A stretch of DNA of 64,000 nucleotides from the NCBI RefSeq assembly GCF_001469875.2, contig NZ_LOPW02000018.1:126239-190238 (forward strand). Reading direction: 5' to 3'. Source of the DNA: Haloferax marisrubri (lineage in GTDB: Archaea; Halobacteriota; Halobacteria; Halobacteriales; Haloferacaceae). The notes beneath the pieces were generated by a model, which saw only the letters and a list, made by a program, of their open reading frames with translations, did not search any database and was not told the origin of the DNA. The position numbers and the translations under genes are program-made. Of the stretch, positions 1 to 64,000 are shown piece after piece (position 1 is the first letter of the stretch; each line of letters opens with the position of its first letter).

Positions 1-1
1 G

Positions 2-133
2 CCGACCGCCGTCTCCTCGTTCATCTATGCGAACGAACTCGGGGGCGACGCCGACCTCGCGTCGATGAACGTGTTCGCCACCACCGCCGTCTCGGTCGCG
101 ACGCTCTTCGTCGTCCTCCAGTTCCTGCTCTGA
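2..133 (+). CDS. C-terminal end of a probable AEC-family transporter (partial)
   Basis: The window opens inside this gene; 43 codons are readable before the TGA at 131-133. The tail contains PTAVSSFIYA, a GGD turn, a Thr/Val-rich stretch and a final hydrophobic helix ending VVLQFLL. This order, with the protein stopping directly at the end of a membrane helix, resembles the C-terminus of auxin-efflux-carrier (AEC) permeases, which move organic acids. A permease of that kind beside sugar-acid enzymes would be sensible, but with only 43 residues the family call is tentative and any polytopic transporter remains possible. Confidence 0.45.
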   Translation, partial: PTAVSSFIYANELGGDADLASMNVFATTAVSVATLFVVLQFLL

Positions 134-241
134 GTCGGCGGCGCACCGTCGGTATCCCTTCCGAATCTCACGAATTCGCTTCTCTCACGCCTTGGGACGG
201 TCACGAGCGCGCGCCGAGCGTCGCCGTTCGGCATGAGAAGC

Positions 242-249
242 TTACTTAG
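242..249 (+). promoter_or_regulatory. Probable TATA box for the aldehyde dehydrogenase gene
   Basis: TTACTTAG lies 26-33 bases before the ATG at 275, the spacing expected for a leaderless haloarchaeal transcript. It supports ATG 275 over the in-frame ATG at 233, which would lie upstream of the box. A GGTGTGCATGG stretch follows at 255-265 and resembles half of a motif seen at two other promoters in this locus. Confidence 0.5.
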
Positions 250-274
250 TGATGGGTGTGCATGGCTAGGTCGA

Positions 275-1726
275 ATGTCGAGAACTTACGGTAACTTCAT
301 CGACGGCGAATGGACCGACTCCCAGTCGGGAGAGACGTTCGAAGTGACGAACCCCGCGGCGGCCGACGAAGTCGTCAGCGTTCACCCGGCGTCCTCCGAA
401 GCGGACGTCGAGGCGGCGCTCGACGCGGCCGTCGCCGCACAGGACGAGTGGGCGTCGACGCCCGGTCCGTCCCGCGGCGCGATTCTCCGCGAGGCCGGCA
501 ACAACCTCGAAGCTCGGAAGGAGGAGGCGACCGAAGTACTCGTCCGCGAGGAGGGCAAGACGCGCTCCGAGGCGGGCGGCGAGGTACAGCGCGCCATCGA
601 CATCTTCCACTACTACGGCGCGAAGGCGCGTGACTTCGGCGGCACCGTCAAGTCCGCGAGCGCCCCCGGGAAGGACCTCTACACGAAGCACGAACCCCTC
701 GGCACGGTCGCGCTCATCACGCCGTGGAACTACCCCATCGCCATCCCGGTCTGGAAGCTCGCCCCGGCGCTCGCCGCCGGCAACACGGTCGTCCTCAAGC
801 CGGCGTCCGAGGCACCGGCCGTCGTCTCCATCGTCCTCGAATGCCTCGACGACGCGGGCCTCCCGGCCGGCGTGGCGAACACCATCACCGGCTCCGGGAG
901 CGAGGTCGGCGGCCCGCTCATCGAGAGCGAGCGCATCGACGGCGTCTCCTTCACCGGCAGCACCGCCGTGGGGACGATGGTCGCCGAGACGGCCGCGGTC
1001 GACCTCAAGCGCGTCCAGTGTGAGATGGGCGGGAAGAACCCGACCGTCGTGATGCCCAGCGCGGACATCGAAGACGCCGCCGAGACCGTCGGCGTCGGCG
1101 CGTTCGGCACGACCGGCCAGTCGTGTACGGCCACCTCGCGCGCCATCGTCCACGAGGACGTGTACGACGAGTTCGTCGCGGCCGTCTCCGACTACGCAGA
1201 CTCGCTCGTCGTCGGCGACGGCCTCGACGACTCCGACATGGGCCCGCACGTCTCCGAGAACGAACTCTCTTCGACGCTCGAATACATCGACATCGGTGCC
1301 TCGGAGGGCGCGACGCTCGAAGCCGGCGGGAGCCGGCTCTCCGGCGACGACTACGACGACGGCTACTTCGTCGAGCCGACCGTGTTCTCCGGCGTCGAAA
1401 ACGACGCTCGCATCGCCCAAGAGGAGATTTTCGGCCCCGTGCTCGCGGTCGTCAAGGCCGACTCCTTCGAGGACGCGCTCGACCTCGCCAACGACGTTGA
1501 CTACGGCCTGTCGGCCAGCATCGTCACGCAGGACCTCAGCGAGGGCAAGCGCTTCGTCAACGAGGTCGAAGCGGGCGTCGCGAAAATCAACGAGAAGACG
1601 ACCGGCCTCGAACTCCACGTCCCCTTCGGCGGCTACAAGGACTCGTCCACCAATACGTACCGCGAGCAGGGCGACGCCGGCCTCGACTTCTTCTCGTCTG
1701 TGAAGACCATCTACGAGAACTACTGA
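275..1726 (+). CDS. NAD(P)-dependent aldehyde dehydrogenase, possibly 2,5-dioxovalerate or lactaldehyde dehydrogenase
   Basis: A full-length (483 aa) aldehyde dehydrogenase that would oxidise an aldehyde to an acid with NAD(P)+. Visible family marks are TPWNYP near the cofactor site, SFTGS in the Rossmann domain, EMGGKNP carrying the general-base Glu, GQSCTATSR with the catalytic Cys, and EIFGPVL near the C-terminus. ATG 275 is chosen because a TATA-like box sits 26-33 bases upstream. The sequence looks like the alpha-ketoglutarate-semialdehyde (2,5-dioxovalerate) dehydrogenases of haloarchaeal sugar-acid pathways, such as XacF of Haloferax volcanii, and it is convergent with an IclR gene. 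In a rhamnose setting L-lactaldehyde is another possible substrate, although no aldolase that would form it is seen here. Family is secure, substrate is not. Confidence 0.85.
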   Translation: MSRTYGNFIDGEWTDSQSGETFEVTNPAAADEVVSVHPASSEADVEAALDAAVAAQDEWASTPGPSRGAILREAGNNLEARKEEATEVLVREEGKTRSEAGGEVQRAIDIFHYYGAKARDFGGTVKSASAPGKDLYTKHEPLGTVALITPWNYPIAIPVWKLAPALAAGNTVVLKPASEAPAVVSIVLECLDDAGLPAGVANTITGSGSEVGGPLIESERIDGVSFTGSTAVGTMVAETAAVDLKRVQCEMGGKNPTVVMPSADIEDAAETVGVGAFGTTGQSCTATSRAIVHEDVYDEFVAAVSDYADSLVVGDGLDDSDMGPHVSENELSSTLEYIDIGASEGATLEAGGSRLSGDDYDDGYFVEPTVFSGVENDARIAQEEIFGPVLAVVKADSFEDALDLANDVDYGLSASIVTQDLSEGKRFVNEVEAGVAKINEKTTGLELHVPFGGYKDSSTNTYREQGDAGLDFFSSVKTIYENY

Positions 1727-1745
1727 GCCGCGGGCCCCTCCGCGC

Positions 1746-2519
1746 TCAGGAGAACTTCGTGTTCAGTTCGATGACGTTCGCGGCGCTCTGGACGTAGTCC
1801 GCGAGTTCGCCGTGCAGGCGGTCCTCGGTGAACCGGCTCGACGGACCGGTGATGCTAATCGCGCCGAGGATGGTCTCGTCGTTCTTGACGGGTGCGGAGA
1901 CACAGCGCAGGCCGTTGATGTTCTCCTCGTCGTCGATGCCGTACCCCCGCTCGCGAATCGCTTCGAGTTCCTCGAACAGCTCCTCGGGACCGGTGATGGT
2001 GTTCGCCGTCTTGGGTTCGTACTCCATCGCCGCCGCGATTTCCTCGATGCGCTCGGGGGGCAGGTACGCGAGAATCGTCTTGCCCAGCGACGTGGAGTAC
2101 ATCGGCTGTTGTGTCCCCACCCGAGACAGCGTCTCGACGGCGTGTTCGCCCTGCGCCTTGTGGAGGTACGAGACCTTTCCGTACTCTTCGACACCGAACT
2201 GGACGATTTCCCCCGTCTCCTCGGCCAGCGAATCGACCTCCTTTTGGACGATGTCGAAGTTCCCTATCTGGTCGCGGACGTGCGAGGCGACGTCGAGGAA
2301 CCGCAGGCCGAGTCGGTAGCCGTCACCCTCGCGCACGATGACGCGCCGCTCTTCGAGCGTCCGGAGGTGGCTGTGGACGGTGCTCTTCGAGTGCCCGAGC
2401 TCGTCGGCGATTCTCGTCACGCCGATGCCCGCTTCCTCCTGCAGGAGGTCGATGATATTGAACGCTATCTGGACCGAGCGGATTGTTCGACCGGGGCGTT
2501 TGTTCGGTTGGGGGCTCAT
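1746..2519 (-). CDS. IclR-family transcriptional regulator
   Basis: A 257-aa regulator with an N-terminal winged helix-turn-helix (about residues 12-70, with ITRIADELG-like and KSTVHSHLRTLE helices) and a C-terminal IclR effector domain (about 85-255, including TSLGKTILAYLPPE, RERGYGIDDEE and GLRCVSAPV). IclR proteins in haloarchaea often control local sugar-catabolic genes as activators or repressors. It is convergent with the aldehyde dehydrogenase, 19 bases apart, and divergent from the glycuronyl hydrolase at 2706, so the 186-base gap 2520-2705 is its most likely target. The ALDH/IclR pairing recalls xacF/xacR of H. volcanii, but this is a memory of gene order, not an alignment. Effector unknown. 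Confidence 0.85.
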   Translation of the reverse strand: MSPQPNKRPGRTIRSVQIAFNIIDLLQEEAGIGVTRIADELGHSKSTVHSHLRTLEERRVIVREGDGYRLGLRFLDVASHVRDQIGNFDIVQKEVDSLAEETGEIVQFGVEEYGKVSYLHKAQGEHAVETLSRVGTQQPMYSTSLGKTILAYLPPERIEEIAAAMEYEPKTANTITGPEELFEELEAIRERGYGIDDEENINGLRCVSAPVKNDETILGAISITGPSSRFTEDRLHGELADYVQSAANVIELNTKFS

Positions 2520-2705
2520 GGTGTGGTAGTCGAACCAGAGCCGTATATATCTGTTCCCGCCTGGGGAACGTGTCTGTCGCGGCGAACGAGTGTTTCGGAG
2601 TGTTCAGACCGACAGACCGGCGCGTACCGGCCGCCTTCCCGCGGTGGCGCGTCGCCATGGGATACATTTTTCATCCCTGCACGTCTTCGTGTGGGTACTG
2701 TACTC

Positions 2706-3773
2706 ATGCCAGCAGACGAGCTTACACCAGTCCAGCGCGCCGCGTCGTATCTCCGGTCGCTGGACATCGACGGTCAGTCGTGGATAACCGGCGTCGCCAT
2801 CAACGGCCTGCTCGCCGAGGGGGGAGACGAGTCGGTCGAGCGCGCGAAGCACCTCGTCGACACCGCGGTGGCGACCCAGAACGACGCCGGGCAGTTGAGC
2901 TACGGCCCGAGCTACCCGATAGAGGTCTTCAGCCACGGCCGCGAGTACGAGGCGAGCTGGGAGTTGACTGTCAAGAAGTGCATGAACACGAACAACAGCA
3001 CCGCCATCGGTCACGGCGTCCTCGACTTCTACGACCGGACGGGCGAGGAGCGCTACCTCGACGCGGCCGAACGCGCGTACGAGTCACTTCTGTCCTTCGA
3101 GCGGACCGAAGACGGCGGCATCCCCCACCACGACCCCGAACTCGCGGGCATCAAGTCGCTGTGGATCGACTCCGTCTACATGATGTGCCCCTTCCTCGCC
3201 CGCTACGGCGAGGCCGCGGGCGACGACGACGCCTTCGACGAGGCGGTCGAGCAGATTCTGATTCACGCCGCGCACCTCCGCGACGACCACACGGGGCTGT
3301 TCCGGCACATCTGGGTCGAACAGCCGAACCACTACCCGCAGGGCGCGTTCTGGGCGCGCGGCAACGGCTGGGCCGCCGCCGCCTCGGCGGACGTGCTCGA
3401 ACGGCTCCCCGAGGACCACCCGAAGCGCGACGACCTCCTCGACCTGTTCCGGTCGCACTGCGAGGCGCTCCTCCCGCTGCAGGACGGCAGCGGCTTCTGG
3501 CACAACCTCGTCGACGACCCGCACACGCCGCTTGAGTCGTCGGGGACGCTCATGTTCGCCTACGCGTTCGCCCGCGGCATCGACCTCGGCATCCTCGACG
3601 AGGAGACCTACCGCCAACCCGCCGAAGACGGACTCGCGGCCGTCTCCCGCGTCGTCGGCGATGAGGGCGCAGTCAACCGCGTCGCCGGCCCGCCGGGCGG
3701 CCCCGAGGCACCCCTGACGGACACGCCATACGGCCAAGGGTGGTTCCTCATGGCCGCGGCCGCGCTCGACTAA
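2706..3773 (+). CDS. GH88/GH105-family unsaturated glycuronyl (rhamnogalacturonyl) hydrolase
   Basis: A 355-aa (alpha/alpha)6-barrel type hydrolase expected to remove a 4,5-unsaturated uronic acid from the end of oligosaccharides made by polysaccharide lyases. Family marks are the KSLWIDSVYMMCPFLARYG region with the conserved Asp (about residue 160), the FWARGNGWAA motif (about 217-226), HNLVDDP, and SSGTLMFAYAFARGI. Length matches the YteR/GH105 group. There is no signal peptide, so the enzyme is cytoplasmic and needs imported oligosaccharides. Its setting, with a GH78 rhamnosidase, RhaM and a sugar ABC importer, favours rhamnogalacturonan- or ulvan-derived substrates. No extracellular lyase is seen in the window. 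GH88 and GH105 cannot be separated by eye. Confidence 0.78.
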   Translation: MPADELTPVQRAASYLRSLDIDGQSWITGVAINGLLAEGGDESVERAKHLVDTAVATQNDAGQLSYGPSYPIEVFSHGREYEASWELTVKKCMNTNNSTAIGHGVLDFYDRTGEERYLDAAERAYESLLSFERTEDGGIPHHDPELAGIKSLWIDSVYMMCPFLARYGEAAGDDDAFDEAVEQILIHAAHLRDDHTGLFRHIWVEQPNHYPQGAFWARGNGWAAAASADVLERLPEDHPKRDDLLDLFRSHCEALLPLQDGSGFWHNLVDDPHTPLESSGTLMFAYAFARGIDLGILDEETYRQPAEDGLAAVSRVVGDEGAVNRVAGPPGGPEAPLTDTPYGQGWFLMAAAALD

Positions 3774-3867
3774 CCTCTCGGTATCCTTCTCGACTCTTTC
3801 TGGGCCGACACCACAGTTATGCGCCCCGGCGTACATTGACGAACGAACGCGAGCAATAGGACACACT

Positions 3868-4965
3868 ATGACTTATCAAGCAGGCATCATCGGAACGGGC
3901 GGCATCGCAGGGATGGGTATCCTCGGCATGCACGACGAGGAGGCCATCGGCAGAGAGAAAATCGACGCGAGCCACGCGGGCGGCTACGCCGCGACCGACG
4001 ACGTCGAACTCGTCGCCGTCGCCGACGTGGACGAGTCGAAACTGGACACCTTCGGCGAAGCGTGGGACATCCCCGCCGACCGCCGGTACGTCGGCCACGA
4101 GGCGATGCTCGAAGCCGAGGACCTCGATGCCGTGTCGGTCTGCACCCCGTCGTTCCTCCACCGCGACCACGTCGTCGACGCCGCGCGCTCCGCGGCCGAC
4201 CCGTCTGTCATCTGGTGCGAGAAACCCATCGCGTCGTCCGTCAGCGACGCCGAGGAGATGGTCGCCGTCTGCGACGAGACCGACACGGAACTCGTCATCA
4301 ACCACTCGTTCCGGTTTACGGACAAGCTTCGCCGACTCCGCGACCTCGTCCGCGAGGAAGGCATTCTCGGCGACGTGAAGTCCGTGAGCGCGCAGTACCG
4401 GATGGAACTCATGCGGAACTCCACGCACGTCCTCGACACGCTCGTCTACCTCCTCGACGCGCGGGCGTCGCGGGTGAGCGGTCACATCACCGGGGAGAAC
4501 GAGGCGCTCGACGCGCTGGACGCTACTGAGTCGGTCGTCGACGCCGGCGGCGGCGGCCACGTCGTCATGGACGACGGCACGTTCGTCACCGTGGACTGCA
4601 CGATTCCGCGCGACGTCTCCTCGATGACGCTGAGTTTCATCGGCACCGAGGGCAAACTATACATGAACAACGACGACGGCGAGTGGCGCTACTGGTCGCT
4701 CGAAGACGGCGAACACGTCGAGCGACCGCTTCCCGGCATCGAGGGCGCGTGGACGTGGGAATCGGACTACAAGGGGTCGTTCGCCAACGCGGCGGCCCAC
4801 GTGCAGGACCTCCTCGACGGACAGGCGGAGAACTACTCGCCCGGCGTCGCGGCGACTCGCTCGCTCGAAATCATCGTCGGGTTCTACCTCTCGCACTACA
4901 CCGATTCGACGGTCGATATCCCGCTTCCAGGGCCGCTCCGCGAGGTGCCTATCACGTCGTGGTGA
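3868..4965 (+). CDS. Gfo/Idh/MocA-family oxidoreductase
   Basis: A 365-aa NAD(P)-dependent sugar or sugar-acid dehydrogenase. The N-terminus has the Rossmann dinucleotide motif GIIGTGGIAGMG, followed by VELVAVADVDESK, DAVSVCTPSFLH and the family's EKPIA motif (about residues 118-122); the C-terminal half is the usual substrate-binding alpha/beta domain. There is an extended 20-residue insertion after the glycine motif (HDEEAIGREKIDASHAGG), seen in some members. In H. volcanii a member of this family (XacA) oxidises an aldose at C1, so this protein is one candidate for a sugar 1-dehydrogenase here. It lies 94 bases after the glycuronyl hydrolase on the same strand. Substrate unassigned. Confidence 0.8.
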   Translation: MTYQAGIIGTGGIAGMGILGMHDEEAIGREKIDASHAGGYAATDDVELVAVADVDESKLDTFGEAWDIPADRRYVGHEAMLEAEDLDAVSVCTPSFLHRDHVVDAARSAADPSVIWCEKPIASSVSDAEEMVAVCDETDTELVINHSFRFTDKLRRLRDLVREEGILGDVKSVSAQYRMELMRNSTHVLDTLVYLLDARASRVSGHITGENEALDALDATESVVDAGGGGHVVMDDGTFVTVDCTIPRDVSSMTLSFIGTEGKLYMNNDDGEWRYWSLEDGEHVERPLPGIEGAWTWESDYKGSFANAAAHVQDLLDGQAENYSPGVAATRSLEIIVGFYLSHYTDSTVDIPLPGPLREVPITSW

Positions 4966-5506
4966 GGCGCGGTCGGTCGGTCAGTCGCTCACGCCGGAAA
5001 GACTTCCGGTATGGCCGGATGGTCTCTTGGCGCCGGTTCTCGAACTGAATTGGGCGTATATTGCGGATAGAGGCCCACATAGTGCAGTATCGCGTTTTCA
5101 ATTGCTCTCTCCCGCGTTGGTCTTCTCGTCCGGCCGGTCGAATCTGCGCTTCGGGATATATCCGCGTCACTCCGCGTAGAAACAATTCCAAATTACAATT
5201 CTATGGTAGTAATGATTAGGGGCGTACAACCCGTTTGGACGGCAATCGCGTACATCGAGCCGTCGTACCACTCGGTTAGCGGATGACGCTCCACGGTCGA
5301 TTCGAGCCGCGCCGATTTTCCGCCAGTGGCGGATACGTATCCGGAAGGACCGGAGCGAACGGTTATCCCGGAAAACGGCTATTTGTGCGCCGCTACTCCG
5401 CGGTAAATGCGACTTTGGGGTAATTCGTCCAGTACTGTTCCCGGTGAGAAATTCATCGCTGATGGCGGACGCTCCGCCATGGCCGGACAACTGTCCCCTT
5501 CGAGCG
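4966..5506. other. 541-base intergenic gap without a recognisable gene
   Basis: No reading frame here looks like a haloarchaeal protein; predicted peptides are basic and Cys/Arg-rich, unlike the acidic neighbours. The composition is uneven: a strongly A/T-rich patch at about 5178-5218 interrupts GC-rich sequence. It may be decayed DNA or hold an unrecognised RNA, but I see no conserved structure. Confidence 0.5.
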
Positions 5507-5809
5507 TCAGATCATCCGATAGACTTCGTCCATCCAACTGTCGTCGGTCTCGACGGTGATGCCGCTCATGAGCTCCGCCCAGTCGGCTTGTGCCTCGCTG
5601 TTGTCCATCACCTCTTGGATGGCCTCCGGGTCGTCGACCTCCATGAAGCCGAAGACGTGGCCGTCCTTCTCGAAGACGCTGTAGGTCTGTAGCCCGGCGT
5701 CGGAGTCCAGGTAGGCGGATTCGAGCGCCTCGGGGACGTTCTCGTGTTTCGTTCGGTACTCCTCTCGCTTGCCGTCCTTTATCTCAAGGTGGAACGCGAT
5801 TCGCGCCAT
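5507..5809 (-). CDS. rhaM: L-rhamnose mutarotase
   Basis: A 100-aa protein matching the RhaM/YiiL family in length and motifs. It interconverts alpha- and beta-L-rhamnose, supplying the anomer used by the first catabolic enzyme. Diagnostic segments are EEYRTKHENVPEAL (compare EEYQRRHNPIWPEL, as I recall it, in E. coli RhaM, with the active-site Tyr and His), FGFMEVDDPEA, QADWAELM (compare QRWWKYM) and MDEVYRM near the C-terminus. The start at 5809 has a TATA-like box on the minus strand (5836-5841, about 30 bases upstream). It is divergently transcribed from the lactonase gene and is one of the strongest indications that this locus handles L-rhamnose. Confidence 0.85.
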   Translation of the reverse strand: MARIAFHLEIKDGKREEYRTKHENVPEALESAYLDSDAGLQTYSVFEKDGHVFGFMEVDDPEAIQEVMDNSEAQADWAELMSGITVETDDSWMDEVYRMI

Positions 5810-5888
5810 ACGACCCCCGATTCGACGGCACCCGTCTTAGCTCTTCGGCGGGTAAGATTTAGTACGGGGTCGCCCGTCATCGACTGTA
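5810..5888. promoter_or_regulatory. Divergent promoter region between rhaM and the lactonase gene
   Basis: In 79 bases there are two face-away TATA-like boxes at the right spacing: AGATTTAG at 5855-5862 for the plus-strand ATG at 5889 (27-34 bases) and GCTAAG on the minus strand at 5836-5841 for the start at 5809 (27-32 bases). Both transcripts would be leaderless and could share a regulator bound between the boxes. Confidence 0.55.
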
Positions 5889-6758
5889 ATGATAGATACC
5901 CACACCCACGCGTGGGGAGCCGCGAGCCCGGAGCATCCGTGGACCAACGGCCCCATCTTGGACCTCGTGGACAGCTTCGACGTGCACACCGTCTACACCG
6001 CCGAGCGCCTGCTCGCCGACATGGACCGAAACGGCGTGGACGAGGCGGTCGTCGTGGGCTACCCTATCTGCGACTGGACGGACAACTGGTACACCCGACG
6101 GGTCGCCGCCGAGTACGACCGACTCCACGGCATCGTGATGCTCGACCCCTTCGCCGACGACGCCGTCGAGCGCCTCGACCGCTGCATGGAGACCGACGGC
6201 GTCCTCGGCTTCCGACTCGGCGCTGCCTGCCCGTACGACCGGATGTGGGAGACGTTCGACCCGAGCGTGACGTGGCTCCGAGAGAGCATCGAGGAGACCG
6301 CCTTCTGGGAGGCCGCGGTCGAACACGACGCCGCCGTCCAGATTCTCTGCGACCACGGCCAACTCGACCAGGCGCTCGACCTCGTCGAGGCGTATCCCGA
6401 ACTCACCTACCTGTTCGACCACTTCGCTCACGCCGGCCCCGAGACGCCCACCGACGAGGGCACGTTCAGCCGGTTCGCCGACCTCGCGGAACACGACTCG
6501 GTCGCGGTGAAGGTCTCGGAAATCGTCCACATGTCGGACTCGGCGTTCCCCTACGTCGACATGCACGACCACGTCCGGTGGCTCCTCGACACCTTCGGGC
6601 GCGAGCGGGTCGTCTGGGGCTCGGACTACCCCAACGTCAGCGACGTCGCCAGCTACGCCGAGGCGTGTAACTGGCTCAAGCAGGTCGACTCGCTGTCGGA
6701 GGCCGACCGGTCGTGGCTGACCGGGAAGTCGTTCCGGCGGCACGTCGACCTCGGGTGA
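5889..6758 (+). CDS. Amidohydrolase_2-family lactonase, probable L-rhamnono-1,4-lactonase
   Basis: A 289-aa TIM-barrel metallo-hydrolase of the amidohydrolase-2 family. It opens with the metal-binding HxH in IDTHTHAWG (residues 4-6), has DRNGVDEAVVVG, FDHFAHAG (about residue 178) and the C-terminal Asp in WGSDYPNV (about 241-248). Relatives hydrolyse L-fucono-, L-rhamnono- and galactarolactones to the open acids. Beside RhaM, a rhamnonate dehydratase-like enzyme and an FAH hydrolase, the natural role is hydrolysis of L-rhamnono-1,4-lactone to L-rhamnonate. A TATA-like box at 5855-5862 supports the start. Substrate is inferred from context; 2-pyrone-4,6-dicarboxylate-type hydrolases belong to the same superfamily. 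Confidence 0.72.
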   Translation: MIDTHTHAWGAASPEHPWTNGPILDLVDSFDVHTVYTAERLLADMDRNGVDEAVVVGYPICDWTDNWYTRRVAAEYDRLHGIVMLDPFADDAVERLDRCMETDGVLGFRLGAACPYDRMWETFDPSVTWLRESIEETAFWEAAVEHDAAVQILCDHGQLDQALDLVEAYPELTYLFDHFAHAGPETPTDEGTFSRFADLAEHDSVAVKVSEIVHMSDSAFPYVDMHDHVRWLLDTFGRERVVWGSDYPNVSDVASYAEACNWLKQVDSLSEADRSWLTGKSFRRHVDLG

Positions 6759-6833
6759 GCCGCCGTCTTATGGTTCGTGCTGGCGGACGCGGGGCGTGTC
6801 GCCGGATATAGCCGACAGCTCGCCCCGTGTAGC

Positions 6834-6849
6834 CGCGGCTTCAGCCGCG
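6834..6849. repeat. GC-rich hairpin between the lactonase and alcohol dehydrogenase genes
   Basis: CGCGGCT (6834-6840) and AGCCGCG (6843-6849) are perfect inverted copies separated by two bases, so a 6-bp stem with a four-base TTCA loop can form. It lies about 75 bases after the lactonase stop and 93 bases before the next ATG. It could end the upstream transcript, though no T-tract follows. Confidence 0.35.
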
Positions 6850-6881
6850 CTATCACCGAAATTCTCCGCCCGCACCCAAAC

Positions 6882-6914
6882 ATATTAATCGGTGTGTTCA
6901 CATGGTGTAAACGA
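6882..6914 (+). promoter_or_regulatory. TATA box and adjacent candidate operator of the alcohol dehydrogenase gene
   Basis: ATATTAAT at 6882-6889 is followed at once by an imperfect palindrome, GTGTTCACATGGTGTAAAC (6894-6912). A very similar stretch, GTGTGGCATCGTGTAACG, sits at the same place after the TATA-like box of the FAH-hydrolase gene (20999-21016). A shared regulator, most likely an IclR protein of the locus, is the simplest explanation. Confidence 0.45.
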
Positions 6915-6941
6915 GACGAACCCACACGGTTATTCGCAACT

Positions 6942-7976
6942 ATGAAAGCCATTATTCAGACCGGGCCGCGCTCGGTAGAGACACAGGAGCGAGAGGTCCC
7001 CACCCCCAGTGCAGACGAACTGCTCATCAAGGTCCACACGGCGGGCCTCTGCGGCAGCGACGCCCACGCCTACAAGTACGACGGCGGCTACGAGTGGATT
7101 CCCATCCCGCGTATCATGGGCCACGAGTACTCCGGGACGGTCGCCGAGGTCGGCGGGAACGTCGAGACGTTCGAGGTCGGCGACAAGGTCGTCGAGGAGC
7201 CGATTCACGACTGCGGTCACTGCTTCCAGTGTCAGAACGGCCAGCCGAACGTCTGCCAGAACTTCTCCATCACGGGCATGCACCGCGACGGCGCGTACAC
7301 GGAGTACGTCACCGTCGCGCCCGAGCACGTCCACGCGGTGCCCGAGGGCGTTCCCCTCCGGCACGCCGCCATCACCGAGCCGACGAGCATCGCCACGCGC
7401 GCGGTCCTCGACCAGTCGGTGACGACCCCCGGCGACAACGTCCTCGTTGAGGGGCCGGGCCCCATCGGCATGCTCGTCGCCGCCGTCGCCGACTCCCTCG
7501 GCGCGAACGTCGTCGTCTCCGGGCTCGGACAGGACGCGGCGTATCGCCTCCCGCTGCTCGAAGACCTCGGCATCGACACGGTGAACCTCCAGGAGGAAGA
7601 CGGCCTCGACGAGCGGGTCGAGAGCCAGACCGACGGCATCGGTTTCGACGTGGTCTTCGACGCGACGGGCCACCACAGCGGCGTCGTCTCCGGGAACGAC
7701 GTGGTCCGCAAGGGCGGCCAAATCGTCGTCGTCGGCATCCCGAACTCCCCGAGCGAGCTCAGCCTCACGTCGACCGTCCGCGGCGAAGTCGACATCAACA
7801 CCTCCTACGGCTCGACGTGGACCAACTTCGAGCAGGCGCTTCGCCTGATGGAGCGCGGCGAAATCGCGGTCGACAAGATTCTCGACACCTCCTACAGCGT
7901 CGACGACCCGGCCGAGGCGTTCGAGGCGTTCCTCGACTCGGAGACCTGCAAGCCGGTCTTCCAGTTCGACGGCTGA
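6942..7976 (+). CDS. Zinc-dependent medium-chain alcohol/polyol dehydrogenase
   Basis: A 344-aa member of the zinc alcohol dehydrogenase family. Catalytic zinc ligands are the Cys in GLCGSDAH (about residue 36) and the His-Glu of MGHEYSG; the structural zinc site is CGHCFQCQNGQPNVC. The Rossmann motif is GPGPIG (about 170). It resembles sorbitol/threonine dehydrogenase-like enzymes that oxidise a secondary alcohol of a sugar or sugar acid with NAD(P)+. It sits between the lactonase and the rhamnonate dehydratase-like gene, and its promoter shares a motif with that of the FAH-hydrolase gene. It could therefore be the dehydrogenase for 2-keto-3-deoxy-L-rhamnonate or L-rhamnose itself. The family is clear; the step is inference. 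Confidence 0.82.
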   Translation: MKAIIQTGPRSVETQEREVPTPSADELLIKVHTAGLCGSDAHAYKYDGGYEWIPIPRIMGHEYSGTVAEVGGNVETFEVGDKVVEEPIHDCGHCFQCQNGQPNVCQNFSITGMHRDGAYTEYVTVAPEHVHAVPEGVPLRHAAITEPTSIATRAVLDQSVTTPGDNVLVEGPGPIGMLVAAVADSLGANVVVSGLGQDAAYRLPLLEDLGIDTVNLQEEDGLDERVESQTDGIGFDVVFDATGHHSGVVSGNDVVRKGGQIVVVGIPNSPSELSLTSTVRGEVDINTSYGSTWTNFEQALRLMERGEIAVDKILDTSYSVDDPAEAFEAFLDSETCKPVFQFDG

Positions 7977-8115
7977 AGCGACACGACAACAGGCACCCCA
8001 CCGAGGCGGCGCCGCCGCGTCACCGACCGATTCGGGTCTCACCGACCGACTGACGGCGGGCCGACCGACCGACGAACCAGCGACCTCTCCGGGCCACAGG
8101 TCGCCCAACGACAGA

Positions 8116-8128
8116 AACTATTTTACCC
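8116..8128 (+). promoter_or_regulatory. Possible TATA box for the rhamnonate dehydratase-like gene
   Basis: An A/T-rich AACTATTTTA element at about 8116-8126 lies some 40 bases before the ATG at 8164, leaving a short leader. It follows a 130-base gap after the alcohol dehydrogenase, so the dehydratase-LLM pair probably has its own transcript. Confidence 0.35.
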
Positions 8129-8163
8129 GTGCCGATTGGATGTGAGGTCGTACCAAACAAATC

Positions 8164-9369
8164 ATGGAGATTACAGACATCTCAGCGACGAAAATCAGTA
8201 ACGAGTCGTGGGGCGAGTTCATCGAATTCCCGCTCGTCACCATCATGTCGAAGTACGACGAGTACCGTAACGTCGACGGCGAGAACCCGCAGGCCCGCCG
8301 CAAGTGGATGGGCCCCGTGGGCGACGTGGTCGTCGAGGTCGAGACGGACGCGGGCATCACCGGCGTCGGCGTCGGCAACTGGGGAACCGGTGCCATCGCC
8401 ACCGTCGTCGAGGAGACGCTCTCGAAAATCGTCGTCGGCGAGGACCCGATGCAGCGCGAACTGCTCTGGGAACAGATGTACCGCGCCACGCTCCCGTTCG
8501 GCCGAAAGGGCGTCGCCGTCATGGCCATCAGCGCGGTCGACCAGGCGCTGTGGGACATCGCCGGGAAGGACGCCGGCAAGCCGGTGTACGAACTGCTCGG
8601 CGGCCCCACCAAAGACGAGATTCCCGCCTACGCGTCGAACCTCCACCCCGTCGACATGGAGACACTCGAGCGCGAGGCCATCCAGTACGTCGAGGAGGGC
8701 TTCGACGCGATGAAGCTCCGCTTCCTCCACGGCCCCGAGGACGGCCGCGCGGGCATGAAGAAGAACGAGGAAATCGTCGCGACGGTCCGCGACGCCGTCG
8801 GCGACGAAATCGAAATCGCGGGCGACGCCTACATGGGCTGGTCGGTCAAGTACGCCAAGGAGATGACCCAGCGCCTCGGCAAGTACGACATGGCGTGGGT
8901 CGAGGAGCCGGTCATCGCCGACGACATCTCCGGCTACGCCGAGGTCCGCGAGGCCGCGCCGATGCCGATTTCGGGCGGCGAACACGAGTTCACCCGCTGG
9001 GGCCACGAGGACCTCCTCGAGGAGGGCGCGGTCGACATCCTCCAGCCCGACGTGGGTCGCGTCGGCGGCATCACGGAGCTGCAGAAAGTCGCCGACATGG
9101 CCGAAGTCCACGACGTGCCAGTCATCCCGCACGCCGGCACGAACCCGACGCTTCACGCCATCGCCGGGCACACGAACATGCCGATGGCGGAGTACTTCCC
9201 GACCCCCGAGTGGTTCGAGGAGCGCCAGGAGAAACGCGAGTCGACCTACGCCGACGCCATCTTCCAGAACCCGCCGTCGCCCGAAAACGGGTCGATTCCG
9301 CTCCCTGACGAACCCGGTGTCAGCACCCAACTGAACCGCGAGGCGCTCGAACACTTCGCCATCGAGTAA
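8164..9369 (+). CDS. rhmD: Enolase-superfamily dehydratase, probable L-rhamnonate dehydratase
   Basis: A 401-aa mandelate-racemase/enolase-superfamily enzyme that would dehydrate L-rhamnonate to 2-keto-3-deoxy-L-rhamnonate using Mg2+. Many segments follow the E. coli RhmD pattern as I remember it: an MSKY motif near residue 30, VVVEVET, VDQALWDIAGK with PVYELLGG and DEI..YA, GDAYMGW at the first metal Asp (about 220), WVEEP at the next metal Glu, SGGEHEFT, DILQPDVGRVGGITEL, IPHAG with the catalytic His, and HTNMPMAEYF. Length agrees with the family (about 400 aa). The LLM gene starts two bases after its stop, so the two are co-translated. Related acid-sugar dehydratases in the same subgroup are the main alternative. 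Confidence 0.78.
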   Translation: MEITDISATKISNESWGEFIEFPLVTIMSKYDEYRNVDGENPQARRKWMGPVGDVVVEVETDAGITGVGVGNWGTGAIATVVEETLSKIVVGEDPMQRELLWEQMYRATLPFGRKGVAVMAISAVDQALWDIAGKDAGKPVYELLGGPTKDEIPAYASNLHPVDMETLEREAIQYVEEGFDAMKLRFLHGPEDGRAGMKKNEEIVATVRDAVGDEIEIAGDAYMGWSVKYAKEMTQRLGKYDMAWVEEPVIADDISGYAEVREAAPMPISGGEHEFTRWGHEDLLEEGAVDILQPDVGRVGGITELQKVADMAEVHDVPVIPHAGTNPTLHAIAGHTNMPMAEYFPTPEWFEERQEKRESTYADAIFQNPPSPENGSIPLPDEPGVSTQLNREALEHFAIE

Positions 9370-9371
9370 CG

Positions 9372-10400
9372 ATGTCTGACATCAGCTTCGAGTACAACGT
9401 CCCCGTCTTCGCCGGCGCGCCCGACGAGGGGACCGAGCCGACGCACCGCGACACCCCGGAGTACGAGGCGCTCGACTGGGAGACGACCAAGATGGGCGTC
9501 CAGAAGGCGGAGGAACTCGGCTTCGACGCGGTGTGGGCACCCGACCACCTGCTGTTGGGCCGCGACCACGCCGAGTACGAGTGCTGGACGCTGCTGTCGG
9601 CCATCGCCGGTTTCACCGAGGACATCAACCTCGGCTCGCTCGTCCTCTGTAACGACTACCGCAACCCGGCGCTCGTCGCCAAGATGGCGGCCACGCTCGA
9701 CGTGATTTCCGACGGGCGGCTGGAACTCGGCCTCGGCGCGGGCTGGCACGAACCGGAGTACGACGCCTACGGCTGGGAGTACCGCGACGGCTTCGAGCGC
9801 CTGATGCGGCTCGACGAGTCCATCCGCCTCATGAAGCGCATGTGGGCCGCCGGGACCGACGGCGCGAGCTTCGACGGGAAGCACTACCAGATAGAGGACG
9901 CTTACTGCGTCCCCGGGCCCGTACAGGACCCCCACCCGCCCATCCTCGTCGGCGGGCAGGGCGAGGAGGTCACGCTCAAACTCGTCGCCAAGCACGCCGA
10001 CGTGTGGAACACCGACGTGTTCAACGGCGACGTGGAGACGCTCGAACACAAAATCGGCGTCATCGAAGACCACTGCGAGACCGTCGGCCGCGACCCCGAC
10101 GAAATCGAGTACTCGTGGGACGGCCACGTCATCTGCACGCGCGACGAGGAGAAGTTCGACCGCCTGCTCGACCTGATGACGCCCATCCAGTTCGAAGAGG
10201 AGTATCAGGACCAAGCGCCCATCGTGACCGAGGAAGACGCTCGGGAGTACTTCATCATGGGAACGCCCGAGGAGTGCGCGGAGGCCATCGAGCGCCGCAT
10301 CGACGCGGGCGTGACGAAGTTCCAAGGCTGGTTCATCGACTTCCCCGACACCGACGGGATGGAACTGTTCGCGGACGAAGTCATCCCGCAGTTCAGCTGA
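9372..10400 (+). CDS. LLM-class (luciferase-like) flavin/F420-dependent oxidoreductase
   Basis: A 342-aa luciferase-like (bacterial luciferase superfamily) TIM-barrel protein. Motifs include ELGFDAVWAPDHLL, NLGSLVLCNDYRNPALVAKMAATLDVISDGRLELGLGAGWHEPEY in separate conserved blocks, PPILVGGQGEE and the C-terminal GTPEECAEAIE segment. Haloarchaeal members often use coenzyme F420, but the cofactor cannot be read from sequence. It begins two bases after the dehydratase stop, so it belongs to that operon. No LLM step is part of the known L-rhamnose diketo-hydrolase pathway, so its task is unknown; it could act on a methylated or otherwise modified sugar acid. A second LLM gene of similar type lies at 37113-38066. 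Confidence 0.75.
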   Translation: MSDISFEYNVPVFAGAPDEGTEPTHRDTPEYEALDWETTKMGVQKAEELGFDAVWAPDHLLLGRDHAEYECWTLLSAIAGFTEDINLGSLVLCNDYRNPALVAKMAATLDVISDGRLELGLGAGWHEPEYDAYGWEYRDGFERLMRLDESIRLMKRMWAAGTDGASFDGKHYQIEDAYCVPGPVQDPHPPILVGGQGEEVTLKLVAKHADVWNTDVFNGDVETLEHKIGVIEDHCETVGRDPDEIEYSWDGHVICTRDEEKFDRLLDLMTPIQFEEEYQDQAPIVTEEDAREYFIMGTPEECAEAIERRIDAGVTKFQGWFIDFPDTDGMELFADEVIPQFS

Positions 10401-10484
10401 ACTCGCAGGCCGCGTTCAACTATTTTCCCGCGGCGTCCCGGAGCTAACCACAGAAGTATTGGTGACGCGTAGTGGAGAAGGTGT

Positions 10485-11138
10485 ATGAAATACGCTGATA
10501 CGGTGGTGCGGGCCACGCGGTTGCTGGTACGCAATCCGTTCGCGGTCCTCCTCGTGAGCATCGCCACCACTGTTTCCATGGTGCCGCTCGTAAGCGGCGT
10601 CGCGCTCGGCGGGGTCGCGGGGGGTCTCGTCGGACTCTGGACATCCTCTATGCTACTCGGATTTGTCGCCGTCGGCGGGGCACGGCTGTTCGTCGTCGTC
10701 GTCGAGCGCGAGGTGTCTTTGGGTACGGGTTACTTCTGGAGCGGAATTCGCGCCGGGAAGCGGATGGCTCCAGTCATCGGCTTCGGTACGTTCGTCGTCG
10801 CGTTCGGTGCGCTCCTCCTCGCCTCGAATCCGCTCGACGGTATCGCGGGGATGAGCGTCGCGATGCTCGGCGTCTATCTCCTCTTGGCCTGGTACGTCCT
10901 CGTCATGTACTCGCTCACACTGTGGGCGTCTTCGGACCAGCCAGTCGACGTGAGAGACACCTTTGTCGGCGGCGGACGGCTCATCTTGGAGCGGCCGGTG
11001 TCGGCTGGTTGGCTCCTCGTCCAGACGGTCGGCTGGACGCTGCTCTCGATACCGCTTTTCGTCGCGCCGGTCCTCCTCCTCCCGGGATTCGTTCAACTCA
11101 TCGGGACGGCGATTATCACCCGCGCGATGGAGGAGTGA
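10485..11138 (+). CDS. Small polytopic membrane protein, possibly YesL/DUF624-like
   Basis: A 217-aa membrane protein with about five to six hydrophobic helices (roughly residues 20-55, 60-75, 95-115, 120-145, 180-210) and an ER/RE-rich loop. Size, the N-terminal amphipathic start followed by paired helices, and position directly before a CUT1 sugar transporter in a rhamnoside locus recall YesL (DUF624), which accompanies rhamnogalacturonan transporters in Bacillus. The sequence itself does not prove this family. A GTATTGG element about 28 bases upstream could serve as promoter. The function of DUF624 proteins is unknown, with a role in transporter assembly suggested. Confidence 0.5.
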   Translation: MKYADTVVRATRLLVRNPFAVLLVSIATTVSMVPLVSGVALGGVAGGLVGLWTSSMLLGFVAVGGARLFVVVVEREVSLGTGYFWSGIRAGKRMAPVIGFGTFVVAFGALLLASNPLDGIAGMSVAMLGVYLLLAWYVLVMYSLTLWASSDQPVDVRDTFVGGGRLILERPVSAGWLLVQTVGWTLLSIPLFVAPVLLLPGFVQLIGTAIITRAMEE

Positions 11139-11220
11139 ACGGACTCCGCGGTACCGCGGGTCGCACAGCGGGGACTGATCCTGTTAGTGACCACGAAGAA
11201 ATCGTTACTACATTTTAGAT

Positions 11221-11230
11221 AATTTTATAT
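11221..11230 (+). promoter_or_regulatory. TATA box of the sugar ABC transporter operon
   Basis: AATTTTATAT at 11221-11230 lies 25-34 bases before the ATG at 11255 and is one of the best TATA boxes in the window, fitting a highly expressed solute-binding protein with a leaderless transcript. Confidence 0.6.
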
Positions 11231-11254
11231 GCGGCCATCACATTAGCCTATACT

Positions 11255-12910
11255 ATGTCACACAGTAACAGCAATGGGGGCGGTGACAGCGGTGCAGGCA
11301 GTTCCCGTTCAGGCGGTAGGAAGCGACTGACTCGTCGTAACTGGATTAAAGCTGCAGGCGCTGCTGGCATCGCGGGACTCGCTGGGTGTGCTGGGGGCGG
11401 CGGCAGCAACGACGGAGGCGGTAGTGACTCCGGCGGCGAGGGCACGACCACCGGTGACTCGGACGACGTCACCACGATCGAACTCTGGCGCTGGCCGCAC
11501 TCGACGGAACCGTCGAATGCCGGCGAAGACGAGATTGTAAAGCTCTTCAACGAGGGCCCGGGCGCAGAACAGGGTATTCGAGTCAAGCAGGTGAAAAACC
11601 CGTTCGGAGACCACCAGACGAAGGTCAAGACGGCCATCGGGAGCAAGTCTGCGCCCGACATCGCCTGGACCTTCACCGAGCAGTACTACGACACCGCCGG
11701 GAAGGACCGAAGCACCATCGAATCAGAGGCACCGTACGTCTACATCGACGACTACGTCAGCGACGACTGGCTCGGTGACTTCTACGAGAAAGAACTGAGC
11801 GACCAGCGGGCGCAGTTCGGTGGCATCGTGGGCGCTCCGTTCGTCTCCGGGCTTCAGCCCGGGCTCATGTACCTGAACGTCGACGCGTGGGAGGCCGCGG
11901 GTCTGGGTGAGGTCCCCACTGATTCGTGGAGCTACGAGGAGTACCTCGAAGCCGTCGAAGCGATGCACGGCGTCGAAGCCAACGGTTCGACCGTCAGCGG
12001 AGTCGGTATCGGGCTCAAAGACGCCACGTCCTCCGAGTGGAGTAACTTCCCGGGCACCATCGGCGTCACCGCAGGAAGTCTCATCGGAAACGGCTACCGG
12101 CGTGAGGACGACAGCTACGCGCTGACGATGGCGTCCGACCCCGAACTCGAAGCGTGGAACGAGATGTTCGGAAAGCCGCTCGCGAACGGCTGGACGAACA
12201 ACCCGCTTTCGTACGACTACCTCGAAACGCAGGAGCCGTTCGTGGGCGGCCAGATCGGCCTGCTGCACCACGCCACGTTCTCTCGCGTCCAGTTCGGCCA
12301 AGAAGCAGACTTCAACTGGACGATCATCCCCTACCCGACCAAGGGTGGCAACGAGAACTACTCGGTGTACTCCGCGGGCCTCGGCGTGCTCGTCACCATG
12401 ACGGCGTTCAAAGAGGAAGTCGGTGGCAACCCCGAAGCGGCCGCCGAGTTCATCAAATTCCGCAACAACGCGCGGAACCAGTACCGGTGGTTCAACACCT
12501 CCTCGCAGGCGATTCCGAACAAGGGTGCCTACGAGCTGATGAACAGCGAGGGCGTTTCCGACTTCGTCGAGGAAACCGGTGGAAAGGACATTATGGACCG
12601 CGCGGACACCGCGTACTCCGAGTACGAGTCGGTTCGCGAGGCCATCAAGAGCCGGTACCCCGACATCAAGACGACCGAAGACGGCGCACCGGTGACCAAC
12701 GTCCCGACCGGTATCGCCAGCGGTCGAGTCGGCGAAGCGCTGGGCGGGATGCTGCAGCGACTCGCACAGAACGGCAATTCGAACCCCAAGGAGGCGTACA
12801 CGCAGGCTGAGGGTCAGTGGGCCGACCTCATCGTGCAGGCTGATGACACCGAGTTCGCCGAGGAGAGCCGCGGTTACAACAAGCCTGAGCCGAAAGCGGG
12901 TCCCATCTGA
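11255..12910 (+). CDS. Sugar ABC transporter substrate-binding lipoprotein (CUT1 type)
   Basis: A 551-aa extracellular binding protein. The N-terminus has a Tat-type motif (SGGRKRLTRRNWIK), a hydrophobic stretch and a lipobox ending LAGC (about residue 46), followed by a Gly/Ser/Asp-rich linker typical of haloarchaeal lipoproteins. The mature part has family 1 sugar-binding features (IELWRWPH, SAPDIAWTFTEQYY, a conserved GG-rich hinge). It is the first gene of a unit with two permeases downstream and would deliver oligosaccharides containing rhamnose or unsaturated uronate to them. At 551 aa it is longer than most CUT1 binding proteins (about 430), consistent with larger oligosaccharide ligands. 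Substrate is inferred from neighbours. Confidence 0.85.
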   Translation: MSHSNSNGGGDSGAGSSRSGGRKRLTRRNWIKAAGAAGIAGLAGCAGGGGSNDGGGSDSGGEGTTTGDSDDVTTIELWRWPHSTEPSNAGEDEIVKLFNEGPGAEQGIRVKQVKNPFGDHQTKVKTAIGSKSAPDIAWTFTEQYYDTAGKDRSTIESEAPYVYIDDYVSDDWLGDFYEKELSDQRAQFGGIVGAPFVSGLQPGLMYLNVDAWEAAGLGEVPTDSWSYEEYLEAVEAMHGVEANGSTVSGVGIGLKDATSSEWSNFPGTIGVTAGSLIGNGYRREDDSYALTMASDPELEAWNEMFGKPLANGWTNNPLSYDYLETQEPFVGGQIGLLHHATFSRVQFGQEADFNWTIIPYPTKGGNENYSVYSAGLGVLVTMTAFKEEVGGNPEAAAEFIKFRNNARNQYRWFNTSSQAIPNKGAYELMNSEGVSDFVEETGGKDIMDRADTAYSEYESVREAIKSRYPDIKTTEDGAPVTNVPTGIASGRVGEALGGMLQRLAQNGNSNPKEAYTQAEGQWADLIVQADDTEFAEESRGYNKPEPKAGPI

Positions 12911-12967
12911 GCGCCCCGTGAAATAAGGCTCACAATTTAATTAATTCGAACCACATCCTGTACTCAC

Positions 12968-13936
12968 ATGACATCAGATTCCGAGTCAGAATCGGCTATT
13001 TACGCTTCTGAGCGCTCTGACACGAGGTCGTTTAGCCTCGATTCTCTCAGCCTCAGTCAGCAGGAGTCCATCGAGGGATGGCTCTTCGTACTCCCGAAGC
13101 TCGCTATCCTACTGTTCGTTATCGGCTTCCCGATGGCGTTCGGTATCTACCTGAGCTTCACCGAATCGACGCTCCTGAACTTACCCGGCGAGTTCGTCGG
13201 ACTCGAGAACTACCAGTGGCTGGTGAACTATCCGGTCTGGTGGACGTCGGTGAAGAACGTGCTCATCATGAGCGCGGTGAAGATACCGACGAACATCTTC
13301 TTCTCGTTCACCGCGGCGCTACTGCTCAGAGAGAAACTGAAAGGCAGCAACCTCTACCGGATCGCCTTCATCGTCCCCGTCGCGGGGCCACCGGTTATCT
13401 GGGCGATCGTCTGGCGGCTCATGCTGTTCTCCAACGAGGGTGGGATAGCCAACGCGATTCTCCTCGAACTGGGTGCGATTAGCCAGTACATCCCGTTCCT
13501 GACTAACGTGACGTACGCGCTCCCGTCTGTCATCATGTCCCAGATATGGTCGTTCGGGCTCTCGATGCTCATCTACATGGCCGCGCTTTCGGGGCTTCCC
13601 TCGTCAGTTATGGAGTCCGCATCGATGGACGGCGCGAACAAGTACCAGAAGGTACGGTACATCATCTGGCCGCTGATGAAGCCGACGACGCTGTTCCTCG
13701 TCGTGATTCAGCTGATAGAAGTCACCAAAGTCGGATTCGCGTCCGTGTTCGTGATGACCGGCGGTGGCCCGCTGAACTCGACGATGGTACCGTCGTTCTT
13801 AGTGTACGAACTCGCGTTCCGGTACAACGAGTTCGGCCACGCGTCCGCGGTGGCAGTCGGGATGTTCCTCATCACCGCCTTCATCGCGCTGGTCCTCTAC
13901 AAACCCCTGCAGAGCAACGCGGAGTACTACCAATGA
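12968..13936 (+). CDS. Sugar ABC transporter permease (MalF/UgpA type)
   Basis: A 322-aa inner-membrane permease with a hydrophilic N-terminal tail of about 35 residues and six predicted helices. The cytoplasmic EAA loop reads SSVMESASMDGANKYQKVRYIIWPLMKP (in two halves, about residues 214-241) and couples to the ATPase; the FVGLENYQWL segment after helix 1 is typical of CUT1 permeases. An A/T-rich element (CAATTTAATTAATT) lies about 25-35 bases upstream, so some separate initiation is possible although it follows the binding protein by only 57 bases. It pairs with the next permease. Confidence 0.9.
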   Translation: MTSDSESESAIYASERSDTRSFSLDSLSLSQQESIEGWLFVLPKLAILLFVIGFPMAFGIYLSFTESTLLNLPGEFVGLENYQWLVNYPVWWTSVKNVLIMSAVKIPTNIFFSFTAALLLREKLKGSNLYRIAFIVPVAGPPVIWAIVWRLMLFSNEGGIANAILLELGAISQYIPFLTNVTYALPSVIMSQIWSFGLSMLIYMAALSGLPSSVMESASMDGANKYQKVRYIIWPLMKPTTLFLVVIQLIEVTKVGFASVFVMTGGGPLNSTMVPSFLVYELAFRYNEFGHASAVAVGMFLITAFIALVLYKPLQSNAEYYQ

Positions 13937-13980
13937 ACACCACAGCCATTCACGCGTCCGCATCGGAGGTGCGTAACTGA
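13933..13980 (+). other. 15-codon mini-ORF translationally linked to both flanking permease genes
   Basis: An ATG at 13933 overlaps the first permease's TGA (ATGA), and this mini-ORF's own TGA at 13978-13980 overlaps the second permease's ATG (TGATG). The 15-residue peptide would be MNTTAIHASASEVRN. It may be a real coupling device that hands ribosomes from one permease to the next, or a chance result of short intergenic spacing. Confidence 0.3.
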
Positions 13981-14861
13981 TGAGCGGAACGCACGACACG
14001 ATATTCGAAGAACCGGACACGACGCAGGGCCGCCTCGAGCGACTGGGCGCGCACGCGTACCTGATCGTCATCGCGCTCCTCACCGCGGGACCGTACCTGA
14101 TCATGGTCTCCATCTCGCTCATGGGTAACGGTTGGAACCCGGTCGTTCCGCCGAAATTAATCCCTGAAGCGGTGAGCCTGCAGAACTACATCGACGTCTG
14201 GGCCGGACAGACCGCGCTCCTGGACCAGCCGTTCTCCGGGTTCTTCATCAACTCGCTCATCTACGCGGTCGGCGCGACGCTGACCGTGCTCGTGGTCGAC
14301 ACGCTCGCCGGCTACGCCTTCGCGCGGCTCGAATTCGCCGGGAGAGACATCAGTTTCCTCGCTGTCATCGCGACGCTGATGATCTCGCCGATGATTCTGT
14401 TCGTCCCGCTCTACACGTGGTTCAACCAGTTCGGACTGGTAAACACCAGAATCGGTGTCATCCTGCCGCACACGTTCACCGGCTTCGGGGTCTTCCTGAT
14501 GCGTCAGTTCATCAAGACTCTTCCATCCGACCTCGAGGACGCGGCCCTCATCGACGGCTGTTCCCGGTTCGGCGTGTTCTGGCGCGTCGTCATCCCGATG
14601 ATGAAACCGGCGCTCGTGACGCTCGGCATCATCACGTTCATCACCGTCTGGAACTCGTTCCTCTGGCCGCTCGTCTTGGCCCGGGACTCCGCCCTGTACA
14701 ACCTTCCCGTCGCACTCGGGTTCTTCCAGGGTCGGACGAGCACGCTGTGGGCACCGCTGATGGCGGCCACGGCGATTACACTCGTCCCGATGGTCATCCT
14801 GTTCATCTCGATGCAGAAGTACTACGTCAGGGGCTTCACCATCGGCGGCATCAAGGGGTAA
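13980..14861 (+). CDS. Sugar ABC transporter permease (MalG/UgpE type)
   Basis: A 293-aa permease, the second half of the membrane channel. It has six hydrophobic helices and the EAA loop DLEDAALIDGCSRFGVFWRV with the following IPMMKPAL (about residues 183-210). The PEAVSLQNYIDVW segment after helix 1 is typical of MalG-type subunits. Its start overlaps the stop of a 15-codon mini-ORF (TGATG). It completes the plus-strand transporter unit; the ATPase is encoded convergently at 15217-16380. Confidence 0.9.
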   Translation: MSGTHDTIFEEPDTTQGRLERLGAHAYLIVIALLTAGPYLIMVSISLMGNGWNPVVPPKLIPEAVSLQNYIDVWAGQTALLDQPFSGFFINSLIYAVGATLTVLVVDTLAGYAFARLEFAGRDISFLAVIATLMISPMILFVPLYTWFNQFGLVNTRIGVILPHTFTGFGVFLMRQFIKTLPSDLEDAALIDGCSRFGVFWRVVIPMMKPALVTLGIITFITVWNSFLWPLVLARDSALYNLPVALGFFQGRTSTLWAPLMAATAITLVPMVILFISMQKYYVRGFTIGGIKG

Positions 14862-15216
14862 CACCCGACTAGCCGCTCGACTTTCTACTCTTTCGCGGTG
14901 TTACGCCTTCTTGCTCCCAGATCGTCGCGACGGAATCCGTCTGAGCGACTCGCCTTTTGACGCTCTCCGACTCCGCCCGAGACAGTCTGCTCTATTCGCT
15001 TCCGTCCGCACGTTCGAGGCGTGTCTTGTCCGCCAACTGAGTCGGTGGCTCGCTTCTGGCCGCACCGTCCCGACTGTGTTCACGGCGGTTCTATCTTCTA
15101 TGGAGACTTCGAGTTGACTTCGAGAAGTAGTGCGCCCCGGCTCGGGGCGGTAGACGACTAGTAATCCAGAGACAAGCGAGTTACTCCGTCGTTTCGTTGA
15201 AAATTAGCGTCCGGTT
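14862..15216. other. 355-base gap between convergent transporter genes
   Basis: I see no gene or clear repeat. Short frames on both strands encode Arg/Ser-rich peptides unlike neighbouring proteins. The first 50 bases contain short T-runs (TTTCTACTCTTT near 14880) that could end the permease transcript. Confidence 0.5.
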
Positions 15217-16380
15217 TCAGGCTTCCGTGGTCTCGGAGGCCGTCAGATCTTCTGCTGGGTACTCTTCATCGGTGGGCTCCCCTCGGGTGACAATCGAGTT
15301 CCCGGTTTCCCTGTCGAAGACGTGAATCTCCGCGGCGGGCAGCGCGATTGTGACTTGGTCACCGGGTTTAATCTCGGTGTTGCGGTCGACGCTTATCGTG
15401 ACTTCCGAACCGCCGAACTCGGTGTAGAGATACGTCACGTCGCCCAGCGGTTCGACGACGTTGACCTCGACGCTGAACGAGTCCGGATGCTCAACTGCCT
15501 CTTCGCCGCTCAGGATTTCCTCGGGGCGGATTCCAAGTACGAACTCCGAGTTGTGACCTGCGAGCGCGCTCTCGATCGACTCGGGAAGTGTCACGGCGAA
15601 GTCGTCGGTACTGAGTTCGCCGCCGCCCAGCGCGACGTCGAAGAAGTTCATGCTGGGTGAGCCGATGAAGCCGGCGACGAACTGGTTTGCGGGCTCTTGG
15701 TAACACTCGGCGGGCGTACCGATCTGCTGGAGTTCGCCGTCGTTGAGAATGGCGATGCGGTCTCCCATGGTCATCGCCTCGGTCTGGTCGTGCGTGACGT
15801 AGATGGTCGTCACGTCGAGGTCCTGCTGGAGGTCTTGGAGCTCCGTCCGCATCGTCGTCCGGAGCTTCGCGTCGAGGTTCGAAAGCGGCTCGTCCATCAG
15901 GAACACTTCGGGGTCCCGGACGATGGCGCGGCCGAGGGCGACGCGCTGTTGTTGGCCGCCGGAGAGCTCGCCCGGCTTCTTTTCGAGCAGGCCTTCGATG
16001 CCCATCAGCTCCGACGCGTTGCGGACGCGCTCGTCGATCTCGTCGGCCGGCATCTCAGTCGTCATCTTGAGGCCGAACGACATGTTCTCGCGAGCGGTCA
16101 TGTGTGGGTACAGCGCGTACGACTGGAACACCATCGCCATGTTCCGGTCCTTCGGTTTCCGCTGGGTGACCGGCGCACCGTCGAGGACGATGTCGCCGCT
16201 CGTCGGCTGTTCTAACCCTGCGATCATGCGGAGTGTGGTAGACTTCCCGCAGCCCGATGGTCCGACGAGGATGAGGAATTCACCGTCTTCGATTTCGATA
16301 TCGAGGTCGTCGACGGCGACAACGTGGTTCTCACCCTCACCGAACTCTTTCGTGATATGCTCTAGTGCAAGCTGTCCCAT
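15217..16380 (-). CDS. Sugar ABC transporter ATP-binding protein (MalK/UgpC/MsmX type)
   Basis: A 387-aa ATPase that would power the permeases at 12968-14861. Walker A is GPSGCGKSTT (about residues 39-48), the Q-loop VFQSYALYPH, the signature LSGGQQQRVALGRA, Walker B VFLMDEPLSNLDA and the switch His in YVTHDQTEA. The C-terminal 150 residues form the TOBE/OB regulatory region (LGIRPEEI, VVEPLGDVTYLYTE) typical of CUT1 ATPases, and the extreme C-terminus is acidic. It is transcribed toward the permeases and divergently from the GH78 gene, which ties importer and rhamnosidase to one control region. Confidence 0.9.
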   Translation of the reverse strand: MGQLALEHITKEFGEGENHVVAVDDLDIEIEDGEFLILVGPSGCGKSTTLRMIAGLEQPTSGDIVLDGAPVTQRKPKDRNMAMVFQSYALYPHMTARENMSFGLKMTTEMPADEIDERVRNASELMGIEGLLEKKPGELSGGQQQRVALGRAIVRDPEVFLMDEPLSNLDAKLRTTMRTELQDLQQDLDVTTIYVTHDQTEAMTMGDRIAILNDGELQQIGTPAECYQEPANQFVAGFIGSPSMNFFDVALGGGELSTDDFAVTLPESIESALAGHNSEFVLGIRPEEILSGEEAVEHPDSFSVEVNVVEPLGDVTYLYTEFGGSEVTISVDRNTEIKPGDQVTIALPAAEIHVFDRETGNSIVTRGEPTDEEYPAEDLTASETTEA

Positions 16381-16517
16381 GGATACCTGTGTATGTCTGC
16401 CATGGACATTAATGCTTTTCCCTATTACGATGATACGAGTTAATTTTCGGAACCCCGAGAAACCGGCGCGTGGTGTCGGTGCAAAGACTTAATTCGAATC
16501 CAACGAACTCGGTAGGC
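16381..16517. promoter_or_regulatory. Divergent promoter region between the transporter ATPase and the GH78 rhamnosidase
   Basis: ATTAAT at 16408-16413 lies 28-33 bases from the ATPase start (minus strand), and ACTTAATT at 16487-16494 lies 24-31 bases from the GH78 ATG at 16518. An inverted repeat, ATGTC (16393-16397) and GACAT (16405-16409), sits between the ATPase box and its start codon and could be an operator. Confidence 0.5.
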
Positions 16518-19500
16518 ATGGCTGAACGTTCCGCGAGAGAACTCCACTCTCCTCCGAGTCGTCTTCGCGTCGAGTACGAACCGTCCCCGGCCAACGTTGA
16601 CCCGACCGGCCAGCCGCGGTTCTCTTGGCGCGTCGAAACCGACCGCAGGGGCGCGAGCCAGCACGCGTATCGCGTCGTCGTCGCTCACGACCGCGTCGAC
16701 GCGGAAGACGGGAACGGGACGATGTGGGACTCCGGCCGGGTCGATTCGTCGCAGTCGACGAACGTCCGCTATCGGGGCCCTCGGCTCTCTCCCGACGACA
16801 CATACTACTGGTCGGTGAAGCTCTGGACGGACACAGGAGAGACCGAGTGGGCCGGAGCAGCGCAGTTTTCGACCGCGCTCGACCCCGAAAGCTGGCGCGG
16901 CGAGTGGATCAGTCACCAACCGGACGGCGGGGACTCGAACGGGTGGCGGAGCCAGTGGCGAGACGACGACTGGGACGGCGAGGAGTGGGTTCAGGTCGAC
17001 CTCGGTTCGGAGCGCTCGGTGGACTCCATCGAACTCCACCCGGCGGAACCGATCGATATCATTCGGATGCCGGACGACACGGCCGTCACTCAATCGTGGC
17101 GCGAGAACCCCCTCGCGGCCTTCGGCTTCCCCGACGCGTATCGAATCGAGGTCGCTGCCGACCGCGACTTCGAGGACTCGACGGTCGTGGCGGACGTTAC
17201 TGACACTACTGAAGTCGTGACCGACGGACCGGGCCGAAACGCCGGTAACGAGACCGTCTCGACGGCTTCGCACGGCGGCCTGAACGTCGAGGGACGGTAC
17301 GTCAGAGTCACGGCAACGGACCTCTGTACCGTCGGCCCGTCGTCTGAACCCATCTTCCGAGACGAGGTCAAAGAGCGACAGTCACAGCGCGTCGAGACGT
17401 GGCAGTGTTTCGCGCTCGCGGCCCTCGGGGTTCGAGACTCGTCTGGGACTGACCTCGCTCGCGGGTGTCCCGTCGACGCGTCATCGTCTGCTGACTCCGA
17501 TACGTGGGGTCGGAGCCACCTCGTCAACGGTCACTCGACCTCTCGAACCGCGTCGTCCTCCCCACTCTTGCGGACCGAATTCGCTCTCGACGCGCCCGTC
17601 GAGTCGGCGCAGATTCACGTCGCCGCCGTCGGCTACGGTGAACTCCACGTCAACGGCGACCGCATCGGCGACCGCGAACTCGACCCCGCGTGGACGGACT
17701 ACGAACGCCGCGTCCTCTACTCGAGTTACGACATCTCCGACGAACTCACCGAGGGGAAGAACGCCATCGGACTGTGGCTCGGCCGCGGGTGGTTCTCGAA
17801 GACGCACGCGTACTGGCTGAGCGACGGGTCGCCGAGAGGTCGCATCACACTCTCCGTCGAACTCGAAGACGGTACGCAACGCCGGCTCGCGACGGACGAA
17901 AACTGGCGTGCGTCATCGAGCCCGATCGTAGAGAACGACCTTTACAACGGCGAGAGATACGATGCACGACAGGAACCGTCGGGCTGGCAATCTCCTGGGT
18001 TCGACGACTCCGAGTGGGACTGCGCCGCCGCGGTTCGCCCCCCAGGTGGGACGCTCCGACCGGAGCGAATCAACCCGATGGGCGTCGTCGACACGCTGGA
18101 CGTGGAGGCGGTTCACGACCACCCCGAGGGCCCCATTCTCGACTTCGGACAGAACCTCACCGGCTGGTTGGAACTCACGGTTCGCGACCCCGACGCCGGC
18201 GACGAAATCGAGCTTCACCACGCCGAAGCCCTCACCGAAGACGGGAGCCTCTCCACGACTGACCTCCGAACCGCCGACGCGACTGACGTCTACGTCGCCC
18301 GTGGGGACGCCACGGAGACGTACGAACCGCGCTTCACGTACCACGGCTTCCGATACGCGCAGGTCGTCGGGTACCCCGGCGACTTCGACCCGGCAGACGT
18401 GACGGCGAAAGTCGTCCACACGGCCATGGACCGACGGGGCTCGTTCGCCTGCTCGAACGAGGACCTGAACCAACTCCAGCACAACTCCGTGTGGGGGCTC
18501 CGCGGGAACACGCACTCGATTCCCGAGGACTGTCCGCAGCGCGACGAGCGATTCGGCTGGACCGGTGACGCCCACATCTCGACCCGGTCGCTGTTGTTCA
18601 ACTTCGACGCCGTTCGGTTCGACGAGAAGTGGATTCGCGACCACGAGGACGTGGCGTCTCCCATGGGATACGTCCCGGACGTCATTCCGAACAAGGACCA
18701 AGAGGACCCCGCGGACCCGACGTGGTCGATTACCCGCGTGATGATTCCGTGGTATCTGTACCTCCACGACGGCGACGAGGGCATCCTCCGCGAGCAGTAC
18801 GAAGGGATGCGCGACTACGTCGATTACTGGTACGGCGTGACCGAAGACGGAATCGTCCCCGACGACTACGGGAAGTTCGGCGACTGGCTCGCGTTCGAAA
18901 ACACCGACGGCAGGCGCGGCCTCCCGCACGACCTGTACAACACGGCGTTCCTCTACCAGACGACCGACACCTTCGCGAAGATAGCCGAGACTATCGGCGT
19001 CGACGGTGACGCGACTCGGTACCGAGACCGAGCCGACCAAATCGCCGACCGATTCAACGACCGGTTCTTCGACGCGGACACCGGCGTCTACGGGCCGGGG
19101 ACACAGTCTTCGTACGCCGTTCCGCTGTTCCTCGGGATGATTCCCGAGGAGTCGGTCGAGACGGTCGCGGCCAACCTCGCCGAGAAGGTTCGAGCGGACG
19201 GTGGAAAGCTCAAGACTGGGTTCCTCGGGACGCGTCCCATGATTCACACCCTCGCGCACCACGGCTACGCGGACCTCGCCTACGAGGTCGTGAGCCAACC
19301 GGAACAGCCCGGCTGGGTGTACATGGCGCGGAAGGGCGCGACGACGATGTGGGAGCGCTGGAACTCCGATGAGAGCGTCGGCTCCGGCATGAACTCGCTG
19401 AACCACTCTCCGTTTACGCACGTCTCCGAGTTCTTCTACGAGGTCCTCGCAGGCATTCGAATCGAAGAGACGCCCGTCTCGGAGCACGTGACAATCGAAC

Positions 19501-19796
19501 CCGCGCTCGTCGACGATCTCGATTGGGTGTCCGCGAGCGTCGAGACGGGCACCGGCGAGCTCTCCGTCGAGTGGGAACGAGCCGACGACGGTCCGGGATA
19601 CGCGCTCGCTGTGACGATTCCGTGGAACGGAAGCGCGACGGTTCGGCTCCCGGCCGCAGCGGACGCGACGGTGACGGAGTCCGGTGAAGACGTCGCACAG
19701 CGCGCACCGGATGGCATCCGAAGCGTCGAACGCGACGGTGACGAACTCGTCTTCGAGGTGGGCGCTGGCGGCTACTCGTTCTCGGTCAGCGAATAG
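16518..19796 (+). CDS. GH78-family alpha-L-rhamnosidase
   Basis: A 1092-aa glycoside hydrolase that releases terminal L-rhamnose. It has the GH78 layout: an N-terminal fibronectin-like domain (PSRLRVEYEPSP and PRFSWRV, residues 10-45), jelly-roll domains (about 260-560), the (alpha/alpha)6 catalytic barrel and a C-terminal beta-sandwich (about 990-1090). The catalytic signature DCPQRDERFGWTGDA (about residues 671-685) is exactly placed, with WERWNS and HSPFTHVSEFFYEVLAGI following. No signal peptide is present, so it acts in the cytoplasm on imported oligosaccharides. ATG 16518 is chosen because the TATA-like box lies 24-31 bases upstream; an ATG at 16470 would lie before it. The protein is somewhat longer than typical GH78 enzymes, with extra sequence at about residues 125-290. 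Confidence 0.92.
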   Translation: MAERSARELHSPPSRLRVEYEPSPANVDPTGQPRFSWRVETDRRGASQHAYRVVVAHDRVDAEDGNGTMWDSGRVDSSQSTNVRYRGPRLSPDDTYYWSVKLWTDTGETEWAGAAQFSTALDPESWRGEWISHQPDGGDSNGWRSQWRDDDWDGEEWVQVDLGSERSVDSIELHPAEPIDIIRMPDDTAVTQSWRENPLAAFGFPDAYRIEVAADRDFEDSTVVADVTDTTEVVTDGPGRNAGNETVSTASHGGLNVEGRYVRVTATDLCTVGPSSEPIFRDEVKERQSQRVETWQCFALAALGVRDSSGTDLARGCPVDASSSADSDTWGRSHLVNGHSTSRTASSSPLLRTEFALDAPVESAQIHVAAVGYGELHVNGDRIGDRELDPAWTDYERRVLYSSYDISDELTEGKNAIGLWLGRGWFSKTHAYWLSDGSPRGRITLSVELEDGTQRRLATDENWRASSSPIVENDLYNGERYDARQEPSGWQSPGFDDSEWDCAAAVRPPGGTLRPERINPMGVVDTLDVEAVHDHPEGPILDFGQNLTGWLELTVRDPDAGDEIELHHAEALTEDGSLSTTDLRTADATDVYVARGDATETYEPRFTYHGFRYAQVVGYPGDFDPADVTAKVVHTAMDRRGSFACSNEDLNQLQHNSVWGLRGNTHSIPEDCPQRDERFGWTGDAHISTRSLLFNFDAVRFDEKWIRDHEDVASPMGYVPDVIPNKDQEDPADPTWSITRVMIPWYLYLHDGDEGILREQYEGMRDYVDYWYGVTEDGIVPDDYGKFGDWLAFENTDGRRGLPHDLYNTAFLYQTTDTFAKIAETIGVDGDATRYRDRADQIADRFNDRFFDADTGVYGPGTQSSYAVPLFLGMIPEESVETVAANLAEKVRADGGKLKTGFLGTRPMIHTLAHHGYADLAYEVVSQPEQPGWVYMARKGATTMWERWNSDESVGSGMNSLNHSPFTHVSEFFYEVLAGIRIEETPVSEHVTIEPALVDDLDWVSASVETGTGELSVEWERADDGPGYALAVTIPWNGSATVRLPAAADATVTESGEDVAQRAPDGIRSVERDGDELVFEVGAGGYSFSVSE

Positions 19797-20173
19797 CCTG
19801 CTCGCACCTGGCGCTTTTCTTTCGTATCTCTCGGATTCTCCCGGGAGGCGGACCTGGTTCCAACCGCTGACGGATGTGGTTCGTGCGTCCGTCTACGGGG
19901 TGAGTCGCGACCGAAGGGGTTCACTTCTTGATGCGGTTTCCTTCTATCTTTGAGTCCAGTGCTCTCGATGACGATTGCAGGGAACCATAGCCTAGGACCG
20001 GTGATCGATTTTGACTCGAAAACGGTTGTCGTCGCTCGTGGTACTGGTTTCTGCATGCTCACACCGGCCGACGCGTGGATTCGAATCTGGTTCGTCGGGC
20101 GCGCCCGTTTCGCGACCATCGACTTCCGGCCATAGCGGAAAGACATTTGAGGGATGAGGATTCATAACCAACT
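19797..20173. other. 377-base gap with a possible terminator and the IclR promoter
   Basis: No gene is seen. A T-rich TTTTCTTTC run at 19814-19822 just after the GH78 stop may end its transcript. ACATTTGA at 20143-20150 lies 24-31 bases before the next ATG (20174) and is the likely TATA box of that gene. The sequence between is featureless to me. Confidence 0.45.
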
Positions 20174-20932
20174 ATGGCGAAGGACGTTCCGGTCAACGCG
20201 GTCAAAATCTCGCTCGAACTCGTCGACCTCCTGCGGGAACTCGACGGGGCGGGCGTCTCGGAGGTAGCCAAGCGGCTCGATAAGCCGACCAGCACGATTC
20301 ACGACCACCTGCGGACGCTGGAGCAACAGGAGTACCTCGTCAAGGAGGGCGACACGTACTACGTCAGCACGCGGTTCCTCCAGTTGGGCGCTCACGCGCG
20401 GTCCCGCCAGAAGGTGTTCAAAATCGCCCGTCCCGAGATAAACGAGCTCGCGCAGGTGACCGGCGAGCACGCGAACCTGATGATAGAGGAACACGGCGTC
20501 GGCGTCTTCCTGTACCGGTCTCGGGGGCCCGACGCCGTCCGGCTGGACACCCATTCGGGGATGCGTGTTCCTCTGCAGACGACGGCCCTCGGAAAGTCTA
20601 TCATGGCGAACCGGCCGCGAGAGGAAGTCGAGCGAATCCTCGACCGCCACGGGTTAGAGGCGGTGACGGACCGCTCCATCACGGACCGCGAGGAGCTGTT
20701 CGACGTATTGGAGGAGGTCCGCGAGCGCGGCTACTCGTACGACGACGAAGAGCGCGTCAAGGGCATGCGCTGTGTGGCCGCGCCGATACTCAACGAGGAC
20801 GACTACGCCATCGCCGCCGTGAGCGTCTCGGGGCCGAAAAGCCGGATGCGCGAGGAGCGGTTCACCGAGGAACTGCCGAACCAGATTCTCAAGAGCGCGA
20901 ACGTCATCGAGGTGAACCTGACGTACTCGTAG
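20174..20932 (+). CDS. IclR-family transcriptional regulator, candidate regulator of rhamnose catabolism
   Basis: A 252-aa IclR protein: winged HTH at residues 8-65 (VSEVAKRLDKPTSTIHDHLRTLEQQEYL) and an effector-binding domain at about 80-250 (TALGKSIMANRPREE, RERGYSYDDEERVKGMRCVAAPI). It lies directly upstream of, and on the same strand as, the FAH hydrolase and SDR genes. From memory, an IclR-type protein controls L-rhamnose catabolism and uptake in H. volcanii, and this gene is the best positional candidate for that role. It may bind the motif shared by the alcohol dehydrogenase and FAH-hydrolase promoters. The effector is unknown, plausibly a pathway intermediate. Confidence 0.85.
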   Translation: MAKDVPVNAVKISLELVDLLRELDGAGVSEVAKRLDKPTSTIHDHLRTLEQQEYLVKEGDTYYVSTRFLQLGAHARSRQKVFKIARPEINELAQVTGEHANLMIEEHGVGVFLYRSRGPDAVRLDTHSGMRVPLQTTALGKSIMANRPREEVERILDRHGLEAVTDRSITDREELFDVLEEVRERGYSYDDEERVKGMRCVAAPILNEDDYAIAAVSVSGPKSRMREERFTEELPNQILKSANVIEVNLTYS

Positions 20933-20984
20933 TCGGCGGGCCGCGGACCTATCCCCGCCGTCGCAATGCTGCGTAGAGCGCAAC

Positions 20985-21017
20985 AGTTAGGTATCACGGT
21001 GTGGCATCGTGTAACGA
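20985..21017 (+). promoter_or_regulatory. Promoter and candidate operator of the FAH-hydrolase gene
   Basis: A weak TATA-like AGTTAGGTAT (20984-20993) is followed by CGGTGTGGCATCGTGTAACG (20997-21016), which abuts the ATG at 21017. The same arrangement and nearly the same bases occur downstream of the TATA box at 6882-6889. The element would cover the transcription start, so a bound protein could block or position the initiation complex. Confidence 0.45.
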
Positions 21018-21868
21018 TGCAACTCGTTCGATACACCGCAGGCGGCGCCCCGGAGTGGGGTGCCCATCGCGACGGCGAGATCGTCCCGCTTTCCGGCCTC
21101 CGCGAAGACGTTACGGTCCAGAACCTGAACAGCCCCGGCTTCCTCACCGTCGTCGAGGACGCCGCGGACGCCGCCGAGGACCAGTCGGTCCCCGTCGAGG
21201 ACGTGAAGCTCCTCGCGCCCGTCCCGCGCCCCGGCAAAATCGTCTGCGTCGGGCTCAACTATCACGACCACGCCGAAGAACAGGACGAAGAGGTTCCCGA
21301 ACGTCCGCTCCTGTTCGGTAAGGCCGGCACGTCCGTCACGAACCCCGGCGACCCCATCGTTCACCCGGCGGCCATCGACGAGGTCGACTACGAGGTCGAA
21401 CTCGGCGTCGTCATCGGCCAGACGGCCAAGAACGTGGACGCCGAGGACGCCTTCGACTACGTCGCGGGCTACACCGCCATCAACGACGTGAGCGGCCGCG
21501 ACGCCCAGTTCGACGACGGCCAGTTCTTCCGCGGCAAGAGCTACGACACGTTCGCCCCGATGGGGCCGACGTTCGTCCCCGAGGCAGACCTCGACCCGCA
21601 CAACCTCGACGTCGCCTGCCGCGTCAACGGCGAGACGAAACAGGAGTCCAACACCTCCGAGTTCATCTTCGGCGTCGACGAGGTCGTCGAGTATATCAGC
21701 AACATCACCACGCTCCGACCCGGCGACGTCATCTCCACCGGCACGCCCGGCGGCGTCGGCATCTTCCGCGACCCGCCGGAACTGCTCGCGCCGGGCGACA
21801 GCGTCGACGTGGAAATCGAGGGCATCGGCACGCTCACCAACCCGGTCGTCGCCGAGCGCGACGAGTAA
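21017..21868 (+). CDS. FAH-family hydrolase, probable 2,4-diketo-3-deoxy-L-rhamnonate hydrolase
   Basis: A 283-aa fumarylacetoacetate hydrolase-family enzyme. It has the N-terminal cap (MQLVRYTAGGAPEWGA), the KIVCVGLNYHDHAEE motif, metal ligands in VDYEVELGVVIG, an Asp in NDVSGRDAQ, the KSYDTFAPMGP block, and the C-terminal STGTPGGVG loop. In the non-phosphorylating L-rhamnose route this family member (LRA6) splits 2,4-diketo-3-deoxy-L-rhamnonate into pyruvate and L-lactate. ATG 21017 gives the normal family N-terminus; earlier in-frame ATGs add an unconserved tail. It follows the IclR gene by 84 bases and precedes the SDR by 51. FAH enzymes for other diketo acids look alike, so the substrate rests on context. 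Confidence 0.75.
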   Translation: MQLVRYTAGGAPEWGAHRDGEIVPLSGLREDVTVQNLNSPGFLTVVEDAADAAEDQSVPVEDVKLLAPVPRPGKIVCVGLNYHDHAEEQDEEVPERPLLFGKAGTSVTNPGDPIVHPAAIDEVDYEVELGVVIGQTAKNVDAEDAFDYVAGYTAINDVSGRDAQFDDGQFFRGKSYDTFAPMGPTFVPEADLDPHNLDVACRVNGETKQESNTSEFIFGVDEVVEYISNITTLRPGDVISTGTPGGVGIFRDPPELLAPGDSVDVEIEGIGTLTNPVVAERDE

Positions 21869-21888
21869 CCGGCCGCCGTACAGCGCAA

Positions 21889-21898
21889 TTATTTATAC
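21889..21898 (+). promoter_or_regulatory. TATA box of the SDR dehydrogenase gene
   Basis: TTATTTATAC at 21889-21898 is 22-31 bases before the ATG at 21920, so the SDR has its own strong promoter although the FAH-hydrolase gene ends only 51 bases upstream. Confidence 0.6.
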
Positions 21899-21919
21899 GA
21901 TATCCCGGTACTACCGACT

Positions 21920-22717
21920 ATGAGCACGCACACAGACACCCGATTGAGAGACAGGCATATCGTCGTCACCGGCGGCGCGCGCGGCATCGGCCGCGGCATC
22001 GCGGTCCGCTGCGCCCGCGCGGGAGCCGACGTATCGATTTTCGACACGAAGCCCGAGGTGGCCGCGGAGACGGCCGAACTCGTCCGCGAGGAGGGCGGCG
22101 AGGCCGAGGTGTACGAGGTCGACGTGACGGACGCCACGGGCGTCGAAACCGCCGTCGACGCCGCGGTCGAGTCGCTCGGCGACATCCACGGCCTCGTGAA
22201 CAACGCGGGCGTCCAGCAGGCCATCCCGCTTCTCGAAACGACCGAAGACGACTGGGACCTCCACTTCGAAGTGAACGCCAAGGGGACGTTCCTCGTCTCC
22301 AAGGCCGTCGCCGCCCGGATGGTCGACCGCGAAATCGAGGGCAGTATCGTCAACATCTCGTCGGTCGGCGCGGAGCGACCGTTCGCCGGTCAGGGCGCGT
22401 ACGGCGCGTCGAAGGCGGCCGTGCTCGCCTTCACGACCGTGCTGGCGAAGGAACTGAGCGACCACGGCATCACCGTCAACGCGCTCAAGCCCGGCACCGT
22501 CGAGACGCCGATGGTCGAGGCGTGGCTCGACGAGCACGCCGAACAGTCGGGGAAGTCGCCGGACGAAATCCTCGCGGAGACGCTCGACGTACACATCCTC
22601 GACCGAATCGGCCAGCCCGAGGAAGTCGGCCACGTCGCGGTCCTGCTCCTCTCCGAGGAGGGTGACTGGATAACCGGCGAGTCCATCGCCGTCGACGGCG
22701 GCTACCTCAAACACTAG
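21920..22717 (+). CDS. SDR-family dehydrogenase, probable sugar or deoxy-ketosugar-acid dehydrogenase
   Basis: A 265-aa classical short-chain dehydrogenase. It has TGGARGIGRG (Rossmann glycines, about residues 16-25), an acidic residue after the second strand (SIFDTK) suggesting NAD+ preference, NNAGVQQ, a catalytic Ser in VNISSVG, YGASK with the catalytic Tyr and Lys (about 158-162), and KPGTVETPM. In the L-rhamnose diketo-hydrolase pathway two steps can be catalysed by SDRs: oxidation of L-rhamnose to its lactone and oxidation of 2-keto-3-deoxy-L-rhamnonate. Placement 51 bases after the FAH hydrolase favours the latter; the former, or a KduD-like function on products of unsaturated uronate, remain possible. 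Confidence 0.78.
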   Translation: MSTHTDTRLRDRHIVVTGGARGIGRGIAVRCARAGADVSIFDTKPEVAAETAELVREEGGEAEVYEVDVTDATGVETAVDAAVESLGDIHGLVNNAGVQQAIPLLETTEDDWDLHFEVNAKGTFLVSKAVAARMVDREIEGSIVNISSVGAERPFAGQGAYGASKAAVLAFTTVLAKELSDHGITVNALKPGTVETPMVEAWLDEHAEQSGKSPDEILAETLDVHILDRIGQPEEVGHVAVLLLSEEGDWITGESIAVDGGYLKH

Positions 22718-22819
22718 CCTTCGTCTCGACTGCTTCGGGAACTGTCCGAAGCGTCCGAGACCAGCGCTTTCAACGTCTCTATCTACATCTCGCGGTTTCT
22801 GCTACAGCACTCGCTCGCA

Positions 22820-22836
22820 GTCCGGCATCGTCGGAT
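22820..22836 (+). repeat. 17-base direct repeat, copy 1
   Basis: GTCCGGCATCGTCGGAT; the partner at 23397-23413 differs only by T for C at one base. Overlaps a GATATT/AATATC inverted repeat (22834-22855). Confidence 0.6.
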
Positions 22837-23396
22837 ATTGATTGTGTAGAATATCGATAACCGGGCGAACTGAAACCGCGGCGTGACCGTCGCGGCGCAC
22901 GCGACCACCACGAGGATGCGAAACCAACTGGCTCGGAGACACCCGTATCGACTCGCGCCGCCGCACTTGGTGGTATGTCGTCGCTGCCTGCGACACACTT
23001 GATTCGTCTCCGGGACTCAGCGGCGGACTCGTGGCTTTGAGCACCGGATTTCTCGGTGGGGCAATATTAGTCACAGACACAATTTACATATTAGTATGTT
23101 GCATAATAGCATATGGTCGGAGCAATCTGACCCATGTGTGATCAGCATCCCGTGCGACCAGCACGATAACCATCAGTACATCAGTCATACTGTACGCGCG
23201 GTAGCCCCCACCGAGTACGCCTGCCCAACTGGTACTCATGAACACGTGGTGCGGCTACCTACCGAGCACAACGTCCCATTGATGCTCTATTTTTGTGACC
23301 ATCTCGCCGCGAGCCGCGACTGTCTAGTTATCTCGGAGTCTGACCGCCGCCGACCGCTCGGTTCTCTGCCAAGCCGCCTTCGTACTCAAACTCACC

Positions 23397-23413
23397 GTCC
23401 GGCATTGTCGGAT
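23397..23413 (+). repeat. 17-base direct repeat, copy 2
   Basis: GTCCGGCATTGTCGGAT, same orientation as copy 1 at 22820-22836, and about 65 bases before the rdfA TATA box. Confidence 0.6.
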
Positions 23414-23477
23414 GGCTTGCGGTCGATCTGGTCGAACGCGCCTCGCTGGGAGCGGTGAATCGGCCTCCGAACCTGAA

Positions 23478-23484
23478 GATATTT
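23478..23484 (+). promoter_or_regulatory. TATA box of rdfA
   Basis: GATATTT at 23478-23484 lies 26-32 bases before ATG 23510, giving a leaderless transcript. Confidence 0.55.
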
Positions 23485-23509
23485 CACGCCACCGTGTGAA
23501 AAGCGGGTA

Positions 23510-24133
23510 ATGGGTACCGACCAAAGCACGAACCGTCGCCTAAGCAAGGTAGAGCGGGTCATCGAGACGTACGACTTAGACGGGTTCGGCGAGCAACTCG
23601 CCGACCGGTGGACGGCACCCGAGGACAGCGACAGCCTCCGGGACCTCGCGGACCTGATGAACGAGAAGGTCCTCGACGCCGCGCTCCGAAAGGCGGGTGA
23701 GGACGTTCTCGAAGGGGAGGTCGAGAACCTGTACACGCTTCTCACCGGCGACGAGACCACGGAGGGGATGCGCGTTCAGGCGAAGAACACGCTCCAGTCC
23801 CGCGGCGTCGACGTCGACCAACTGCTCTCAGATTTCGTCTCCCACCAGGCGGTCTACACCTACCTGACCGATATTCGCGGCGTCTCGAAGGATTCCTCGT
23901 CCGGAAACAGAATCGACAACGTCATCGAGTCCATCCAGCGACTCCGCGGCCGACTGGTCGCGGTCATCGAACAGAGCCTGAGTTCGCTCCGCAACACGAG
24001 TAAACTCCGACTCGGCGACTTCGACGTCCTCGTGGACACGCAGGTGTACTGCCGCGACTGCGGGACGCAGTACGAGGTCATCGAACTGCTCCGACGCGGC
24101 GGGTGCGACTGCGACGAGAGCGCATCGAACTAA
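23510..24133 (+). CDS. rdfA: Rod-determining factor RdfA-family protein
   Basis: A 207-aa haloarchaeal protein I recognise as RdfA-like. RdfA was reported in H. volcanii as needed for rod-shaped cells. The N-terminal two thirds are helical and acidic (conserved segments LSKVERVIETYDLDGFGEQLADRWTA in part, SLRDLADLMNEKVLDAAL, VENLYTLLTGDETTEGMRVQAKNTL, VDVDQLLSDFVSHQAVYTYLT). The C-terminus has a Cys cluster, C181-x2-C184 and C199-x-C201, that probably binds zinc. Such genes typically sit beside an SMC-like gene, as here (79 bases downstream). Haloarchaea often carry several rdfA paralogues, so this copy need not be the shape-determining one. Confidence 0.82.
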   Translation: MGTDQSTNRRLSKVERVIETYDLDGFGEQLADRWTAPEDSDSLRDLADLMNEKVLDAALRKAGEDVLEGEVENLYTLLTGDETTEGMRVQAKNTLQSRGVDVDQLLSDFVSHQAVYTYLTDIRGVSKDSSSGNRIDNVIESIQRLRGRLVAVIEQSLSSLRNTSKLRLGDFDVLVDTQVYCRDCGTQYEVIELLRRGGCDCDESASN

Positions 24134-24180
24134 GCAATTACATAATTAGAACTGTCACATTCTGTTCGATTCAACGGGTG

Positions 24181-24190
24181 ATTTTATATT
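24181..24190 (+). promoter_or_regulatory. TATA box of the SMC-like gene
   Basis: ATTTTATATT at 24181-24190 lies 23-32 bases before ATG 24213. It makes the in-frame ATG at 24189 unlikely, since that codon overlaps the box, and shows the SMC-like gene can be expressed apart from rdfA. Confidence 0.6.
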
Positions 24191-24212
24191 GATGTACCTG
24201 TTGAGTCAAGGT

Positions 24213-26162
24213 ATGAGCTCAGAACAAGTGTCAAAATCTAAAGTCCACCTTTCGGTCGAGAACATCGGTGGCATCGACAACCTGTCAACGTCGTTCGAGC
24301 CGGGTGTGACGGTCCTGGCGGGTCGAAACGCCACGAACCGAACGTCGCTCTTGCGGTCCATCATGGCCGCCCACGGGAGCGACGACGTGGCGCTCAAGGG
24401 CGACGCCGACGAGGGGTCGGTCGAACTCACCATCGGCGACGAGACGTACACCCGGACGTTCGAGCGGCAGGGCGACACGGTCATCTCCGGCGGGAATCCG
24501 GTCCTCGACGACCCGGACCTCGCGGACCTGTTCGCCTTCCTGCTCGAGACGAACGACGCCCGACAGGCGGTCGCTCGCGGCGACGACCTCCGCGACCTCA
24601 TCATGCGCCCGGTGGACGTCGAATCCATCAACGAGCAGATCGAGTCGCTCCAGCAGGAGAAACGCGACATCGCCGACGAGCTATCGACGCTCAGCAACCT
24701 CTCGGACCGCCTGCCGCAACTCGAACGCCGGCGGACGAAACTCGAAGACCAAATCGAGGAGAAGGAAGACGAACTCGCCGAGAAAGAACAGGAAGTCGAG
24801 GAGTACGACGCCAGCGTCAGCGAGCGGCAGGAAGTCGAGAGCGAACTCGAATCCAAACTCGGTGACCTCCGGAGCAAGCGCCGCGACATCAACGACGTGG
24901 ACCGCCGCATCGAGACGGAGAAACAGAGCCTCGACGCCCTCGAATCCGAGGAGGACGAACTGGAGGACGACGCCGAGGACCTCCCCGAGGTCGCCGGCGG
25001 CAAGATAGACGAAATCGAGTCCGAAATCAGCCGCCTCCGGACGCGCCGCCAGCAGATTCAGTCCACCGTCAACGAGCTTCAGTCCGTGATTCAGTTCAAC
25101 GAGGAGATGCTCTCGGGCACCTCCTCGGACGTCGTGGACGCGCTCCGCGACGCCGACGACTCCGGCGGGAGCGTCACCGACCAACTGCTCGGCGACGACC
25201 AGGTCGTCTGCTGGACGTGCGGCTCCGAGGTCGACAAGTCCGAAATCGAGGGCACGCTCGAACGCCTCCGGACGCTCCGCGAGGAGAAACTCGAGGACAA
25301 CCGCGCACACCGCGAGCAGCTCTCCGAACTCGAAGACGAGAAGTCCACCTACGAGCGCCGCCAGCGCGAGCGCGACCGTATCGAGCGCCGCCTCTCCGAA
25401 ATCGAAAGCGAGCGCGAGACGCGCCAAGAGCGCATCGAGGACCTCAAGTCCGACCGCTCGGACCTCGAAGACGAAATCGACTCGCTCGAACAGACCGTCG
25501 ACGAACTCGAAAGCGAGGAACACGGCGACCTGCTCGACCTCCACCGCGAGGCGAACCAGCTCGAATACGACCTCGGTCGCCTCCGCAGCGACCTCGAAGA
25601 CGTCGAGGACGAAATCGCGGACATCGAGCGCAAACTCGACGAGCGCGACGAACTCGAAGCGGCCCGCGAGGACATCGAGGACGAACTCGCGGAGCTTCGG
25701 ACGCGCATCAAGCGCCTCGAATCCGAGGCCGTCGAGGAGTTCAACACCCACATGGACGACGTGCTCGACGTGCTCGAGTACGACAACCTCGACCGCATCT
25801 GGATCGAGCGCACGGAAAAGCGGGTTCGGGAGGGCCGAAAGAAGGTCAAGAAGTCGGTGTTCGACCTCCACGTCATCCGGACGAACGAAGACGGCGTGAG
25901 CTACGAGGACTCCGTCGCCCACCTCTCTGAGTCCGAGCGCGAGGTGACCGGCCTCGTGTTCGCGCTCGCGGGCTACCTCATCCACGACGTCTACGAGACG
26001 GTTCCGTTCATGGTCCTCGACTCCCTCGAGGCCATCGACTCGAACCGCATCTCGCGGCTCGTGGACTACTTCGCGGACTACGCCGACTTCCTCGCCGTCG
26101 CCCTCCTCGAAGAGGACGCGCAGGCGGTCGACAGTTCCTACCCGCGCTACTCGCCGGCGTAA
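24213..26162 (+). CDS. Archaea-specific SMC/Rad50-like protein with zinc hook and degenerate P-loop
   Basis: A 649-aa SMC-family-like protein, about the size of Sph-type haloarchaeal SMC relatives and shorter than true SMC (about 1200 aa) or Rad50. N- and C-terminal head segments flank two long coiled-coil arms (about residues 130-325 and 345-560, rich in Glu, Leu, Arg). A Rad50-type hook C333-W-T-C336 sits at the exact centre. The P-loop reads GRNATNRTS (37-45) and lacks the canonical GxGK[ST]; the signature region is LSESE (571-575); Walker B is MVLDSLE (600-606), with Ser where the catalytic Glu is expected. As I recall, the GRNATNRTS form is conserved in this family, so it is probably not decay. 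Function with RdfA is not established. Confidence 0.85.
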   Translation: MSSEQVSKSKVHLSVENIGGIDNLSTSFEPGVTVLAGRNATNRTSLLRSIMAAHGSDDVALKGDADEGSVELTIGDETYTRTFERQGDTVISGGNPVLDDPDLADLFAFLLETNDARQAVARGDDLRDLIMRPVDVESINEQIESLQQEKRDIADELSTLSNLSDRLPQLERRRTKLEDQIEEKEDELAEKEQEVEEYDASVSERQEVESELESKLGDLRSKRRDINDVDRRIETEKQSLDALESEEDELEDDAEDLPEVAGGKIDEIESEISRLRTRRQQIQSTVNELQSVIQFNEEMLSGTSSDVVDALRDADDSGGSVTDQLLGDDQVVCWTCGSEVDKSEIEGTLERLRTLREEKLEDNRAHREQLSELEDEKSTYERRQRERDRIERRLSEIESERETRQERIEDLKSDRSDLEDEIDSLEQTVDELESEEHGDLLDLHREANQLEYDLGRLRSDLEDVEDEIADIERKLDERDELEAAREDIEDELAELRTRIKRLESEAVEEFNTHMDDVLDVLEYDNLDRIWIERTEKRVREGRKKVKKSVFDLHVIRTNEDGVSYEDSVAHLSESEREVTGLVFALAGYLIHDVYETVPFMVLDSLEAIDSNRISRLVDYFADYADFLAVALLEEDAQAVDSSYPRYSPA

Positions 26163-26164
26163 CG

Positions 26165-26194
26165 ACGCCGACGGCGTTTGTTTTTCTCGTTTTC
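26165..26194 (+). terminator. Hairpin plus T-tract after the SMC-like gene
   Basis: ACGCC (26165-26169) and GGCGT (26173-26177) form a short stem, followed by TTGTTTTTCTCGTTTT to 26194. It starts three bases after the stop codon and resembles an archaeal U-rich terminator. Confidence 0.5.
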
Positions 26195-26292
26195 GCACCC
26201 GCGACGAGTCGCGTCGCGAACGGCACGTCTCGTTTTGAGTTACACTATTAGGTGTGTCACGAAACGCCCCCGACGGCGACGAGGCGGCGCGC

Positions 26293-27084
26293 TCAGGAGA
26301 GCGCGATGCTCAGTTCGAGTTCCTCGGCGATGCCGAGGAGGACCTCGGTGAGACGGTCGAACTGCTCGCCTTTCATCCGGTTGGAGGGACCGGCGACGCT
26401 CAGCGCGCCGAACACGCCGCCGTCAGGTCCCAACACGGGGGCTCCGACGGCGCGGACGCCGCTAATCTGCTCTTCGACGTTTAGCGCGTAGCCGCGCTCT
26501 CTGATTTCGGCGAGTTCGTCGAACAGCGCCTCCTCGTCGTGAATCGTCTGTTCCGTCTCCTTCGGAAGTCCGACCCGGTCGATGATTTCGCGGACCCGCT
26601 CTGCCGGCATGTGGGCGAGGATGGCCTTCCCGCTCGCCGTCGAGTGGAGGTAGACGCGCTTGCCCACGGTCGATTGCGTCCAGACGCCGTGTTTTCCGGG
26701 TGCGGTGTGGACGTACACGCCCCGTCCGTGCTCTTCGACGGTGAAAATCGAGCGCCGTTCCGACTCCTCGGAGAGGACGTTGGTGTAGTGTTCGGCTTTC
26801 CCGAATTTTCGTTTCCGCGTTCGGACGAAGTTCCCGAGACCGAGGAAGCGAAGCCCGAGATGGTAGGTCTCGCCCTCTTTAACCACGTATTCCTGGGATT
26901 CGAGAGTCGTCACGTGGGTGTGTGCGGTGCTCGGTGCGATGTCGAGTTCGCGGGCGATCTCGGTCACGCCGGCACCGTCGCGTTCCCTGAGTAATTCGAT
27001 GATTCTGAGGGTTGTGACCGTTGTTTTGAGCGAGCGGTCGTTCGCGTTTTCGGTCATTACCTGCGGGTCGTCACCATCGCACAT
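26293..27084 (-). CDS. IclR-family transcriptional regulator of the second catabolic locus
   Basis: A 263-aa IclR protein: winged HTH at about residues 20-80 (VTEIARELDIAPSTAHTHVTTLESQEYVV) and effector domain at about 95-260 (ASGKAILAHMPAERV, RERGYALNVEEQISGVRAVGAPV, SVAGPSNRM). Two starts are possible: ATG 27084, used here, or ATG 27057 nine codons later, which would give a more typical N-terminus. It is divergent from the M20 amidohydrolase across a 336-base gap rich in GAATC/GATTC inverted repeats, so it probably controls the genes to the right. Effector unknown. Confidence 0.84.
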   Translation of the reverse strand: MCDGDDPQVMTENANDRSLKTTVTTLRIIELLRERDGAGVTEIARELDIAPSTAHTHVTTLESQEYVVKEGETYHLGLRFLGLGNFVRTRKRKFGKAEHYTNVLSEESERRSIFTVEEHGRGVYVHTAPGKHGVWTQSTVGKRVYLHSTASGKAILAHMPAERVREIIDRVGLPKETEQTIHDEEALFDELAEIRERGYALNVEEQISGVRAVGAPVLGPDGGVFGALSVAGPSNRMKGEQFDRLTEVLLGIAEELELSIALS

Positions 27085-27420
27085 AGTGTTTTCGCCTCTC
27101 CCGAATACCAGTTGTTAGATGACGAATACGTTGCCTCAATCCGCCGAAACGAGTTGTTTGTGAACGATACGCACGGTATGCGCCTGATTCGGGGGGTGAC
27201 TCCCCTCCCCTGAGTCGGCGAAACCGACGAGCGAATTCGGCAGAGAAAGGGCTGTAAACCCCTGAATCAACCGGATTCGGTCACTCTCTCGGTTTCGACA
27301 TCTCCCATCGGTTACATTCGTTCCTCGTGAATATCAATCCGTATCCCGAATTCAGGGCCTGAACGTCCACCGTTCCGGAAGTGTTATTATCGTTTCTCCA
27401 GTCGAAACGCACGAGACGCA
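27085..27420. promoter_or_regulatory. Divergent regulatory region with GAATC/GATTC inverted repeats
   Basis: No gene is seen in these 336 bases. GTTATTAT at 27383-27390 is a likely TATA box for the ATG at 27421. Several related elements occur: TGATTCGG (27185-27192), GCGAATTCGG (27231-27240), GAATC-N5-GATTC (27264-27278) with GATTCGG at 27274-27280, and CCCGAATTCAGGG (27345-27357). GATTCGG recurs at 29758-29764 before the binding-protein gene. They are candidate binding sites for the adjacent IclR protein. Confidence 0.45.
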
Positions 27421-28833
27421 ATGAATCACAACGAGACGTTCGAGACGGTCGAGTCGCTGGAGGCGGAACTCGTCTCGCTCACCGAGTCGCTCTGGGAGAC
27501 ACCCGAACTCGGGCTTCACGAGACCGAATCGGCCGAGTTGCTCTCGTCGGTCCTCCGCGACGCCGGGTTCGACGTCACCGAGGGAATCGGTGGGATGCCG
27601 ACGGCGTTCAGCGCGACCTACGGCGACGGCGAACCACACGTCGGCATCCTCGGCGAGTACGACGCCCTCCCCGGACTGTCGCAGACGGTGTCGTCGAGCA
27701 GGGAACCCGTCGAGGCCGGCGCACCGGGCCACGGCTGTGGACACAACCTGTTCGGTGTCGCCGGCGTCGGGGCCGCCCTCGCCACGAAACGCGCCATCGA
27801 CGAGGGGCGGGCCGAGGGGACGGTCACGTTCTTCGGCTGTCCCGCCGAGGAGATACTCGTCGGCAAGGTGTTCATGGCCCGCGACGGGGCGTTCGACGAC
27901 CTCGACGCCGCGCTCACGTGGCACCCGAGCCACCTCAGCGCGCCGTTCATGGCGCAGACGCTCGCGATGAACTCCGTCGAGTACACGTTTCACGGCGAGT
28001 CGGCCCACGCCGCCGCCAGCCCGCAGTCGGGTCGGAGCGCGCTCGACGCCGTCGAACTGCTGAACACCGGGTCGGAGTTCATGCGCGAGCACGTCTCCGA
28101 CGACGCCCGCATCCACTACACCATCCCCGATGGCGGTGGCGCGCCAAACGTCGTCCCCGCGGAGGCGACGGCGTGGTTCTACGTCCGCGCGCCGACCCGC
28201 GACGAGGTCGACCGCATCACCGACTGGCTCGACGACGTGGCCGAGGGCGCGGCGCTCATGACCCAGACGACGGTCTCCCGGCGGTTCCACACCGGCTGTT
28301 ACGACTACGTGGCGAACCACGCGCTGTCGGATACACTGCTGGAGAACATGCGACTCGCCGGTCCCATCCCGTACACCGACGAGGACCGCGAGTTCGCCGC
28401 GGAGCTTCAGGAGACGCTCTCGGCGGAGACCATCGAGGCGCGGACGGCGAAGCTCTCCGAGGAACGCCGCGAGGCGGCGCGCTCGTCGGTGCTGTATCCG
28501 GACGCCCAGCCCTCCTACGACGTGGGGACCGTCCTCAACGGCTCCACGGACGTCGGGGACGTGAGCTGGATTACGCCGACCGCGCAGTTCTGGGCGGCGT
28601 CGTGGCCGGTGGGGACGCCCTCGCACACGTGGCAGGCGGTCGCCGCCAACGGGAGCTTCGGGTCGAAGGCGGCCGTGTACGCCGCGAAGGTCCTCGCGGC
28701 GACGACGCTCGACCTCTTTTCGGACGACGCGTTGGTGGCGGCGGCCCGCGAGGAGTTCGAGGCGTCCGTGCCCGGCGAGTACGAGTGCGCGCTCCCGGAG
28801 GGAACGGAACCGCCGTTCCACCTCACGCTGTAG
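27421..28833 (+). CDS. M20-family amidohydrolase, AbgB-like (aminobenzoyl-glutamate hydrolase type)
   Basis: A 470-aa M20/peptidase-D-type metallo-hydrolase. Visible features are GILGEYDALPGLSQ, the metal-binding GHGCGHNLFG (about residues 103-112), FFGCPAEE with the catalytic Glu pair, TWHPS, the dimerisation domain with FHGESAHAAASP, and a C-terminal SWITPTAQ/GTPSHTW block. Length and motif spacing follow AbgB, which cleaves p-aminobenzoyl-glutamate, and related N-acyl-amino-acid or amide hydrolases. It is the first plus-strand gene of a locus with a peptide-type importer and other amide hydrolases. Substrate unknown. Confidence 0.82.
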   Translation: MNHNETFETVESLEAELVSLTESLWETPELGLHETESAELLSSVLRDAGFDVTEGIGGMPTAFSATYGDGEPHVGILGEYDALPGLSQTVSSSREPVEAGAPGHGCGHNLFGVAGVGAALATKRAIDEGRAEGTVTFFGCPAEEILVGKVFMARDGAFDDLDAALTWHPSHLSAPFMAQTLAMNSVEYTFHGESAHAAASPQSGRSALDAVELLNTGSEFMREHVSDDARIHYTIPDGGGAPNVVPAEATAWFYVRAPTRDEVDRITDWLDDVAEGAALMTQTTVSRRFHTGCYDYVANHALSDTLLENMRLAGPIPYTDEDREFAAELQETLSAETIEARTAKLSEERREAARSSVLYPDAQPSYDVGTVLNGSTDVGDVSWITPTAQFWAASWPVGTPSHTWQAVAANGSFGSKAAVYAAKVLAATTLDLFSDDALVAAAREEFEASVPGEYECALPEGTEPPFHLTL

Positions 28834-28906
28834 CGACGTTCTTCGGTAAAAGCTCGTTTTCGGTTCGCGGTTTCGCTGGCTGTCCCGTACGTTCGCCGTC
28901 GAAGTG

Positions 28907-29647
28907 TTACGCGATCTCCGACTGGAGGTGCGTCAGGATGCGGTCGGTCGTCGCCTCGATGACCTCTTCGAGGAACTCCGGGTCAGACTGCGTCGGGTCG
29001 CCGAGCCCGCCCTCGACGGTCAGGTCGTCGAAGTGGACGTACTGGCGGACCTCGTAGCGGTTCTTCTTCGTCTGCGGCGTCTTGCGGTCGCCGCGGACGA
29101 GTTCGGGCCGGTAGTGTTCGATGACGCTCGTCTCGTACTCGCCGGCGTGACCCCACTCGGTGCCGAACCGCTCTTCTAACTGGTCGCGGGCGAAATCGGT
29201 CCAGTGGGCGTAGTACGAGTCGAGACCGTGGTCGCGCTGGAGTCGGTCGAGGGCGAGTTTGTGCGGTTCGATGTTGCCGCCGTGGAAGTTGGCGACGAGA
29301 AACCGGGTCGCACCGTGGCGCTGGACCGACCGGCCCACGTCGATGATTATCTCCTGGTAGGCGTCGGCCCCGAGCGATATCGTCCCCGCGTAGTTGAGGT
29401 GGTGTTCCGAGTAGCCGTACGGGAGAACCGGGAGAACGAGGAGATTCAGGTCGTGTTCCGGAGCGGCCGCGGCGAGCTCTGCGGTCAGGTTCTCCGCCCG
29501 GATGGAGTCGACCGACGTCGGGAGGTGCGTTGAGTGCTGTTCGGTTGCCCCGCAGGGGAGCACGACGAAGTCCGCCTCGTCGAACGCGGTTTCGGCTTCC
29601 TGCCACGTCATCTCCGCTAGGAGTGACTGTGACTCCGTTGAGTCCAT
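28907..29647 (-). CDS. Creatininase-family amidohydrolase
   Basis: A 246-aa protein of the creatininase/creatinine amidohydrolase family. Metal and active-site motifs are visible: PCGATEQHSTHLPTSVDS (about residues 32-49; Glu, His, Asp ligands), YGYSEHHLNYAGTIS, ANFHGGNIEP with a conserved Gly-Gly-Asn, and WGHAGEYETS. Family members open cyclic amides or remove formamide and similar groups (creatininase, FAPy deformylase, MftE-like peptidases), so the substrate cannot be named. It is divergent from the solute-binding protein gene across a promoter region with a perfect palindrome. It supports an amide or N-heterocycle catabolic role for the locus. Confidence 0.84.
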   Translation of the reverse strand: MDSTESQSLLAEMTWQEAETAFDEADFVVLPCGATEQHSTHLPTSVDSIRAENLTAELAAAAPEHDLNLLVLPVLPYGYSEHHLNYAGTISLGADAYQEIIIDVGRSVQRHGATRFLVANFHGGNIEPHKLALDRLQRDHGLDSYYAHWTDFARDQLEERFGTEWGHAGEYETSVIEHYRPELVRGDRKTPQTKKNRYEVRQYVHFDDLTVEGGLGDPTQSDPEFLEEVIEATTDRILTHLQSEIA

Positions 29648-29769
29648 AGGGAGATACGCACAGTTGTCGTATATAATAATTTACTATCCGGCAGTCTGTG
29701 CGGACAAGCGGAAACAAATGCATAGTATGCAAACGGTTAAGTCGGTGATGCCGAAATGATTCGGCGTCA
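29648..29769. promoter_or_regulatory. Divergent promoter with two palindromes upstream of the binding-protein gene
   Basis: TGCATAGTATGCA (29719-29731) is a perfect 13-base palindrome just before the TATA-like GGTTAAG (29735-29741; 29-35 bases before ATG 29770). A second inverted repeat, GATGCCGAA (29747-29755) and TTCGGCGTC (29760-29768) with one mismatch, ends one base before the ATG. An A/T-rich CGTATATAATAATTTA near 29670-29685 serves the minus-strand creatininase gene. The layout suggests tight regulation. Confidence 0.5.
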
Positions 29770-31416
29770 ATGATGAGAGAGAGTGTCTCACGTAGAAACA
29801 TACTGAAAGCGACGGGTGCGTCGATACCTGTCTTACTCGCCGGTTGTACGTCTGACTCTGGTTCCGAAACGACCACTGAGGGCGACGGCGGCGGCGGAAC
29901 GACCACGAGCGGCGGCACGGAGACGTCTTCCGGGAGCTCCGACGCGACGATAAACATCGGACAGTCGCTGAACCCCGTCCGATTCGACCCGATAACCCAG
30001 CTTTCGAACCCCGACGCACTCGTCGCGAACCGGGTGTTCAGTCAGCTGTACACCTACGGCGAGGGGACGGACGTGGTCCCGAACCTCGCGACGAGCATGC
30101 CGACCATCGAGCGGGACAACACCCGCTACATCGTCGAAATCGTCGATAACGCGATGTTCCACAACGGCGACCCGGTCACCGCTGAGGACGTGGCCTACTC
30201 GTTCCGTGCGCCGATAGAGGAGGAGACGCCCCTCTTGGGTATCTTCAGCGTCATCGATACCGTCGAGGCAATCGACGAGACGACCGTTCAGTTCGACCTC
30301 TCGAACCCCTACGCGATGTTCCAGCACGTCCTCACCCATCAGGTCGTGCCGGAGGCCGTCCGCGAGGAGGACAAAGAGGCGTTCAGCACCGAACAGCCCA
30401 TCGGCTCGGGGCCGTTCCGGTTCGTCGAGTGGGAAGAGAGCAACTACGTCACGCTCGAACGCTGGGACGACTACTGGGGCGACGAACTGCCCAATGTCGC
30501 GGGCGTCGAGTTCACGCCCATCACGGAGTCGACCACGCGCGTCACCAACCTCCGGACGGGTGACGTGGATGTCATCGAGACGATTCCGCCGCGGCTCTGG
30601 GACACCGTCGAGAGCACTGACGACACGAGCATCTCCGAGGTAGAGAGCGTCGGGTACTTCTACGTCGCGTTCAACTGCAACGAGGGGCCGACCGCCGACA
30701 AACGCGTCCGCGAGGCCATCGACTACAGTTTTTCGATGGACGACGCGGTCGACCGCTACATCGACCCGGCTGGACTCCGCCAGTACGGTCCGCTCCCGGG
30801 CCCAATGGTCGAAGAGTGGGACATGCCGCTCGAAGAGTGGATGGAGATTCCGAACGACAAAGACATCGAGCAGGCGACGGCGCTGTTCGAGGAGGCGGGC
30901 GTCCCCGCCGACTGGGACGCGAAGATTATCGTCCCGCCGGACGACAACCGCGAGAACATCGGCCTCTCTATCGCCAACGGCATCAAAGAGGCCGGCTACG
31001 AGGCCCACGTCGAACGGCTCGACTGGGGCGCGATGCTCAGCCGCGCGTACACCGGCAACGCCTCGGACTACAACATCTACGTCCTCGGGTGGGTCCGCTA
31101 CCCCGACCCGGACGACTTCATGTTCAACCTGTTCCACGAGGAGTCTGAGGGCGTGAACCAGGGCGTCTACTACAAGAACGACGAGGTCATGGAGCAGATT
31201 AAGGGCGCGCGCGAGTCGACCGACCGCGACGAGCGCCAACAGCTCTACCAGTCCGCCATCTCGACGCTTCTGGAGGACAAAGTTCACCTCCCGGCGTTCA
31301 ACTACAAGAACTCCTACGGCGTGAAGTCCGCCGTCAGCGAGTTCCAAGTCCACCCGGTCTCGCCACAGAACCCGCGGCTCCTCACCGGCTACAACAACGT
31401 CTCCGTCGACAGATGA
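29770..31416 (+). CDS. Peptide/nickel-type ABC transporter substrate-binding lipoprotein
   Basis: A 548-aa extracellular binding protein of the DppA/OppA family (SBP_bac_5). It has a Tat-like start (SVSRRNILKATG), a lipobox LLAGC (about residue 21) and a Gly/Thr/Ser-rich linker, then DppA-type blocks: LNPVRFDPI, VANRVFSQLYTY, FHNGDPVTAEDVAYSFR, PIGSGPFRFVEWE, REAIDYSFSMDDAVDRYI, and a C-terminal LHLPAFNYKN-like region (VHLPAFNYKN). Adjacent ATG codons at 29770 and 29773 both fit. The ligand is unknown; the family also binds oligosaccharides and other compounds. Confidence 0.88.
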   Translation: MMRESVSRRNILKATGASIPVLLAGCTSDSGSETTTEGDGGGGTTTSGGTETSSGSSDATINIGQSLNPVRFDPITQLSNPDALVANRVFSQLYTYGEGTDVVPNLATSMPTIERDNTRYIVEIVDNAMFHNGDPVTAEDVAYSFRAPIEEETPLLGIFSVIDTVEAIDETTVQFDLSNPYAMFQHVLTHQVVPEAVREEDKEAFSTEQPIGSGPFRFVEWEESNYVTLERWDDYWGDELPNVAGVEFTPITESTTRVTNLRTGDVDVIETIPPRLWDTVESTDDTSISEVESVGYFYVAFNCNEGPTADKRVREAIDYSFSMDDAVDRYIDPAGLRQYGPLPGPMVEEWDMPLEEWMEIPNDKDIEQATALFEEAGVPADWDAKIIVPPDDNRENIGLSIANGIKEAGYEAHVERLDWGAMLSRAYTGNASDYNIYVLGWVRYPDPDDFMFNLFHEESEGVNQGVYYKNDEVMEQIKGARESTDRDERQQLYQSAISTLLEDKVHLPAFNYKNSYGVKSAVSEFQVHPVSPQNPRLLTGYNNVSVDR

Positions 31417-31428
31417 CGTTGTTCTGTC

Positions 31429-31453
31429 GGTAACAGTTACCAAACGTTATATG
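31429..31453 (+). promoter_or_regulatory. Palindrome and TATA box before the first peptide-type permease gene
   Basis: GGTAACAGTTACC (31429-31441) is a perfect 13-base palindrome four bases upstream of GTTATATG (31446-31453), which lies 24-31 bases before ATG 31477. A regulator binding there could act at the BRE/TATA region and set permease levels apart from the binding protein. Confidence 0.5.
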
Positions 31454-31476
31454 CTCACTCCCCATCCACTCCACTC

Positions 31477-32484
31477 ATGACGACAACCGGTTACATCGGA
31501 CGGCGATTACTCCAAATCGTTCCGGTCTTGCTGTTCGTCGTTACGGTCACGTTCGTCCTCATCAACTCGATACCCGGCGACCCGGTTCGCATCCTCGTCG
31601 GGCCGGCCGCCGACGCGGCGGCCATCGAGGCCGCCCGCGCGAAGTACGGCCTCGACCAACCGCTGTACGTCCGGTACGTCCGGTACCTCGCGGCGGTCGC
31701 GACGGGCGACTTCGGGACGAGCATCCACTACGGTGGAGTCGCGGTGACGGAGAAGATTCTGGAGCGGCTTCCGGTGACGCTGCTGCTCCTCGCGTCGAGT
31801 TTCACGCTCGCCATCGGCTCTGCGATTCCGCTGGGCATCTTCGCCGCCAAGAACCGTAACAACGGCTACGACCACCTCGCCCGCGTCACGTCGCTCATCG
31901 GCGTCAGCACGCCGAGCTTCTGGGTCGGCCTGCTGCTCATCATCGTGTTCGCGTACTACGGCGACCTCCTGCCGCCGAGCGGGCTCGTCATGCCGTGGGC
32001 CGACCCCGCGTCGGTCGACGGCGCGACGTCGAGACTGGATGTGCTCACGACTGCCGCGTCGCATCTGATACTCCCCTCTATCACGCTGGGGACGCTTCAG
32101 ATGGCGGCTATCACGCGCATCGAGCGGTCGTCGATGCTCGAAGTGCTCAACAAGGACTACGTTCAGCTCGCCCGCGCCTACGGCGTCTCCGAGCGGACGA
32201 TTCTCCGGCGGCAGGCGTTCAAGAACGCGCAACTGCCGGTGCTCACCGTCATCGGCATCCAGATGACGACCGCCCTCGGCGGCGCGGTGCTGACCGAGAC
32301 GGTCTTCAACATCAACGGGATGGGGAACCTCATCATCACCGCGGTCCGGGCGCAGGACTACCAACTTATCATGGGCACGACGATATTCTTCGCCATCGTG
32401 TTCGTCCTCGGCGTGCTCGTCGTGGACGTGCTGTACGCGGTCATCGACCCGCGCATCTCCTACGGGGGTGGTGCCGGTGAGTGA
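31477..32484 (+). CDS. Peptide-type ABC transporter permease (DppB-like)
   Basis: A 335-aa permease with the N-terminal helix typical of DppB (RRLLQIVPVLLFVVTVTFVLINSIPGDP in two parts), the GLDQPLYVRYVRYL segment, five further helices and the EAA loop (VLNKDYVQLARAYGVSERTIL, about residues 222-245). The C-terminus has LGGAVLTETVFNINGMG, a DppB hallmark. It has its own TATA-like box and a palindromic site upstream. The next gene's GTG start overlaps its stop by eight bases, so the two are translationally coupled. Confidence 0.92.
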   Translation: MTTTGYIGRRLLQIVPVLLFVVTVTFVLINSIPGDPVRILVGPAADAAAIEAARAKYGLDQPLYVRYVRYLAAVATGDFGTSIHYGGVAVTEKILERLPVTLLLLASSFTLAIGSAIPLGIFAAKNRNNGYDHLARVTSLIGVSTPSFWVGLLLIIVFAYYGDLLPPSGLVMPWADPASVDGATSRLDVLTTAASHLILPSITLGTLQMAAITRIERSSMLEVLNKDYVQLARAYGVSERTILRRQAFKNAQLPVLTVIGIQMTTALGGAVLTETVFNINGMGNLIITAVRAQDYQLIMGTTIFFAIVFVLGVLVVDVLYAVIDPRISYGGGAGE

Positions 32485-33457
32485 TTCGACGGCTGCCGTC
32501 GGCGACTCGGCTCGCACGGGCGGCGTCGCGGACGCCGACGAGCGCTCCGCCGTCTCGCGCACCTCGCAGGTGCTTCGACAGCTGAAGCGCAACTCGGCGT
32601 CGCGCGTCGGCCTCTACGTCATCGGGCTCGTGACGCTCGTCGCACTGTTGACGACTATCGACGCCGACCTGCTCGACTACCAGTTCGCAGCGACGTTCTG
32701 GTACCACCCGGAGAACGACCCGGCCGGGAGCACAATCCTGCTCCCACCGGTCGGTATCGAAAACAGCTTCGGGACGGGAACGTGGGCACACCCACTCGGG
32801 ACGGACCACCGCGGCCGCGACGTACTCGTCAGGCTGGTCTACGGCACCCGCATCGCTGTCCAGGTGGGGCTCATCGCGACGGGCATCGGGATGACCATCG
32901 GGACGCTCGTCGGTGCGGTCTCCGGCTACTACGGTGGGTGGGTTGACGACGTGCTCCAGCGGTTCGTCGAATCGCTGTACGCGATTCCGTTCCTCATCCT
33001 CGTCATCGCCATCATGTCCGCGTTCGGTAAGGAACTCGGCATCGCCATCGTCGGCGTCTCCATCACGACGATTCCGGTGTTCACGCGCCTGATTCGCTCG
33101 CAGGTGCTGAGCGTCCGGGAGATGGAGTACGTCGAGGCCGCGAAGGCCGCCGGCGTGCGCGACCGCCACATCATCTTCCGCCACATCATCCCGAACAGTT
33201 TCGCGCCGGTGCTCGTCCAATCGACGCTGCAGGTCGGCGTGAACATCCTCATCGTCGCGTCGCTGTCGTTCCTCGGGTTCGGGGTCCAACCCCCGACGCC
33301 GTCGTGGGGGCAGATGCTCGCCCACTCGCGGCAGTACATGATCGTCAACCCGTGGTTCAGCATCTGGCCGGGCCTCGCGATTCTCGCGACGGTCATCGGC
33401 TTCAACCTGCTGGGCGACGGCCTGCGCGACGCAATCGACCCGCGGTCGAACGACTGA
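32477..33457 (+). CDS. Peptide-type ABC transporter permease (DppC-like)
   Basis: A 326-aa permease if the GTG at 32477 is used; two earlier in-frame GTGs at 32468 and 32471 add only two or three residues. An acidic N-terminal tail precedes helix 1. DppC marks are HPLGTDHRGRDVLVRLVYGTR (in parts), SGYYGGWVDDVLQR, the EAA loop MEYVEAAKAAGVRDRHIIFRHIIP (about residues 214-240) and SLSFLGFGVQPPTPSWGQML. It overlaps the DppB-like gene by eight bases and precedes the fused ATPase gene by 180 bases. Confidence 0.92.
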   Translation: MSDSTAAVGDSARTGGVADADERSAVSRTSQVLRQLKRNSASRVGLYVIGLVTLVALLTTIDADLLDYQFAATFWYHPENDPAGSTILLPPVGIENSFGTGTWAHPLGTDHRGRDVLVRLVYGTRIAVQVGLIATGIGMTIGTLVGAVSGYYGGWVDDVLQRFVESLYAIPFLILVIAIMSAFGKELGIAIVGVSITTIPVFTRLIRSQVLSVREMEYVEAAKAAGVRDRHIIFRHIIPNSFAPVLVQSTLQVGVNILIVASLSFLGFGVQPPTPSWGQMLAHSRQYMIVNPWFSIWPGLAILATVIGFNLLGDGLRDAIDPRSND

Positions 33458-33637
33458 CGATGAACGGACGACACGTCTCACCGACCGTTCGCCGCGGGGC
33501 CGGGAGTCGCCCGGCCCCCGCCAGTTGCTCGCCCGCCGAACTATCGCTCCCTACTCGGGGCGGCGTCGGAACTCGCTCTCGCGGTTCTGCAGAGGCACCC
33601 ATCTCACGCACCGACGCCCCCCACGACTCCACGACCA

Positions 33638-36163
33638 ATGTCTGATACGCTACTCACCGTCCGCGACCTGCACACCCACTTCCGCACCGACGCGGGAACC
33701 GTCCGGGCCGTCGACGGCATCTCGTTCGAGGTACAGCGCGGCGAAGTGCTCGGGTTAGTCGGCGAGAGCGGCGCCGGAAAGAGCGTCGCGGCGCGCAGCC
33801 TCATGCGCCTCATCGACGCGCCGGGGGTCATCGTCAACGGCGAGGTCCGCTTCGAAGACGACCTGCTCGTCGGCGTCGAGCGCGGCGACGACCTCGACGG
33901 CGAGCCCCGACAGGACCCCGAGATGCTGTCGAGCCGCGAGATTCGCGAGCGCATCCGGGGCCGCGAAATCGCGATGATATTTCAGGACCCTACGGAGAGC
34001 CTCAACCCGGTGTTCACCGTCGGCGAGCAGTTGAGCGAGATTATCGGGCTCAACCGCGACGTGTCGGCGGCCGAAGCCAAGGATATCGCCGTCGAGCGCC
34101 TCCGCGAGGTCGGCATTCCCGAGGCCGAACGCCGGATGGACGACTACCCGCACGAGTTCTCCGGCGGGATGCGCCAGCGCGTCCTCATCGCGATGGCGTT
34201 CGCGTGCGAACCGAGCCTCGTCATCGCCGACGAGCCAACCACCGCCCTCGACGTGACCGTCGAGGCGCAGATTCTCGACCTCGTGAAGGACCTCGCGGCG
34301 CGCTACGACACGTCGTTCGTCTGGGTCACCCACGACATGGGCGTCGTCGCCGAGATATGCGACCGCGTGGCCGTGATGTACCTCGGCGAAATCGTCGAGC
34401 AGGCGACGGTCGACGACCTCTTTCACGACACGAAACACCCCTACACCGAGGCGCTCCTCGGGTCGATTCCGCGCCCCGACCGCGACGTGGACGGCCTGTC
34501 GCCCATCGAGGGTATCATGCCGGAAGCCATCAACCCGCCGCAGGGCTGTCGCTTCCACACGCGGTGTCCGCACGCTCGCGAGGCGTGCCTCCAGTCCCAC
34601 CCCGACGCTCGGCGCGTCGACGGCGGGGACAAGGACTCCCGCGACGCGAGCGCGAGCGTCGCTGCCTCCGCTGACGACGGTCCAACCACCGCCTCCAACA
34701 CCGCTGATGGAACGGCCCTCACCGAAGTCGCCGCCGCGCCGCACCGGGCGGCGTGCCTGCGCAACGACGCGTTCGCCGAGGCGGGCTACTGGGAGAGTGC
34801 ACCGCTCGACGACGCCGAATCGGAGTCGGCTTCGACCGCCGCTGAGTCGGAGTCGGAGCCGGCTTCCGCCTCCGCAGGTGACACCGACGCTGCCGTCACC
34901 GGGTCTACGTTCGACCCCAACGCCGACCCGCTCCTCAGCGTGCGCGACCTGCGGAAGTACTTCGACGCGAGCGACGGCTTCCTCGACCGCCTCCGGTTCG
35001 ACCGCGACGCGGGACCGCTCCCCTTCTCGGTCGAGCGCGAGCACGTCCGCGCGGTCGACGGCGTCTCGTTCGACATCCTGCCCGGCGAGACCCTCGGTCT
35101 CGTCGGCGAGTCCGGGTGCGGGAAGTCCACGCTCGCGCGGACGCTCCTCCGGTTGGTCGACCCGACCTCCGGGGACATCGTCTTCGACGGGGAGAACCTC
35201 GCCGAACTGTCGAAAGAGGAGCTTCGGAAGCGCCGCAAGCGCATGCAGTTCGTCTTTCAGGACCCGCAGGCGTCGCTCGACCCGCGGATGACCGTCGGCG
35301 AAATCGTCGAGGAGCCGATGCAGGCCCACGGGCTCTACGAGGGCAACCGCGAGGGGCGGGCGCGCGAACTGCTGGAGACGGTCGGCCTCGACGCCGACCA
35401 CTACAACCGCTACCCGCACCAGTTCTCCGGCGGCCAGCGCCAGCGGGTCAACCTCGCGCGGGCGCTCTCGGTCGACCCCGACTTCATCGTCTGCGACGAG
35501 CCGACCTCGGCGCTCGACGCGTCGGTGCAGGCGCAGGTGCTCAACACGATGAAAGCGCTTCAGGAGGAGTTCGGCCTGACGTACCTCTTCATCAGCCACG
35601 ACCTGAGCGTCATCCGGCACGTCTGCGACCGCGTGGCCGTGATGTACCTCGGCGAACTGGTCGAACTCGCCGACAAGGACGACCTGTTCGAGTCGCCGAA
35701 GCACCCCTACACGCGGGCGCTACTCTCGTCGATTCCGGTTCCCGACCCGCGGGTGTCCCGCGAGACCGTTCCGCTGTCCGGCGACGTGCCGTCGCCGATT
35801 CACCCGCCGAGCGGCTGTCGGTTCCACACCCGGTGTCCGAGCCTCGTCGCCCCGGCGGAACTCGACCTCGGCGACGAGGAATGGGACCGCGTGCGCCGGT
35901 TCGTCAGAGCCGTCCAGCGCGAGTCCCCGGACGCGGCCGCTGACGACGCGCGGGCGACCTACTTCCCCGACGGCCTCCCCGCCGGCGACGCCGGCACGAC
36001 CGTGGAGCGCGCGCTCTCACTCGCGGCCGACGGCGCGTGGCGCGACGCCGCGTCGCTCCTGACGGAGACGTTCGTCGAGCCGAGCGTCTGCACCTCCGAA
36101 GTACCGGCGCTGGAGTCGCCCGACGAACTCGACCGTATCGTCAGCTGCCACCACTACTCCTGA
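33638..36163 (+). CDS. Fused peptide-type ABC transporter ATPases (DppD-DppF in one chain)
   Basis: An 841-aa protein with two complete ABC ATPase domains. Domain 1 (about residues 1-330): Walker A GESGAGKS (42-49), [29 protein letters not shown], Walker [12 protein letters not shown], then the oligopeptide C-terminal motif [11 protein letters not shown]. Domain 2 (about 425-760): Walker [10 protein letters not shown] (490-498), [39 protein letters not shown] and [11 protein letters not shown] Ser/Glu/Ala-rich acidic linker of about 80-100 residues joins them. Both sets of motifs look intact. The fusion fixes 1:1 stoichiometry of the two ATPases for the DppB/DppC pair just upstream. Confidence 0.93.
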
Positions 36164-36179
36164 AAAAGCGTCGCAGTCG

Positions 36180-36204
36180 TTACCTTACCTTACCTTACCT
36201 TACC
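36180..36204 (+). repeat. TTACC pentamer repeated five times
   Basis: TTACC is repeated five times without interruption from 36180 to 36204. It fills the gap between the stop of the fused ATPase gene and the stop of the convergent deacetylase gene, ending exactly where the latter's stop codon begins. Slippage at this site would change only the intergenic spacing. Confidence 0.8.
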
Positions 36205-37029
36205 TCACGCCGACCCGAGTCGGTCGGCGACTTCGTCCACGGTTTCGAAGACGACGCCCGGCGCGTCGGCGACGTGTTCGACGAACGATTCGAGCCGGGC
36301 GAGTCGGTGTGACTGCCCGATGACCTGCGGGTGCATCGTGAGGACGAAGACGCCGTCATCGACGTTGTCGACCATCCAGTCGAACTGCTCGCGCCACTGG
36401 CGGAACACCGCTTTCTCGTTCGCGTAGCCCCGCTCGCGGTTGAAGGCGAACGCCGGGAAGTCGTCGCGTTGCCACGAGACGGGCACCTCGACGATGTCGG
36501 TCTCGGTGCCGCGCTCGAAGGGGGCGTCGGCGGGCGCGGCCCACCCCTCGCGGACGTGGTACGGCTCGAAGTCGGTCGCCATCTGGCTGGAGTCCCACTC
36601 GAAGCCGAGTTCGTCGAGGATGCCGAGCGTGTGGGTCGAAAAGTCCCACGACGGCGAGCGGTAGCCGGTCGGCCGACGCCCCGTGAGGTCCACGATGCTC
36701 TCGACGCCGCGTTTCACGTCGTCGTACTCGGCCTCCCTCGACTCGTACTGTCGCGGGCGGGTGTGCGACCAGCCGTGGTGCTGGATGTCGTGGCCGCGGC
36801 TCCACACCTCCTCGGCGGCCTCGGGGAAGCTATCGATGGTGTGGCCCGGCGTGAACCACGTGGTCTCGACGCCGAATTCGTCCAAGAGGTCGAGGACGCG
36901 GGGCGCGCCCACGTCGACGCCGAAGAGTCCTCTCGACAGTTTCGTCGGGCTGTCCGGCGACTCGAAGGAGTGTATCCACGAGGAGACGCCGTCGAAGTCG
37001 AACGTGAGGCAGACGCTGTGGTGAGTCAC
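36205..37029 (-). CDS. Polysaccharide-deacetylase (NodB-fold) family hydrolase
   Basis: A 274-aa carbohydrate esterase 4-like protein. Metal motifs are LTFDFDG (residues 8-14) and the His pair in HDIQHHGWSHTRPR (about 95-108); GYRSPSWDFS and VLTMHPQVIGQSHR complete the active site. The HGWSH form and the missing secretion signal resemble cytoplasmic PuuE/allantoinase-like and imide hydrolases, which open cyclic ureides or imides, more than secreted chitin deacetylases. The GTG at 37029 is chosen because a TATA-like TCTATTTTCG lies about 25 bases upstream; an in-frame ATG at 37068 would lie before that box. With a creatininase-like and an M20 hydrolase nearby, amide or ureide breakdown is plausible. 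Confidence 0.72.
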   Translation of the reverse strand: MTHHSVCLTFDFDGVSSWIHSFESPDSPTKLSRGLFGVDVGAPRVLDLLDEFGVETTWFTPGHTIDSFPEAAEEVWSRGHDIQHHGWSHTRPRQYESREAEYDDVKRGVESIVDLTGRRPTGYRSPSWDFSTHTLGILDELGFEWDSSQMATDFEPYHVREGWAAPADAPFERGTETDIVEVPVSWQRDDFPAFAFNRERGYANEKAVFRQWREQFDWMVDNVDDGVFVLTMHPQVIGQSHRLARLESFVEHVADAPGVVFETVDEVADRLGSA

Positions 37030-37112
37030 GTTTCGACGTACGAAAATAGATGTGATAGCTGTTTCCATGCCGCACTCGAAAACTGGCGGCCTCTCGTCTC
37101 TCGCCCCGCGAG

Positions 37113-38066
37113 TTACCGAAACGCCGGCGCGACGCGCTCGGCGAACAGCTCGGCGCTCGTCGTCTCGGGGAAGTCGACGAACTCCACGACGACCTCGCCG
37201 AAGCCCATCTCGGCGAACGTCTCCAGTCGCTCGCGGACCTGCTCGGGCGTGCCGACGAGCGGGTACTCGCTGTCGGCGACGTTCTCGGGCTTGAACCGCG
37301 GGAAGTGCTCGTCGAGGAGGGCGTCGAGTTCCGCCTCGTCCTCGCGTATCAGACACCGCGCGAACCACGAGCGCTCTATCTCCTCGAACGGCCGGCCGTA
37401 GCCCTCGCAGTGGCGTTCCAACACGTCCAGTTTGTGTTGCATCACTTCCGGCGGCCCCCAGAAGTTCCACGAGTCGGCGAACTGGGCGGTGATTCGGAGC
37501 GTGAACGACTCGCCGCCGCCGCCGACCATGATGGGCGGGTGTGGGTCTTGGACGGGGTGGGGCCGGCACATCGCCTCGTCGAGGGTGTAGTAGTCGCCGT
37601 CGAAACTGACCGTCTCCTCGGTCCACAGGCGCTTGAGCATCCGAATCGACTCCTCCAGCATCCGGAGCCGAGTCGGCGCGTCCGGCCAGTCGTAGCCGTA
37701 GGCCCGCGCCTCGCTCTCCTTCCAGCCGGCTCCCATGCCGAGTTTCAGCCGCCCGTCGCTCACGGCGTCGAGCGTGGCGGCCTGCTTGGCGAGGAGCGCG
37801 GGGTTTCGGAAGTGGTTGTTCACCGTCTTCGGGTAGAGGTACACGTCCTCCGTCTCGCGGGCGATAGCGGCCAGCGTGACGAAACACTCCGTCGTGGGGC
37901 CGGTGCCGGTCATGACGTGGTCGGGGACGGCGACGCCGTCGAAGCCGAGGTCCTCCATCGCCACGGCGAACTCCACCTGCGCGTCCCACGAAATCTCGTC
38001 GCAGAACGCCAACTGGGAGTGAACGGAGTCGCCGGCGCTGGTCGGAACGTTGACTGCGAACTGCAT
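37113..38066 (-). CDS. LLM-class (luciferase-like) F420/flavin-dependent oxidoreductase
   Basis: A 317-aa luciferase-like TIM-barrel protein: MQFAVNVPTS start, EDLGFDGVAVPDHVM, VNNHFRNPALLAKQAATLDAVSDGRLKLGMGAGWKESE (in blocks), PPIMVGGGGESFTLR and a C-terminal GTPEQVRERLETF. It is clearly related in layout to the LLM protein at 9372-10400. It starts 83 bases upstream of the deacetylase-like gene on the same strand, so they are probably co-transcribed. LLM enzymes can hydroxylate or open N-heterocycles (as RutA does for uracil) or act as F420 dehydrogenases; which applies is unknown. Confidence 0.8.
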   Translation of the reverse strand: MQFAVNVPTSAGDSVHSQLAFCDEISWDAQVEFAVAMEDLGFDGVAVPDHVMTGTGPTTECFVTLAAIARETEDVYLYPKTVNNHFRNPALLAKQAATLDAVSDGRLKLGMGAGWKESEARAYGYDWPDAPTRLRMLEESIRMLKRLWTEETVSFDGDYYTLDEAMCRPHPVQDPHPPIMVGGGGESFTLRITAQFADSWNFWGPPEVMQHKLDVLERHCEGYGRPFEEIERSWFARCLIREDEAELDALLDEHFPRFKPENVADSEYPLVGTPEQVRERLETFAEMGFGEVVVEFVDFPETTSAELFAERVAPAFR

Positions 38067-38176
38067 ACGAACGGCTCACGCGCGACCACGAAAACAGTTA
38101 CCACTTCACTCTCTTTCTCACTCCCCCACTCGCCGCCACCCCAACACGTACTACGGTCCACACCGTCTCGACCCAC

Positions 38177-38902
38177 ATGACGGACCACCAGCGCGCGGCA
38201 ATCGTGACCGGCGCGTCCAGCGGTATCGGACGGGCGGTCGTCGAGCGACTCCGAGCGGACTACGACTACGTCGCCTGCTTCGACATCGAGACCGGCGAGA
38301 CCGACTGGGATGACGAAGGCGTCCACGAGTTCGCGGTCGACGTTCGTGACCCCGACGCGGTCGCGGACGCGGTGGCGGCGGTCGAATCGGTCGCCGACGT
38401 GGCGGCGCTCGTGAACAACGCGGGTATCTCGCGGGCCGTCTCCCTCGCGGACCTCGACCCCGACGAGTGGGACCGCGTCCTCGGCGTGAACCTCAAGGGG
38501 CAGTACGTCGTCGCTCGCGCCGTCGCCCCGGGCATGGTCGAGCGCGGCGAGGGTGCCATCGTCAACGTGTCGAGCGTCGCCGGCCTCCGCGGGAGCGCCA
38601 CCGGCGGCGTCCACTACTCCTCGTCGAAAGCGGGCGTCTTCGGACTGACGAAGGGGCTGGCGAAACAGCTCGGCCCCGAGGTACGTGTCAACTGCGTCGC
38701 GCCGGGACTCGTCGAGACGCCGCTTCTCACCGAGTCGAACCTCTGGACCGAGGAGGCGCTCGCCGAGTACGCCGCCGAACTCCCGCTCGAACGAATCGGA
38801 ACGCCCGAGGAAGTCGCCGACGTTGTCGCGTTCCTCTGCGACGGCGCGGCCTATATGACGGGAACGGTGCTGACGGTCGACGGCGGGTCGATGCTCCGGT
38901 GA
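38177..38902 (+). CDS. SDR-family oxidoreductase
   Basis: A 241-aa classical short-chain dehydrogenase: TGASSGIGRAV (residues 11-21), Asp after the second strand (ACFDIETGE) suggesting NAD+, NNAGISRAV, VNVSSVAG with the catalytic Ser, HYSSSKAG with Tyr and Lys (about 148-153), CVAPGLVETPL and the C-terminal TVDGGSMLR. It is divergent from the LLM gene (110-base gap) and resembles 3-oxoacyl-ACP reductase/sugar dehydrogenase-type SDRs, whose substrates cannot be read from sequence. It probably belongs to the second catabolic locus. Confidence 0.8.
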   Translation: MTDHQRAAIVTGASSGIGRAVVERLRADYDYVACFDIETGETDWDDEGVHEFAVDVRDPDAVADAVAAVESVADVAALVNNAGISRAVSLADLDPDEWDRVLGVNLKGQYVVARAVAPGMVERGEGAIVNVSSVAGLRGSATGGVHYSSSKAGVFGLTKGLAKQLGPEVRVNCVAPGLVETPLLTESNLWTEEALAEYAAELPLERIGTPEEVADVVAFLCDGAAYMTGTVLTVDGGSMLR

Positions 38903-39510
38903 CACGCCGGGCGACTACGTCTACGGGCGACTCCGCGTCGCACCGACGAAGCCGAACTAGCACCCAAAAATATCAGAAAAAATTTCATATATGAATTCTT
39001 TAATTTCTGTTTCTCATTCGAACTGATTCGAGCGATTCGTCGTCGGTGGGTCCCTGCGGCAGTCTCGATACGTCTCGCGTATCGGTCGCGGTAGCTCTGT
39101 CGGGCGAACAATGTACTAAACCGTCTCTATGCCGGCTCTTTCATCTTTTCACCTCCCGTCCGTCCGAGTGACGACCGGACGAGCGTGGTCGTCTGAGTTA
39201 CTGGGTCCGCGGTCGTCCGAGATTTCGACAACTGCTGACTGTCCCTGCCTATCTGTGTGTCAAGCCGCTGTAGTGGACAGATAACCCGATGATACTGGTG
39301 AATCGGATGACGAGGTCCCGGTCACCGGTTCGATGCGAAACCGGCCGCCCGGGTGTCGGGGTGAGGGCTCGATTAAGACACTTATAGAAATTGACTATCA
39401 TATGCTCATATCAGAAAAGATGATAGTCTAACACCATTGTCCGTCCGCAACGTTGAGCCTTTCACAACATATTACGCCGCCGGCGCTGTATCGGACGCTC
39501 GGGCACAACT
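38903..39510. other. 608-base gap with an A/T-rich island and the PPC-gene promoter
   Basis: No gene is recognised. An A/T-rich island at 38964-39020 (runs of A, then TTTAATTTCTGTTTCTC) follows the SDR and may end its transcript. The middle part is GC-rich and featureless. The last 130 bases hold a TATA box and a perfect 9-bp inverted repeat, listed separately. Confidence 0.5.
39381..39428 (+). promoter_or_regulatory. TATA box with a perfect 9-bp inverted repeat over the predicted transcription start
   Basis: CTTATAGAAA (39381-39390) is a strong TATA box. GACTATCAT (39393-39401) and ATGATAGTC (39420-39428) are perfect inverted copies 18 bases apart and straddle the predicted start near 39410-39415. 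The next ATG is at 39511, so this transcript would carry a leader of about 100 bases, unusual in this window. It may be an operator or an RNA element. Confidence 0.55.
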
Positions 39511-39918
39511 ATGGACTACGTCAAAGAAGACGACACGGTCGTCGTCAGGCTGGACCCCGGCGAACAGGTCCTCGACTCGCTCGCGACGGTGCGCGACGAG
39601 TTCGACATCGAACACGGCTTTCTCACGGGTATCGGCGCGGTCGACTCCGTCACGCTCGGCCACTACGACGTGGACGACCAGGAGTACCTCGAAGAGGAGT
39701 TCACGGGCCAGTTCGAGGTGACGAGTTTCCTCGGCAACATCGGCCCCGACAAGATTCACACGCACATCCAGGTCGGCACGCGCGACTTCGAGACGCTCGG
39801 CGGCCACTGTTCCGGCGCGCGCGTCTCCGGGACGTTCGAGGTCGTCATTCACCTCGGCGAGACGCCGCTGACCCACCACCTCGACGAGCGGACCGGTCTC
39901 GACGTGTTCGACATCTGA
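39511..39918 (+). CDS. PPC (DUF296)-domain protein
   Basis: A 135-aa single-domain protein of the PPC/DUF296 family. Family marks are DPGEQVLDSLATV, HGFLTGIGAVDSVTLGHYD, FTGQFEVTSFLGNIG, HTHIQVGTRD and GGHCSGARVSGTFEVVI. The GIGAV segment and the HxH/GGH His residues are typical and may bind metal. In plants the domain sits next to AT-hooks; stand-alone archaeal versions are often called DNA-binding, though no AT-hook is present here. Biochemical role unknown. The long leader and palindromic promoter upstream suggest specific control. Confidence 0.82.
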   Translation: MDYVKEDDTVVVRLDPGEQVLDSLATVRDEFDIEHGFLTGIGAVDSVTLGHYDVDDQEYLEEEFTGQFEVTSFLGNIGPDKIHTHIQVGTRDFETLGGHCSGARVSGTFEVVIHLGETPLTHHLDERTGLDVFDI

Positions 39919-40482
39919 ACCGGCTTGGTCCGGCCCGGACCGAACTGAGCCGGACTAAACCGAACTGAACCGGACCGAGCGATTCGCGGTGCGGGCACTC
40001 GGTCACTTTTTCGTGCGCCCGCTGTGGTTCGAGAGCGCCGCGCTCGTCGGGCGACGAGTGGCGATTCGGAGAAAGAAAAGCCGGTGCTGTCGAGGCGTCG
40101 GCCGGCGGTGGAGGGCCGAAGCGAGGGGGGCTGGAGGGCGCGTGGTCGGCGGACTGGCCGACGCCCCGAGCGCACCGAACGAGGGTTCCGGGGGGTCGTC
40201 CGCCGACGCGGGGTCCGCCGCGGGGACGCGACCGGGGACCGGTGGTCGCGCCGCCGTCGGCGGGTCGCAACCGCCGGTCCGTTGGAGCGCGGCCGGCGGC
40301 AACTATTCGTAGTCGACAACCCACATTGGCGGTTCCTCGGTAACTACCGTAAGTTACGTGAGTAGCATGAATAGCGTGTATATATCTCTATTCGGCGTTT
40401 ATGGGTCCTCTACCGTTCGCTCACGCGAGAATCTCCCAACCGAATGACTTTCGACGCGGGAAGTCGTGGCCGAGAGTGACAG
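39919..40482. other. 564-base gap with short tandem repeats and a possible operator
   Basis: No convincing gene: overlapping frames give Arg/Gly-rich peptides typical of noncoding high-GC DNA. ACCGAACTGARCCGGAC is repeated at 39939-39955 and 39959-39975 (20-base period) right after the PPC gene. Near the right end, GTAACT (40340-40345) and AGTTAC (40352-40357) form an inverted repeat, followed by A/T-rich GTATATATCTC at about 40378-40389, a likely promoter for the CARF gene with a leader of roughly 70 bases. Confidence 0.45.
39939..39975 (+). repeat. Two tandem copies of a 17-base unit on a 20-base period
   Basis: ACCGAACTGAGCCGGAC (39939-39955) and ACCGAACTGAACCGGAC (39959-39975) differ at one base. 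They start 21 bases after the PPC-gene stop. Confidence 0.7.
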
Positions 40483-41346
40483 ATGAAACGACACCTCCGC
40501 GTTCACATCGTCCCCCTGTGGCGCGAACACGACCGCATCGTCGGCCCCATCGAGGACGACCGGCCGGACAAGGTCTACCTCCTCGAACACGAGGACCCCG
40601 CGGTCGAGCGCCCGACCTACCACGACGCGGTCGTCGACCGCATCGCCGACGTGGTCGGCACCCCGCCTGACGTCGAGTACCTCGACCTCTTCGACATGTA
40701 CGAGGTGATGGGCGCGATTACGACCATCGCCGACTGGCACCCCGACGACTTCGTCCGCGTCAACGTCACCGCCGGCACAAAGCGCGCGGCCGTCGGCGCG
40801 ACGATGGCCTGCATGGACGAACGCACCGACGCCGAACCGTACGTCGTCGACCCCGAGGTCCGGCCGCACGGCCTCGACGCGCCGGTCACCGAGGGCTTCG
40901 CGCAGGCGTCGCTCCTGACGACCTACCAAATCGACTCGCCCTCCCCCGACCAGGTCGCCGCGCTCGCCATCATCGAGGCCCACGACACCGACGCCAAACA
41001 CGCGAAGAAGAAGACGCTCATCACCGAGGCGGCCCGCTACGGCCTCGAGTTCATGCGCGGCCGCGTCGACGGCGAGGCCGCCGACTACGAACCCGTCACC
41101 GGTGACTACAACGTCCTCGACAACCGCGTCACCGCGACGCTCGAACATCAGGGCTACGTCACCGTCACCCAGCGCGGCACCCGCCGCTACCTCGAACTCA
41201 CGGAGGAGGGGCGACAGACGCTCCGCGCGTTCCGACACCGCGCCGAATCGGTCGTCTCGGACCTCGAAGCGCGGACCGACGACCCGTCCGAGAACGTCGA
41301 TTTCGCCCTCGACAACCCGGTCGACGCGCTCGTCGAGGGCCGGTAA
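40483..41346 (+). CDS. CARF-like domain plus winged-HTH regulator (DUF6293/HFX_2341 type)
   Basis: A 287-aa two-domain protein. The N-terminal half (about residues 1-135) looks like a CARF/Rossmann sensor: HLRVHIVPLWREHDRI at strand 1, and VNVTAGTKRAAVGATMA (from V93; N94, T96, G98, T99, K100), which matches the nucleotide-binding CARF motif of Csa3/Csx1-like proteins. The C-terminal part (about 160-280) is a winged helix (PDQVAALAIIEAHDTDAK, then VTATLEHQGYVTVTQRGTRRYLELTEEG). It recalls proteins annotated HFX_2341-family regulators in haloarchaea. CARF regulators normally sense cyclic oligoadenylates and control CRISPR or defence genes, but no such genes occur in this window. Confidence 0.72.
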   Translation: MKRHLRVHIVPLWREHDRIVGPIEDDRPDKVYLLEHEDPAVERPTYHDAVVDRIADVVGTPPDVEYLDLFDMYEVMGAITTIADWHPDDFVRVNVTAGTKRAAVGATMACMDERTDAEPYVVDPEVRPHGLDAPVTEGFAQASLLTTYQIDSPSPDQVAALAIIEAHDTDAKHAKKKTLITEAARYGLEFMRGRVDGEAADYEPVTGDYNVLDNRVTATLEHQGYVTVTQRGTRRYLELTEEGRQTLRAFRHRAESVVSDLEARTDDPSENVDFALDNPVDALVEGR

Positions 41347-41424
41347 GCTGCGTCGTTAGTCTCTCCTTTTCGCTGTCGCTCCAAGGGCAACTGTTAGTAC
41401 GGTAGCGACGGGACGCAGACATGT

Positions 41425-42654
41425 ATGCCCTCCAACATGCACACGCGCAGAGCCGTCCTCGCGGCCGGCGGCGCGACCGCCCTCGCGTCGCTCTCAGGCT
41501 GTGTCGCCCGCGCAATCGGTGCCCTCGATGTCGAGCGCAACTACCGACGTGACGCGCCGGTCGGCGACGTGACTGGTGCGTGGCCGACGTACCAGCGCGA
41601 TTTCGCCAACACCGGTTACACCACCGACTCCGGCCCCTCGGCGGACGCGAGCGTCGAGCGAATCGCGTCCGGCGACGCGGCGCTCGCCACCTCGGTCGCG
41701 CTCGCCGGCGGGCGCGGCGTCCTCGGATACAGCGACGGCGACGGTGAGGACGGCGTGTATCGCGCGCTCGACCTCGACGCCGAGGCCGCTCCCGCGGACT
41801 CCGACGACGCGTGGACCGTCGACTACGCCCACGGGAAATCCACGCCCACGCTCGCCGGCGACGCGATGTTCGTCTCGACCGCGGAGTTCGTCGCGGCCTA
41901 CGACGCCCGGACCGGCGAGCGGTGCTGGCGGACGAGCGAGGGCGGGTACGGGACTCCCGCGAACGCGCCGATACTCGCCGCGGGGACGCTCGTCGATGGT
42001 GGGAGCGCGCCCGTCTTCGGGCGCGACCCTGCGACCGGAGAGGAGCGGTGGACGTACGACCCGGGTGAGGTGTCTACCGTTCTCGCCGCTGGCGAAGGCG
42101 TCGTCTACACGACCGTTGGTGCCGACCACGAGCAGACCGGCGTCGCCGCACTCGACGCCGCGACCGGCGAGGAGCGGTGGCGGCGCGAGGACCTCCCGCA
42201 GACCGGCGTCCCGCTCGCGGTAGGCGACTCTCACCTCTACTACAACGCCCACCGCGGGAACGTGTTCGCCCTCGCTCTCGAAGACGGGTCGACGCAGTGG
42301 CGGGCGTCGGTTCCGCTCCCGGAGAACGGAAGCCCGCAGACCGCCGTCGCGGGCGACACGGTCCACGTCCAGTCCTCGCGGGGGAGCCTCGCCGCGTTCG
42401 ACGCCGGCGACGGCGCGACGAAGTGGACGCTGTCGCTCGATGCGGATACGTTCGCCCGCCCGCCGGTCGTCGCCGGCGACACCCGGTTCGTGGCGAGCGA
42501 CGACCGCCTCTCGGCCGTCTCGGCGGCGTCCAGCGAGGTACTGTGGTCGAAGGCGCTCGACGTCCGACCCACCGGCGGCCTGTCGGTCCGCGGGTCGGAA
42601 CTCTACTTCGCCGGGACGGGCAGGAACCCCGGCGTGTTCCGCGTAGCGGACTGA
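41425..42654 (+). CDS. PQQ-like beta-propeller repeat lipoprotein
   Basis: A 409-aa protein predicted to be exported and lipid-anchored: a Tat-like HTRRAVLAAGG start, hydrophobic core and lipobox LSGC (about residue 26). The mature part consists of PQQ_2-type blades with recurring DA.TGE.RW phrases (DARTGERCWRT, DPATGEERWTY, DAATGEERWRR), giving a seven- or eight-bladed propeller. No PQQ-dehydrogenase active-site residues are evident, so it is more likely a scaffold or BamB-like surface protein. The start at 41425 lies 25-31 bases after a TTAGTAC box; ATG 41437 is possible. Four more such lipoproteins lie at 47915-52990. Confidence 0.82.
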   Translation: MPSNMHTRRAVLAAGGATALASLSGCVARAIGALDVERNYRRDAPVGDVTGAWPTYQRDFANTGYTTDSGPSADASVERIASGDAALATSVALAGGRGVLGYSDGDGEDGVYRALDLDAEAAPADSDDAWTVDYAHGKSTPTLAGDAMFVSTAEFVAAYDARTGERCWRTSEGGYGTPANAPILAAGTLVDGGSAPVFGRDPATGEERWTYDPGEVSTVLAAGEGVVYTTVGADHEQTGVAALDAATGEERWRREDLPQTGVPLAVGDSHLYYNAHRGNVFALALEDGSTQWRASVPLPENGSPQTAVAGDTVHVQSSRGSLAAFDAGDGATKWTLSLDADTFARPPVVAGDTRFVASDDRLSAVSAASSEVLWSKALDVRPTGGLSVRGSELYFAGTGRNPGVFRVAD

Positions 42655-42719
42655 GGCCAGCGGGCCGTCGCCGCGGTTGCGGCGCGACGCCGAGTTCACA
42701 CCTCACGACGCGCTCGCCG

Positions 42720-44348
42720 TCACTCGAACGTGTACGTCCGGTACCGTCGAACCGCGTACCGGTACGAACCGTAGGAGACGCCGACGGTCACGAGGAGGTA
42801 CAGCCCGAGCCCGGCGGCGAGAAGCGGCGTCGCGGAGAGGTGCCCGGTGACGCCGAACCACGTGGCGACGAGGCCGATGACGGTGCCGGGGCCGACGACG
42901 AACATGAACGCCATCAGCACGAGCGTCGAGGGGACGACGGTCGTCGCGCCCCAGAACTCGCGTTCCTCGTATATCGGGTACGCCGCGCCGATGCCGACCG
43001 CGAAGGCCGCGGCGGCGACGCACATGAACACGCCGACGAGCGCGAAGCCGACCGCCGACAGCGGCGACGTGCCGAGGGCGACGGTCGCCAGCGGGAGCGC
43101 CGCGGCGACCGGCACCCCGAGAATCACGCCGGCGAGCACGCGACCGCGAACCAGTTCCCGCGGCGCAGTCGGAGTCAACAGTAACATCGGGAACTGCGGG
43201 CGGTCGTCGCCGATGGGGTTGAGACCGAACGTCGCGCCCGCGAGGTAGGTTCCCAGGCCGGCCCCGCTCGCGGCGAGCAGCGGGCCGAGGCCGTCGGCCG
43301 AAGACTGGACGATGGTCGTTCCGAGCGGGCCGAGGAAGAACACCAGCATCACGAGGTGCGTGAACTTCTGGGGGTGGCGGACGCCGCGGACGAGTAGTCC
43401 CCACGCGACGTGGCCCCCGTTCGTCCCCGCGAGCGGCTTCGGCGTCGAGAAGCCGCCGGTCGAATCGGTCGCCTTCGCGCCTGCCGCCGACGAGCCTCGG
43501 TCGCCCCCCGTCGCGCGGTCGGTGAACCAGAGGGCGCTCGCCTGTCGGGTGGCGACGGCAAGGCCGACGGGCGTGAGTGCGACGATGGCCGCGAAGGTGA
43601 CGACGGCGGCCGCCGAGAACGGTCGGGCGAGTGGAGTCCCGACGAATGCGAGCGCGAGGTAGTCTGCGAGCGGGCCGACCGTCAGCGTCGCCGCCAGCCA
43701 CTCGAGCGGGAGCGACCCCTCGGCCAGCAACCGCCCGAACGACTGCGAGACGAGGACGAGCCCGACCATCGCGACGAAGCCGACGACCTTGAGGGTGCGC
43801 CGGACGCCGGGCAGGCGCTTGAACGCGCGGAGCACGGCGACGCCGACCGCGTAGCCCCAGACGGTCGTACAGCACGCCAGCGGGGCCGCGACGACGGCCG
43901 TCGTGAGCAACAGCGACGGCGCGCCGAGGCCGGCCGTGAACGTCGCGGCGACGACCGCGAGCGGGAGCCCGAACCAGAGTCCAATTCGACAGATTTCGGC
44001 GGTGATGAGTCCGATGACGACGGCCCGCGGATGAACCGTCGTGAGCACGAGCGACTCGTTTTCGACGCGGCCGATGCGTTCGAGCGTTCGGAACGTCGCG
44101 AGGAGCGCGAGCCCCACCGGTATCGCGGTGGCGACGAGGTCGAAGAAGGGAATCTCGGTCACGGACTGCGCGCCCCGGCCGACGACGTAGACGGCCGGGA
44201 GCGAAAACAGGAGGCTGCCGCCGAAGAACAGCAAGAGCAACAGCAGGCCGATGATTCGGCGCGTCTCGGAGGCGTACCCCCGGAGGCTCCGCACGAACTC
44301 GGCGCGCCCGATTCGCAGGCCGTGGCGAACGTCTCGTCGGAGGCTCAT
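42720..44348 (-). CDS. ABC-2-type exporter permease
   Basis: A 542-aa polytopic membrane protein with roughly twelve hydrophobic segments spread through the chain. It starts with an amphipathic region (SLRRDVRHGLRIGRAEFVRSLRGY) and contains a cytoplasmic linker near residues 275-310. Its start overlaps the stop of the ATPase gene by four bases (44345-44348), so the two form one exporter. Family-level resemblance is to ABC-2 permeases of haloarchaea with unknown cargo (drugs, lipids or peptides). Confidence 0.85.
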   Translation of the reverse strand: MSLRRDVRHGLRIGRAEFVRSLRGYASETRRIIGLLLLLLFFGGSLLFSLPAVYVVGRGAQSVTEIPFFDLVATAIPVGLALLATFRTLERIGRVENESLVLTTVHPRAVVIGLITAEICRIGLWFGLPLAVVAATFTAGLGAPSLLLTTAVVAAPLACCTTVWGYAVGVAVLRAFKRLPGVRRTLKVVGFVAMVGLVLVSQSFGRLLAEGSLPLEWLAATLTVGPLADYLALAFVGTPLARPFSAAAVVTFAAIVALTPVGLAVATRQASALWFTDRATGGDRGSSAAGAKATDSTGGFSTPKPLAGTNGGHVAWGLLVRGVRHPQKFTHLVMLVFFLGPLGTTIVQSSADGLGPLLAASGAGLGTYLAGATFGLNPIGDDRPQFPMLLLTPTAPRELVRGRVLAGVILGVPVAAALPLATVALGTSPLSAVGFALVGVFMCVAAAAFAVGIGAAYPIYEEREFWGATTVVPSTLVLMAFMFVVGPGTVIGLVATWFGVTGHLSATPLLAAGLGLYLLVTVGVSYGSYRYAVRRYRTYTFE

Positions 44349-45127
44349 TCGTCGGCGACACCCGACAGCTGCGTCTCGTCGCTCGTGACCGCGAGGAACG
44401 CGTCTTCGAGCGAGCCCTCGCCGCCCGTCTGGGCGCGCGATTTCACCTCGTCGGGCGTCCCCTCGGCGACGACGCGACCGTCGAACAGGACGCCGACCTC
44501 GTCGGCGACGGCCTCGACCACGGGGAGGATGTGCGTCGAGAGGAAGACCGTCGCCCCCGCGTCGGCCACGTCGCCGATGGAGGTCCGAATCTGTCTCGCC
44601 GCGCGGGGGTCGAGCCCGGAGGTCGGCTCGTCGAGAAACAGCACGTCCGGCTCGTGGAGCACGCTCTGGATGAACGCGGTCTTCTGTTTCATCCCCTTCG
44701 AGTACGTGCCGATGCGCTTGTTCGCGTCGCCGACGAGGCCGAACTGGTCGAGCAGGTCGTCGATGCGCGCCTCGGCGGTCTCCGACGGGATGTCGCGGAG
44801 GTCGGCGACGTAGTCGAGTTGCTCGCGGGCGCTGAACTCGTCGTACAGCGGCGGCGTCTCCGGGAGGTAGCCGACGTGCGGCGCGAGTTTCCTGCGGTCG
44901 CTCACGTCGAGTCCGCAGATGCGGACCGAGCCCGAGGTGGGCTGTGAGAGCCCCGTCAGGATGCGCATCGTCGTCGTCTTCCCCGCGCCGTTCGGCCCGA
45001 GAAATCCGTACACCGTTCCGCTCGGAATCGACAGCGAAACGCCGTCGAGCGCGACCTCGGAGCCGTAGGACTTCCTGAGGTCGGTCGCTTCGACGGCGAC
45101 GTCCGCGTCCGCGTTGGTGGAGGGCAT
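44345..45127 (-). CDS. ABC exporter ATP-binding protein
   Basis: A 260-aa ATPase of the CcmA/ABC-2 exporter class: Walker A GPNGAGKTTT (about residues 41-50), LTGLSQPTSGSVRICGLD, GYLPETPPLYDEF in the Q-loop region, a signature read as YSKGMKQK (exporter variant), Walker B VLFLDEPTSGLDPRAA and the switch His in FLSTHILP. It is immediately upstream of, and overlaps, the permease gene. Cargo unknown. Confidence 0.92.
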   Translation of the reverse strand: MPSTNADADVAVEATDLRKSYGSEVALDGVSLSIPSGTVYGFLGPNGAGKTTTMRILTGLSQPTSGSVRICGLDVSDRRKLAPHVGYLPETPPLYDEFSAREQLDYVADLRDIPSETAEARIDDLLDQFGLVGDANKRIGTYSKGMKQKTAFIQSVLHEPDVLFLDEPTSGLDPRAARQIRTSIGDVADAGATVFLSTHILPVVEAVADEVGVLFDGRVVAEGTPDEVKSRAQTGGEGSLEDAFLAVTSDETQLSGVADE

Positions 45128-45213
45128 GGGACGGCCCGCGTTTCGCCCCCCGGACGCCTAACGGTTGCGAATTGATACACGTCCGACAGAAATGGCGGCG
45201 GTTCGCGGCGGCG

Positions 45214-46080
45214 TCAGGGGTTTACTCCCTCGGGGTTCGCCGGGCGAATCGACCGGTAGAACGCGGTCGAGTACGCGGCGAAGAAGCCGCCGGTGAGACC
45301 GCTGACGAGGACGAGGCCGACCGCGATGGCGACCATGCCGACGACGCCGACGGTCGGAAGGCTCGAAAACGCCGACGCGGCGGTCGCGCCGGTTTCCGAC
45401 CCGGCCACCGCGGCCCCCTGATGCTGGAGCGACGGGGTGAGTAGGAGCGAGGCCACGCCGCCGACCACGCCGGCGAGGAGGCCGCCGAGTCCGATGATGA
45501 CGGAGTAGCCGAAGACCGACACGAGGTTGTTCCTGACGCACGAGATGCTGCGCTTGACGCCGTCGACCGCGCCGAGGTCGTCGATAACGATGGCGTGACC
45601 GAAGAACTGCATGACGAACACCACGGCGAGGTAGGTGAGGGTCACGGCGAGGACGATGACGGCCAGAACCGCGAGCGTGGCGGTCCCCGGTTGGCTGCCG
45701 CTCCCGATGAGGAGGAGGCCAAAGAACAGCGAGGCGAAGACGCCGATGAACGCCAACACGAGGTTGACCGCGAGCAGGCTGAAGTAGACCGCGAGCAGCG
45801 AGACGTAGTGCGACTTCCCCTCGTTGACGAGCGTCCCGAGCGAGGTGTGACCGTCGATGGCCTCGTTGGCCATGCCGAGGACGCCACCGAGGAAGAACGG
45901 GACGACGAACACGGTGAGGCCGCTGAATCCCAGCGAGACGATGCTTCCGATGAGCGGGCTGACCGCCTGCGCGAACAGCGACGGGAGTTGGATGAGGCTG
46001 AACGCCGCGGCGACGACGAACAGTATCGGGTTCCGTCTGAGAGAGCCGGCGGCTGTGCCGATGGCTTGGAGGGCTGCCAT
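45214..46080 (-). CDS. Polytopic membrane protein of a haloarchaeal family (DUF7847-like)
   Basis: A 288-aa membrane protein starting MAALQAIGTAAGSLRRNPILFVVAA. It has about six hydrophobic helices; conserved-looking phrases are SLRRNPILF, VPFFLGGVLGMANEAIDGHTSL, FFGHAIVIDDLGAVDGVKRSISCVRNN (in parts) and a long C-terminal helix. The repeated 'SLRRNP / SIS.VRNN' arrangement is typical of haloarchaeal integral membrane proteins now grouped under DUF7847, related to glycerophosphoryl-phosphodiesterase membrane domains. Function unknown. The start at 46080 gives the family N-terminus; upstream in-frame ATGs add a basic tail without homology. Confidence 0.7.
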   Translation of the reverse strand: MAALQAIGTAAGSLRRNPILFVVAAAFSLIQLPSLFAQAVSPLIGSIVSLGFSGLTVFVVPFFLGGVLGMANEAIDGHTSLGTLVNEGKSHYVSLLAVYFSLLAVNLVLAFIGVFASLFFGLLLIGSGSQPGTATLAVLAVIVLAVTLTYLAVVFVMQFFGHAIVIDDLGAVDGVKRSISCVRNNLVSVFGYSVIIGLGGLLAGVVGGVASLLLTPSLQHQGAAVAGSETGATAASAFSSLPTVGVVGMVAIAVGLVLVSGLTGGFFAAYSTAFYRSIRPANPEGVNP

Positions 46081-46232
46081 ACCGACCACGTCTCCGCACC
46101 GAGAAAAGAATGTTGGGTTGACAGGTCGTCTCGCGCGTCCGGTCTCCGACCCGCGATTCGGTCGCAAACGAGCGCGAGACGGCTCGTGTCTCTGAGATTG
46201 CGATTACACCTGTACCCGTGTAATCGGCGTTT

Positions 46233-47051
46233 TCACGCGTGACTGGCCCGGTCACGGAGGAACGAATCGACCGCGGCCGCGACCCGCTCGGGGTCGTCGC
46301 CGGGGCCGCCGTGACCGAGCGCGTCGAACTCGACGAACCGACTGGTCGGCAGGGAGTCGTGGACGTTTCGGGCGCTCTCGCGGAGGAAGTCGGGGCCGCC
46401 GGTGCCGGCCATGACCACGGTGGGTGCGTCAACGTCCAGGCGGGCCGGAAGCCGGTAGCGTTCGACGGCGCGGTTCATCCGGACGACCTCCTCGGCGAGG
46501 GCCACGCAGTCGGGCCAGACGGGCCACTCGTCGAGCCACGCGTCGAGGTCGTCGATGCCGTCGGGGTGGAGCACCTGCTCGACGTAGCGTTTGACCGCCT
46601 CGCGCCGCTCTCCCGCCTCGACGAGCGCGGCCATGCGCTCCGAGAGGTCCGCCTCTCTCCGGTACGCCTCCGGGAGCACCGCCGGCTCGTAGGCGGCGAC
46701 GGCGGCCACCCGCGCGTCGGTCGCCGCTTCGAGAGCCGTGAGCGCGCCGAAGGAGTGACCGAACAGCGCCGGGTCGCGTCCGGTCGCCTCGCGAATCTCG
46801 TCGACGGCTTCCCGGACGTACTCGACCTCGCGCTCCAGCACCGCCTCGGCGGGCGTCGTCTCGACGTCGTCCAGACAGGTGCCGAAGCCGGGTCGCTCCG
46901 GGACGACGACCTCGTAGCCGTCGAGGTGCGGGACGACCGCGTCCCAGTACGCCGGCGGTGCCATCCCGCCGTGACAGCACAGAAGCGGCGCGCCGCTCCC
47001 GAATCGCTCGTCGGACAGTTCTGTTCCGCGTTCGAATCGAATCGGTTGCAT
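46233..47051 (-). CDS. Alpha/beta-fold hydrolase
   Basis: A 272-aa alpha/beta hydrolase. The oxyanion region is LLCCHGGMAPPAYW, the nucleophile elbow GHSFGALTALEAA (Ser at about residue 99), an acidic residue follows VVMAGTGGPDF, and the catalytic His is in ALGHGGPGDDPE (about 250). A helical lid spans about 130-190. Substrate cannot be inferred; esterases, lactonases and haloperoxidase-like enzymes share this pattern. It is transcribed alone and divergently from the Bat-type regulator. Confidence 0.82.
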   Translation of the reverse strand: MQPIRFERGTELSDERFGSGAPLLCCHGGMAPPAYWDAVVPHLDGYEVVVPERPGFGTCLDDVETTPAEAVLEREVEYVREAVDEIREATGRDPALFGHSFGALTALEAATDARVAAVAAYEPAVLPEAYRREADLSERMAALVEAGERREAVKRYVEQVLHPDGIDDLDAWLDEWPVWPDCVALAEEVVRMNRAVERYRLPARLDVDAPTVVMAGTGGPDFLRESARNVHDSLPTSRFVEFDALGHGGPGDDPERVAAAVDSFLRDRASHA

Positions 47052-47184
47052 CGCGGCCTCGCTTGTCGCCGGCGGCGACTAAGTCGCACTCTCAGCCGTG
47101 CGGTCGTTTAAGTGGCCTCCGAGGGCGGGCGACCGCCTCGGCCGCTTCGACACGTCCATGACCGACCGCCGAGACAGCGGACGT

Positions 47185-47871
47185 ATGGGTCTCATCGCCG
47201 AGTTCGACATCGACTGCGACGCGCTCCCGCTGACCGGGGTCGCGGCGGCGGTTCCGGAGGCGACGCTCGCGTTGGAACTCCAGTACAACCACGGCGAGCG
47301 GCCGATGTTCATCGTGACGGTCACCGGCGGGGCACACCGGGCACTCGAAACCGCCATCGACGACGCCGTCGACGTGGCCGACTGGACGCGAATCGGCGAG
47401 TCGGGCGAGACCCGCCGGTATCAGGCCGTCCCGGCGCTGACCTTCGAAGAACAGCTCGGTGACAGCCTCGACGACCTCGCCGGGCTGGAGGCCCTCGCCA
47501 CCGCCGACGCCATCATCGAGCGCATCGAGGTCCGACGGGGTGGTTGGCGACAGACTGGTTGGTTCGCGGACCGCGACGCGTTCGGGCGGTTCGCATCGTT
47601 CTGGCGGCGGAACGCCGGCTTCGGGCTCCGGCGCCTCGCCCGCGACGGCGACCCCGAACCGCCGGGCGAGGGGCTCACCGACCGACAGGACGAGGCGCTC
47701 CGGACGGCGTACGAACTGGGCTACTTCGACATCCCCCGCGGGGCCACCCTGCGGGAGGTCGCCGACGAACTCGGCATCACCGCTTCTTCGACCTCCGAGC
47801 GACTCCGACGGGCGCAGACCCGGCTCATCGCCGAGACGGTGGCGACGACGTGGCCGCCGCTTCCGAACTGA
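47185..47871 (+). CDS. Bat-type helix-turn-helix transcriptional regulator (HTH_10)
   Basis: A 228-aa regulator of the bacterio-opsin-activator family. It starts MGLIAEFDIDCDALPL, the common beginning of short Bat-like proteins, which decides the start over the in-frame ATGs at 47098 and 47158. The N-terminal 150 residues form the Bat-associated sensory fold; the C-terminal HTH_10 spans about 165-220 (LTDRQDEALRTAYELGYFDIPRGATLREVADELGITASSTSERLRRA, in parts). These proteins are abundant in haloarchaea and regulate varied targets. Targets unknown. Confidence 0.88.
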   Translation: MGLIAEFDIDCDALPLTGVAAAVPEATLALELQYNHGERPMFIVTVTGGAHRALETAIDDAVDVADWTRIGESGETRRYQAVPALTFEEQLGDSLDDLAGLEALATADAIIERIEVRRGGWRQTGWFADRDAFGRFASFWRRNAGFGLRRLARDGDPEPPGEGLTDRQDEALRTAYELGYFDIPRGATLREVADELGITASSTSERLRRAQTRLIAETVATTWPPLPN

Positions 47872-47914
47872 CGGGTCGACGAACCACTCGGGTCGGTTGC
47901 GCCCGAAGACCGAC

Positions 47915-49138
47915 CTAACTGAGTCGGACGACGGCGCCCCGGCCGGCGAAGTAGACGCCGCCCTCGGCGACGCTCGGGCCGATGTCGAAGCGCTGGCGTT
48001 TGCCCGCCGCCAGCTCTTGTCGCGTGTTTCCGGTGGGGGCGTCGAGGACGGTTATCGCACCCCCGCTGTCGTCGTGCGTCGGGACGAACACGGTCCCCGC
48101 GCCGACGGCGATGCCGCTCGCGTAGCTTCCGGCGTAGTTTCGGTTGTCCCAGCAGCGGGTCCCGTCGGCCAACGCGAGCGTGACCAACCGGTCGTCGGTC
48201 GCGACGTACACCCGGCTGCCGTCGGTCGCGATGGTCTCGGGCCGCCTCGGTCGACTCTCGCCGCCCGCCCGCTGCGGTTCGAGTCGATAGCGCCAGCGCT
48301 CCGCGCCCGTCTCGGCGTCGAGTCCGAGCACGCTCCCGGCACCGGTCCCGACGAGGACGGTTCCCTCGACCACCGAGACGTTGCACGCGATTCGGGCGCT
48401 CGTCTTCGCGCGCCAGCGCTCCGTCCCGTCGGCCGTCGCCAGCGCCCGGACGTAGGTGTCGTCGCCGGCGGTGTAGACGGTGTCGCCGGCGACGGCGGGC
48501 GTCGAGTCGGAGGGGAATCCGGTCGCGGCCCGCCAGCGGGTCTCGCCGGTCGAACGCGACAGCGCGTGAGTCGCGACGCCCGCTTGGACGTAGACGGTGT
48601 CGCCCGCGACGATGGGGCTCGCGCCGAAGATGCCGCCGCCGAGTCCCTCCCGCTTCCAGCGTCGGTCACCCGTCGCCGCGTCGAAGGCGTGGGTCTCCTC
48701 GCGGGTCACGACGACGAGCGTTCCGTCGCCGACTGCGGGCGCGGGCTCGGGGTCGGTGAGCGGTCTGGTCCACGTTCGCTCGCCCGTGTCGGCGTCGACC
48801 GCGGAGAGTTCGTCGTCCATGTCGTGGACGTAGACGGTGCCGTCGGCGACGACCGGGACGTGGTGGCCCACGTAGGTCTCCACGGGCACCGTCCAATCGA
48901 CGGCGAGGTCGCCCTCGGGGACGGCCTCGGACGCGACGGCCCCGGTGTTCGTCGTCGGACCCATCACGCCGCGCCAGTCCGCGGTCGCCGGCTCGACGGG
49001 GTCGTACTCGGGGCACTCCCCGCTCGTCGGGTTGTGCTCCGACCGCGTTCCGAGACAGCCCGCCGCGCCGACGGCGGCGGCGCTTCCGAGACTCGCCAAG
49101 AGTCGACGCCGAGTCGGTCGCTGGCCGGTGTCGGTCAT
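47915..49138 (-). CDS. PQQ-like beta-propeller repeat lipoprotein
   Basis: A 407-aa predicted Tat-exported lipoprotein (TRRRLLASLGS, lipobox GAAGC at about residue 28). Blades repeat VDADTGERTWTR, DAATGDRRWKR, STGETRWRA, DGTERWRA and DAETGAERWRY. ATG 49138 overlaps the stop of the gene upstream (ATGA, 49135-49138), so it is the second gene of a coupled pair. Function unknown; propellers of this kind can scaffold envelope proteins or, in quinoprotein dehydrogenases, act as enzymes, but no catalytic site is evident. Confidence 0.82.
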   Translation of the reverse strand: MTDTGQRPTRRRLLASLGSAAAVGAAGCLGTRSEHNPTSGECPEYDPVEPATADWRGVMGPTTNTGAVASEAVPEGDLAVDWTVPVETYVGHHVPVVADGTVYVHDMDDELSAVDADTGERTWTRPLTDPEPAPAVGDGTLVVVTREETHAFDAATGDRRWKREGLGGGIFGASPIVAGDTVYVQAGVATHALSRSTGETRWRAATGFPSDSTPAVAGDTVYTAGDDTYVRALATADGTERWRAKTSARIACNVSVVEGTVLVGTGAGSVLGLDAETGAERWRYRLEPQRAGGESRPRRPETIATDGSRVYVATDDRLVTLALADGTRCWDNRNYAGSYASGIAVGAGTVFVPTHDDSGGAITVLDAPTGNTRQELAAGKRQRFDIGPSVAEGGVYFAGRGAVVRLS

Positions 49139-50424
49139 GCGACCTTCACCACCCCGTGGTGCGCGTGGGTCAGATACATCGCTTCCTCGGTGATGACCGG
49201 CGACGCCATCGGTCGCCTGTAGTACGGTTCGGCGAAGTAGTTCCCCGACTGGAGCCACTCGTCGGCGTCGCCGCCCCACAGCCGCGTCCCGTCGGCGGCG
49301 TCGACGGCTCCGGTTCGGAGGTAGACTCGCCCGTCGGCGACGGGCGGGCGAGCGAGATACGGGAGCTCCGTCGGGTCGCGGTCGTGGCTCGGCGGCGCTT
49401 CGTTCACCACGCGCCAGCGCTCGACGCCATCGGTCCGGGAGAGCGCGTAGAGGTTCTTCGCGCCGACGTAGACTCGCTCGCCGTCGACCGTCGGCGGGCC
49501 GGCGGCCTCCGAGCCGGTCACGAACCGCCAGCGCTCCTTGCCGGTGTCGGCGTCGAGCGCGTAGACGGTTCCGCCGACGGTCGCGTACAGCGTGTCGTCG
49601 GTGACGGCGAGGCCGTTGGGCGACCGGCCGTACCGGCCGTCGAGCACCGTCCGCCAGCGCCGCCCGCCGCCGTGGTCGTAGCCGAGGACGACGACCGCCT
49701 CGCGCTCCCGCTCGAACGGCGTGAAGGCGGCGTAGACGCCGCGGTCGTCGGCGACGGGCATCGTCGTCTCGACCGGCTCGTCCGGGCCGACGAGGAGTTC
49801 GAGCGCCCCCGGCCGGTCGGCGGTCCACAACCGGTTCCCGTCGCTTCCGACGGCGTGCAGGCGGCCGTTCCCGCTTTCGACGTACAGTCTGTTCCCGTAC
49901 GCCGTCGGGGTTCCCAGCCGGCCGCCGAGGTCCGCGGTCCACTCGCTCGACCCGTCTCTTCCGACGGCGTGGAGGGTGCCGTCGTAGCCTCCGACGACGA
50001 CGATTCCCGGGTCGTCGCCGACGACCGCGGGGCCGCCGCTGAGCCCGTCCGGGAAGCCTTCGACCCACCGGACCGACCCGGACTCGGCGTCAATCGCGGC
50101 CAGCGGGCTGGTGAAGTCGTCCGGCCTGTAATAGTGGGTAGCGAGTCCGGTGACGTAGACGGCCCCGTCGGCGACGACCGGCGGGGCGAGCGCGCCGTAG
50201 AGCGGCGGGTCGAGGCTCCCCCGCGAGACGCTCCACGAGACGGTTCCCTCGTGCGGGCCGGCCGGTGCGTGGCCCGTCGCCTGCGGGTCGTAGCCGGTGG
50301 TCGGCCACGCCGTCGTCGGCGCGTCGAACGTCGCGTCCGGAGACGGTGGTGAGCCACCGCACCCGGCGACCCCGCCCGCGAGCGCGACTCCGCCGGCGGC
50401 CAGTACCTCGCGTCTGGAGAGCAT
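49135..50424 (-). CDS. PQQ-like beta-propeller repeat lipoprotein
   Basis: A 429-aa predicted lipoprotein starting MLSRREVLAAGG with lipobox GVAGC (about residue 22). Blades carry DAESGSVRWVE, DGSSEWTAD, SDGNRLWTAD, DADTGKERWRF and TDGVERWRV. It is the first gene of the minus-strand pair; its stop overlaps the next ATG. The minus-strand TATA-like GTTTTTATCC (50445-50454) lies 21-30 bases upstream, so it is leaderless. It shares a divergent promoter region with a plus-strand pair of the same family. Confidence 0.82.
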   Translation of the reverse strand: MLSRREVLAAGGVALAGGVAGCGGSPPSPDATFDAPTTAWPTTGYDPQATGHAPAGPHEGTVSWSVSRGSLDPPLYGALAPPVVADGAVYVTGLATHYYRPDDFTSPLAAIDAESGSVRWVEGFPDGLSGGPAVVGDDPGIVVVGGYDGTLHAVGRDGSSEWTADLGGRLGTPTAYGNRLYVESGNGRLHAVGSDGNRLWTADRPGALELLVGPDEPVETTMPVADDRGVYAAFTPFEREREAVVVLGYDHGGGRRWRTVLDGRYGRSPNGLAVTDDTLYATVGGTVYALDADTGKERWRFVTGSEAAGPPTVDGERVYVGAKNLYALSRTDGVERWRVVNEAPPSHDRDPTELPYLARPPVADGRVYLRTGAVDAADGTRLWGGDADEWLQSGNYFAEPYYRRPMASPVITEEAMYLTHAHHGVVKVA

Positions 50425-50553
50425 ACGACCGCCGTCTCGGCGCGGGATAAAAACCTTCGTGGCTCCTCGCTCGAAGGGTTCGCCGGCCGCGGCCGGTCGC
50501 GCCGCCGTCGAAACCAACAGGAGTATTATCAGCCGGACCACACGTCCTCGCTG
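50425..50553. promoter_or_regulatory. Divergent promoter between two pairs of propeller lipoprotein genes
   Basis: In 129 bases there are two well-placed TATA-like boxes, GTTTTTATCC on the minus strand (50445-50454) and TATTATC on the plus strand (50524-50530; 24-30 bases before ATG 50554). All four lipoprotein genes can thus be switched from one control point. Confidence 0.55.
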
Positions 50554-51744
50554 ATGCCCTCCTATTCGAGACGCGACGCGCTGAAGGCTCTCCCGGCGCT
50601 CGCCGCTGGCCTCGCCGGCTGTGCGAGCCTCACGGGCCGCGACGACTCGCTTCCGATGCCGACCGCGTGGACGGCGGGCGTTCGGACTCCGACCCGCGCC
50701 CTGCGCCCGCCGTCCGGCCCCCTGCTCGTCGGAACCGGGAGCCCGTTTCACGCCGACCCGATGGTGTCCGCGCTCGACCCCGAGACCGGCGAGGAGCGCT
50801 GGGCGGTGACCGGCCGGAAGGGCTACCGCTCTCCCCTCGGCGTCGACGACCGGAACGCGTACCTGTTCTCGAAGGCGGGACGGGCCACGGCGGTCGATTA
50901 CGAGGCGGGCGAGCGAGCATGGAACATCGGGCTGACGGGCGTCGGTAGCGCCGACCCGGGCGTCGTTCAGTACCCGCCGGTCGTCGCCGACGACACCGTC
51001 GTCTTCCCCATCTCGGGCACGGAAAACGACGTGGTGGACCGACTGCTCGGGCTGTCCCGCGAGGACGGCGAGCGGCGTTTTCGCGCCGAACTTCCGGCGT
51101 CGCTGGCCGGCGCGCCCGCGTCCGCACCCGCCGGAGGCGGCTCCCAAGCCGGCGTCGTCGCGCCCATTCTGGACGGAACAGTCCGCCGGTTCGCCACGGA
51201 TGAGTCCGAATCGTGGCGCGCCGACGTGGGGGCGTCCCCGTCGTCGGTGGCGGTCGCCGGCGACACCGCCTTCGTCGGGAGCGCGACCGAGGAACTGTTG
51301 GCGCTCGACGCGGCGACCGGCGAGCTTCGGTGGCGCGGGTCGCTCCGAAACACCGTGTTCGCCCGGCCGCTCGTCTCCGACGGCCGCGTGTACGTCGGCG
51401 GCGCGGACTACTTCCTGTACGCCTTCGACGCCGAGACGGGAACCCGACTGTGGCGGCGCGAACTGGCCGGCCCCGTGACCTGCGGACCGACCCGCGTCGG
51501 CGACCGACTGGTGACCGTCGTGGGGTCGGACCTCCTCGTCCGGGGGCACAGCGGGACCGTCCCGTTCGAACCGACCGCGCTGTACGTCCACGCGACCGAC
51601 GGCACCCTCCTCGGCGAGTACCGGTTCGAGGGCTACCTCGACGGCGGCACGGTGAACTGGGTCGTCGCCGCGGGCGACGGCGTCTACGTCGGACAGGAGT
51701 GGCAACTCGCTCGCCTCGACGCGGAGGTGCTCGATGCCGAGTGA
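50554..51744 (+). CDS. PQQ-like beta-propeller repeat lipoprotein
   Basis: A 396-aa predicted lipoprotein: MPSYSRRDALKALPALAAGLAGC gives a Tat-like motif and lipobox. Blades carry DPETGEERWAV, EAGERAWNI, EDGERRFRA, DAATGELRWRG and DAETGTRLWRR. It is leaderless behind TATTATC. Its last 11 bases overlap the next propeller gene, so the two are coupled. Compared with the minus-strand pair it is slightly shorter but has the same layout, suggesting duplication. Confidence 0.82.
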   Translation: MPSYSRRDALKALPALAAGLAGCASLTGRDDSLPMPTAWTAGVRTPTRALRPPSGPLLVGTGSPFHADPMVSALDPETGEERWAVTGRKGYRSPLGVDDRNAYLFSKAGRATAVDYEAGERAWNIGLTGVGSADPGVVQYPPVVADDTVVFPISGTENDVVDRLLGLSREDGERRFRAELPASLAGAPASAPAGGGSQAGVVAPILDGTVRRFATDESESWRADVGASPSSVAVAGDTAFVGSATEELLALDAATGELRWRGSLRNTVFARPLVSDGRVYVGGADYFLYAFDAETGTRLWRRELAGPVTCGPTRVGDRLVTVVGSDLLVRGHSGTVPFEPTALYVHATDGTLLGEYRFEGYLDGGTVNWVVAAGDGVYVGQEWQLARLDAEVLDAE

Positions 51745-52990
51745 GCGTCCGGAGCGGACGGGTTCGGCCGGAAGCCGGGAGCAAACCGTCACCCGCCGCG
51801 AGGTGCTCGGGACGCTCGCGGCCGTCGGCTCGCTCTCCGTCGCCGGCTGTAGCTCGATTCCCGGACTCGGCGGGAGACGACCGGTCTGGCGACGCGATAT
51901 CGACGGGGCGTTCATGGCCGGCCCGCCCGCCGTCACCGACGAACTGGTCCTCGCCGGGATGCAGGACAAGGCGTTGTACGGCCTGCGGCGCGAGGATGGG
52001 TCGACCGCCGTCCGGTTCGAGACCGGCGGCCCGATAGAGACGCGACCCGTCGCCCCGCCGTCCGGCGGCCCGTACCACGTCCACAGCACCGACGGCGACC
52101 TCTACGCCGTCGATTCCTCGGGCGACGAACTGTGGCGCGACGAGGGCACGGCCCATCGAGCGAGACTCGTCCGCACCGAGTCGCTCGTCGCCGAACTCGA
52201 TTTCGCCGGCCCCGAGAACACGCTCACCGGATACGACCCACAGACTGGCGACCGACGCTTCCAACGGGCGGTTTCGTCGTACTCCCTCGACGGTGTCGCC
52301 GACGACTCGGTCGTGGTTCGCGTGCCGGTGAGCGAGACTGAATCGCGCGTCGTCTCGCTCTCGCCGGCGGACGGGAGCGTCCGGTGGCGGACCGAATCCC
52401 AGCCGCGGCACCCCGCGGTCGTCGCGGACTCCCGACTCGCCGTCGCCGTGTGGGACGGGACGCTGGTGGCCTACGAACCGTCGAACGGGAGCGTTCGCTG
52501 GCGAACCTCTGTCAGCAGCCCCGGGCGCACGATGGTCCTCGGGTCGCAGTTGTACCTTTCCCACGACCGACCGGACGGGCACGCGGAACTGCTCGCGTTC
52601 GACCGGAAGACGGGCGAGAAGCGGTGGGCGAATCCCGTGGGCTATCAGATCCGGTCGGTCGAGGCCACGGACGACGCGGTGTTCGTCGGGAGCCGCGTCG
52701 ACGACCCCGACGGCGGGATTCTCGGCCGAGTCGACTGCTTCGGCCTCGACGGCACGCGGCGGTGGCAGACCGTAACCGGACTCCCGTCGCTGGACTCGCT
52801 CGCCGTCACGGGCTCCCGCGTCGTCGCCGGCTGGGACCGGGGCTTCGAGGTGCTTTCCCGGGAGTCGGGCCAGACGCGGTGGTCGTACGAACCAGACTCG
52901 CACAGCCGACTCTCTCTCCGCGTCGAGCCGTCGTCGGTGTTCGTCTCGTACGTCGACGACGGCGCAGTCGCGCGGTTCCCGCTGGAGTGA
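51734..52990 (+). CDS. PQQ-like beta-propeller repeat lipoprotein
   Basis: A 418-aa predicted lipoprotein with a longer n-region (about 25 residues) before TRREVLGTLAAVGSLSVAGC. Blades include DGSTAVRFET, SSGDELWRDE, DPQTGDRRFQR, DGSVRWRTE, NGSVRWRTS, KTGEKRWAN, DGTRRWQTV and SGQTRWSYE, close to eight blades. It starts inside the last codons of the preceding gene (11-base overlap). Function unknown, probably joint with its three neighbours. Confidence 0.82.
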   Translation: MPSERPERTGSAGSREQTVTRREVLGTLAAVGSLSVAGCSSIPGLGGRRPVWRRDIDGAFMAGPPAVTDELVLAGMQDKALYGLRREDGSTAVRFETGGPIETRPVAPPSGGPYHVHSTDGDLYAVDSSGDELWRDEGTAHRARLVRTESLVAELDFAGPENTLTGYDPQTGDRRFQRAVSSYSLDGVADDSVVVRVPVSETESRVVSLSPADGSVRWRTESQPRHPAVVADSRLAVAVWDGTLVAYEPSNGSVRWRTSVSSPGRTMVLGSQLYLSHDRPDGHAELLAFDRKTGEKRWANPVGYQIRSVEATDDAVFVGSRVDDPDGGILGRVDCFGLDGTRRWQTVTGLPSLDSLAVTGSRVVAGWDRGFEVLSRESGQTRWSYEPDSHSRLSLRVEPSSVFVSYVDDGAVARFPLE

Positions 52991-53035
52991 CCGCGAGGAC
53001 GACGCGGCTCGTTGCCTCGCGTCGCTTCGACTCGA

Positions 53036-53350
53036 CTACGCGGCCACCGCGGCACGCCGGTAGTGGATGAGTGCCGTCGCACCGGCGACCAGCCCAACAG
53101 CGATAGTCACGCCGTGGAACGCCACCGGAGGGACCGCCTCGACGACCCCAGCCGAGGACGTGGCGACCAGCGTTGTTCGGACGGCGTCGAGCCCCACTTC
53201 GGCCGCGAGAAGTGGCGCGAGCAGGAACGTTGCTCCGACCTCCGCGCTCCACCTCGTCGGGTTTCGGTCGCGGCGTCTCGCGTGTCGATACGTCGCGGCC
53301 GCGGTCACACTCCCAAGGAGCGCCGCCGCGGCAAGCGTAATCGGGCTCAC
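53036..53350 (-). CDS. Small membrane protein
   Basis: A 104-aa hydrophobic protein with three predicted helices (about residues 2-20, 36-55 and 75-95) separated by an RHARRRDRNPTRW basic loop. The GTG at 53350 is preferred because an ACATTTTC element lies about 22-28 bases upstream and the longer in-frame ATG (53485) adds a hydrophilic tail that would overlap the divergent HEAT-repeat gene. I do not recognise the family. It is divergent from the HEAT-repeat gene across 124 bases. Confidence 0.55.
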   Translation of the reverse strand: MSPITLAAAALLGSVTAAATYRHARRRDRNPTRWSAEVGATFLLAPLLAAEVGLDAVRTTLVATSSAGVVEAVPPVAFHGVTIAVGLVAGATALIHYRRAAVAA

Positions 53351-53474
53351 GGTTCTGTCGTCGCTCCGCGAAAATGTAGTCTTTTTGTCTGTTCTGTTCG
53401 GTGTCGACGACGCGGTCTCCCACCAACTTATTGACGTACCGAGGAGATACTTCGCTAACGAGGCACACGAACCG

Positions 53475-54485
53475 ATGGACGACACACGTCACGCGCCCCC
53501 GCTGGAGCGCCTCGTCGAATCAGCCGAAAACCGCGCCTACGAGGCGGTGAGCGGGGCGCTCGGGGAGCTCCGAACGGCGTCGACCGAGGACCGAAAACGG
53601 GCGCTCCGAGAGCTTCGGCGCCTCGCCGACGACCGGCCGACCGCGTTCGAGTCGGTCCTCCCCGCCGTCACGCCCTTTCTCACCGACGACGACCGCGCCG
53701 TCCGTCTGTTGACCGCGAAGGCGCTCGTCGCGGTCGCGGAGGCCGCTCCCGACGCGGTCGCTCCCGCCGTTCCGTCGCTCGCCGAGCGACTCGCCGACGA
53801 GGACGAGTTCTACTACGTCCGCGCCCGGTCGGCCGAGGCGCTGGGCTACGTCGCGCTCGAACACCCCGACGCGGTCGCCTCGCCGGAGGTGCTCGCGGAC
53901 CTCCGCGTCGGTCTCTCGTTCGACGAACCCGAGGTGAAACAGAAGCTGGCGAAGGCGCTCGAATGCGTGGCGCTCGGCGACCCCGGTCGACTTCGCCACC
54001 GCGTCTCGGCGCTCGCCGAACACCTCGACGACCGGGACGAACTCGTCCGCTATCACCTCTGTACGGCGGTGGCGGTCGTCGGCTGCGACGCGCCGGATTC
54101 GCTCGCCGAGGCTCGGACGGCGCTCTCGGCACGGCTCGCCGACGAGAACGCCTTCGTCCGGGGCCGCGCCGCCGAAGCGCTCGGACTGTCAGTCCGCGGG
54201 GGCGGCGAGGCGGTTCGGGTACCGGATTCGGTGCTCGACGCGGAATCCGACGAGGCGGCCGAGTTCGTCGCCGAACGGGTCCGCTTTCTCCGGGCGGCGT
54301 CGGAGGGAGAATCACTGGAGTCACCGGCCGAAGGCGTTGGGTCGCTGGCCGGCGTTCGGGGCACGACCGACGACGCGGTCGACGAGATTACGTCGCCAGA
54401 CGCCGACGGGAAGTGCCCCCACTGCGGCGTCGACCTCCCCGAGGGCGCGCCGCCGATGTGTCCGAGCTGTGGCGCTCCGTACTGA
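53475..54485 (+). CDS. HEAT-repeat protein with C-terminal zinc ribbon
   Basis: A 336-aa protein of helical HEAT-like repeats (about residues 10-250; for example RAVRLLTAKALVAVAEAAPDAV, YYVRARSAEALGYVALEHPDAV, PEVKQKLAKALECVALGDP, ELVRYHLCTAVAVVG, AFVRGRAAEALGL), an acidic linker, and a C-terminal zinc ribbon CPHCGVDL...CPSCGAPY (four Cys). HEAT repeats bind proteins, and the zinc ribbon could bind nucleic acid or another protein. ATG 53475 is the first codon that starts a clean acidic N-terminus (MDDTRHAPPLERLVE). Partner unknown. Confidence 0.8.
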   Translation: MDDTRHAPPLERLVESAENRAYEAVSGALGELRTASTEDRKRALRELRRLADDRPTAFESVLPAVTPFLTDDDRAVRLLTAKALVAVAEAAPDAVAPAVPSLAERLADEDEFYYVRARSAEALGYVALEHPDAVASPEVLADLRVGLSFDEPEVKQKLAKALECVALGDPGRLRHRVSALAEHLDDRDELVRYHLCTAVAVVGCDAPDSLAEARTALSARLADENAFVRGRAAEALGLSVRGGGEAVRVPDSVLDAESDEAAEFVAERVRFLRAASEGESLESPAEGVGSLAGVRGTTDDAVDEITSPDADGKCPHCGVDLPEGAPPMCPSCGAPY

Positions 54486-54564
54486 GCGAGCGCGCGATTA
54501 CTTCCGGTAGCCTCCGGGAGTTACTGCGTCTCGCCGTCGCCGACGGCGAGGTTGCCGGGTCGCT

Positions 54565-54843
54565 TCAGTCGTCTGCGTCGGCCGTCGTCTCGGTCTCTAA
54601 CTCGGCTGAAACGGGGGGAAGGCCGTGGGCGAGCGCGCCGCCCGACGCCGTATCGAAGAGGTGGACGTTCCCCCGGTCTATCACCACTTCGACGTCCGTG
54701 TCTTCTCGAATCGTCGAGTCGGGCTCAACGCTCATCAGCAACTGGTCATCAGCCCCTGACTGGTCCATCGAGGTTCGGCCTTCGCCCAACAGCATGTACG
54801 CGAATATCTCGTCGCCCATCGGTTCGAGAATATCGACGCGCTC
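54565..54843 (-). pseudogene. 3' remnant of a MalK-like sugar ABC transporter ATPase
   Basis: On the minus strand, about 93 codons ending at 54565 encode VDILEPMGDEIFAYMLLGEG, then DDQLLMSVEPDS, VEVVIDRGNVHLFD and TASGGALAHG. This is the C-terminal TOBE region of a CUT1 ATPase (compare VVEPLGDVTYLYTE and EIHVFDRETG in the intact protein at 15217-16380). The Walker and signature regions are missing: upstream of about 54843 the frame passes into DNA that codes on the other strand for a glucoamylase fragment. It cannot be a working ATPase. It marks one side of a deletion junction. Confidence 0.72.
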
Positions 54844-54846
54844 GAT

Positions 54847-55392
54847 ATGGCGTGGTCCCCCGACGAGGGTATCTACGCGCTCCGATTAGACGACGGTGAC
54901 GGTAACTTGGACGACCGAGTCGACAGCACTACTTTCTCGCTCGTCGACGCCTATCTCGCCTACCGGGCCATCGAGGACATCGGCGAAACGCGACTGCGGC
55001 GGCTCGAGCGCCATCTCCACACCGCGTTCTCCAGGCTCTGGAAAGAGACCGACGACATCTCCGGACTCACGCGATTCGAGGGCGATACGTGGCGGCGGCG
55101 GGGGCAGGGAAGCGAGAAGGTTTGGACCGTCTCGACGGGCTGGGGCGCGTACGCGGCCGAGAAGTCGATTCGGCTCTTCTCGTCGACCGACGAATACGAC
55201 CCCGAAAAATGGGCGGACCGGTTGTTCGACGAAATTGACCTCGACGGCAGTCTGTGCCTTCCATCGGGGTACCTCCCGGAGCAGTTCTTCGACACCGGCG
55301 CGCCGGACAGCGCGACGCCGTTGGGTTGGTCCCACGCCATTCGACTGGCCACGCACGCGTCCCGTGTCACCCGAGGTGCCCGCACCGAGTAG
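54847..55392 (+). pseudogene. 3' remnant of a GH15 glucoamylase-like gene
   Basis: About 181 codons encode the C-terminal part of a GH15 (glucan 1,4-alpha-glucosidase) catalytic barrel: DSTTFSLVDAYLAYRAI, GLTRFEGDTW, WTVSTGWGAYAAEK, GYLPEQFFDTG with the catalytic-base-like Glu, and ATPLGWSHAIRLATHAS. GH15 enzymes are normally 600 aa or more and need the missing N-terminal part of the barrel with the general acid, so this piece is not expected to be active. It begins where the MalK-like remnant on the other strand ends (54838-54847), consistent with one deletion that removed the start of both genes and whatever lay between. Confidence 0.7.
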
Positions 55393-55466
55393 GGTTGTTA
55401 CACTCGAACAACGGAGTTCGAGGCGGTCACGCGCCGGACAGCACCCTGTCTGTACTCCCATACTAA

Positions 55467-55474
55467 GGTTTATC
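55467..55474 (+). promoter_or_regulatory. TATA box of the TrmB-family regulator
   Basis: GGTTTATC at 55467-55474 lies 26-33 bases before ATG 55500; this decides against the in-frame ATG at 55482, only eight bases after the box. Confidence 0.55.
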
Positions 55475-55499
55475 CCCCGCCTTGGCCGAACACTTGGGT

Positions 55500-56564
55500 A
55501 TGGTGGAAGACGAGGTGGTGGACAGCCTCATGCGGATCGGGCTCTCGGACAAGGAGTCGCGAGCATACGTGACGATACTCCGTAACGGGGCGACGACAAT
55601 CCGGGTCGTCTCCGAAGAGGCTGACATCTCTAAGAGTTACGCGTACGATATCGTCGGAAAACTCGAGGAGCGCGACCTCATTGAAATCGACGACCACGTC
55701 CAACCGACGCAGTTACGAGCGATTCCGCCCGCAGAGGGTATCGACAATCTCGTTTCTCAACTACAGACCGTCGAGTCCCAGTTAGAGGACCTGTTTGACT
55801 CCGAGAGCTACGAACAGCAGAAGTTCAGTATCATCAAATCTCGACGGACGATACTCGCTCAGCTCAACAAGCTGATCGACGCCGCTGAATCCGAACTCGT
55901 TCTCGCACTTCCCGCATCGGTTCTTCATCGGGTCGAAGACTCGCTCAGAGATGCCCAGAGCCGGGGAGTATTTTGTATGCTTCTCGTCACGGAGTACGAC
56001 GGCACGAGTTCGATCGACGGTGCGACCGCGAGTATCATCCAGACGTGGAGCGCCCCGGCACCAGTAACGCTGACCGTTGACCGGGGTGACGGTATCATCG
56101 CCTCGGCAGATGCGATACTGAACTCGAACTCGGATGAGTACGCCATCTATCACGCCGAGGAGCATATCGTCTCCTCGTTGTTCGACTCGTTTATCGCCAA
56201 CTACTGGCCGATGGGCGAGCAGGTGCACGTCGGGTCGAAAAGCCAACTGCCGGCGACGTTCACGAGCTTCCGCCACGCGGTGTTCGACGCGACGCTACAT
56301 CTGATGGACGGAGCTGTCGTCACGGCCGAGATGGACATCCGTCCCACCCAGAGTAACGCGGCGTTCGAGACGACTACTGGGACGATCGTGGCGGTGAAAC
56401 AGAGCCTCGTCCGGCCCTTCTCGAACGACTTTCCGACTCAGGAGTCGTTCGTCGTTGAGACGTCTGACGACACGTTTACCGTCGGCGGCTCGAAGGCGTT
56501 CTTGGAGGACTTCGAGGCCCGACGCGTCGTCTTCCGGTCGGTCAGCGATACAGAACAGGAATAG
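55500..56564 (+). CDS. TrmB-family sugar-sensing transcriptional regulator
   Basis: A 354-aa TrmB-type regulator. The N-terminal winged HTH (about residues 1-75) reads IGLSDKESRAYVTILRNG, ISKSYAYDIVGKLEERDLI; a short coiled coil follows (NLVSQLQTVESQLEDLFDSE, in parts), then a phospholipase-D-like effector region (about 105-245) and a C-terminal domain (about 250-354) like the TrmB sugar-binding domain. In haloarchaea and Thermococcales TrmB proteins sense maltose, glucose or related sugars and control transporters and glycolytic genes. Next to remnants of a MalK-like and a GH15 gene, this looks like the regulator left behind after its operon was lost. The gene appears intact. Confidence 0.85.
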   Translation: MVEDEVVDSLMRIGLSDKESRAYVTILRNGATTIRVVSEEADISKSYAYDIVGKLEERDLIEIDDHVQPTQLRAIPPAEGIDNLVSQLQTVESQLEDLFDSESYEQQKFSIIKSRRTILAQLNKLIDAAESELVLALPASVLHRVEDSLRDAQSRGVFCMLLVTEYDGTSSIDGATASIIQTWSAPAPVTLTVDRGDGIIASADAILNSNSDEYAIYHAEEHIVSSLFDSFIANYWPMGEQVHVGSKSQLPATFTSFRHAVFDATLHLMDGAVVTAEMDIRPTQSNAAFETTTGTIVAVKQSLVRPFSNDFPTQESFVVETSDDTFTVGGSKAFLEDFEARRVVFRSVSDTEQE

Positions 56565-56798
56565 CGTTTCCTGCACGTACTCACCGACCAGTCGCAGTGG
56601 ACTGCCCCGCGTGGGACTCCTCGATTATCCTTCCGTCGGCTCGAGCCGACCTCCTTCGACGTCACTCGATTAGCACTAACGTCCGGTTTGCTCGTCCACG
56701 AACGAGACTCACCCTTCAGAACGCAGCTTTGACGCCGGCTGCTCCGCCGTCGGACTCCGGGACTGGTACTTATCTCACTCGCCTCGAAACACCCCCGT

Positions 56799-57845
56799 AT
56801 GAGTAACAGCTCGCTTGGCCAACGGCCCGATTTCCAGGACCTGTTCGACCAGCTTGATGGGGTCGCGCTTTGGACGGTATCCGCGCCCGGCGAGTTCGAC
56901 TACATTAGCGCTGGCTTCGAAGACATCTGGGGGATTCCACCCGAGGCGGTCATGGACGACATCGCGCTGTTGCTCGACGCCATCCATCCCGAGGACCGCG
57001 ACCGGGTGCGACAGAATATCGAGGCCTCAGCCCAAGGGGCCCACGACGAGGCGTACGAGGGCCGCGTCGTTCGACCCGATGGGTCGATTCGCTGGGTGCT
57101 GACGCGGCAGGTGCTCCTCCGCGATGACGACGGTGACGTCTCGGAGGTCGTCGGCGTCTGTACGGACATCACGGAGCAGAAACGCCGGGAGCGAGAACTC
57201 GAACTGCTGAACCGAATCGTCCGCCACGATATCCGCAACGATATGGGGGTCGTACTCGGGTGGGCGGAGATGCTCGAAGACCACGTCGATGATGACAGGA
57301 GCGAGTACCTCCAGAAAATCCTCGACAGCGGTGAGCACGTCGTCGAACTGACCGAGGTCGCACGCGACTACGTGGAGACGATTGCATCGAACGAGAGTGT
57401 CACTATCGCGTCGGTACCGATTCGCTCGATTCTCGAAACCGAGCTATCGATTCGCAGGGAGTCTTTCCCGGAGGCCACGTTCGTGGTCGAGGGAACGCTC
57501 CCCGACGTCGAGGTCGCCGGAAATAGCATGCTCAGTTCGGTGTTTCGGAACCTCCTGAACAACGCCGTCCAACACAACGACAAGGACGCGCCTCGCGTCG
57601 AGATCTCGTGTACGGCCCGAGACGACGACGTCGAGGTTCGAATCGCCGACAACGGGCCGGGCATCCCGGACGACAGGAAAGAACTCGCGTTCGGAAAAGG
57701 TGACCGAGGTCTCGGGAGCCCCGGCACGGGTATCGGACTCTACCTCGTCGACACCCTGGTCACGCAGTACGGCGGTTCGGTCCGGGTCGAAGACAACGAA
57801 CCGACGGGTGCTGTCTTCGTCGTCGAACTCCCGTGCACCGACTGA
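56799..57845 (+). CDS. PAS-domain sensor histidine kinase
   Basis: A 348-aa cytoplasmic kinase with no membrane helix. A PAS domain (about residues 12-125; LWTVSAPGEFDYISAGFEDIWGIP and the PAC-like GVCTDITEQKRRE) is followed by the HisKA region with the phospho-acceptor His in NRIVRHDIRNDMGV (about 145) and a HATPase domain: N-box NLLNNAVQHN, G1 IADNGPGIPDD, G2 GLGSPGTGIGLYLV. ACTTATC at 56768-56774 is a well-placed TATA box. No partner response regulator is adjacent; signal unknown. Confidence 0.92.
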   Translation: MSNSSLGQRPDFQDLFDQLDGVALWTVSAPGEFDYISAGFEDIWGIPPEAVMDDIALLLDAIHPEDRDRVRQNIEASAQGAHDEAYEGRVVRPDGSIRWVLTRQVLLRDDDGDVSEVVGVCTDITEQKRRERELELLNRIVRHDIRNDMGVVLGWAEMLEDHVDDDRSEYLQKILDSGEHVVELTEVARDYVETIASNESVTIASVPIRSILETELSIRRESFPEATFVVEGTLPDVEVAGNSMLSSVFRNLLNNAVQHNDKDAPRVEISCTARDDDVEVRIADNGPGIPDDRKELAFGKGDRGLGSPGTGIGLYLVDTLVTQYGGSVRVEDNEPTGAVFVVELPCTD

Positions 57846-57946
57846 CTCGACCGCGGTTTCTGTGGTACAGTACGACATCGCCGTTGAGTGGGGGCGCCGC
57901 GCGACGTCGCCGGTGAGGCAGGAGAATTCGGTGACGTGTTAGAGAT

Positions 57947-58801
57947 TCACTCGCCGCCGAGACGCGCCGGTGGGACGACGCCCGGCCGGCCGAGTCGGAA
58001 GCGGTCGCCGACTTCGACCTCCTCGATCACGTGCGGGTACTCGAACGTCGTCGCGGCCTTCGAGAGCGCGCCGGGGTCCGCGTGAATCGACCGCCAGCGC
58101 CGCCAGTGCTCGGGAATCAGGCGGTCGATGCCGAGCGCGTTCGTGGCCTCGATGATTTCGTCCGCGTCGTTGTAGAGCTTGCGCGTGATGACCTCGCCGT
58201 CTTGGACGACGCGGGCGTCGGTTCCGTAGGAGAGCATCCCGAGGTCGATGTCGAACTCCGCACCGATCTCGTGGAACGCCTCGCAGGGCCGGTTGTCGCC
58301 GCCGTGGAAGATGGTTCCCGTCTCGTGCTCGATAACGTACGTCACCGTGCCGGTCGCGTCCGGGTCGTACCCGCCTCTGACGTGGACGGTGAGGTCGCCG
58401 ACCTCGTAGCTGTCGCCGGGTTCGACGGCCGTCCGCTTGTCCTCGTCGATCGCGCTCACGTCGAAGTTCTCGTAGCACTCGACGGGCGCGTGGACGTCGC
58501 CGCCGTGGTCGAGAAGCGGGCCGAACGAGGGCGGCCAGAAGTGGTCGCGGTGGTCGTGGGTGCAGAAGACCGCGTCGCAGGCGTCCGCCCACTGCGGCTC
58601 CATCGGCACCGGCGACATCCGAGCGACGTACTCGCGGTCCCGCTCGGTACTGAAGTAGGGGTCGATGTAGATGGCGGTCTCCGGCGTCCGTATCGCCCAG
58701 CCGGCGACGCCGAGATACCACAGCGAGACTCCCTCCTCGACGTCGACGCCGTTGAGTTCCTCCCGGGCCCACCATTCGCCCCAATCGCTCGTAATCGTCA
58801 T
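57947..58801 (-). CDS. MBL-fold metallo-hydrolase, UlaG (ascorbate-6-phosphate lactonase)-like
   Basis: A 284-aa metallo-beta-lactamase-fold enzyme. The metal motif is THDHRDHFWP (about residues 90-99), with GVAGWAIRTPETAIYIDPYF before it, HGGDNRPCEAF, LGMLSYGTD and a C-terminal IPEHWRRWRSIHADP. The DP-YF and HWxxW features and length resemble UlaG-type lactonases more than other MBL enzymes. The usual UlaG substrate is L-ascorbate-6-phosphate, but no other ascorbate genes are here, so the archaeal substrate is open. Confidence 0.75.
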   Translation of the reverse strand: MTITSDWGEWWAREELNGVDVEEGVSLWYLGVAGWAIRTPETAIYIDPYFSTERDREYVARMSPVPMEPQWADACDAVFCTHDHRDHFWPPSFGPLLDHGGDVHAPVECYENFDVSAIDEDKRTAVEPGDSYEVGDLTVHVRGGYDPDATGTVTYVIEHETGTIFHGGDNRPCEAFHEIGAEFDIDLGMLSYGTDARVVQDGEVITRKLYNDADEIIEATNALGIDRLIPEHWRRWRSIHADPGALSKAATTFEYPHVIEEVEVGDRFRLGRPGVVPPARLGGE

Positions 58802-58891
58802 CGTACGCTCCGCGCCGCGCTGCCGGATTCGCCGTGATAGTACATGTGACAGCGGTCCGCACGGGGCCTGTAAAAGCTTCCGGCGTGGGGC

Positions 58892-60697
58892 TCAGTCGTC
58901 GACATCAGCGAACGTGACTCCCGTAATCTCGAATCGTGCCCCGCCGGCGTCAGAGTCGGCGACGCTAACGTCCCATCCGTGGGCCTCGGCGACCTGCTTG
59001 ACGATTGCGAGCCCGAATCCGGTACCCGTACGCGAGGTTGTGCGGCCGGCTTCGAAGATGGTGTCGCGGCGCTCGGCTGGGATGCCGACACCGTCGTCCT
59101 CGACGTAGAAGCCGTCCGGAAGTTCACCAACTGTCACCGCCACGCCGTCTCCACCGTGTTCGATGCTGTTCCTGACGAGGTTCTCGACGAGCTGTTGGAG
59201 CCGACTTCGGTCAGCGATGACCGTCGCCGTCACGTCCGTCTGGAGTTCAGCGCCGGCCGTTTCGATGGTCTCCCAGCAGTCGGAGACGAGCGGACCCAAG
59301 GACACCGGTTCCAGTTCACCGACGTTGTCGCCCTTTCGGGCGAGCGTGAGCAGGTCTTCGATGAGGTCGTCGATGCGGTTCAACGCCCGCGCGGCGGTCG
59401 CAAGACGGTCGCTTTCGTGGTCTTGGCGGGCCAGTTCCACGTTCCCAGCAGCCACGTTCAGCGGGTTCCGGAGGTCGTGGCTGACGACGCTCGCAAACTC
59501 GCTCAGCCGCTCGTTTTGGCGCTGGAGCTGTTGCTCTCGCTTTCGCTGTTCGGTCGTGTCGCGATACATCCAGAGGTGGCCGGTCCCCTCGGGGAGTTCG
59601 ATCGGTTCGTAGCTTCGGTTGAGCGTCCGACCGTTCGTCAGAGCGACTGTCTCGTTGTGGATCGACTCTGTCCCGGCGATCAGTTCGTCGACGCGCTCGA
59701 CGAAGCCCTCCGAGTCAACCGCGAGTTCGCTGGCCATCTGCGCCAGTTCCCGACAGTCTGCGCCGATGAGTTCCGTCGACGGTTCCGAGACATCGAACAG
59801 TTCGAGCAGTCGCTCGTTAATGGCGAGGACGGTTCGGTCGCTGTTTTCGGCGAGGACGCCGACCGGGAGCGACCGAATGAGCGTCGAGAGCAGGGCGTTG
59901 GTCCGTTCGAGTTCGTCCTCACGGTGGGTTCGTTCGGTCACGTCCTGGAACAACGAGATGATGCCGACGACCGCACCGTCGTCGTTAGTGATGGTTCGGT
60001 TGTGCCACTCACAGCGGATGTGTTCGCCGTCCTTTCGGACGTTCTCGTCGATGCTGTGGTAGCCGCCCTCCGCGACTGCAAGCTGGTCTGTCACGGCGTC
60101 GACGTTGTCGTAACTATCGTCCGCGACGATGAGTTCCCAGCTGTGGCCGCGGAGTTCCGCTTCGGTATAGCCCAGAATCTCCTCGCCGCGCTCGTTGAGC
60201 CCGACGATTTGGAAGTCGCTGTCGTACTCGAGGACGCCGAGCGGAGACTGTTCGATGAACAGGGAGAGGCGTTGTTCGCTCGTCTCGAGCGCGCGCTGTG
60301 AGCGGTACTGCTCGACCGCGTTTTCGATACGGTTGGCGAGTACGGTGTACTGGCTGGTCCCGTGTTCCTTCTGGAGGTACTCGGTGACGCCCGCGGAGAT
60401 TGCGTCGCTCGCGACCTCCTCGCTTCCCTTGCCAGTAAAGAGGATGAAGGGGAGGTCCGGCGCGTCCTCGCGGAGGGCTTCGAGGAAATCCAATCCGTCG
60501 CGCTCGGGCATGTCGTAGTCCGAGACGACGCAGTCGAACTCCGTGTCTGCCACGCGGTCGAGCCCCTCGGCGACCGAGGTGGCCGTCTCGACCCGGAACC
60601 GGTCGTGTTCCCGTTCGAGGAACGTCGCCGTTAGTTCGGTGAAGTCCTCGTCGTCGTCGACGTACAAGACGACCACCTCGTCCACTAACTCGCTCAT
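58892..60697 (-). CDS. Receiver-PAS-PAS histidine kinase (hybrid sensor)
   Basis: A 601-aa soluble hybrid kinase. N-terminal receiver domain (about residues 1-125): acidic pocket YVDDDEDF, phospho-acceptor Asp in SDYDMPERDGLDF, and LFTGKGSEEV...EYLQKE. Two PAS domains follow (about 140-260 with FIEQSPLGVLEYDSDFQIVG; about 270-380 with LIRSLPVGVLAENSDRTVLA). HisKA has the His in ASVVSHDLRNPLNVAAG (about 410) and HATPase ends the chain (VRNSIEHGGDG, VEDDGVGIP, SRTGTGFGLAIV). The receiver-first order is a common haloarchaeal form. A minus-strand TATA-like CTTAAGTATC (60727-60736) lies 30-39 bases upstream. Confidence 0.92.
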   Translation of the reverse strand: MSELVDEVVVLYVDDDEDFTELTATFLEREHDRFRVETATSVAEGLDRVADTEFDCVVSDYDMPERDGLDFLEALREDAPDLPFILFTGKGSEEVASDAISAGVTEYLQKEHGTSQYTVLANRIENAVEQYRSQRALETSEQRLSLFIEQSPLGVLEYDSDFQIVGLNERGEEILGYTEAELRGHSWELIVADDSYDNVDAVTDQLAVAEGGYHSIDENVRKDGEHIRCEWHNRTITNDDGAVVGIISLFQDVTERTHREDELERTNALLSTLIRSLPVGVLAENSDRTVLAINERLLELFDVSEPSTELIGADCRELAQMASELAVDSEGFVERVDELIAGTESIHNETVALTNGRTLNRSYEPIELPEGTGHLWMYRDTTEQRKREQQLQRQNERLSEFASVVSHDLRNPLNVAAGNVELARQDHESDRLATAARALNRIDDLIEDLLTLARKGDNVGELEPVSLGPLVSDCWETIETAGAELQTDVTATVIADRSRLQQLVENLVRNSIEHGGDGVAVTVGELPDGFYVEDDGVGIPAERRDTIFEAGRTTSRTGTGFGLAIVKQVAEAHGWDVSVADSDAGGARFEITGVTFADVDD

Positions 60698-60885
60698 ATC
60701 TATCCCGCTTGAATGTTCGCTAAGTAGATACTTAAGGGTGGGCGCGGTCGGAGGAACACGACTCTCCCGTGTCGGAGTAGTTGACCTCCACGCTCAGCGT
60801 GACCCGACGAGTCCCAAGAGGGTGATGAGCGCCCGGACATCGAGAAGTGGAACGCAAGTAAACTAGTGTCATTTCACCTCGCTTT

Positions 60886-62382
60886 TCACGACCGCCAGTA
60901 GGACGGCGTCAGTAACACCAGCACCGGAATGATTTCGATCCGACCGACCCACATGAGGAAGGTCATCACGATCTTCGTCGACTGCGGGAACGGCTCGTAG
61001 CTCTCGAGTGGTCCCGCGATTCCGAACGCCGGCCCGACATTGAAGAACGTGGCTGCCGCAGCGCTCATGGCCTCGAATTCGGTGACTGACAGCTGTACTC
61101 GGGATGCGTCGACGACGACGAAGATTGTCGCGACGATGAAGAACACGAGACTAACCAGTGTGTAGGCGTAGATGTCCCGAACCGTCTCTTCGTCGACGAC
61201 GTTCCCACTGTGGCGGACTGGTCGGACCGCGCTCGGATTCGAGGCGGTAAACAGGTCTCGACTGAACGCTTTCACAACGACGAGCCACCGGAGCGTCTTG
61301 ATCGAACAGGTCGTACTACCGGCCATCCCACCGATGAACATACAGACGAACAGGAGATGTTTGGCCGCTGCCGACCAGAGGTTGAAATCCGTACTCGCGT
61401 AACCTGTCGTCGTCATTATCGAAACGACCTGAAAGAGTGCGTGCCGAGCTATCTGTTCGAGGCTTGTATAGGGAGCACCGTCAACCAACAACACCCCCCC
61501 GACACCGACCGTGAAGAACCCGAGCAGTCCGACGTAAAAGCGGAATTCGTCACTATTGCGGAGTCGGTCGAAGTTCCCCTGAAAGGCGAAGTACAGTAGA
61601 ATGAAACTCGTGGCACCGATTGCCATGAACGGGATAATCGCCCACTGAACGGCGGGCGAGAAGGCAGCGATGCTGTCGCCACGGGGTGAAAAGCCACTCG
61701 TCGAGATGGTCGTAAACGCATGCGCTACAGCGTCGTACAGCGTCATCTCCGGCGCGTATCCGATCAAATGGAGTCCGTAGAGAACTGCCACCTGGAGCCC
61801 GGTCAGGCCGATATAGATCTTCCAGAGAAGGGCTGCTGTTTCCGAAATTCGGGGTGTGAGCTTGTTGACGTCCTGAATCTGGGTTTCGGTCTCCATGAGC
61901 TGTGCACCGCCGACGGACAGTTGGGAGAGGACAGCCGTCGCCAGAACGAGAATACCGAGTCCACCGAGCCATTGCAGGACCGCTCGCCACATGAGGATGG
62001 CCCGTGAGTGGCGTTCGAAATCCACGATGACCGTTGCTCCGGTCGTCGTGATTCCGCTCATACTCTCGAATAGGGCGTTCACCGGCGTTACAAGCATTCC
62101 CTCGCCGGCAAGAACAAATGGGACCGCACCGACGAGCGCAATGCTCAACCACGTCAGCGAGACCATCAGAAACGCTTCCCGCGCTCGGAGGTCACGCTTG
62201 TCGGTGAGCTGTTCGAGCCCGACCCCGAGGAGTGCTGTCCCAAGTATCGGGAAGATGAACGGGAGCAGCGCCGTTCCGTCGTAGAGGGCGATTCCAAGCG
62301 GAAGGAGGAGTGGTACCCACAGCCATTTGAGAATCGTCCCGACCAGTCGACAGCTAACCCGCCAATCGACGCGAATTCTCAT
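60886..62382 (-). CDS. trkH: TrkH-family potassium uptake channel subunit
   Basis: A 498-aa membrane protein with about ten to eleven helices and the four pore loops of the TrkH/KtrB family: MSGITTTGATV, TTISTSGFSP, SIMTTTGYASTD and FFNVGPAFG, each with the selectivity-filter Gly. It conducts K+ inward, essential for salt-in haloarchaea. The start overlaps the stop of trkA by four bases (62379-62382), so the pair is one operon. The cytoplasmic GGMAGSTTCSIKTLR loop is typical. Codon use is somewhat less GC-biased than in the central part of the window. Confidence 0.95.
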   Translation of the reverse strand: MRIRVDWRVSCRLVGTILKWLWVPLLLPLGIALYDGTALLPFIFPILGTALLGVGLEQLTDKRDLRAREAFLMVSLTWLSIALVGAVPFVLAGEGMLVTPVNALFESMSGITTTGATVIVDFERHSRAILMWRAVLQWLGGLGILVLATAVLSQLSVGGAQLMETETQIQDVNKLTPRISETAALLWKIYIGLTGLQVAVLYGLHLIGYAPEMTLYDAVAHAFTTISTSGFSPRGDSIAAFSPAVQWAIIPFMAIGATSFILLYFAFQGNFDRLRNSDEFRFYVGLLGFFTVGVGGVLLVDGAPYTSLEQIARHALFQVVSIMTTTGYASTDFNLWSAAAKHLLFVCMFIGGMAGSTTCSIKTLRWLVVVKAFSRDLFTASNPSAVRPVRHSGNVVDEETVRDIYAYTLVSLVFFIVATIFVVVDASRVQLSVTEFEAMSAAAATFFNVGPAFGIAGPLESYEPFPQSTKIVMTFLMWVGRIEIIPVLVLLTPSYWRS

Positions 62383-63716
62383 ACGAGCTCCATAACGCGA
62401 GAGAGGACGTCTGCGGCTACGAAGAGAACGACGTGGTCACCTGCGTTGATGACGGTCCCGCCACGGGGAACGATGAACTCCTGATCGCGAGTGATCGCAC
62501 CGATAACCACATCGGATGGAAGCTCAGCAACGCTCTCGTGGATGGGGCGTCCCGCGAGCACGCTTGCCTCGTCGACCTCGATCTCTAGCACTTCTGCCTG
62601 GCGACCTTCGATGAGCGAGAGGTTTTCGACCTGTCCCTCCTGTGTGAAGCGGACGATTTCCTCCGCGGTCGCTTCACGGGGGTTGATCGCGACGTCGGTT
62701 CCGACCGCTTCGAATAAGCTTGCGTACTGCCCTTGTTCGACGACGGCGACCGTACGAGCGACACCGATGTTCTTTGCGAGCAACGAGACCAAGAGATTCT
62801 TTTCGTCGCTGTCGGTCGCTGCGATGACTGCGTCCGCCCGGTCGATGTGTTCACCGACAAGGAAGTCCACGTCCGTCGCGTCGTGTACCATCACGATTGT
62901 TCCGGGAAGGTCTTCGGCGAGTTGACGGCCGCGATCCGCGTCTTGTTCGATCAGACGAGGTTCGAGGCCGCGCTCTTCGAGCAACCTAGCCGTGTGGTAC
63001 CCGATGTCACTCCCACCAACGACGACGATATCACGAGCCTCATCTGAGGTTTCAGCTGAGGCAACAGTTTTCGAAAACGCTTGGACGCTCTCTGGACTGC
63101 CGATGACGATCACTCTGTTTCCGGCTTCGATTCGTGTCTGTCCACGGGCGATTACGACATCGCCCTCCTGAACTAGTGCTGCGAACGTGAGCGCATCGAA
63201 CTTGTCCGCCTCTTCGACGGTCTGTCCTTCGATTTCACAATCTGCCGCCACCTCGAACTCGGCCATCTGGACGAGTCCACCGGCGAACGGGTCGACGTCG
63301 ACGGCGGCCGGAAGCCCGACGACGCGGACGATATCGTTGGCCGTCAGTAGGTTCGTCGAGACCATGAAATCAACCCCGAACGCCCTCTCTGATCGCGTCC
63401 ACGTATCGAGGAAGTTCGCGTTCCGGACCCGAGCAATAGTGAAGACATCGCCCGTTGTCTTCGCCGTCCCGCAGGTGACTAAGTTCGTCTCGTCGTCGTC
63501 CGTGCTGGCGATGAGCATATCTGCCTCGGCGATGCCTGCCTCTTCGAGTATTCTCAGCGAGGTCCCATCCCCTTTAATCGCCAATATATCACTCGAATAC
63601 GTGAGGTCCTCGACTTTCTCTGGATCAATATCGATGACGATGACGTCGTGACTCTCAGCGAGACTGACCGCAATGTTCGCTCCGACTTCACCGGCCCCGA
63701 CGACGATCACGCGCAT
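62379..63716 (-). CDS. trkA: Trk potassium uptake regulatory subunit TrkA
   Basis: A 445-aa cytoplasmic regulator with two RCK/TrkA-N Rossmann domains (MRVIVVGAGEVGANIA, residues 1-16; DIVVVGGSDIGYHTARLL, about 229-246), each followed by a TrkA-C domain (about 135-220 and 360-440). Binding of NAD(H) or nucleotides to the Rossmann domains gates the TrkH pore. Full length matches two-repeat TrkA proteins. It is the first gene of the minus-strand trkA-trkH operon. Confidence 0.95.
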   Translation of the reverse strand: MRVIVVGAGEVGANIAVSLAESHDVIVIDIDPEKVEDLTYSSDILAIKGDGTSLRILEEAGIAEADMLIASTDDDETNLVTCGTAKTTGDVFTIARVRNANFLDTWTRSERAFGVDFMVSTNLLTANDIVRVVGLPAAVDVDPFAGGLVQMAEFEVAADCEIEGQTVEEADKFDALTFAALVQEGDVVIARGQTRIEAGNRVIVIGSPESVQAFSKTVASAETSDEARDIVVVGGSDIGYHTARLLEERGLEPRLIEQDADRGRQLAEDLPGTIVMVHDATDVDFLVGEHIDRADAVIAATDSDEKNLLVSLLAKNIGVARTVAVVEQGQYASLFEAVGTDVAINPREATAEEIVRFTQEGQVENLSLIEGRQAEVLEIEVDEASVLAGRPIHESVAELPSDVVIGAITRDQEFIVPRGGTVINAGDHVVLFVAADVLSRVMELV

Positions 63717-64000
63717 GGCTGTCCTCTCGACGTAACCATTGGGATACCTAACGGATGGGGCCTACTAAAAGCCGTTCACGACATTTCGGGTCTGGTCTTC
63801 TGAGATGGAACATTCTTGGGTACTGTCCAGATAAGGAATGGGCGAGTAGTCTTGGTTGTGAGACACAATAGGCCTCTCACAAAAGTGAGTATCGACGTCG
63901 CGCTGTTCAAGCACCACGGGGCTGTTCCGGCAACTGTGTTTCTCCACGGAATGGCTCTGGTGAATCACTAGACGGCGGCGGATTCGGTCGTTAATTCAAA
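63717..64000. other. 284-base region at the window end without a recognised gene
   Basis: Up to the window edge no frame looks like a known protein; a 67-codon minus-strand frame (63765-63968) is Ser/His-rich and unlike haloarchaeal proteins. GTACTGTCCAGATAAGGAAT at 63820-63839 looks like the kind of short end sequence seen in insertion elements, but no partner copy or transposase is present here. The trkA promoter should lie just right of 63716. Confidence 0.4.

Follow-up and report, generated by a model that had tools for sequence, protein, structure and literature searches.

Organization of the rdfA-sph locus

The window, a 64,000-nucleotide stretch of Haloferax marisrubri DNA, carries rdfA and, 79 nt after its stop codon, sph, which encodes an archaea-specific SMC-related protein (ASRP; Table 1). 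The Pfam match of RdfA (cut-off of 27 bits) aligned residues 12–202 to model positions 1–195, and each of the four clustered cysteines was 93–100% conserved among relatives. The open reading frame, the family match and these conserved residues confirmed the 207-aa protein with a cysteine cluster that an earlier, sequence-only reading of this DNA had described. Sph scored 709.9 bits against the ASRP model (NF045487, curated equivalog cut-off of 300), with model positions 1–593 covered.

Besides the sph start codon ATG at 24213, two other in-frame starts lie upstream, a TTG at 24189 and an ATG at 24192. The TATA box that had been attributed to sph is present as TTTTATAT, ~27 nt 5′ of ATG 24213. 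Such a spacing fits a leaderless sph transcript, which would originate from the gene's own promoter.

Table 1. Features of the rdfA-sph locus, with window coordinates
Feature	Position	Strand	Basis
rdfA, rod-determining factor A, 207 aa	23510..24133	+	ORF; Pfam PF21811, 249.5 bits; AlphaFold pLDDT 93.5
RdfA cysteine cluster, C181-x2-C184-x14-C199-x-C201	24050..24112	+	sequence, conservation
TATA-like box before sph, TTTTATAT	24180..24187 (about)	+	sequence; promoter use putative
sph (ASRP), 649 aa	24213..26162	+	NCBIfam NF045487, head fold
Walker A position, GRNATNRTS, residues 37–45; Gly→Asn, Lys→Arg	24321..24347	+	motif reading, alignment
Zinc hook, C333-W-T-C336	25209..25220	+	both Cys 100% conserved
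ABC signature position, LSESEREV (canonical LSGGQ)	25923..25946	+	motif reading, alignment
Walker B, FMVLDSLEAID, residues 599–609; Ser604 replaces catalytic Glu, Glu606 conserved	26007..26039	+	motif reading, alignment
IclR-family regulator, convergent with sph	26293..27084	-	Pfam PF01614/PF09339; neighbour survey

Predicted structures and family assignment

The RdfA model was mainly helical, with a zinc-ribbon-like cysteine cluster at the C-terminus. A sequence search found no relative of solved structure, the fold search against the PDB gave no useful match (best Foldseek E-value of 0.65), and the best hit of a VIA fold search was an uninformative set of P450 helices (Z of 5.0). Thus, neither a kleisin-like nor a DNA-binding role could be read from the fold.

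The Sph model (pLDDT 89.4) presented a head-coil-zinc hook-coil-head layout, with long helices flanking the CxxC hook. Its head was modelled as a Rad50/SMC fold (Z of 21.5 and rmsd of 3.3 over 309 residues to Rad50; Z of about 20–21.5 among Rad50/SbcC and SMC). The zinc hook, the altered P-loop and the LDSLE Walker B had all been read in the sequence alone and were found precisely as described. Since the hook cysteines, R43, S604 and E606 were near-invariant in relatives and the head model was of the Rad50/SMC type, these motifs are not a product of chance. Although the CxxC hook is shared with Rad50, Sph fell far under the Rad50/SbcC and SMC family cut-offs, with a best NCBIfam Rad50 score of 58.9 bits vs. 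700 that places it outside Rad50, and it lacks the canonical Walker residues.

In a quick ASRP tree with some long branches, the window Sph fell within the clade of haloarchaeal Sph proteins, which had the methanogen ASRPs as its sister group (SH-aLRT of 99 for the Halobacteria node and likewise for the node joining it to the methanogens). By its NF045487 match, its layout and its position in the Sph clade, it resembles the ASRP family of Yoshinaga et al. 2022 (PMC9389158), which brings together Sph of Halobacteria and coalescin/ClsN of Sulfolobus.

RdfA and Sph are paired across haloarchaea

The adjacency of rdfA and sph across haloarchaea was reported by Schiller et al. 2024 (PMC10869688), who named RdfA and found the two side by side for 42 of 54 RdfA and 42 of 50 SMC-like genes in 24 genomes. 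In our survey, RdfA adjoined the ASRP at 158 of 191 distinct loci, 12 of which came from non-haloarchaeal genomes, and at all 40 Haloferax loci (15 genomes). Adjacency is therefore common and not rare, and the two-gene module of the sequence-only reading stands. About 17% of the surveyed ASRPs had no RdfA inside the flank examined. Whereas no consensus flanking genes were described for ASRPs in PMC9389158, RdfA is here the rule in Halobacteria. Among 145 Halobacteria genomes, 123 had both families and 20 had neither, with RdfA alone in two and ASRP alone in none.

The gene order varied among the 158 adjacent pairs (98 RdfA-first, 28 Sph-first, 16 convergent and 16 divergent). At least 21 orientation changes were placed on the tree with adjacency retained, which is more than an inherited operon alone would predict. 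The distances between RdfA proteins and those between their Sph partners correlated at 0.92 (85 pairs from 40 multi-pair genomes); swapping partners within each genome, repeated 2000 times, gave 0.38 on average and never more than 0.63. This shows that the pairs remain together and, by itself, would be no proof of contact; co-divergence and adjacency are also expected of two linked genes that are inherited or transferred together. Some RdfA genes were solitary, with no ASRP nearby, and 15 such loci shared no conserved alternative partner. A search for natural RdfA-Sph fusions returned none.

The ATP site of haloarchaeal Sph is non-canonical and conserved

In the SMC superfamily, replacement of the P-loop Lys by Arg combined with loss of the catalytic Glu normally abolishes hydrolysis, and Arg sometimes substitutes for this Lys in binding. 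The window Sph has neither the Walker A GxxxxGK[ST] nor the Glu after the Walker B Asp that characterize a competent SMC/ABC-type ATPase. The same holds for most of its clade: Arg occupied the Walker A Lys position in 195 of 210 distinct haloarchaeal ASRPs, and the Walker B Glu was found in none of the 209 in which the region was read (194 carried Ser, the others Ala, Gly or Arg). The odd P-loop noticed in the window is hence the usual form among haloarchaeal homologues, and a canonical Walker A is not. Across 100 relatives sharing <75% identity, conservation reached 100% for R43, S604 and E606 and 98% for N42, with N39, T44, S45, D603 and LSESE likewise near-invariant. Given that few positions of the protein are as conserved as the altered ones, the site is a maintained variant, not one in decay.

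The sister ASRPs of three non-haloarchaeal genomes keep both GK[ST] and DE. One of them (L048), with GKTS, lies on a 164-kb plasmid of Methanohalobium evestigatum, and its public record annotates an adjacent RdfA; at the other two loci (L055 and L057), an RdfA-like gene scored 26.3 and 22.9 bits, respectively, vs. the Pfam cut-off of 27. In all three cases the RdfA-family gene is found directly downstream of the canonical-head ASRP. This contrasts with a 2024 paper in which Sph proteins are confined to haloarchaea. The presence of RdfA genes next to methanogen ASRPs implies that the two families were partners before the motifs were lost, or that the partnership was transferred between these groups. 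Three weak outgroup matches (L047, L050 and L051), with LSGGE and a score below the ASRP cut-off, were not counted as ASRPs. RdfA-family genes were also seen in two more non-haloarchaeal genomes, with no ASRP nearby (L186:1529-2113, 54 bits; L187:6276-6968, 47 bits).

A smaller haloarchaeal ASRP clade has kept GK and carries Gly or Arg at the Glu position. The simplest order of events would start with the RdfA partnership, followed by loss of the Glu and then by the Lys to Arg change, with Lys returning later in small NK/DA groups. PMC9389158 mentions the Walker A and B motifs and does not remark on the Lys/Glu loss in the haloarchaeal clade. We have found no mention of this clade-wide loss in the literature searched, which left out the earliest Sph papers and thus makes priority uncertain.

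IclR regulators are the commonest third neighbour

In the window, an IclR gene lies 130 bp downstream of the pair and a second one (20174-20932) about 2.6 kb upstream. An IclR gene adjoined 60 of the 191 surveyed loci (about 31%; 55 genomes), more often than any other third neighbour. The genomes carried 0 to 22 IclR genes each, and the observed frequency is far above the chance adjacency, which we estimated to be at most about 2% from 22 IclR genes in a 3.4-Mb genome. In the 6-kb flanks of 37 loci, six of which represent one Haloferax locus, IclR density was 177 per Mb within the first kb, and no IclR gene lay beyond 4 kb. The adjoining regulators were on either side and either strand and came from many IclR branches, which points to repeated association or to a shared genomic niche. 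A dedicated IclR clade was looked for and not found (9 label changes vs. 15.8 when shuffled, although few non-adjoining regulators were sampled and high scorers were over-represented among them). The IclR gene next to about 31% of the pairs and the clade-wide conserved non-canonical head go beyond the published work read here.

The window pair differs from the presumed sph3-type pair of the same genome

The genome carries two rdfA-sph pairs, that of the window (contig C18) and another on contig C10. The C10-type pair was present in 15 of 15 Haloferax genomes examined. It is presumed to be the sph3-type orthologue, because an adjoining HalOD1 gene matches the published rdfA-sph3-ddfA locus. The window pair has IclR as adjoining gene and no HalOD1, and is a paralogue; it shares with rdfA-sph3 of Haloferax volcanii (HVO_2174-HVO_2175) the same two families side by side and differs from it in lacking ddfA. 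The ddfA-like HalOD1 gene beside the C10 pair (L270:8536-8904, + strand) is an open frame with no ATG at its start, as reported for H. volcanii ddfA.

The window pair probably resides on a secondary replicon, as suggested by a window-type pair on a 322-kb contig of a relative with a three-contig assembly (G077), by a relative at 80.8% identity on a 114-kb plasmid of H. gibbonsii, and by the two Orc1/Cdc6 genes of contig C18. The plasmid linkage proposed earlier held in part: many pairs are on plasmids, with 115 plasmid records carrying an ASRP, and many others are on chromosomes. In six relatives the pair and its flanks aligned at 92–99%, indicating a settled locus and not a recent insert; Sph itself was 97–100% identical in six Haloferax relatives. 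The ten neighbours scanned included genes for IclR, an FAA hydrolase, an SDR, an M20 peptidase, a creatininase and a peptide ABC transporter. Farther upstream, window positions 10400-20116 hold a cassette with a sugar ABC transporter and an alpha-L-rhamnosidase (GH78, 16470-19796); it is missing from this site in six Haloferax relatives, whose sequence jumps from window position 10400 to about 20116.

Proposed function of the RdfA-Sph pair

The sequence-only reading had taken a joint function of the two genes to be undescribed, which was wrong, since both the two-gene module and its role in shape are already published (PMC10869688, PMC11276520). Deletion of either rdfA or sph3 renders H. volcanii disk-only and non-motile, and thus both genes are needed for rods (PMC10869688). 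Cells deleted for sph2 stay rods, the reverse of Δsph3 (PMC11276520). A 2026 paper (PMC13286277) states that Sph3 maintains the disk (plate) shape, which is the opposite of the disk-only Δsph3 of PMC10869688 and PMC11276520.

We favour, as the probable explanation, that the window pair is a paralogue of the haloarchaeal RdfA-Sph rod-shape module, with Sph serving as a scaffold whose head is non-hydrolysing and RdfA as its dedicated partner. Dimerisation of Sph would rest on the zinc hook and the coiled coils. The head would do without the usual ATP hydrolysis, either binding nucleotide without turnover or using none, and Sph would hence be a static tether or scaffold and not a motor. RdfA would engage or regulate Sph. 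Paralogous pairs may differ in effect; given the opposite phenotypes of the sph2 and sph3 deletions, the plasmid-type window pair probably tunes a shape/motility switch from its own promoter.

With the hook and coils retained, a static dimeric scaffold would be the plainest reading and would fit the shape phenotype as well as the case of Arcadin-4 of Thermoproteales, an SMC-superfamily protein linked to cell shape and not to chromosomes. Arcadin-4 differs in forming a separate clade nested in Rad50 (PMC9389158), and the window Sph scored 23 bits vs. its cut-off of 860. Scaffolding by Sph would then be ATP-independent. If the head is indeed unable to hydrolyse ATP, an entire branch of the SMC superfamily, needed for rods in an archaeon amenable to genetics, works without the cycle considered to define SMC proteins.

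Extended to the whole clade, we propose tentatively, and with less confidence, that haloarchaeal Sph is an actively conserved non-hydrolysing (pseudo-ATPase) SMC branch that arose after the RdfA partnership, that it forms with RdfA a nucleotide-independent or ATP-locked shape scaffold, and that the recurrent IclR neighbours couple shape to carbon source.

Alternatively, Sph could be a working SMC-type ATPase acting on DNA with a shifted site, in which Arg43 contacts the phosphate and Glu606 or another residue serves as base. We consider this unlikely. Some ATPase activity would be possible with the Glu606 carboxylate and an Arg in place of the Lys, the site is not decaying and the head fold is Rad50/SMC-like. 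In H. volcanii, each of the four sph deletions lowers survival in a gene-conversion assay and the sph2 sph4 double deletion was not obtainable, so that all four genes matter for gene conversion (PMC11276520); this points to a DNA role and counts against a pure scaffold. However, Glu606 aligns with a D-loop residue, and not with the catalytic Glu, in the methanogen sister sequence DELTYLD, and the haloarchaeal GK subclade has no Glu606 (LLDGLGGLA).

It is similarly doubtful that the pair is mainly a chromosome or plasmid maintenance factor, with the shape change being secondary to nucleoid organisation. Its membership of the SMC superfamily, the plasmid-borne ASRPs and the gene-conversion effects would agree with such a role, as would the ASRP relative ClsN, which organises Sulfolobus chromosomes (PMC9389158), and the cell-cycle regulation of Sph1 protein and transcript in H. 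salinarum. Yet the rdfA and sph3 deletions grow without defect (PMC10869688), the H. volcanii smc deletion lacks the gene-conversion phenotype (PMC11276520), SMC and Rad50 are also present in haloarchaea, and many pairs are chromosomal.

The suggested link to anti-phage defence, as an SMC-like module of the Lamassu or Wadjet/Jet class, is highly improbable and found no backing: the PADLOC matches to LmuB/JetC models reflect mainly coiled-coil similarity, the ten neighbours include no nuclease or kleisin partner of the Lamassu or Wadjet kind and are IclR, catabolic and transport genes, RdfA has no phage match, the pair occurs at conserved sites in most genomes, and the known phenotype is shape.

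The pair is thus real, correctly described and mostly known, and its conserved clade-wide non-canonical head is the part deserving biochemistry. For this, the phylogeny provides a natural test series, from the methanogen GK/DE heads through the haloarchaeal GK heads without Glu to the NR/DS heads.

Follow-up and report, generated by a model that had tools for sequence, protein, structure and literature searches.

BamB (YfgL, PF13360/TIGR03300) is an eight-bladed lipoprotein propeller that is exported by the Sec route and partners BamA in the outer membrane. The PQQ-dependent alcohol and methanol dehydrogenases have the same repeat signature and propeller fold, and their active site carries a vicinal disulfide formed by an adjacent Cys pair. 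Propeller lipoproteins of this fold are common in haloarchaea and unexplained, and our study shows that some of them occur only as conserved pairs. In Haloferax volcanii, HVO_2606 and HVO_2607, two PQQ-repeat genes adjacent by number and likened to ours by description only, change together in RNA-seq (−2.72 and −2.29 log2) and share one table with siderophore genes in the excerpts of PMC9051519. Short gene overlaps are shown to couple in the same species, with 4 and 8 bp among the commonest classes, and among gene pairs with a spacing of −8 to +10 nt, 45.2% code for subunits of heteromeric complexes, compared with 5.6% of wider-spaced pairs (excerpts of PMC10666635). In the same excerpts, 54.8% of the −8 to +10 class form no complexes. 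A search of the literature on haloarchaeal propeller lipoproteins that covered few subscription papers gave no account of the pairs described here, and the excerpts of PMC8241124 do not mention PQQ proteins.

We analysed a window of 64,000 nucleotides of Haloferax marisrubri (contig NZ_LOPW02000018.1). As a previous sequence-only reading had described, it holds four propeller lipoprotein genes in two overlapping, divergent pairs, m1–m2 and p1–p2, with a fifth, q5, 5.3 kb from m2; coordinates, overlaps and PF13360 matches all confirm this layout (Table 1). We consider it probable that the quartet represents two ancient cassettes standing back to back, each encoding a coupled Tat-lipoprotein heteromer that would serve as a docking scaffold or receptor.

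Table 1 Propeller genes, overlaps and predicted promoter elements in the window (positions of both TATA-like boxes counted by hand)
Feature	Position	Strand	Description
q5	41425..42654	+	Fifth PQQ_2 predicted Tat lipoprotein, unpaired; same genome block
m2	47915..49138	-	407-aa predicted Tat lipoprotein, PQQ_2 propeller; gene 2 of m cassette
m1/m2 overlap	49135..49138	-	Stop/start ATGA, 4 bp
m1	49135..50424	-	429-aa predicted Tat lipoprotein; eight-sheet propeller model; gene 1 of m cassette
Divergent gap m1/p1	50425..50553	none	129 bp
TATA-like box, m1	50446..50454	-	TTTTTATCC; predicted m1 core promoter; conserved block in 8 Haloferax genomes, changed in L037
TATA-like box, p1	50524..50531	+	TATTATCA; predicted p1 core promoter; identical in 8 Haloferax genomes
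p1	50554..51744	+	396-aa predicted Tat lipoprotein; gene 1 of p cassette
p1/p2 overlap	51734..51744	+	Stop/start ATGCCGAGTGA, 11 bp
p2	51734..52990	+	418-aa predicted Tat lipoprotein; gene 2 of p cassette

All five proteins match PF13360 far over its cut-off. Each has an Arg pair and a lipobox Cys, and the 15–16 residues from the second Arg to the Cys fall within the range of 12–21 given for haloarchaeal Tat lipoproteins in the excerpts of PMC2945643, in agreement with the earlier call of a Tat-like motif and lipobox. The predicted structure of m1 (mean pLDDT 69, pTM 0.74) has approximately eight sheets by our strand count, which bears out the proposed seven to eight blades for this protein; the p1 model reached a pLDDT of 51, probably because the alignment was too shallow, and the blade count is that of m1. 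The best Foldseek match of the m1 model, the model for which this comparison holds, is BamB (8orr, E 1e-18), the nearest fold that had been suggested, ahead of designed propellers and then tetrathionate hydrolase (7cqy and 6l8a, E about 1e-15). The proteins nevertheless differ from BamB: they score 79–114 bits (m1 83.8, m2 113.8, p1 95.4, p2 78.7, q5 80.6) against the TIGR03300 cut-off of 285.2, the m and p genes come as fixed pairs, the export signal is of the Tat rather than the Sec type, and the haloarchaeal host has no outer membrane. They also differ from the PQQ-dependent dehydrogenases, whose models fall far under their cut-offs for all five (TIGR03075 at most 61.0 bits, for m2, against 480), and no vicinal Cys pair is present in any of m1, m2, p1, p2 and q5, as expected from the proposal that a quinoprotein active site is missing. 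The annotation ‘PQQ-binding-like repeat protein’ is misleading as to the cofactor. The pqqC model, a marker of PQQ synthesis by the host, is silent in this genome and equally so in all 14 controls, which makes its silence here uninformative.

Linkage within each pair is almost absolute. Downstream of m1, on the same strand, m2 adjoins in 27 of 27 loci, and p2 follows p1 in the same way in 28 of 29, the exception (L122) reaching a contig end; two weak matches of about 22 bits, at L171 and L177, were excluded from these counts. Overlap of the two genes is kept as well, at 4 bp in 25 m loci and 11 bp in the other 2, and at 8 bp (18 loci) or 11 bp (9 loci) among 28 testable p loci. In H. sulfurifontis, p1 ends early, at a stop codon 31 bp ahead of p2. 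Partner trees, built for 23 loci each after leaving out Haloferax near-duplicates (L075, L076, L078, L080, L097, L100, L101 and L103) and partial loci (L122 and L124), agree at 15 of their 20 splits for one pair and at 14 for the other, compared with a maximum of 3 in 1,000 shuffles, and partner distances correlate with r = 0.87 and 0.96 over 20 rows, three further Haloferax near-duplicates having been removed. Physical linkage without interaction is also expected to give congruent partner trees. These pairs resemble the known termination–reinitiation pairs in being co-directed genes with short stop/start overlaps that are conserved elsewhere, and the earlier claim of coupled pairs of surface lipoproteins is supported, with translational coupling itself predicted by analogy with published Haloferax work. 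The 11-bp overlap of p1 and p2 in the window sets this pair apart; at −11 it narrowly misses the class of −8 to +10 that is defined in the excerpts of PMC10666635.

The gap between the two pairs had been taken for a single shared divergent promoter. Alignment of the eight Haloferax genomes with the quartet instead reveals two conserved blocks flanking a variable middle, each block with its own TATA-like box approximately 22–30 bp from its own start codon, so that the gap contains two predicted core promoters and not one.

Local duplication, which had been proposed as the origin of the quartet, is rejected on the evidence of the family tree and of the identities within families. In this 98-row tree, m1, m2, p1 and p2 are four families, each forming one clade across many genera with support of at least 99, and the identities among the five window proteins (approximately 27–38% over partial alignments) are lower than those to relatives in other genera (60% for m1 and 57–59% for p1). 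The pairs are also separable: the m pair occurs without the p pair in three Haloferax genomes (37–41% identity), the p pair without the m pair in two other genera, and in the four non-Haloferax genomes with both, m and p lie approximately 1.0–2.2 Mb apart. Outside Haloferax the m and p pairs stand apart, and linkage within each is almost absolute; together with the kept overlap and the agreeing partner trees, this makes the quartet two old, transferable cassettes of two genes each that have become neighbours in one Haloferax group. The sequence-only reading would fail for proteins that are unrelated beyond the fold or expressed independently, and this is half the case: across the pairs the proteins are long-diverged paralogues and each side has its own predicted core promoter, but within a pair linkage is tight.

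The m and p units pass between species separately, with the two genes of each staying together. The p tree requires nine family changes where the least possible is four, and relatives of p1 and m1 are found on six plasmid records and one, respectively. That the genes of each pair are kept together through transfer points to a single complex as the working form of each pair. Within Haloferax, the quartet layout is conserved in 8 of 15 genomes, and pN/pS is below 1 in all comparisons made, mostly 0.2–0.5 (L045 was omitted from the m2 part), so the arrangement reflects more than chance.

The most likely product of each cassette is a heteromeric pair of proteins, coupled in translation and displayed on the outside of the membrane. 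We propose that the m1–m2 and p1–p2 cassettes came together back to back in one Haloferax group, where each would be transcribed from its own core promoter and the second gene translated by termination–reinitiation over the short stop/start overlap. Both products of a pair would be exported by Tat and lipid-anchored on the outer membrane face, and the partners would assemble into a stable heteromer, its two propellers free of any cofactor. Most probably the dimer would act as a docking scaffold or receptor beneath the S-layer, BamB-like in manner and not in pathway. Pairing turns the annotation into a testable claim, in which each complex has two named partners made at a set ratio, and the genus is open to genetics; one 5-kb stretch offers two independent systems for asking whether overlapping archaeal genes mark surface heteromers.

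A wider assembly, a single surface complex made up of the four propellers or of all five as first suggested, appears improbable. In its favour, the eight of 15 Haloferax genomes that retain the layout also have q5, and the five propellers share one presence pattern at close identity. Outside Haloferax, m and p are found together in 4 of 376 genomes, against 0.84 expected (hypergeometric P 0.007, kinship ignored), which could hint at joint function. Against the wider assembly stand the separation of the pairs in other genera, the fact that most genomes with either pair have one without the other, the megabase distances where both are present outside Haloferax, and the two promoter blocks. The common presence pattern in Haloferax also fits one cooperating block. 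Similarly low is the probability we give to a partner machine for the m pair, which would dock on the extracytoplasmic domain of a MacB/FtsX-type (type VII) ABC permease and execute or sense its work, in trans in Haloferax. In five genomes (G112, G191, G376, G265 and G139), of one m lineage, m1–m2 come shortly behind co-directed genes for an ABC ATPase and for a MacB_PCD/FtsX permease (the Pfam run covered three of the five permeases), and the genome of the window has six MacB_PCD matches. This link, strong at first sight, is weakened by a control on the permease family, which is present in 101 of 391 genomes, with the m family at only 4 of the 30 best permease loci (approximately 1.5 kb each side), all in genomes already counted. 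Linkage is not constant (5 of 27 m1 loci), other m loci have different neighbours, and none of the six matches lies near the quartet. For the p pair MacB linkage is not the rule; no recurrent neighbour gene was found beside it, and so nothing there points to a partner machine.

That the pairs are extracellular enzymes with two subunits each, using a propeller without PQQ as in tetrathionate hydrolase, seems doubtful: this hydrolase does figure in the Foldseek matches for m1, and long motifs beyond the blade signature are invariant in p1 and p2, but BamB and designed propellers score better, and neither catalytic residues nor recurrent linked metabolic genes were identified. Least probable of all is that ordinary paralogues of a common haloarchaeal lipoprotein family, drifting and without special pairing, were brought together by chance assembly of an island. 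The family is indeed common and mostly unnamed, with 24 PF13360 matches in this genome (approximately 12 genes by our reading), but drift does not fit the pN/pS values, nor does it fit pairs that almost never part and that retain their overlap in many genera.

Several other candidates were rejected. The HEAT-repeat gene that neighbours the quartet (53067–54485) has homologues near a long PQQ-repeat surface protein in G009 and G010 and near none in G012; this link is not kept, and its product was rejected as a partner. Two short peptide patterns each for p1 and m1 found no relatives in viral contigs, against phage or provirus cargo, and PADLOC, against a defence system, gave no match for the quartet, q5 or the HEAT-repeat protein.

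A third pair elsewhere in this genome, c1/c2, overlaps by 4 bp as well. In p1, 112 alignment columns are at least 90% conserved (20 rows, with the same near-duplicates removed), whereas p2 is variable within Haloferax at codons 176–300. It is conceivable, albeit unlikely, that a general class of obligate two-propeller lipoprotein heterodimers, from exchangeable overlapping pairs (m, p and c1/c2), serves haloarchaea as interchangeable modules of surface recognition, gathered side by side in islands and plasmids, with p1 as the conserved partner and with these codons giving p2 a variable face.

The quartet of BamB-fold lipoprotein genes (m2 and m1 on the minus strand, p1 and p2 on the plus strand) is organised as transferable and probably translationally coupled pairs. 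Pairing was the most striking part of the sequence-only reading, whose coordinates, 4-bp and 11-bp overlaps and central 129-bp gap we recovered exactly, and it proves stronger than the window by itself indicated. The m2 gene lies directly downstream of m1 at all 27 m1 loci, and p2 lies downstream of p1 at 28 of 29 p1 loci, the remaining locus stopping at a contig edge. Of the 27 m pairs, 25 overlap by 4 bp and two by 11 bp; of 28 p pairs, 18 overlap by 8 bp and 9 by 11 bp, the sole exception being L100 from Haloferax sulfurifontis, in which p1 has a stop codon at position 383. The trees of m1 and m2 have 15 of 20 splits in common and those of p1 and p2 14 of 20, versus at most three in label shuffles (n = 1,000).

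Coordinates of the five lipoprotein genes and the central gap in the window
Feature	Coordinates	Strand	Remark
m2	47915-49138	minus	ATGA overlap with m1
m1	49135-50424	minus	ATGA overlap with m2
p1	50554-51744	plus	11-bp overlap with p2
p2	51734-52990	plus	11-bp overlap with p1
m1-p1 intergenic gap			129 bp
q5	41425-42654		fifth gene

According to PMC10666635, short overlaps couple genes in Haloferax and a spacing of about 20 nt almost abolishes coupling; among H. volcanii gene pairs spaced by −8 to +10 nt, 45.2% encode heteromeric complexes, versus 5.6% of wider pairs. Mainly because of these data, we infer that the two partners within each pair may form heteromers; the proposed assembly of all four proteins is not supported. 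In H. sulfurifontis p1 (L044 and L100), codon 383 of the 396 is an in-frame TAG, so that p1 ends 31 bp upstream of the p2 start and the two genes no longer overlap; unless it is a sequencing error, this early stop provides a natural test of coupling. Nor does the single shared divergent promoter hold up. Across eight aligned Haloferax genomes, the gap consists of a variable middle flanked by two conserved blocks, one next to each start codon and both containing a TATA-like box. The gap thus holds two divergently oriented core promoters, and the m and p sides may be regulated separately.

The earlier reading suggested local duplication as the origin of the quartet. All five proteins, including the unpaired q5, match PF13360 and carry a twin arginine and lipobox with haloarchaeal spacing (as described in PMC2945643). 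Their mutual identity is only about 27–38%, in partial, repeat-driven alignments. In a tree of 98 proteins (23 rows apiece for m1, m2, p1 and p2), each of the four is set apart by its own branch, supported at 99 or above, and the m1 core profile scores 482 against an ABC-linked m1 group and at most 271 against any other family. These separate clades and agreeing scores indicate that the duplications predate the genera; local duplication is not supported, and the quartet was assembled from pairs that already existed. The source genome is itself Haloferax (3.9 Mb in 26 contigs), as are the closest m1 relatives among named genomes (n = 6). Among 59 related genomes compared, 15 are Haloferax, and 8 of these carry close copies of the quartet. 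Three further Haloferax genomes, G005, G006 and G013, yielded an m pair alone (m1 37–41%, m2 35–37% identity), and two other genera (G034 and G040) yielded a p pair alone, with p1 broken in G040. There (L042:7404-9345), the signal-peptide part and C-terminal half of p1 lie in different frames, the middle is missing and p2 is open; the locus looks like a decaying cassette. Among 391 Halobacteria genomes, m1 is present in 26 (profile A1, E below 1e-45) and p1 in 29 (profile A3).

The p pair crosses family lines, its tree requiring nine family changes versus a least possible four, and it also occurs on plasmids in Halorussus, Natrinema and Halobaculum. Its surroundings vary between sites: 22 p loci outside Haloferax, with up to 10 kb of flanking sequence, show no constant partner gene, although PAS-type kinases and ABC ATPases, both from large families, recur there. 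Within Haloferax, the genomes with q5 are exactly the 8 of 15 with the quartet, and the block of roughly 12 kb therefore behaves as one island. In H. sulfurifontis (L031), the stretch matching window positions 47098-54485 is probably a recombination mosaic, with m2, m1 and p1 96–99% identical, p2 86% and hth10 91%. A third PQQ_2 lipoprotein pair of this genome, c1/c2 (L026:2311-4895, G000:C5), has a 4-bp GTGA overlap and lies near a deoC-like gene; 13 of the 15 Haloferax genomes contain c1. The pair might correspond to HVO_2606/2607 of H. volcanii, which PMC9051519 reports as down in a cas1 fen1 double mutant, alongside siderophore genes.

The m1 model (pLDDT 69, built with seven close sequences) is a predicted propeller of about eight sheets; among solved structures it matches those of BamB best, followed by designed propellers and tetrathionate hydrolase. 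PDB profile searches rank designed propellers first and BamB after. All five proteins fall below the TIGR03300 (BamB) and TIGR03075 (PQQ dehydrogenase) cut-offs by wide margins, and adjacent cysteines occur in none, in keeping with the earlier reading that they show no quinoprotein active site. In alignments of 20 rows, p1 and p2 have 112 and 93 columns with conservation of at least 90%, versus 65 and 42 in m1 and m2. Beyond its lipobox, m2 has cysteines at 42, 252 and 329, kept in 13, 12 and 14 of 20 rows and possibly forming a disulfide or metal site. The most variable member within Haloferax is p2; its variable sites are clustered (peak reached in 5 of 1,000 shuffles), with pN/pS of 0.57 at codons 176–300 versus 0.20 at 41–175, regions picked after the profile was seen. 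A smaller cluster occurs in q5 (3 of 1,000 shuffles).

In five Natrialbaceae-like genomes (family name inferred), the m pair comes after genes for an ABC ATPase and a MacB/FtsX permease. Permeases of this family occur widely, in 101 of 391 genomes, but of their 30 best loci only four have the m family within 1.5-kb flanks, so the ABC link is one lineage's arrangement. A distant m pair lies directly beside a formate dehydrogenase cluster in L163 (Halarchaeum plasmid pCBA1220-01) and L159 (G256), with DUF1641 and molybdopterin oxidoreductase genes in both.
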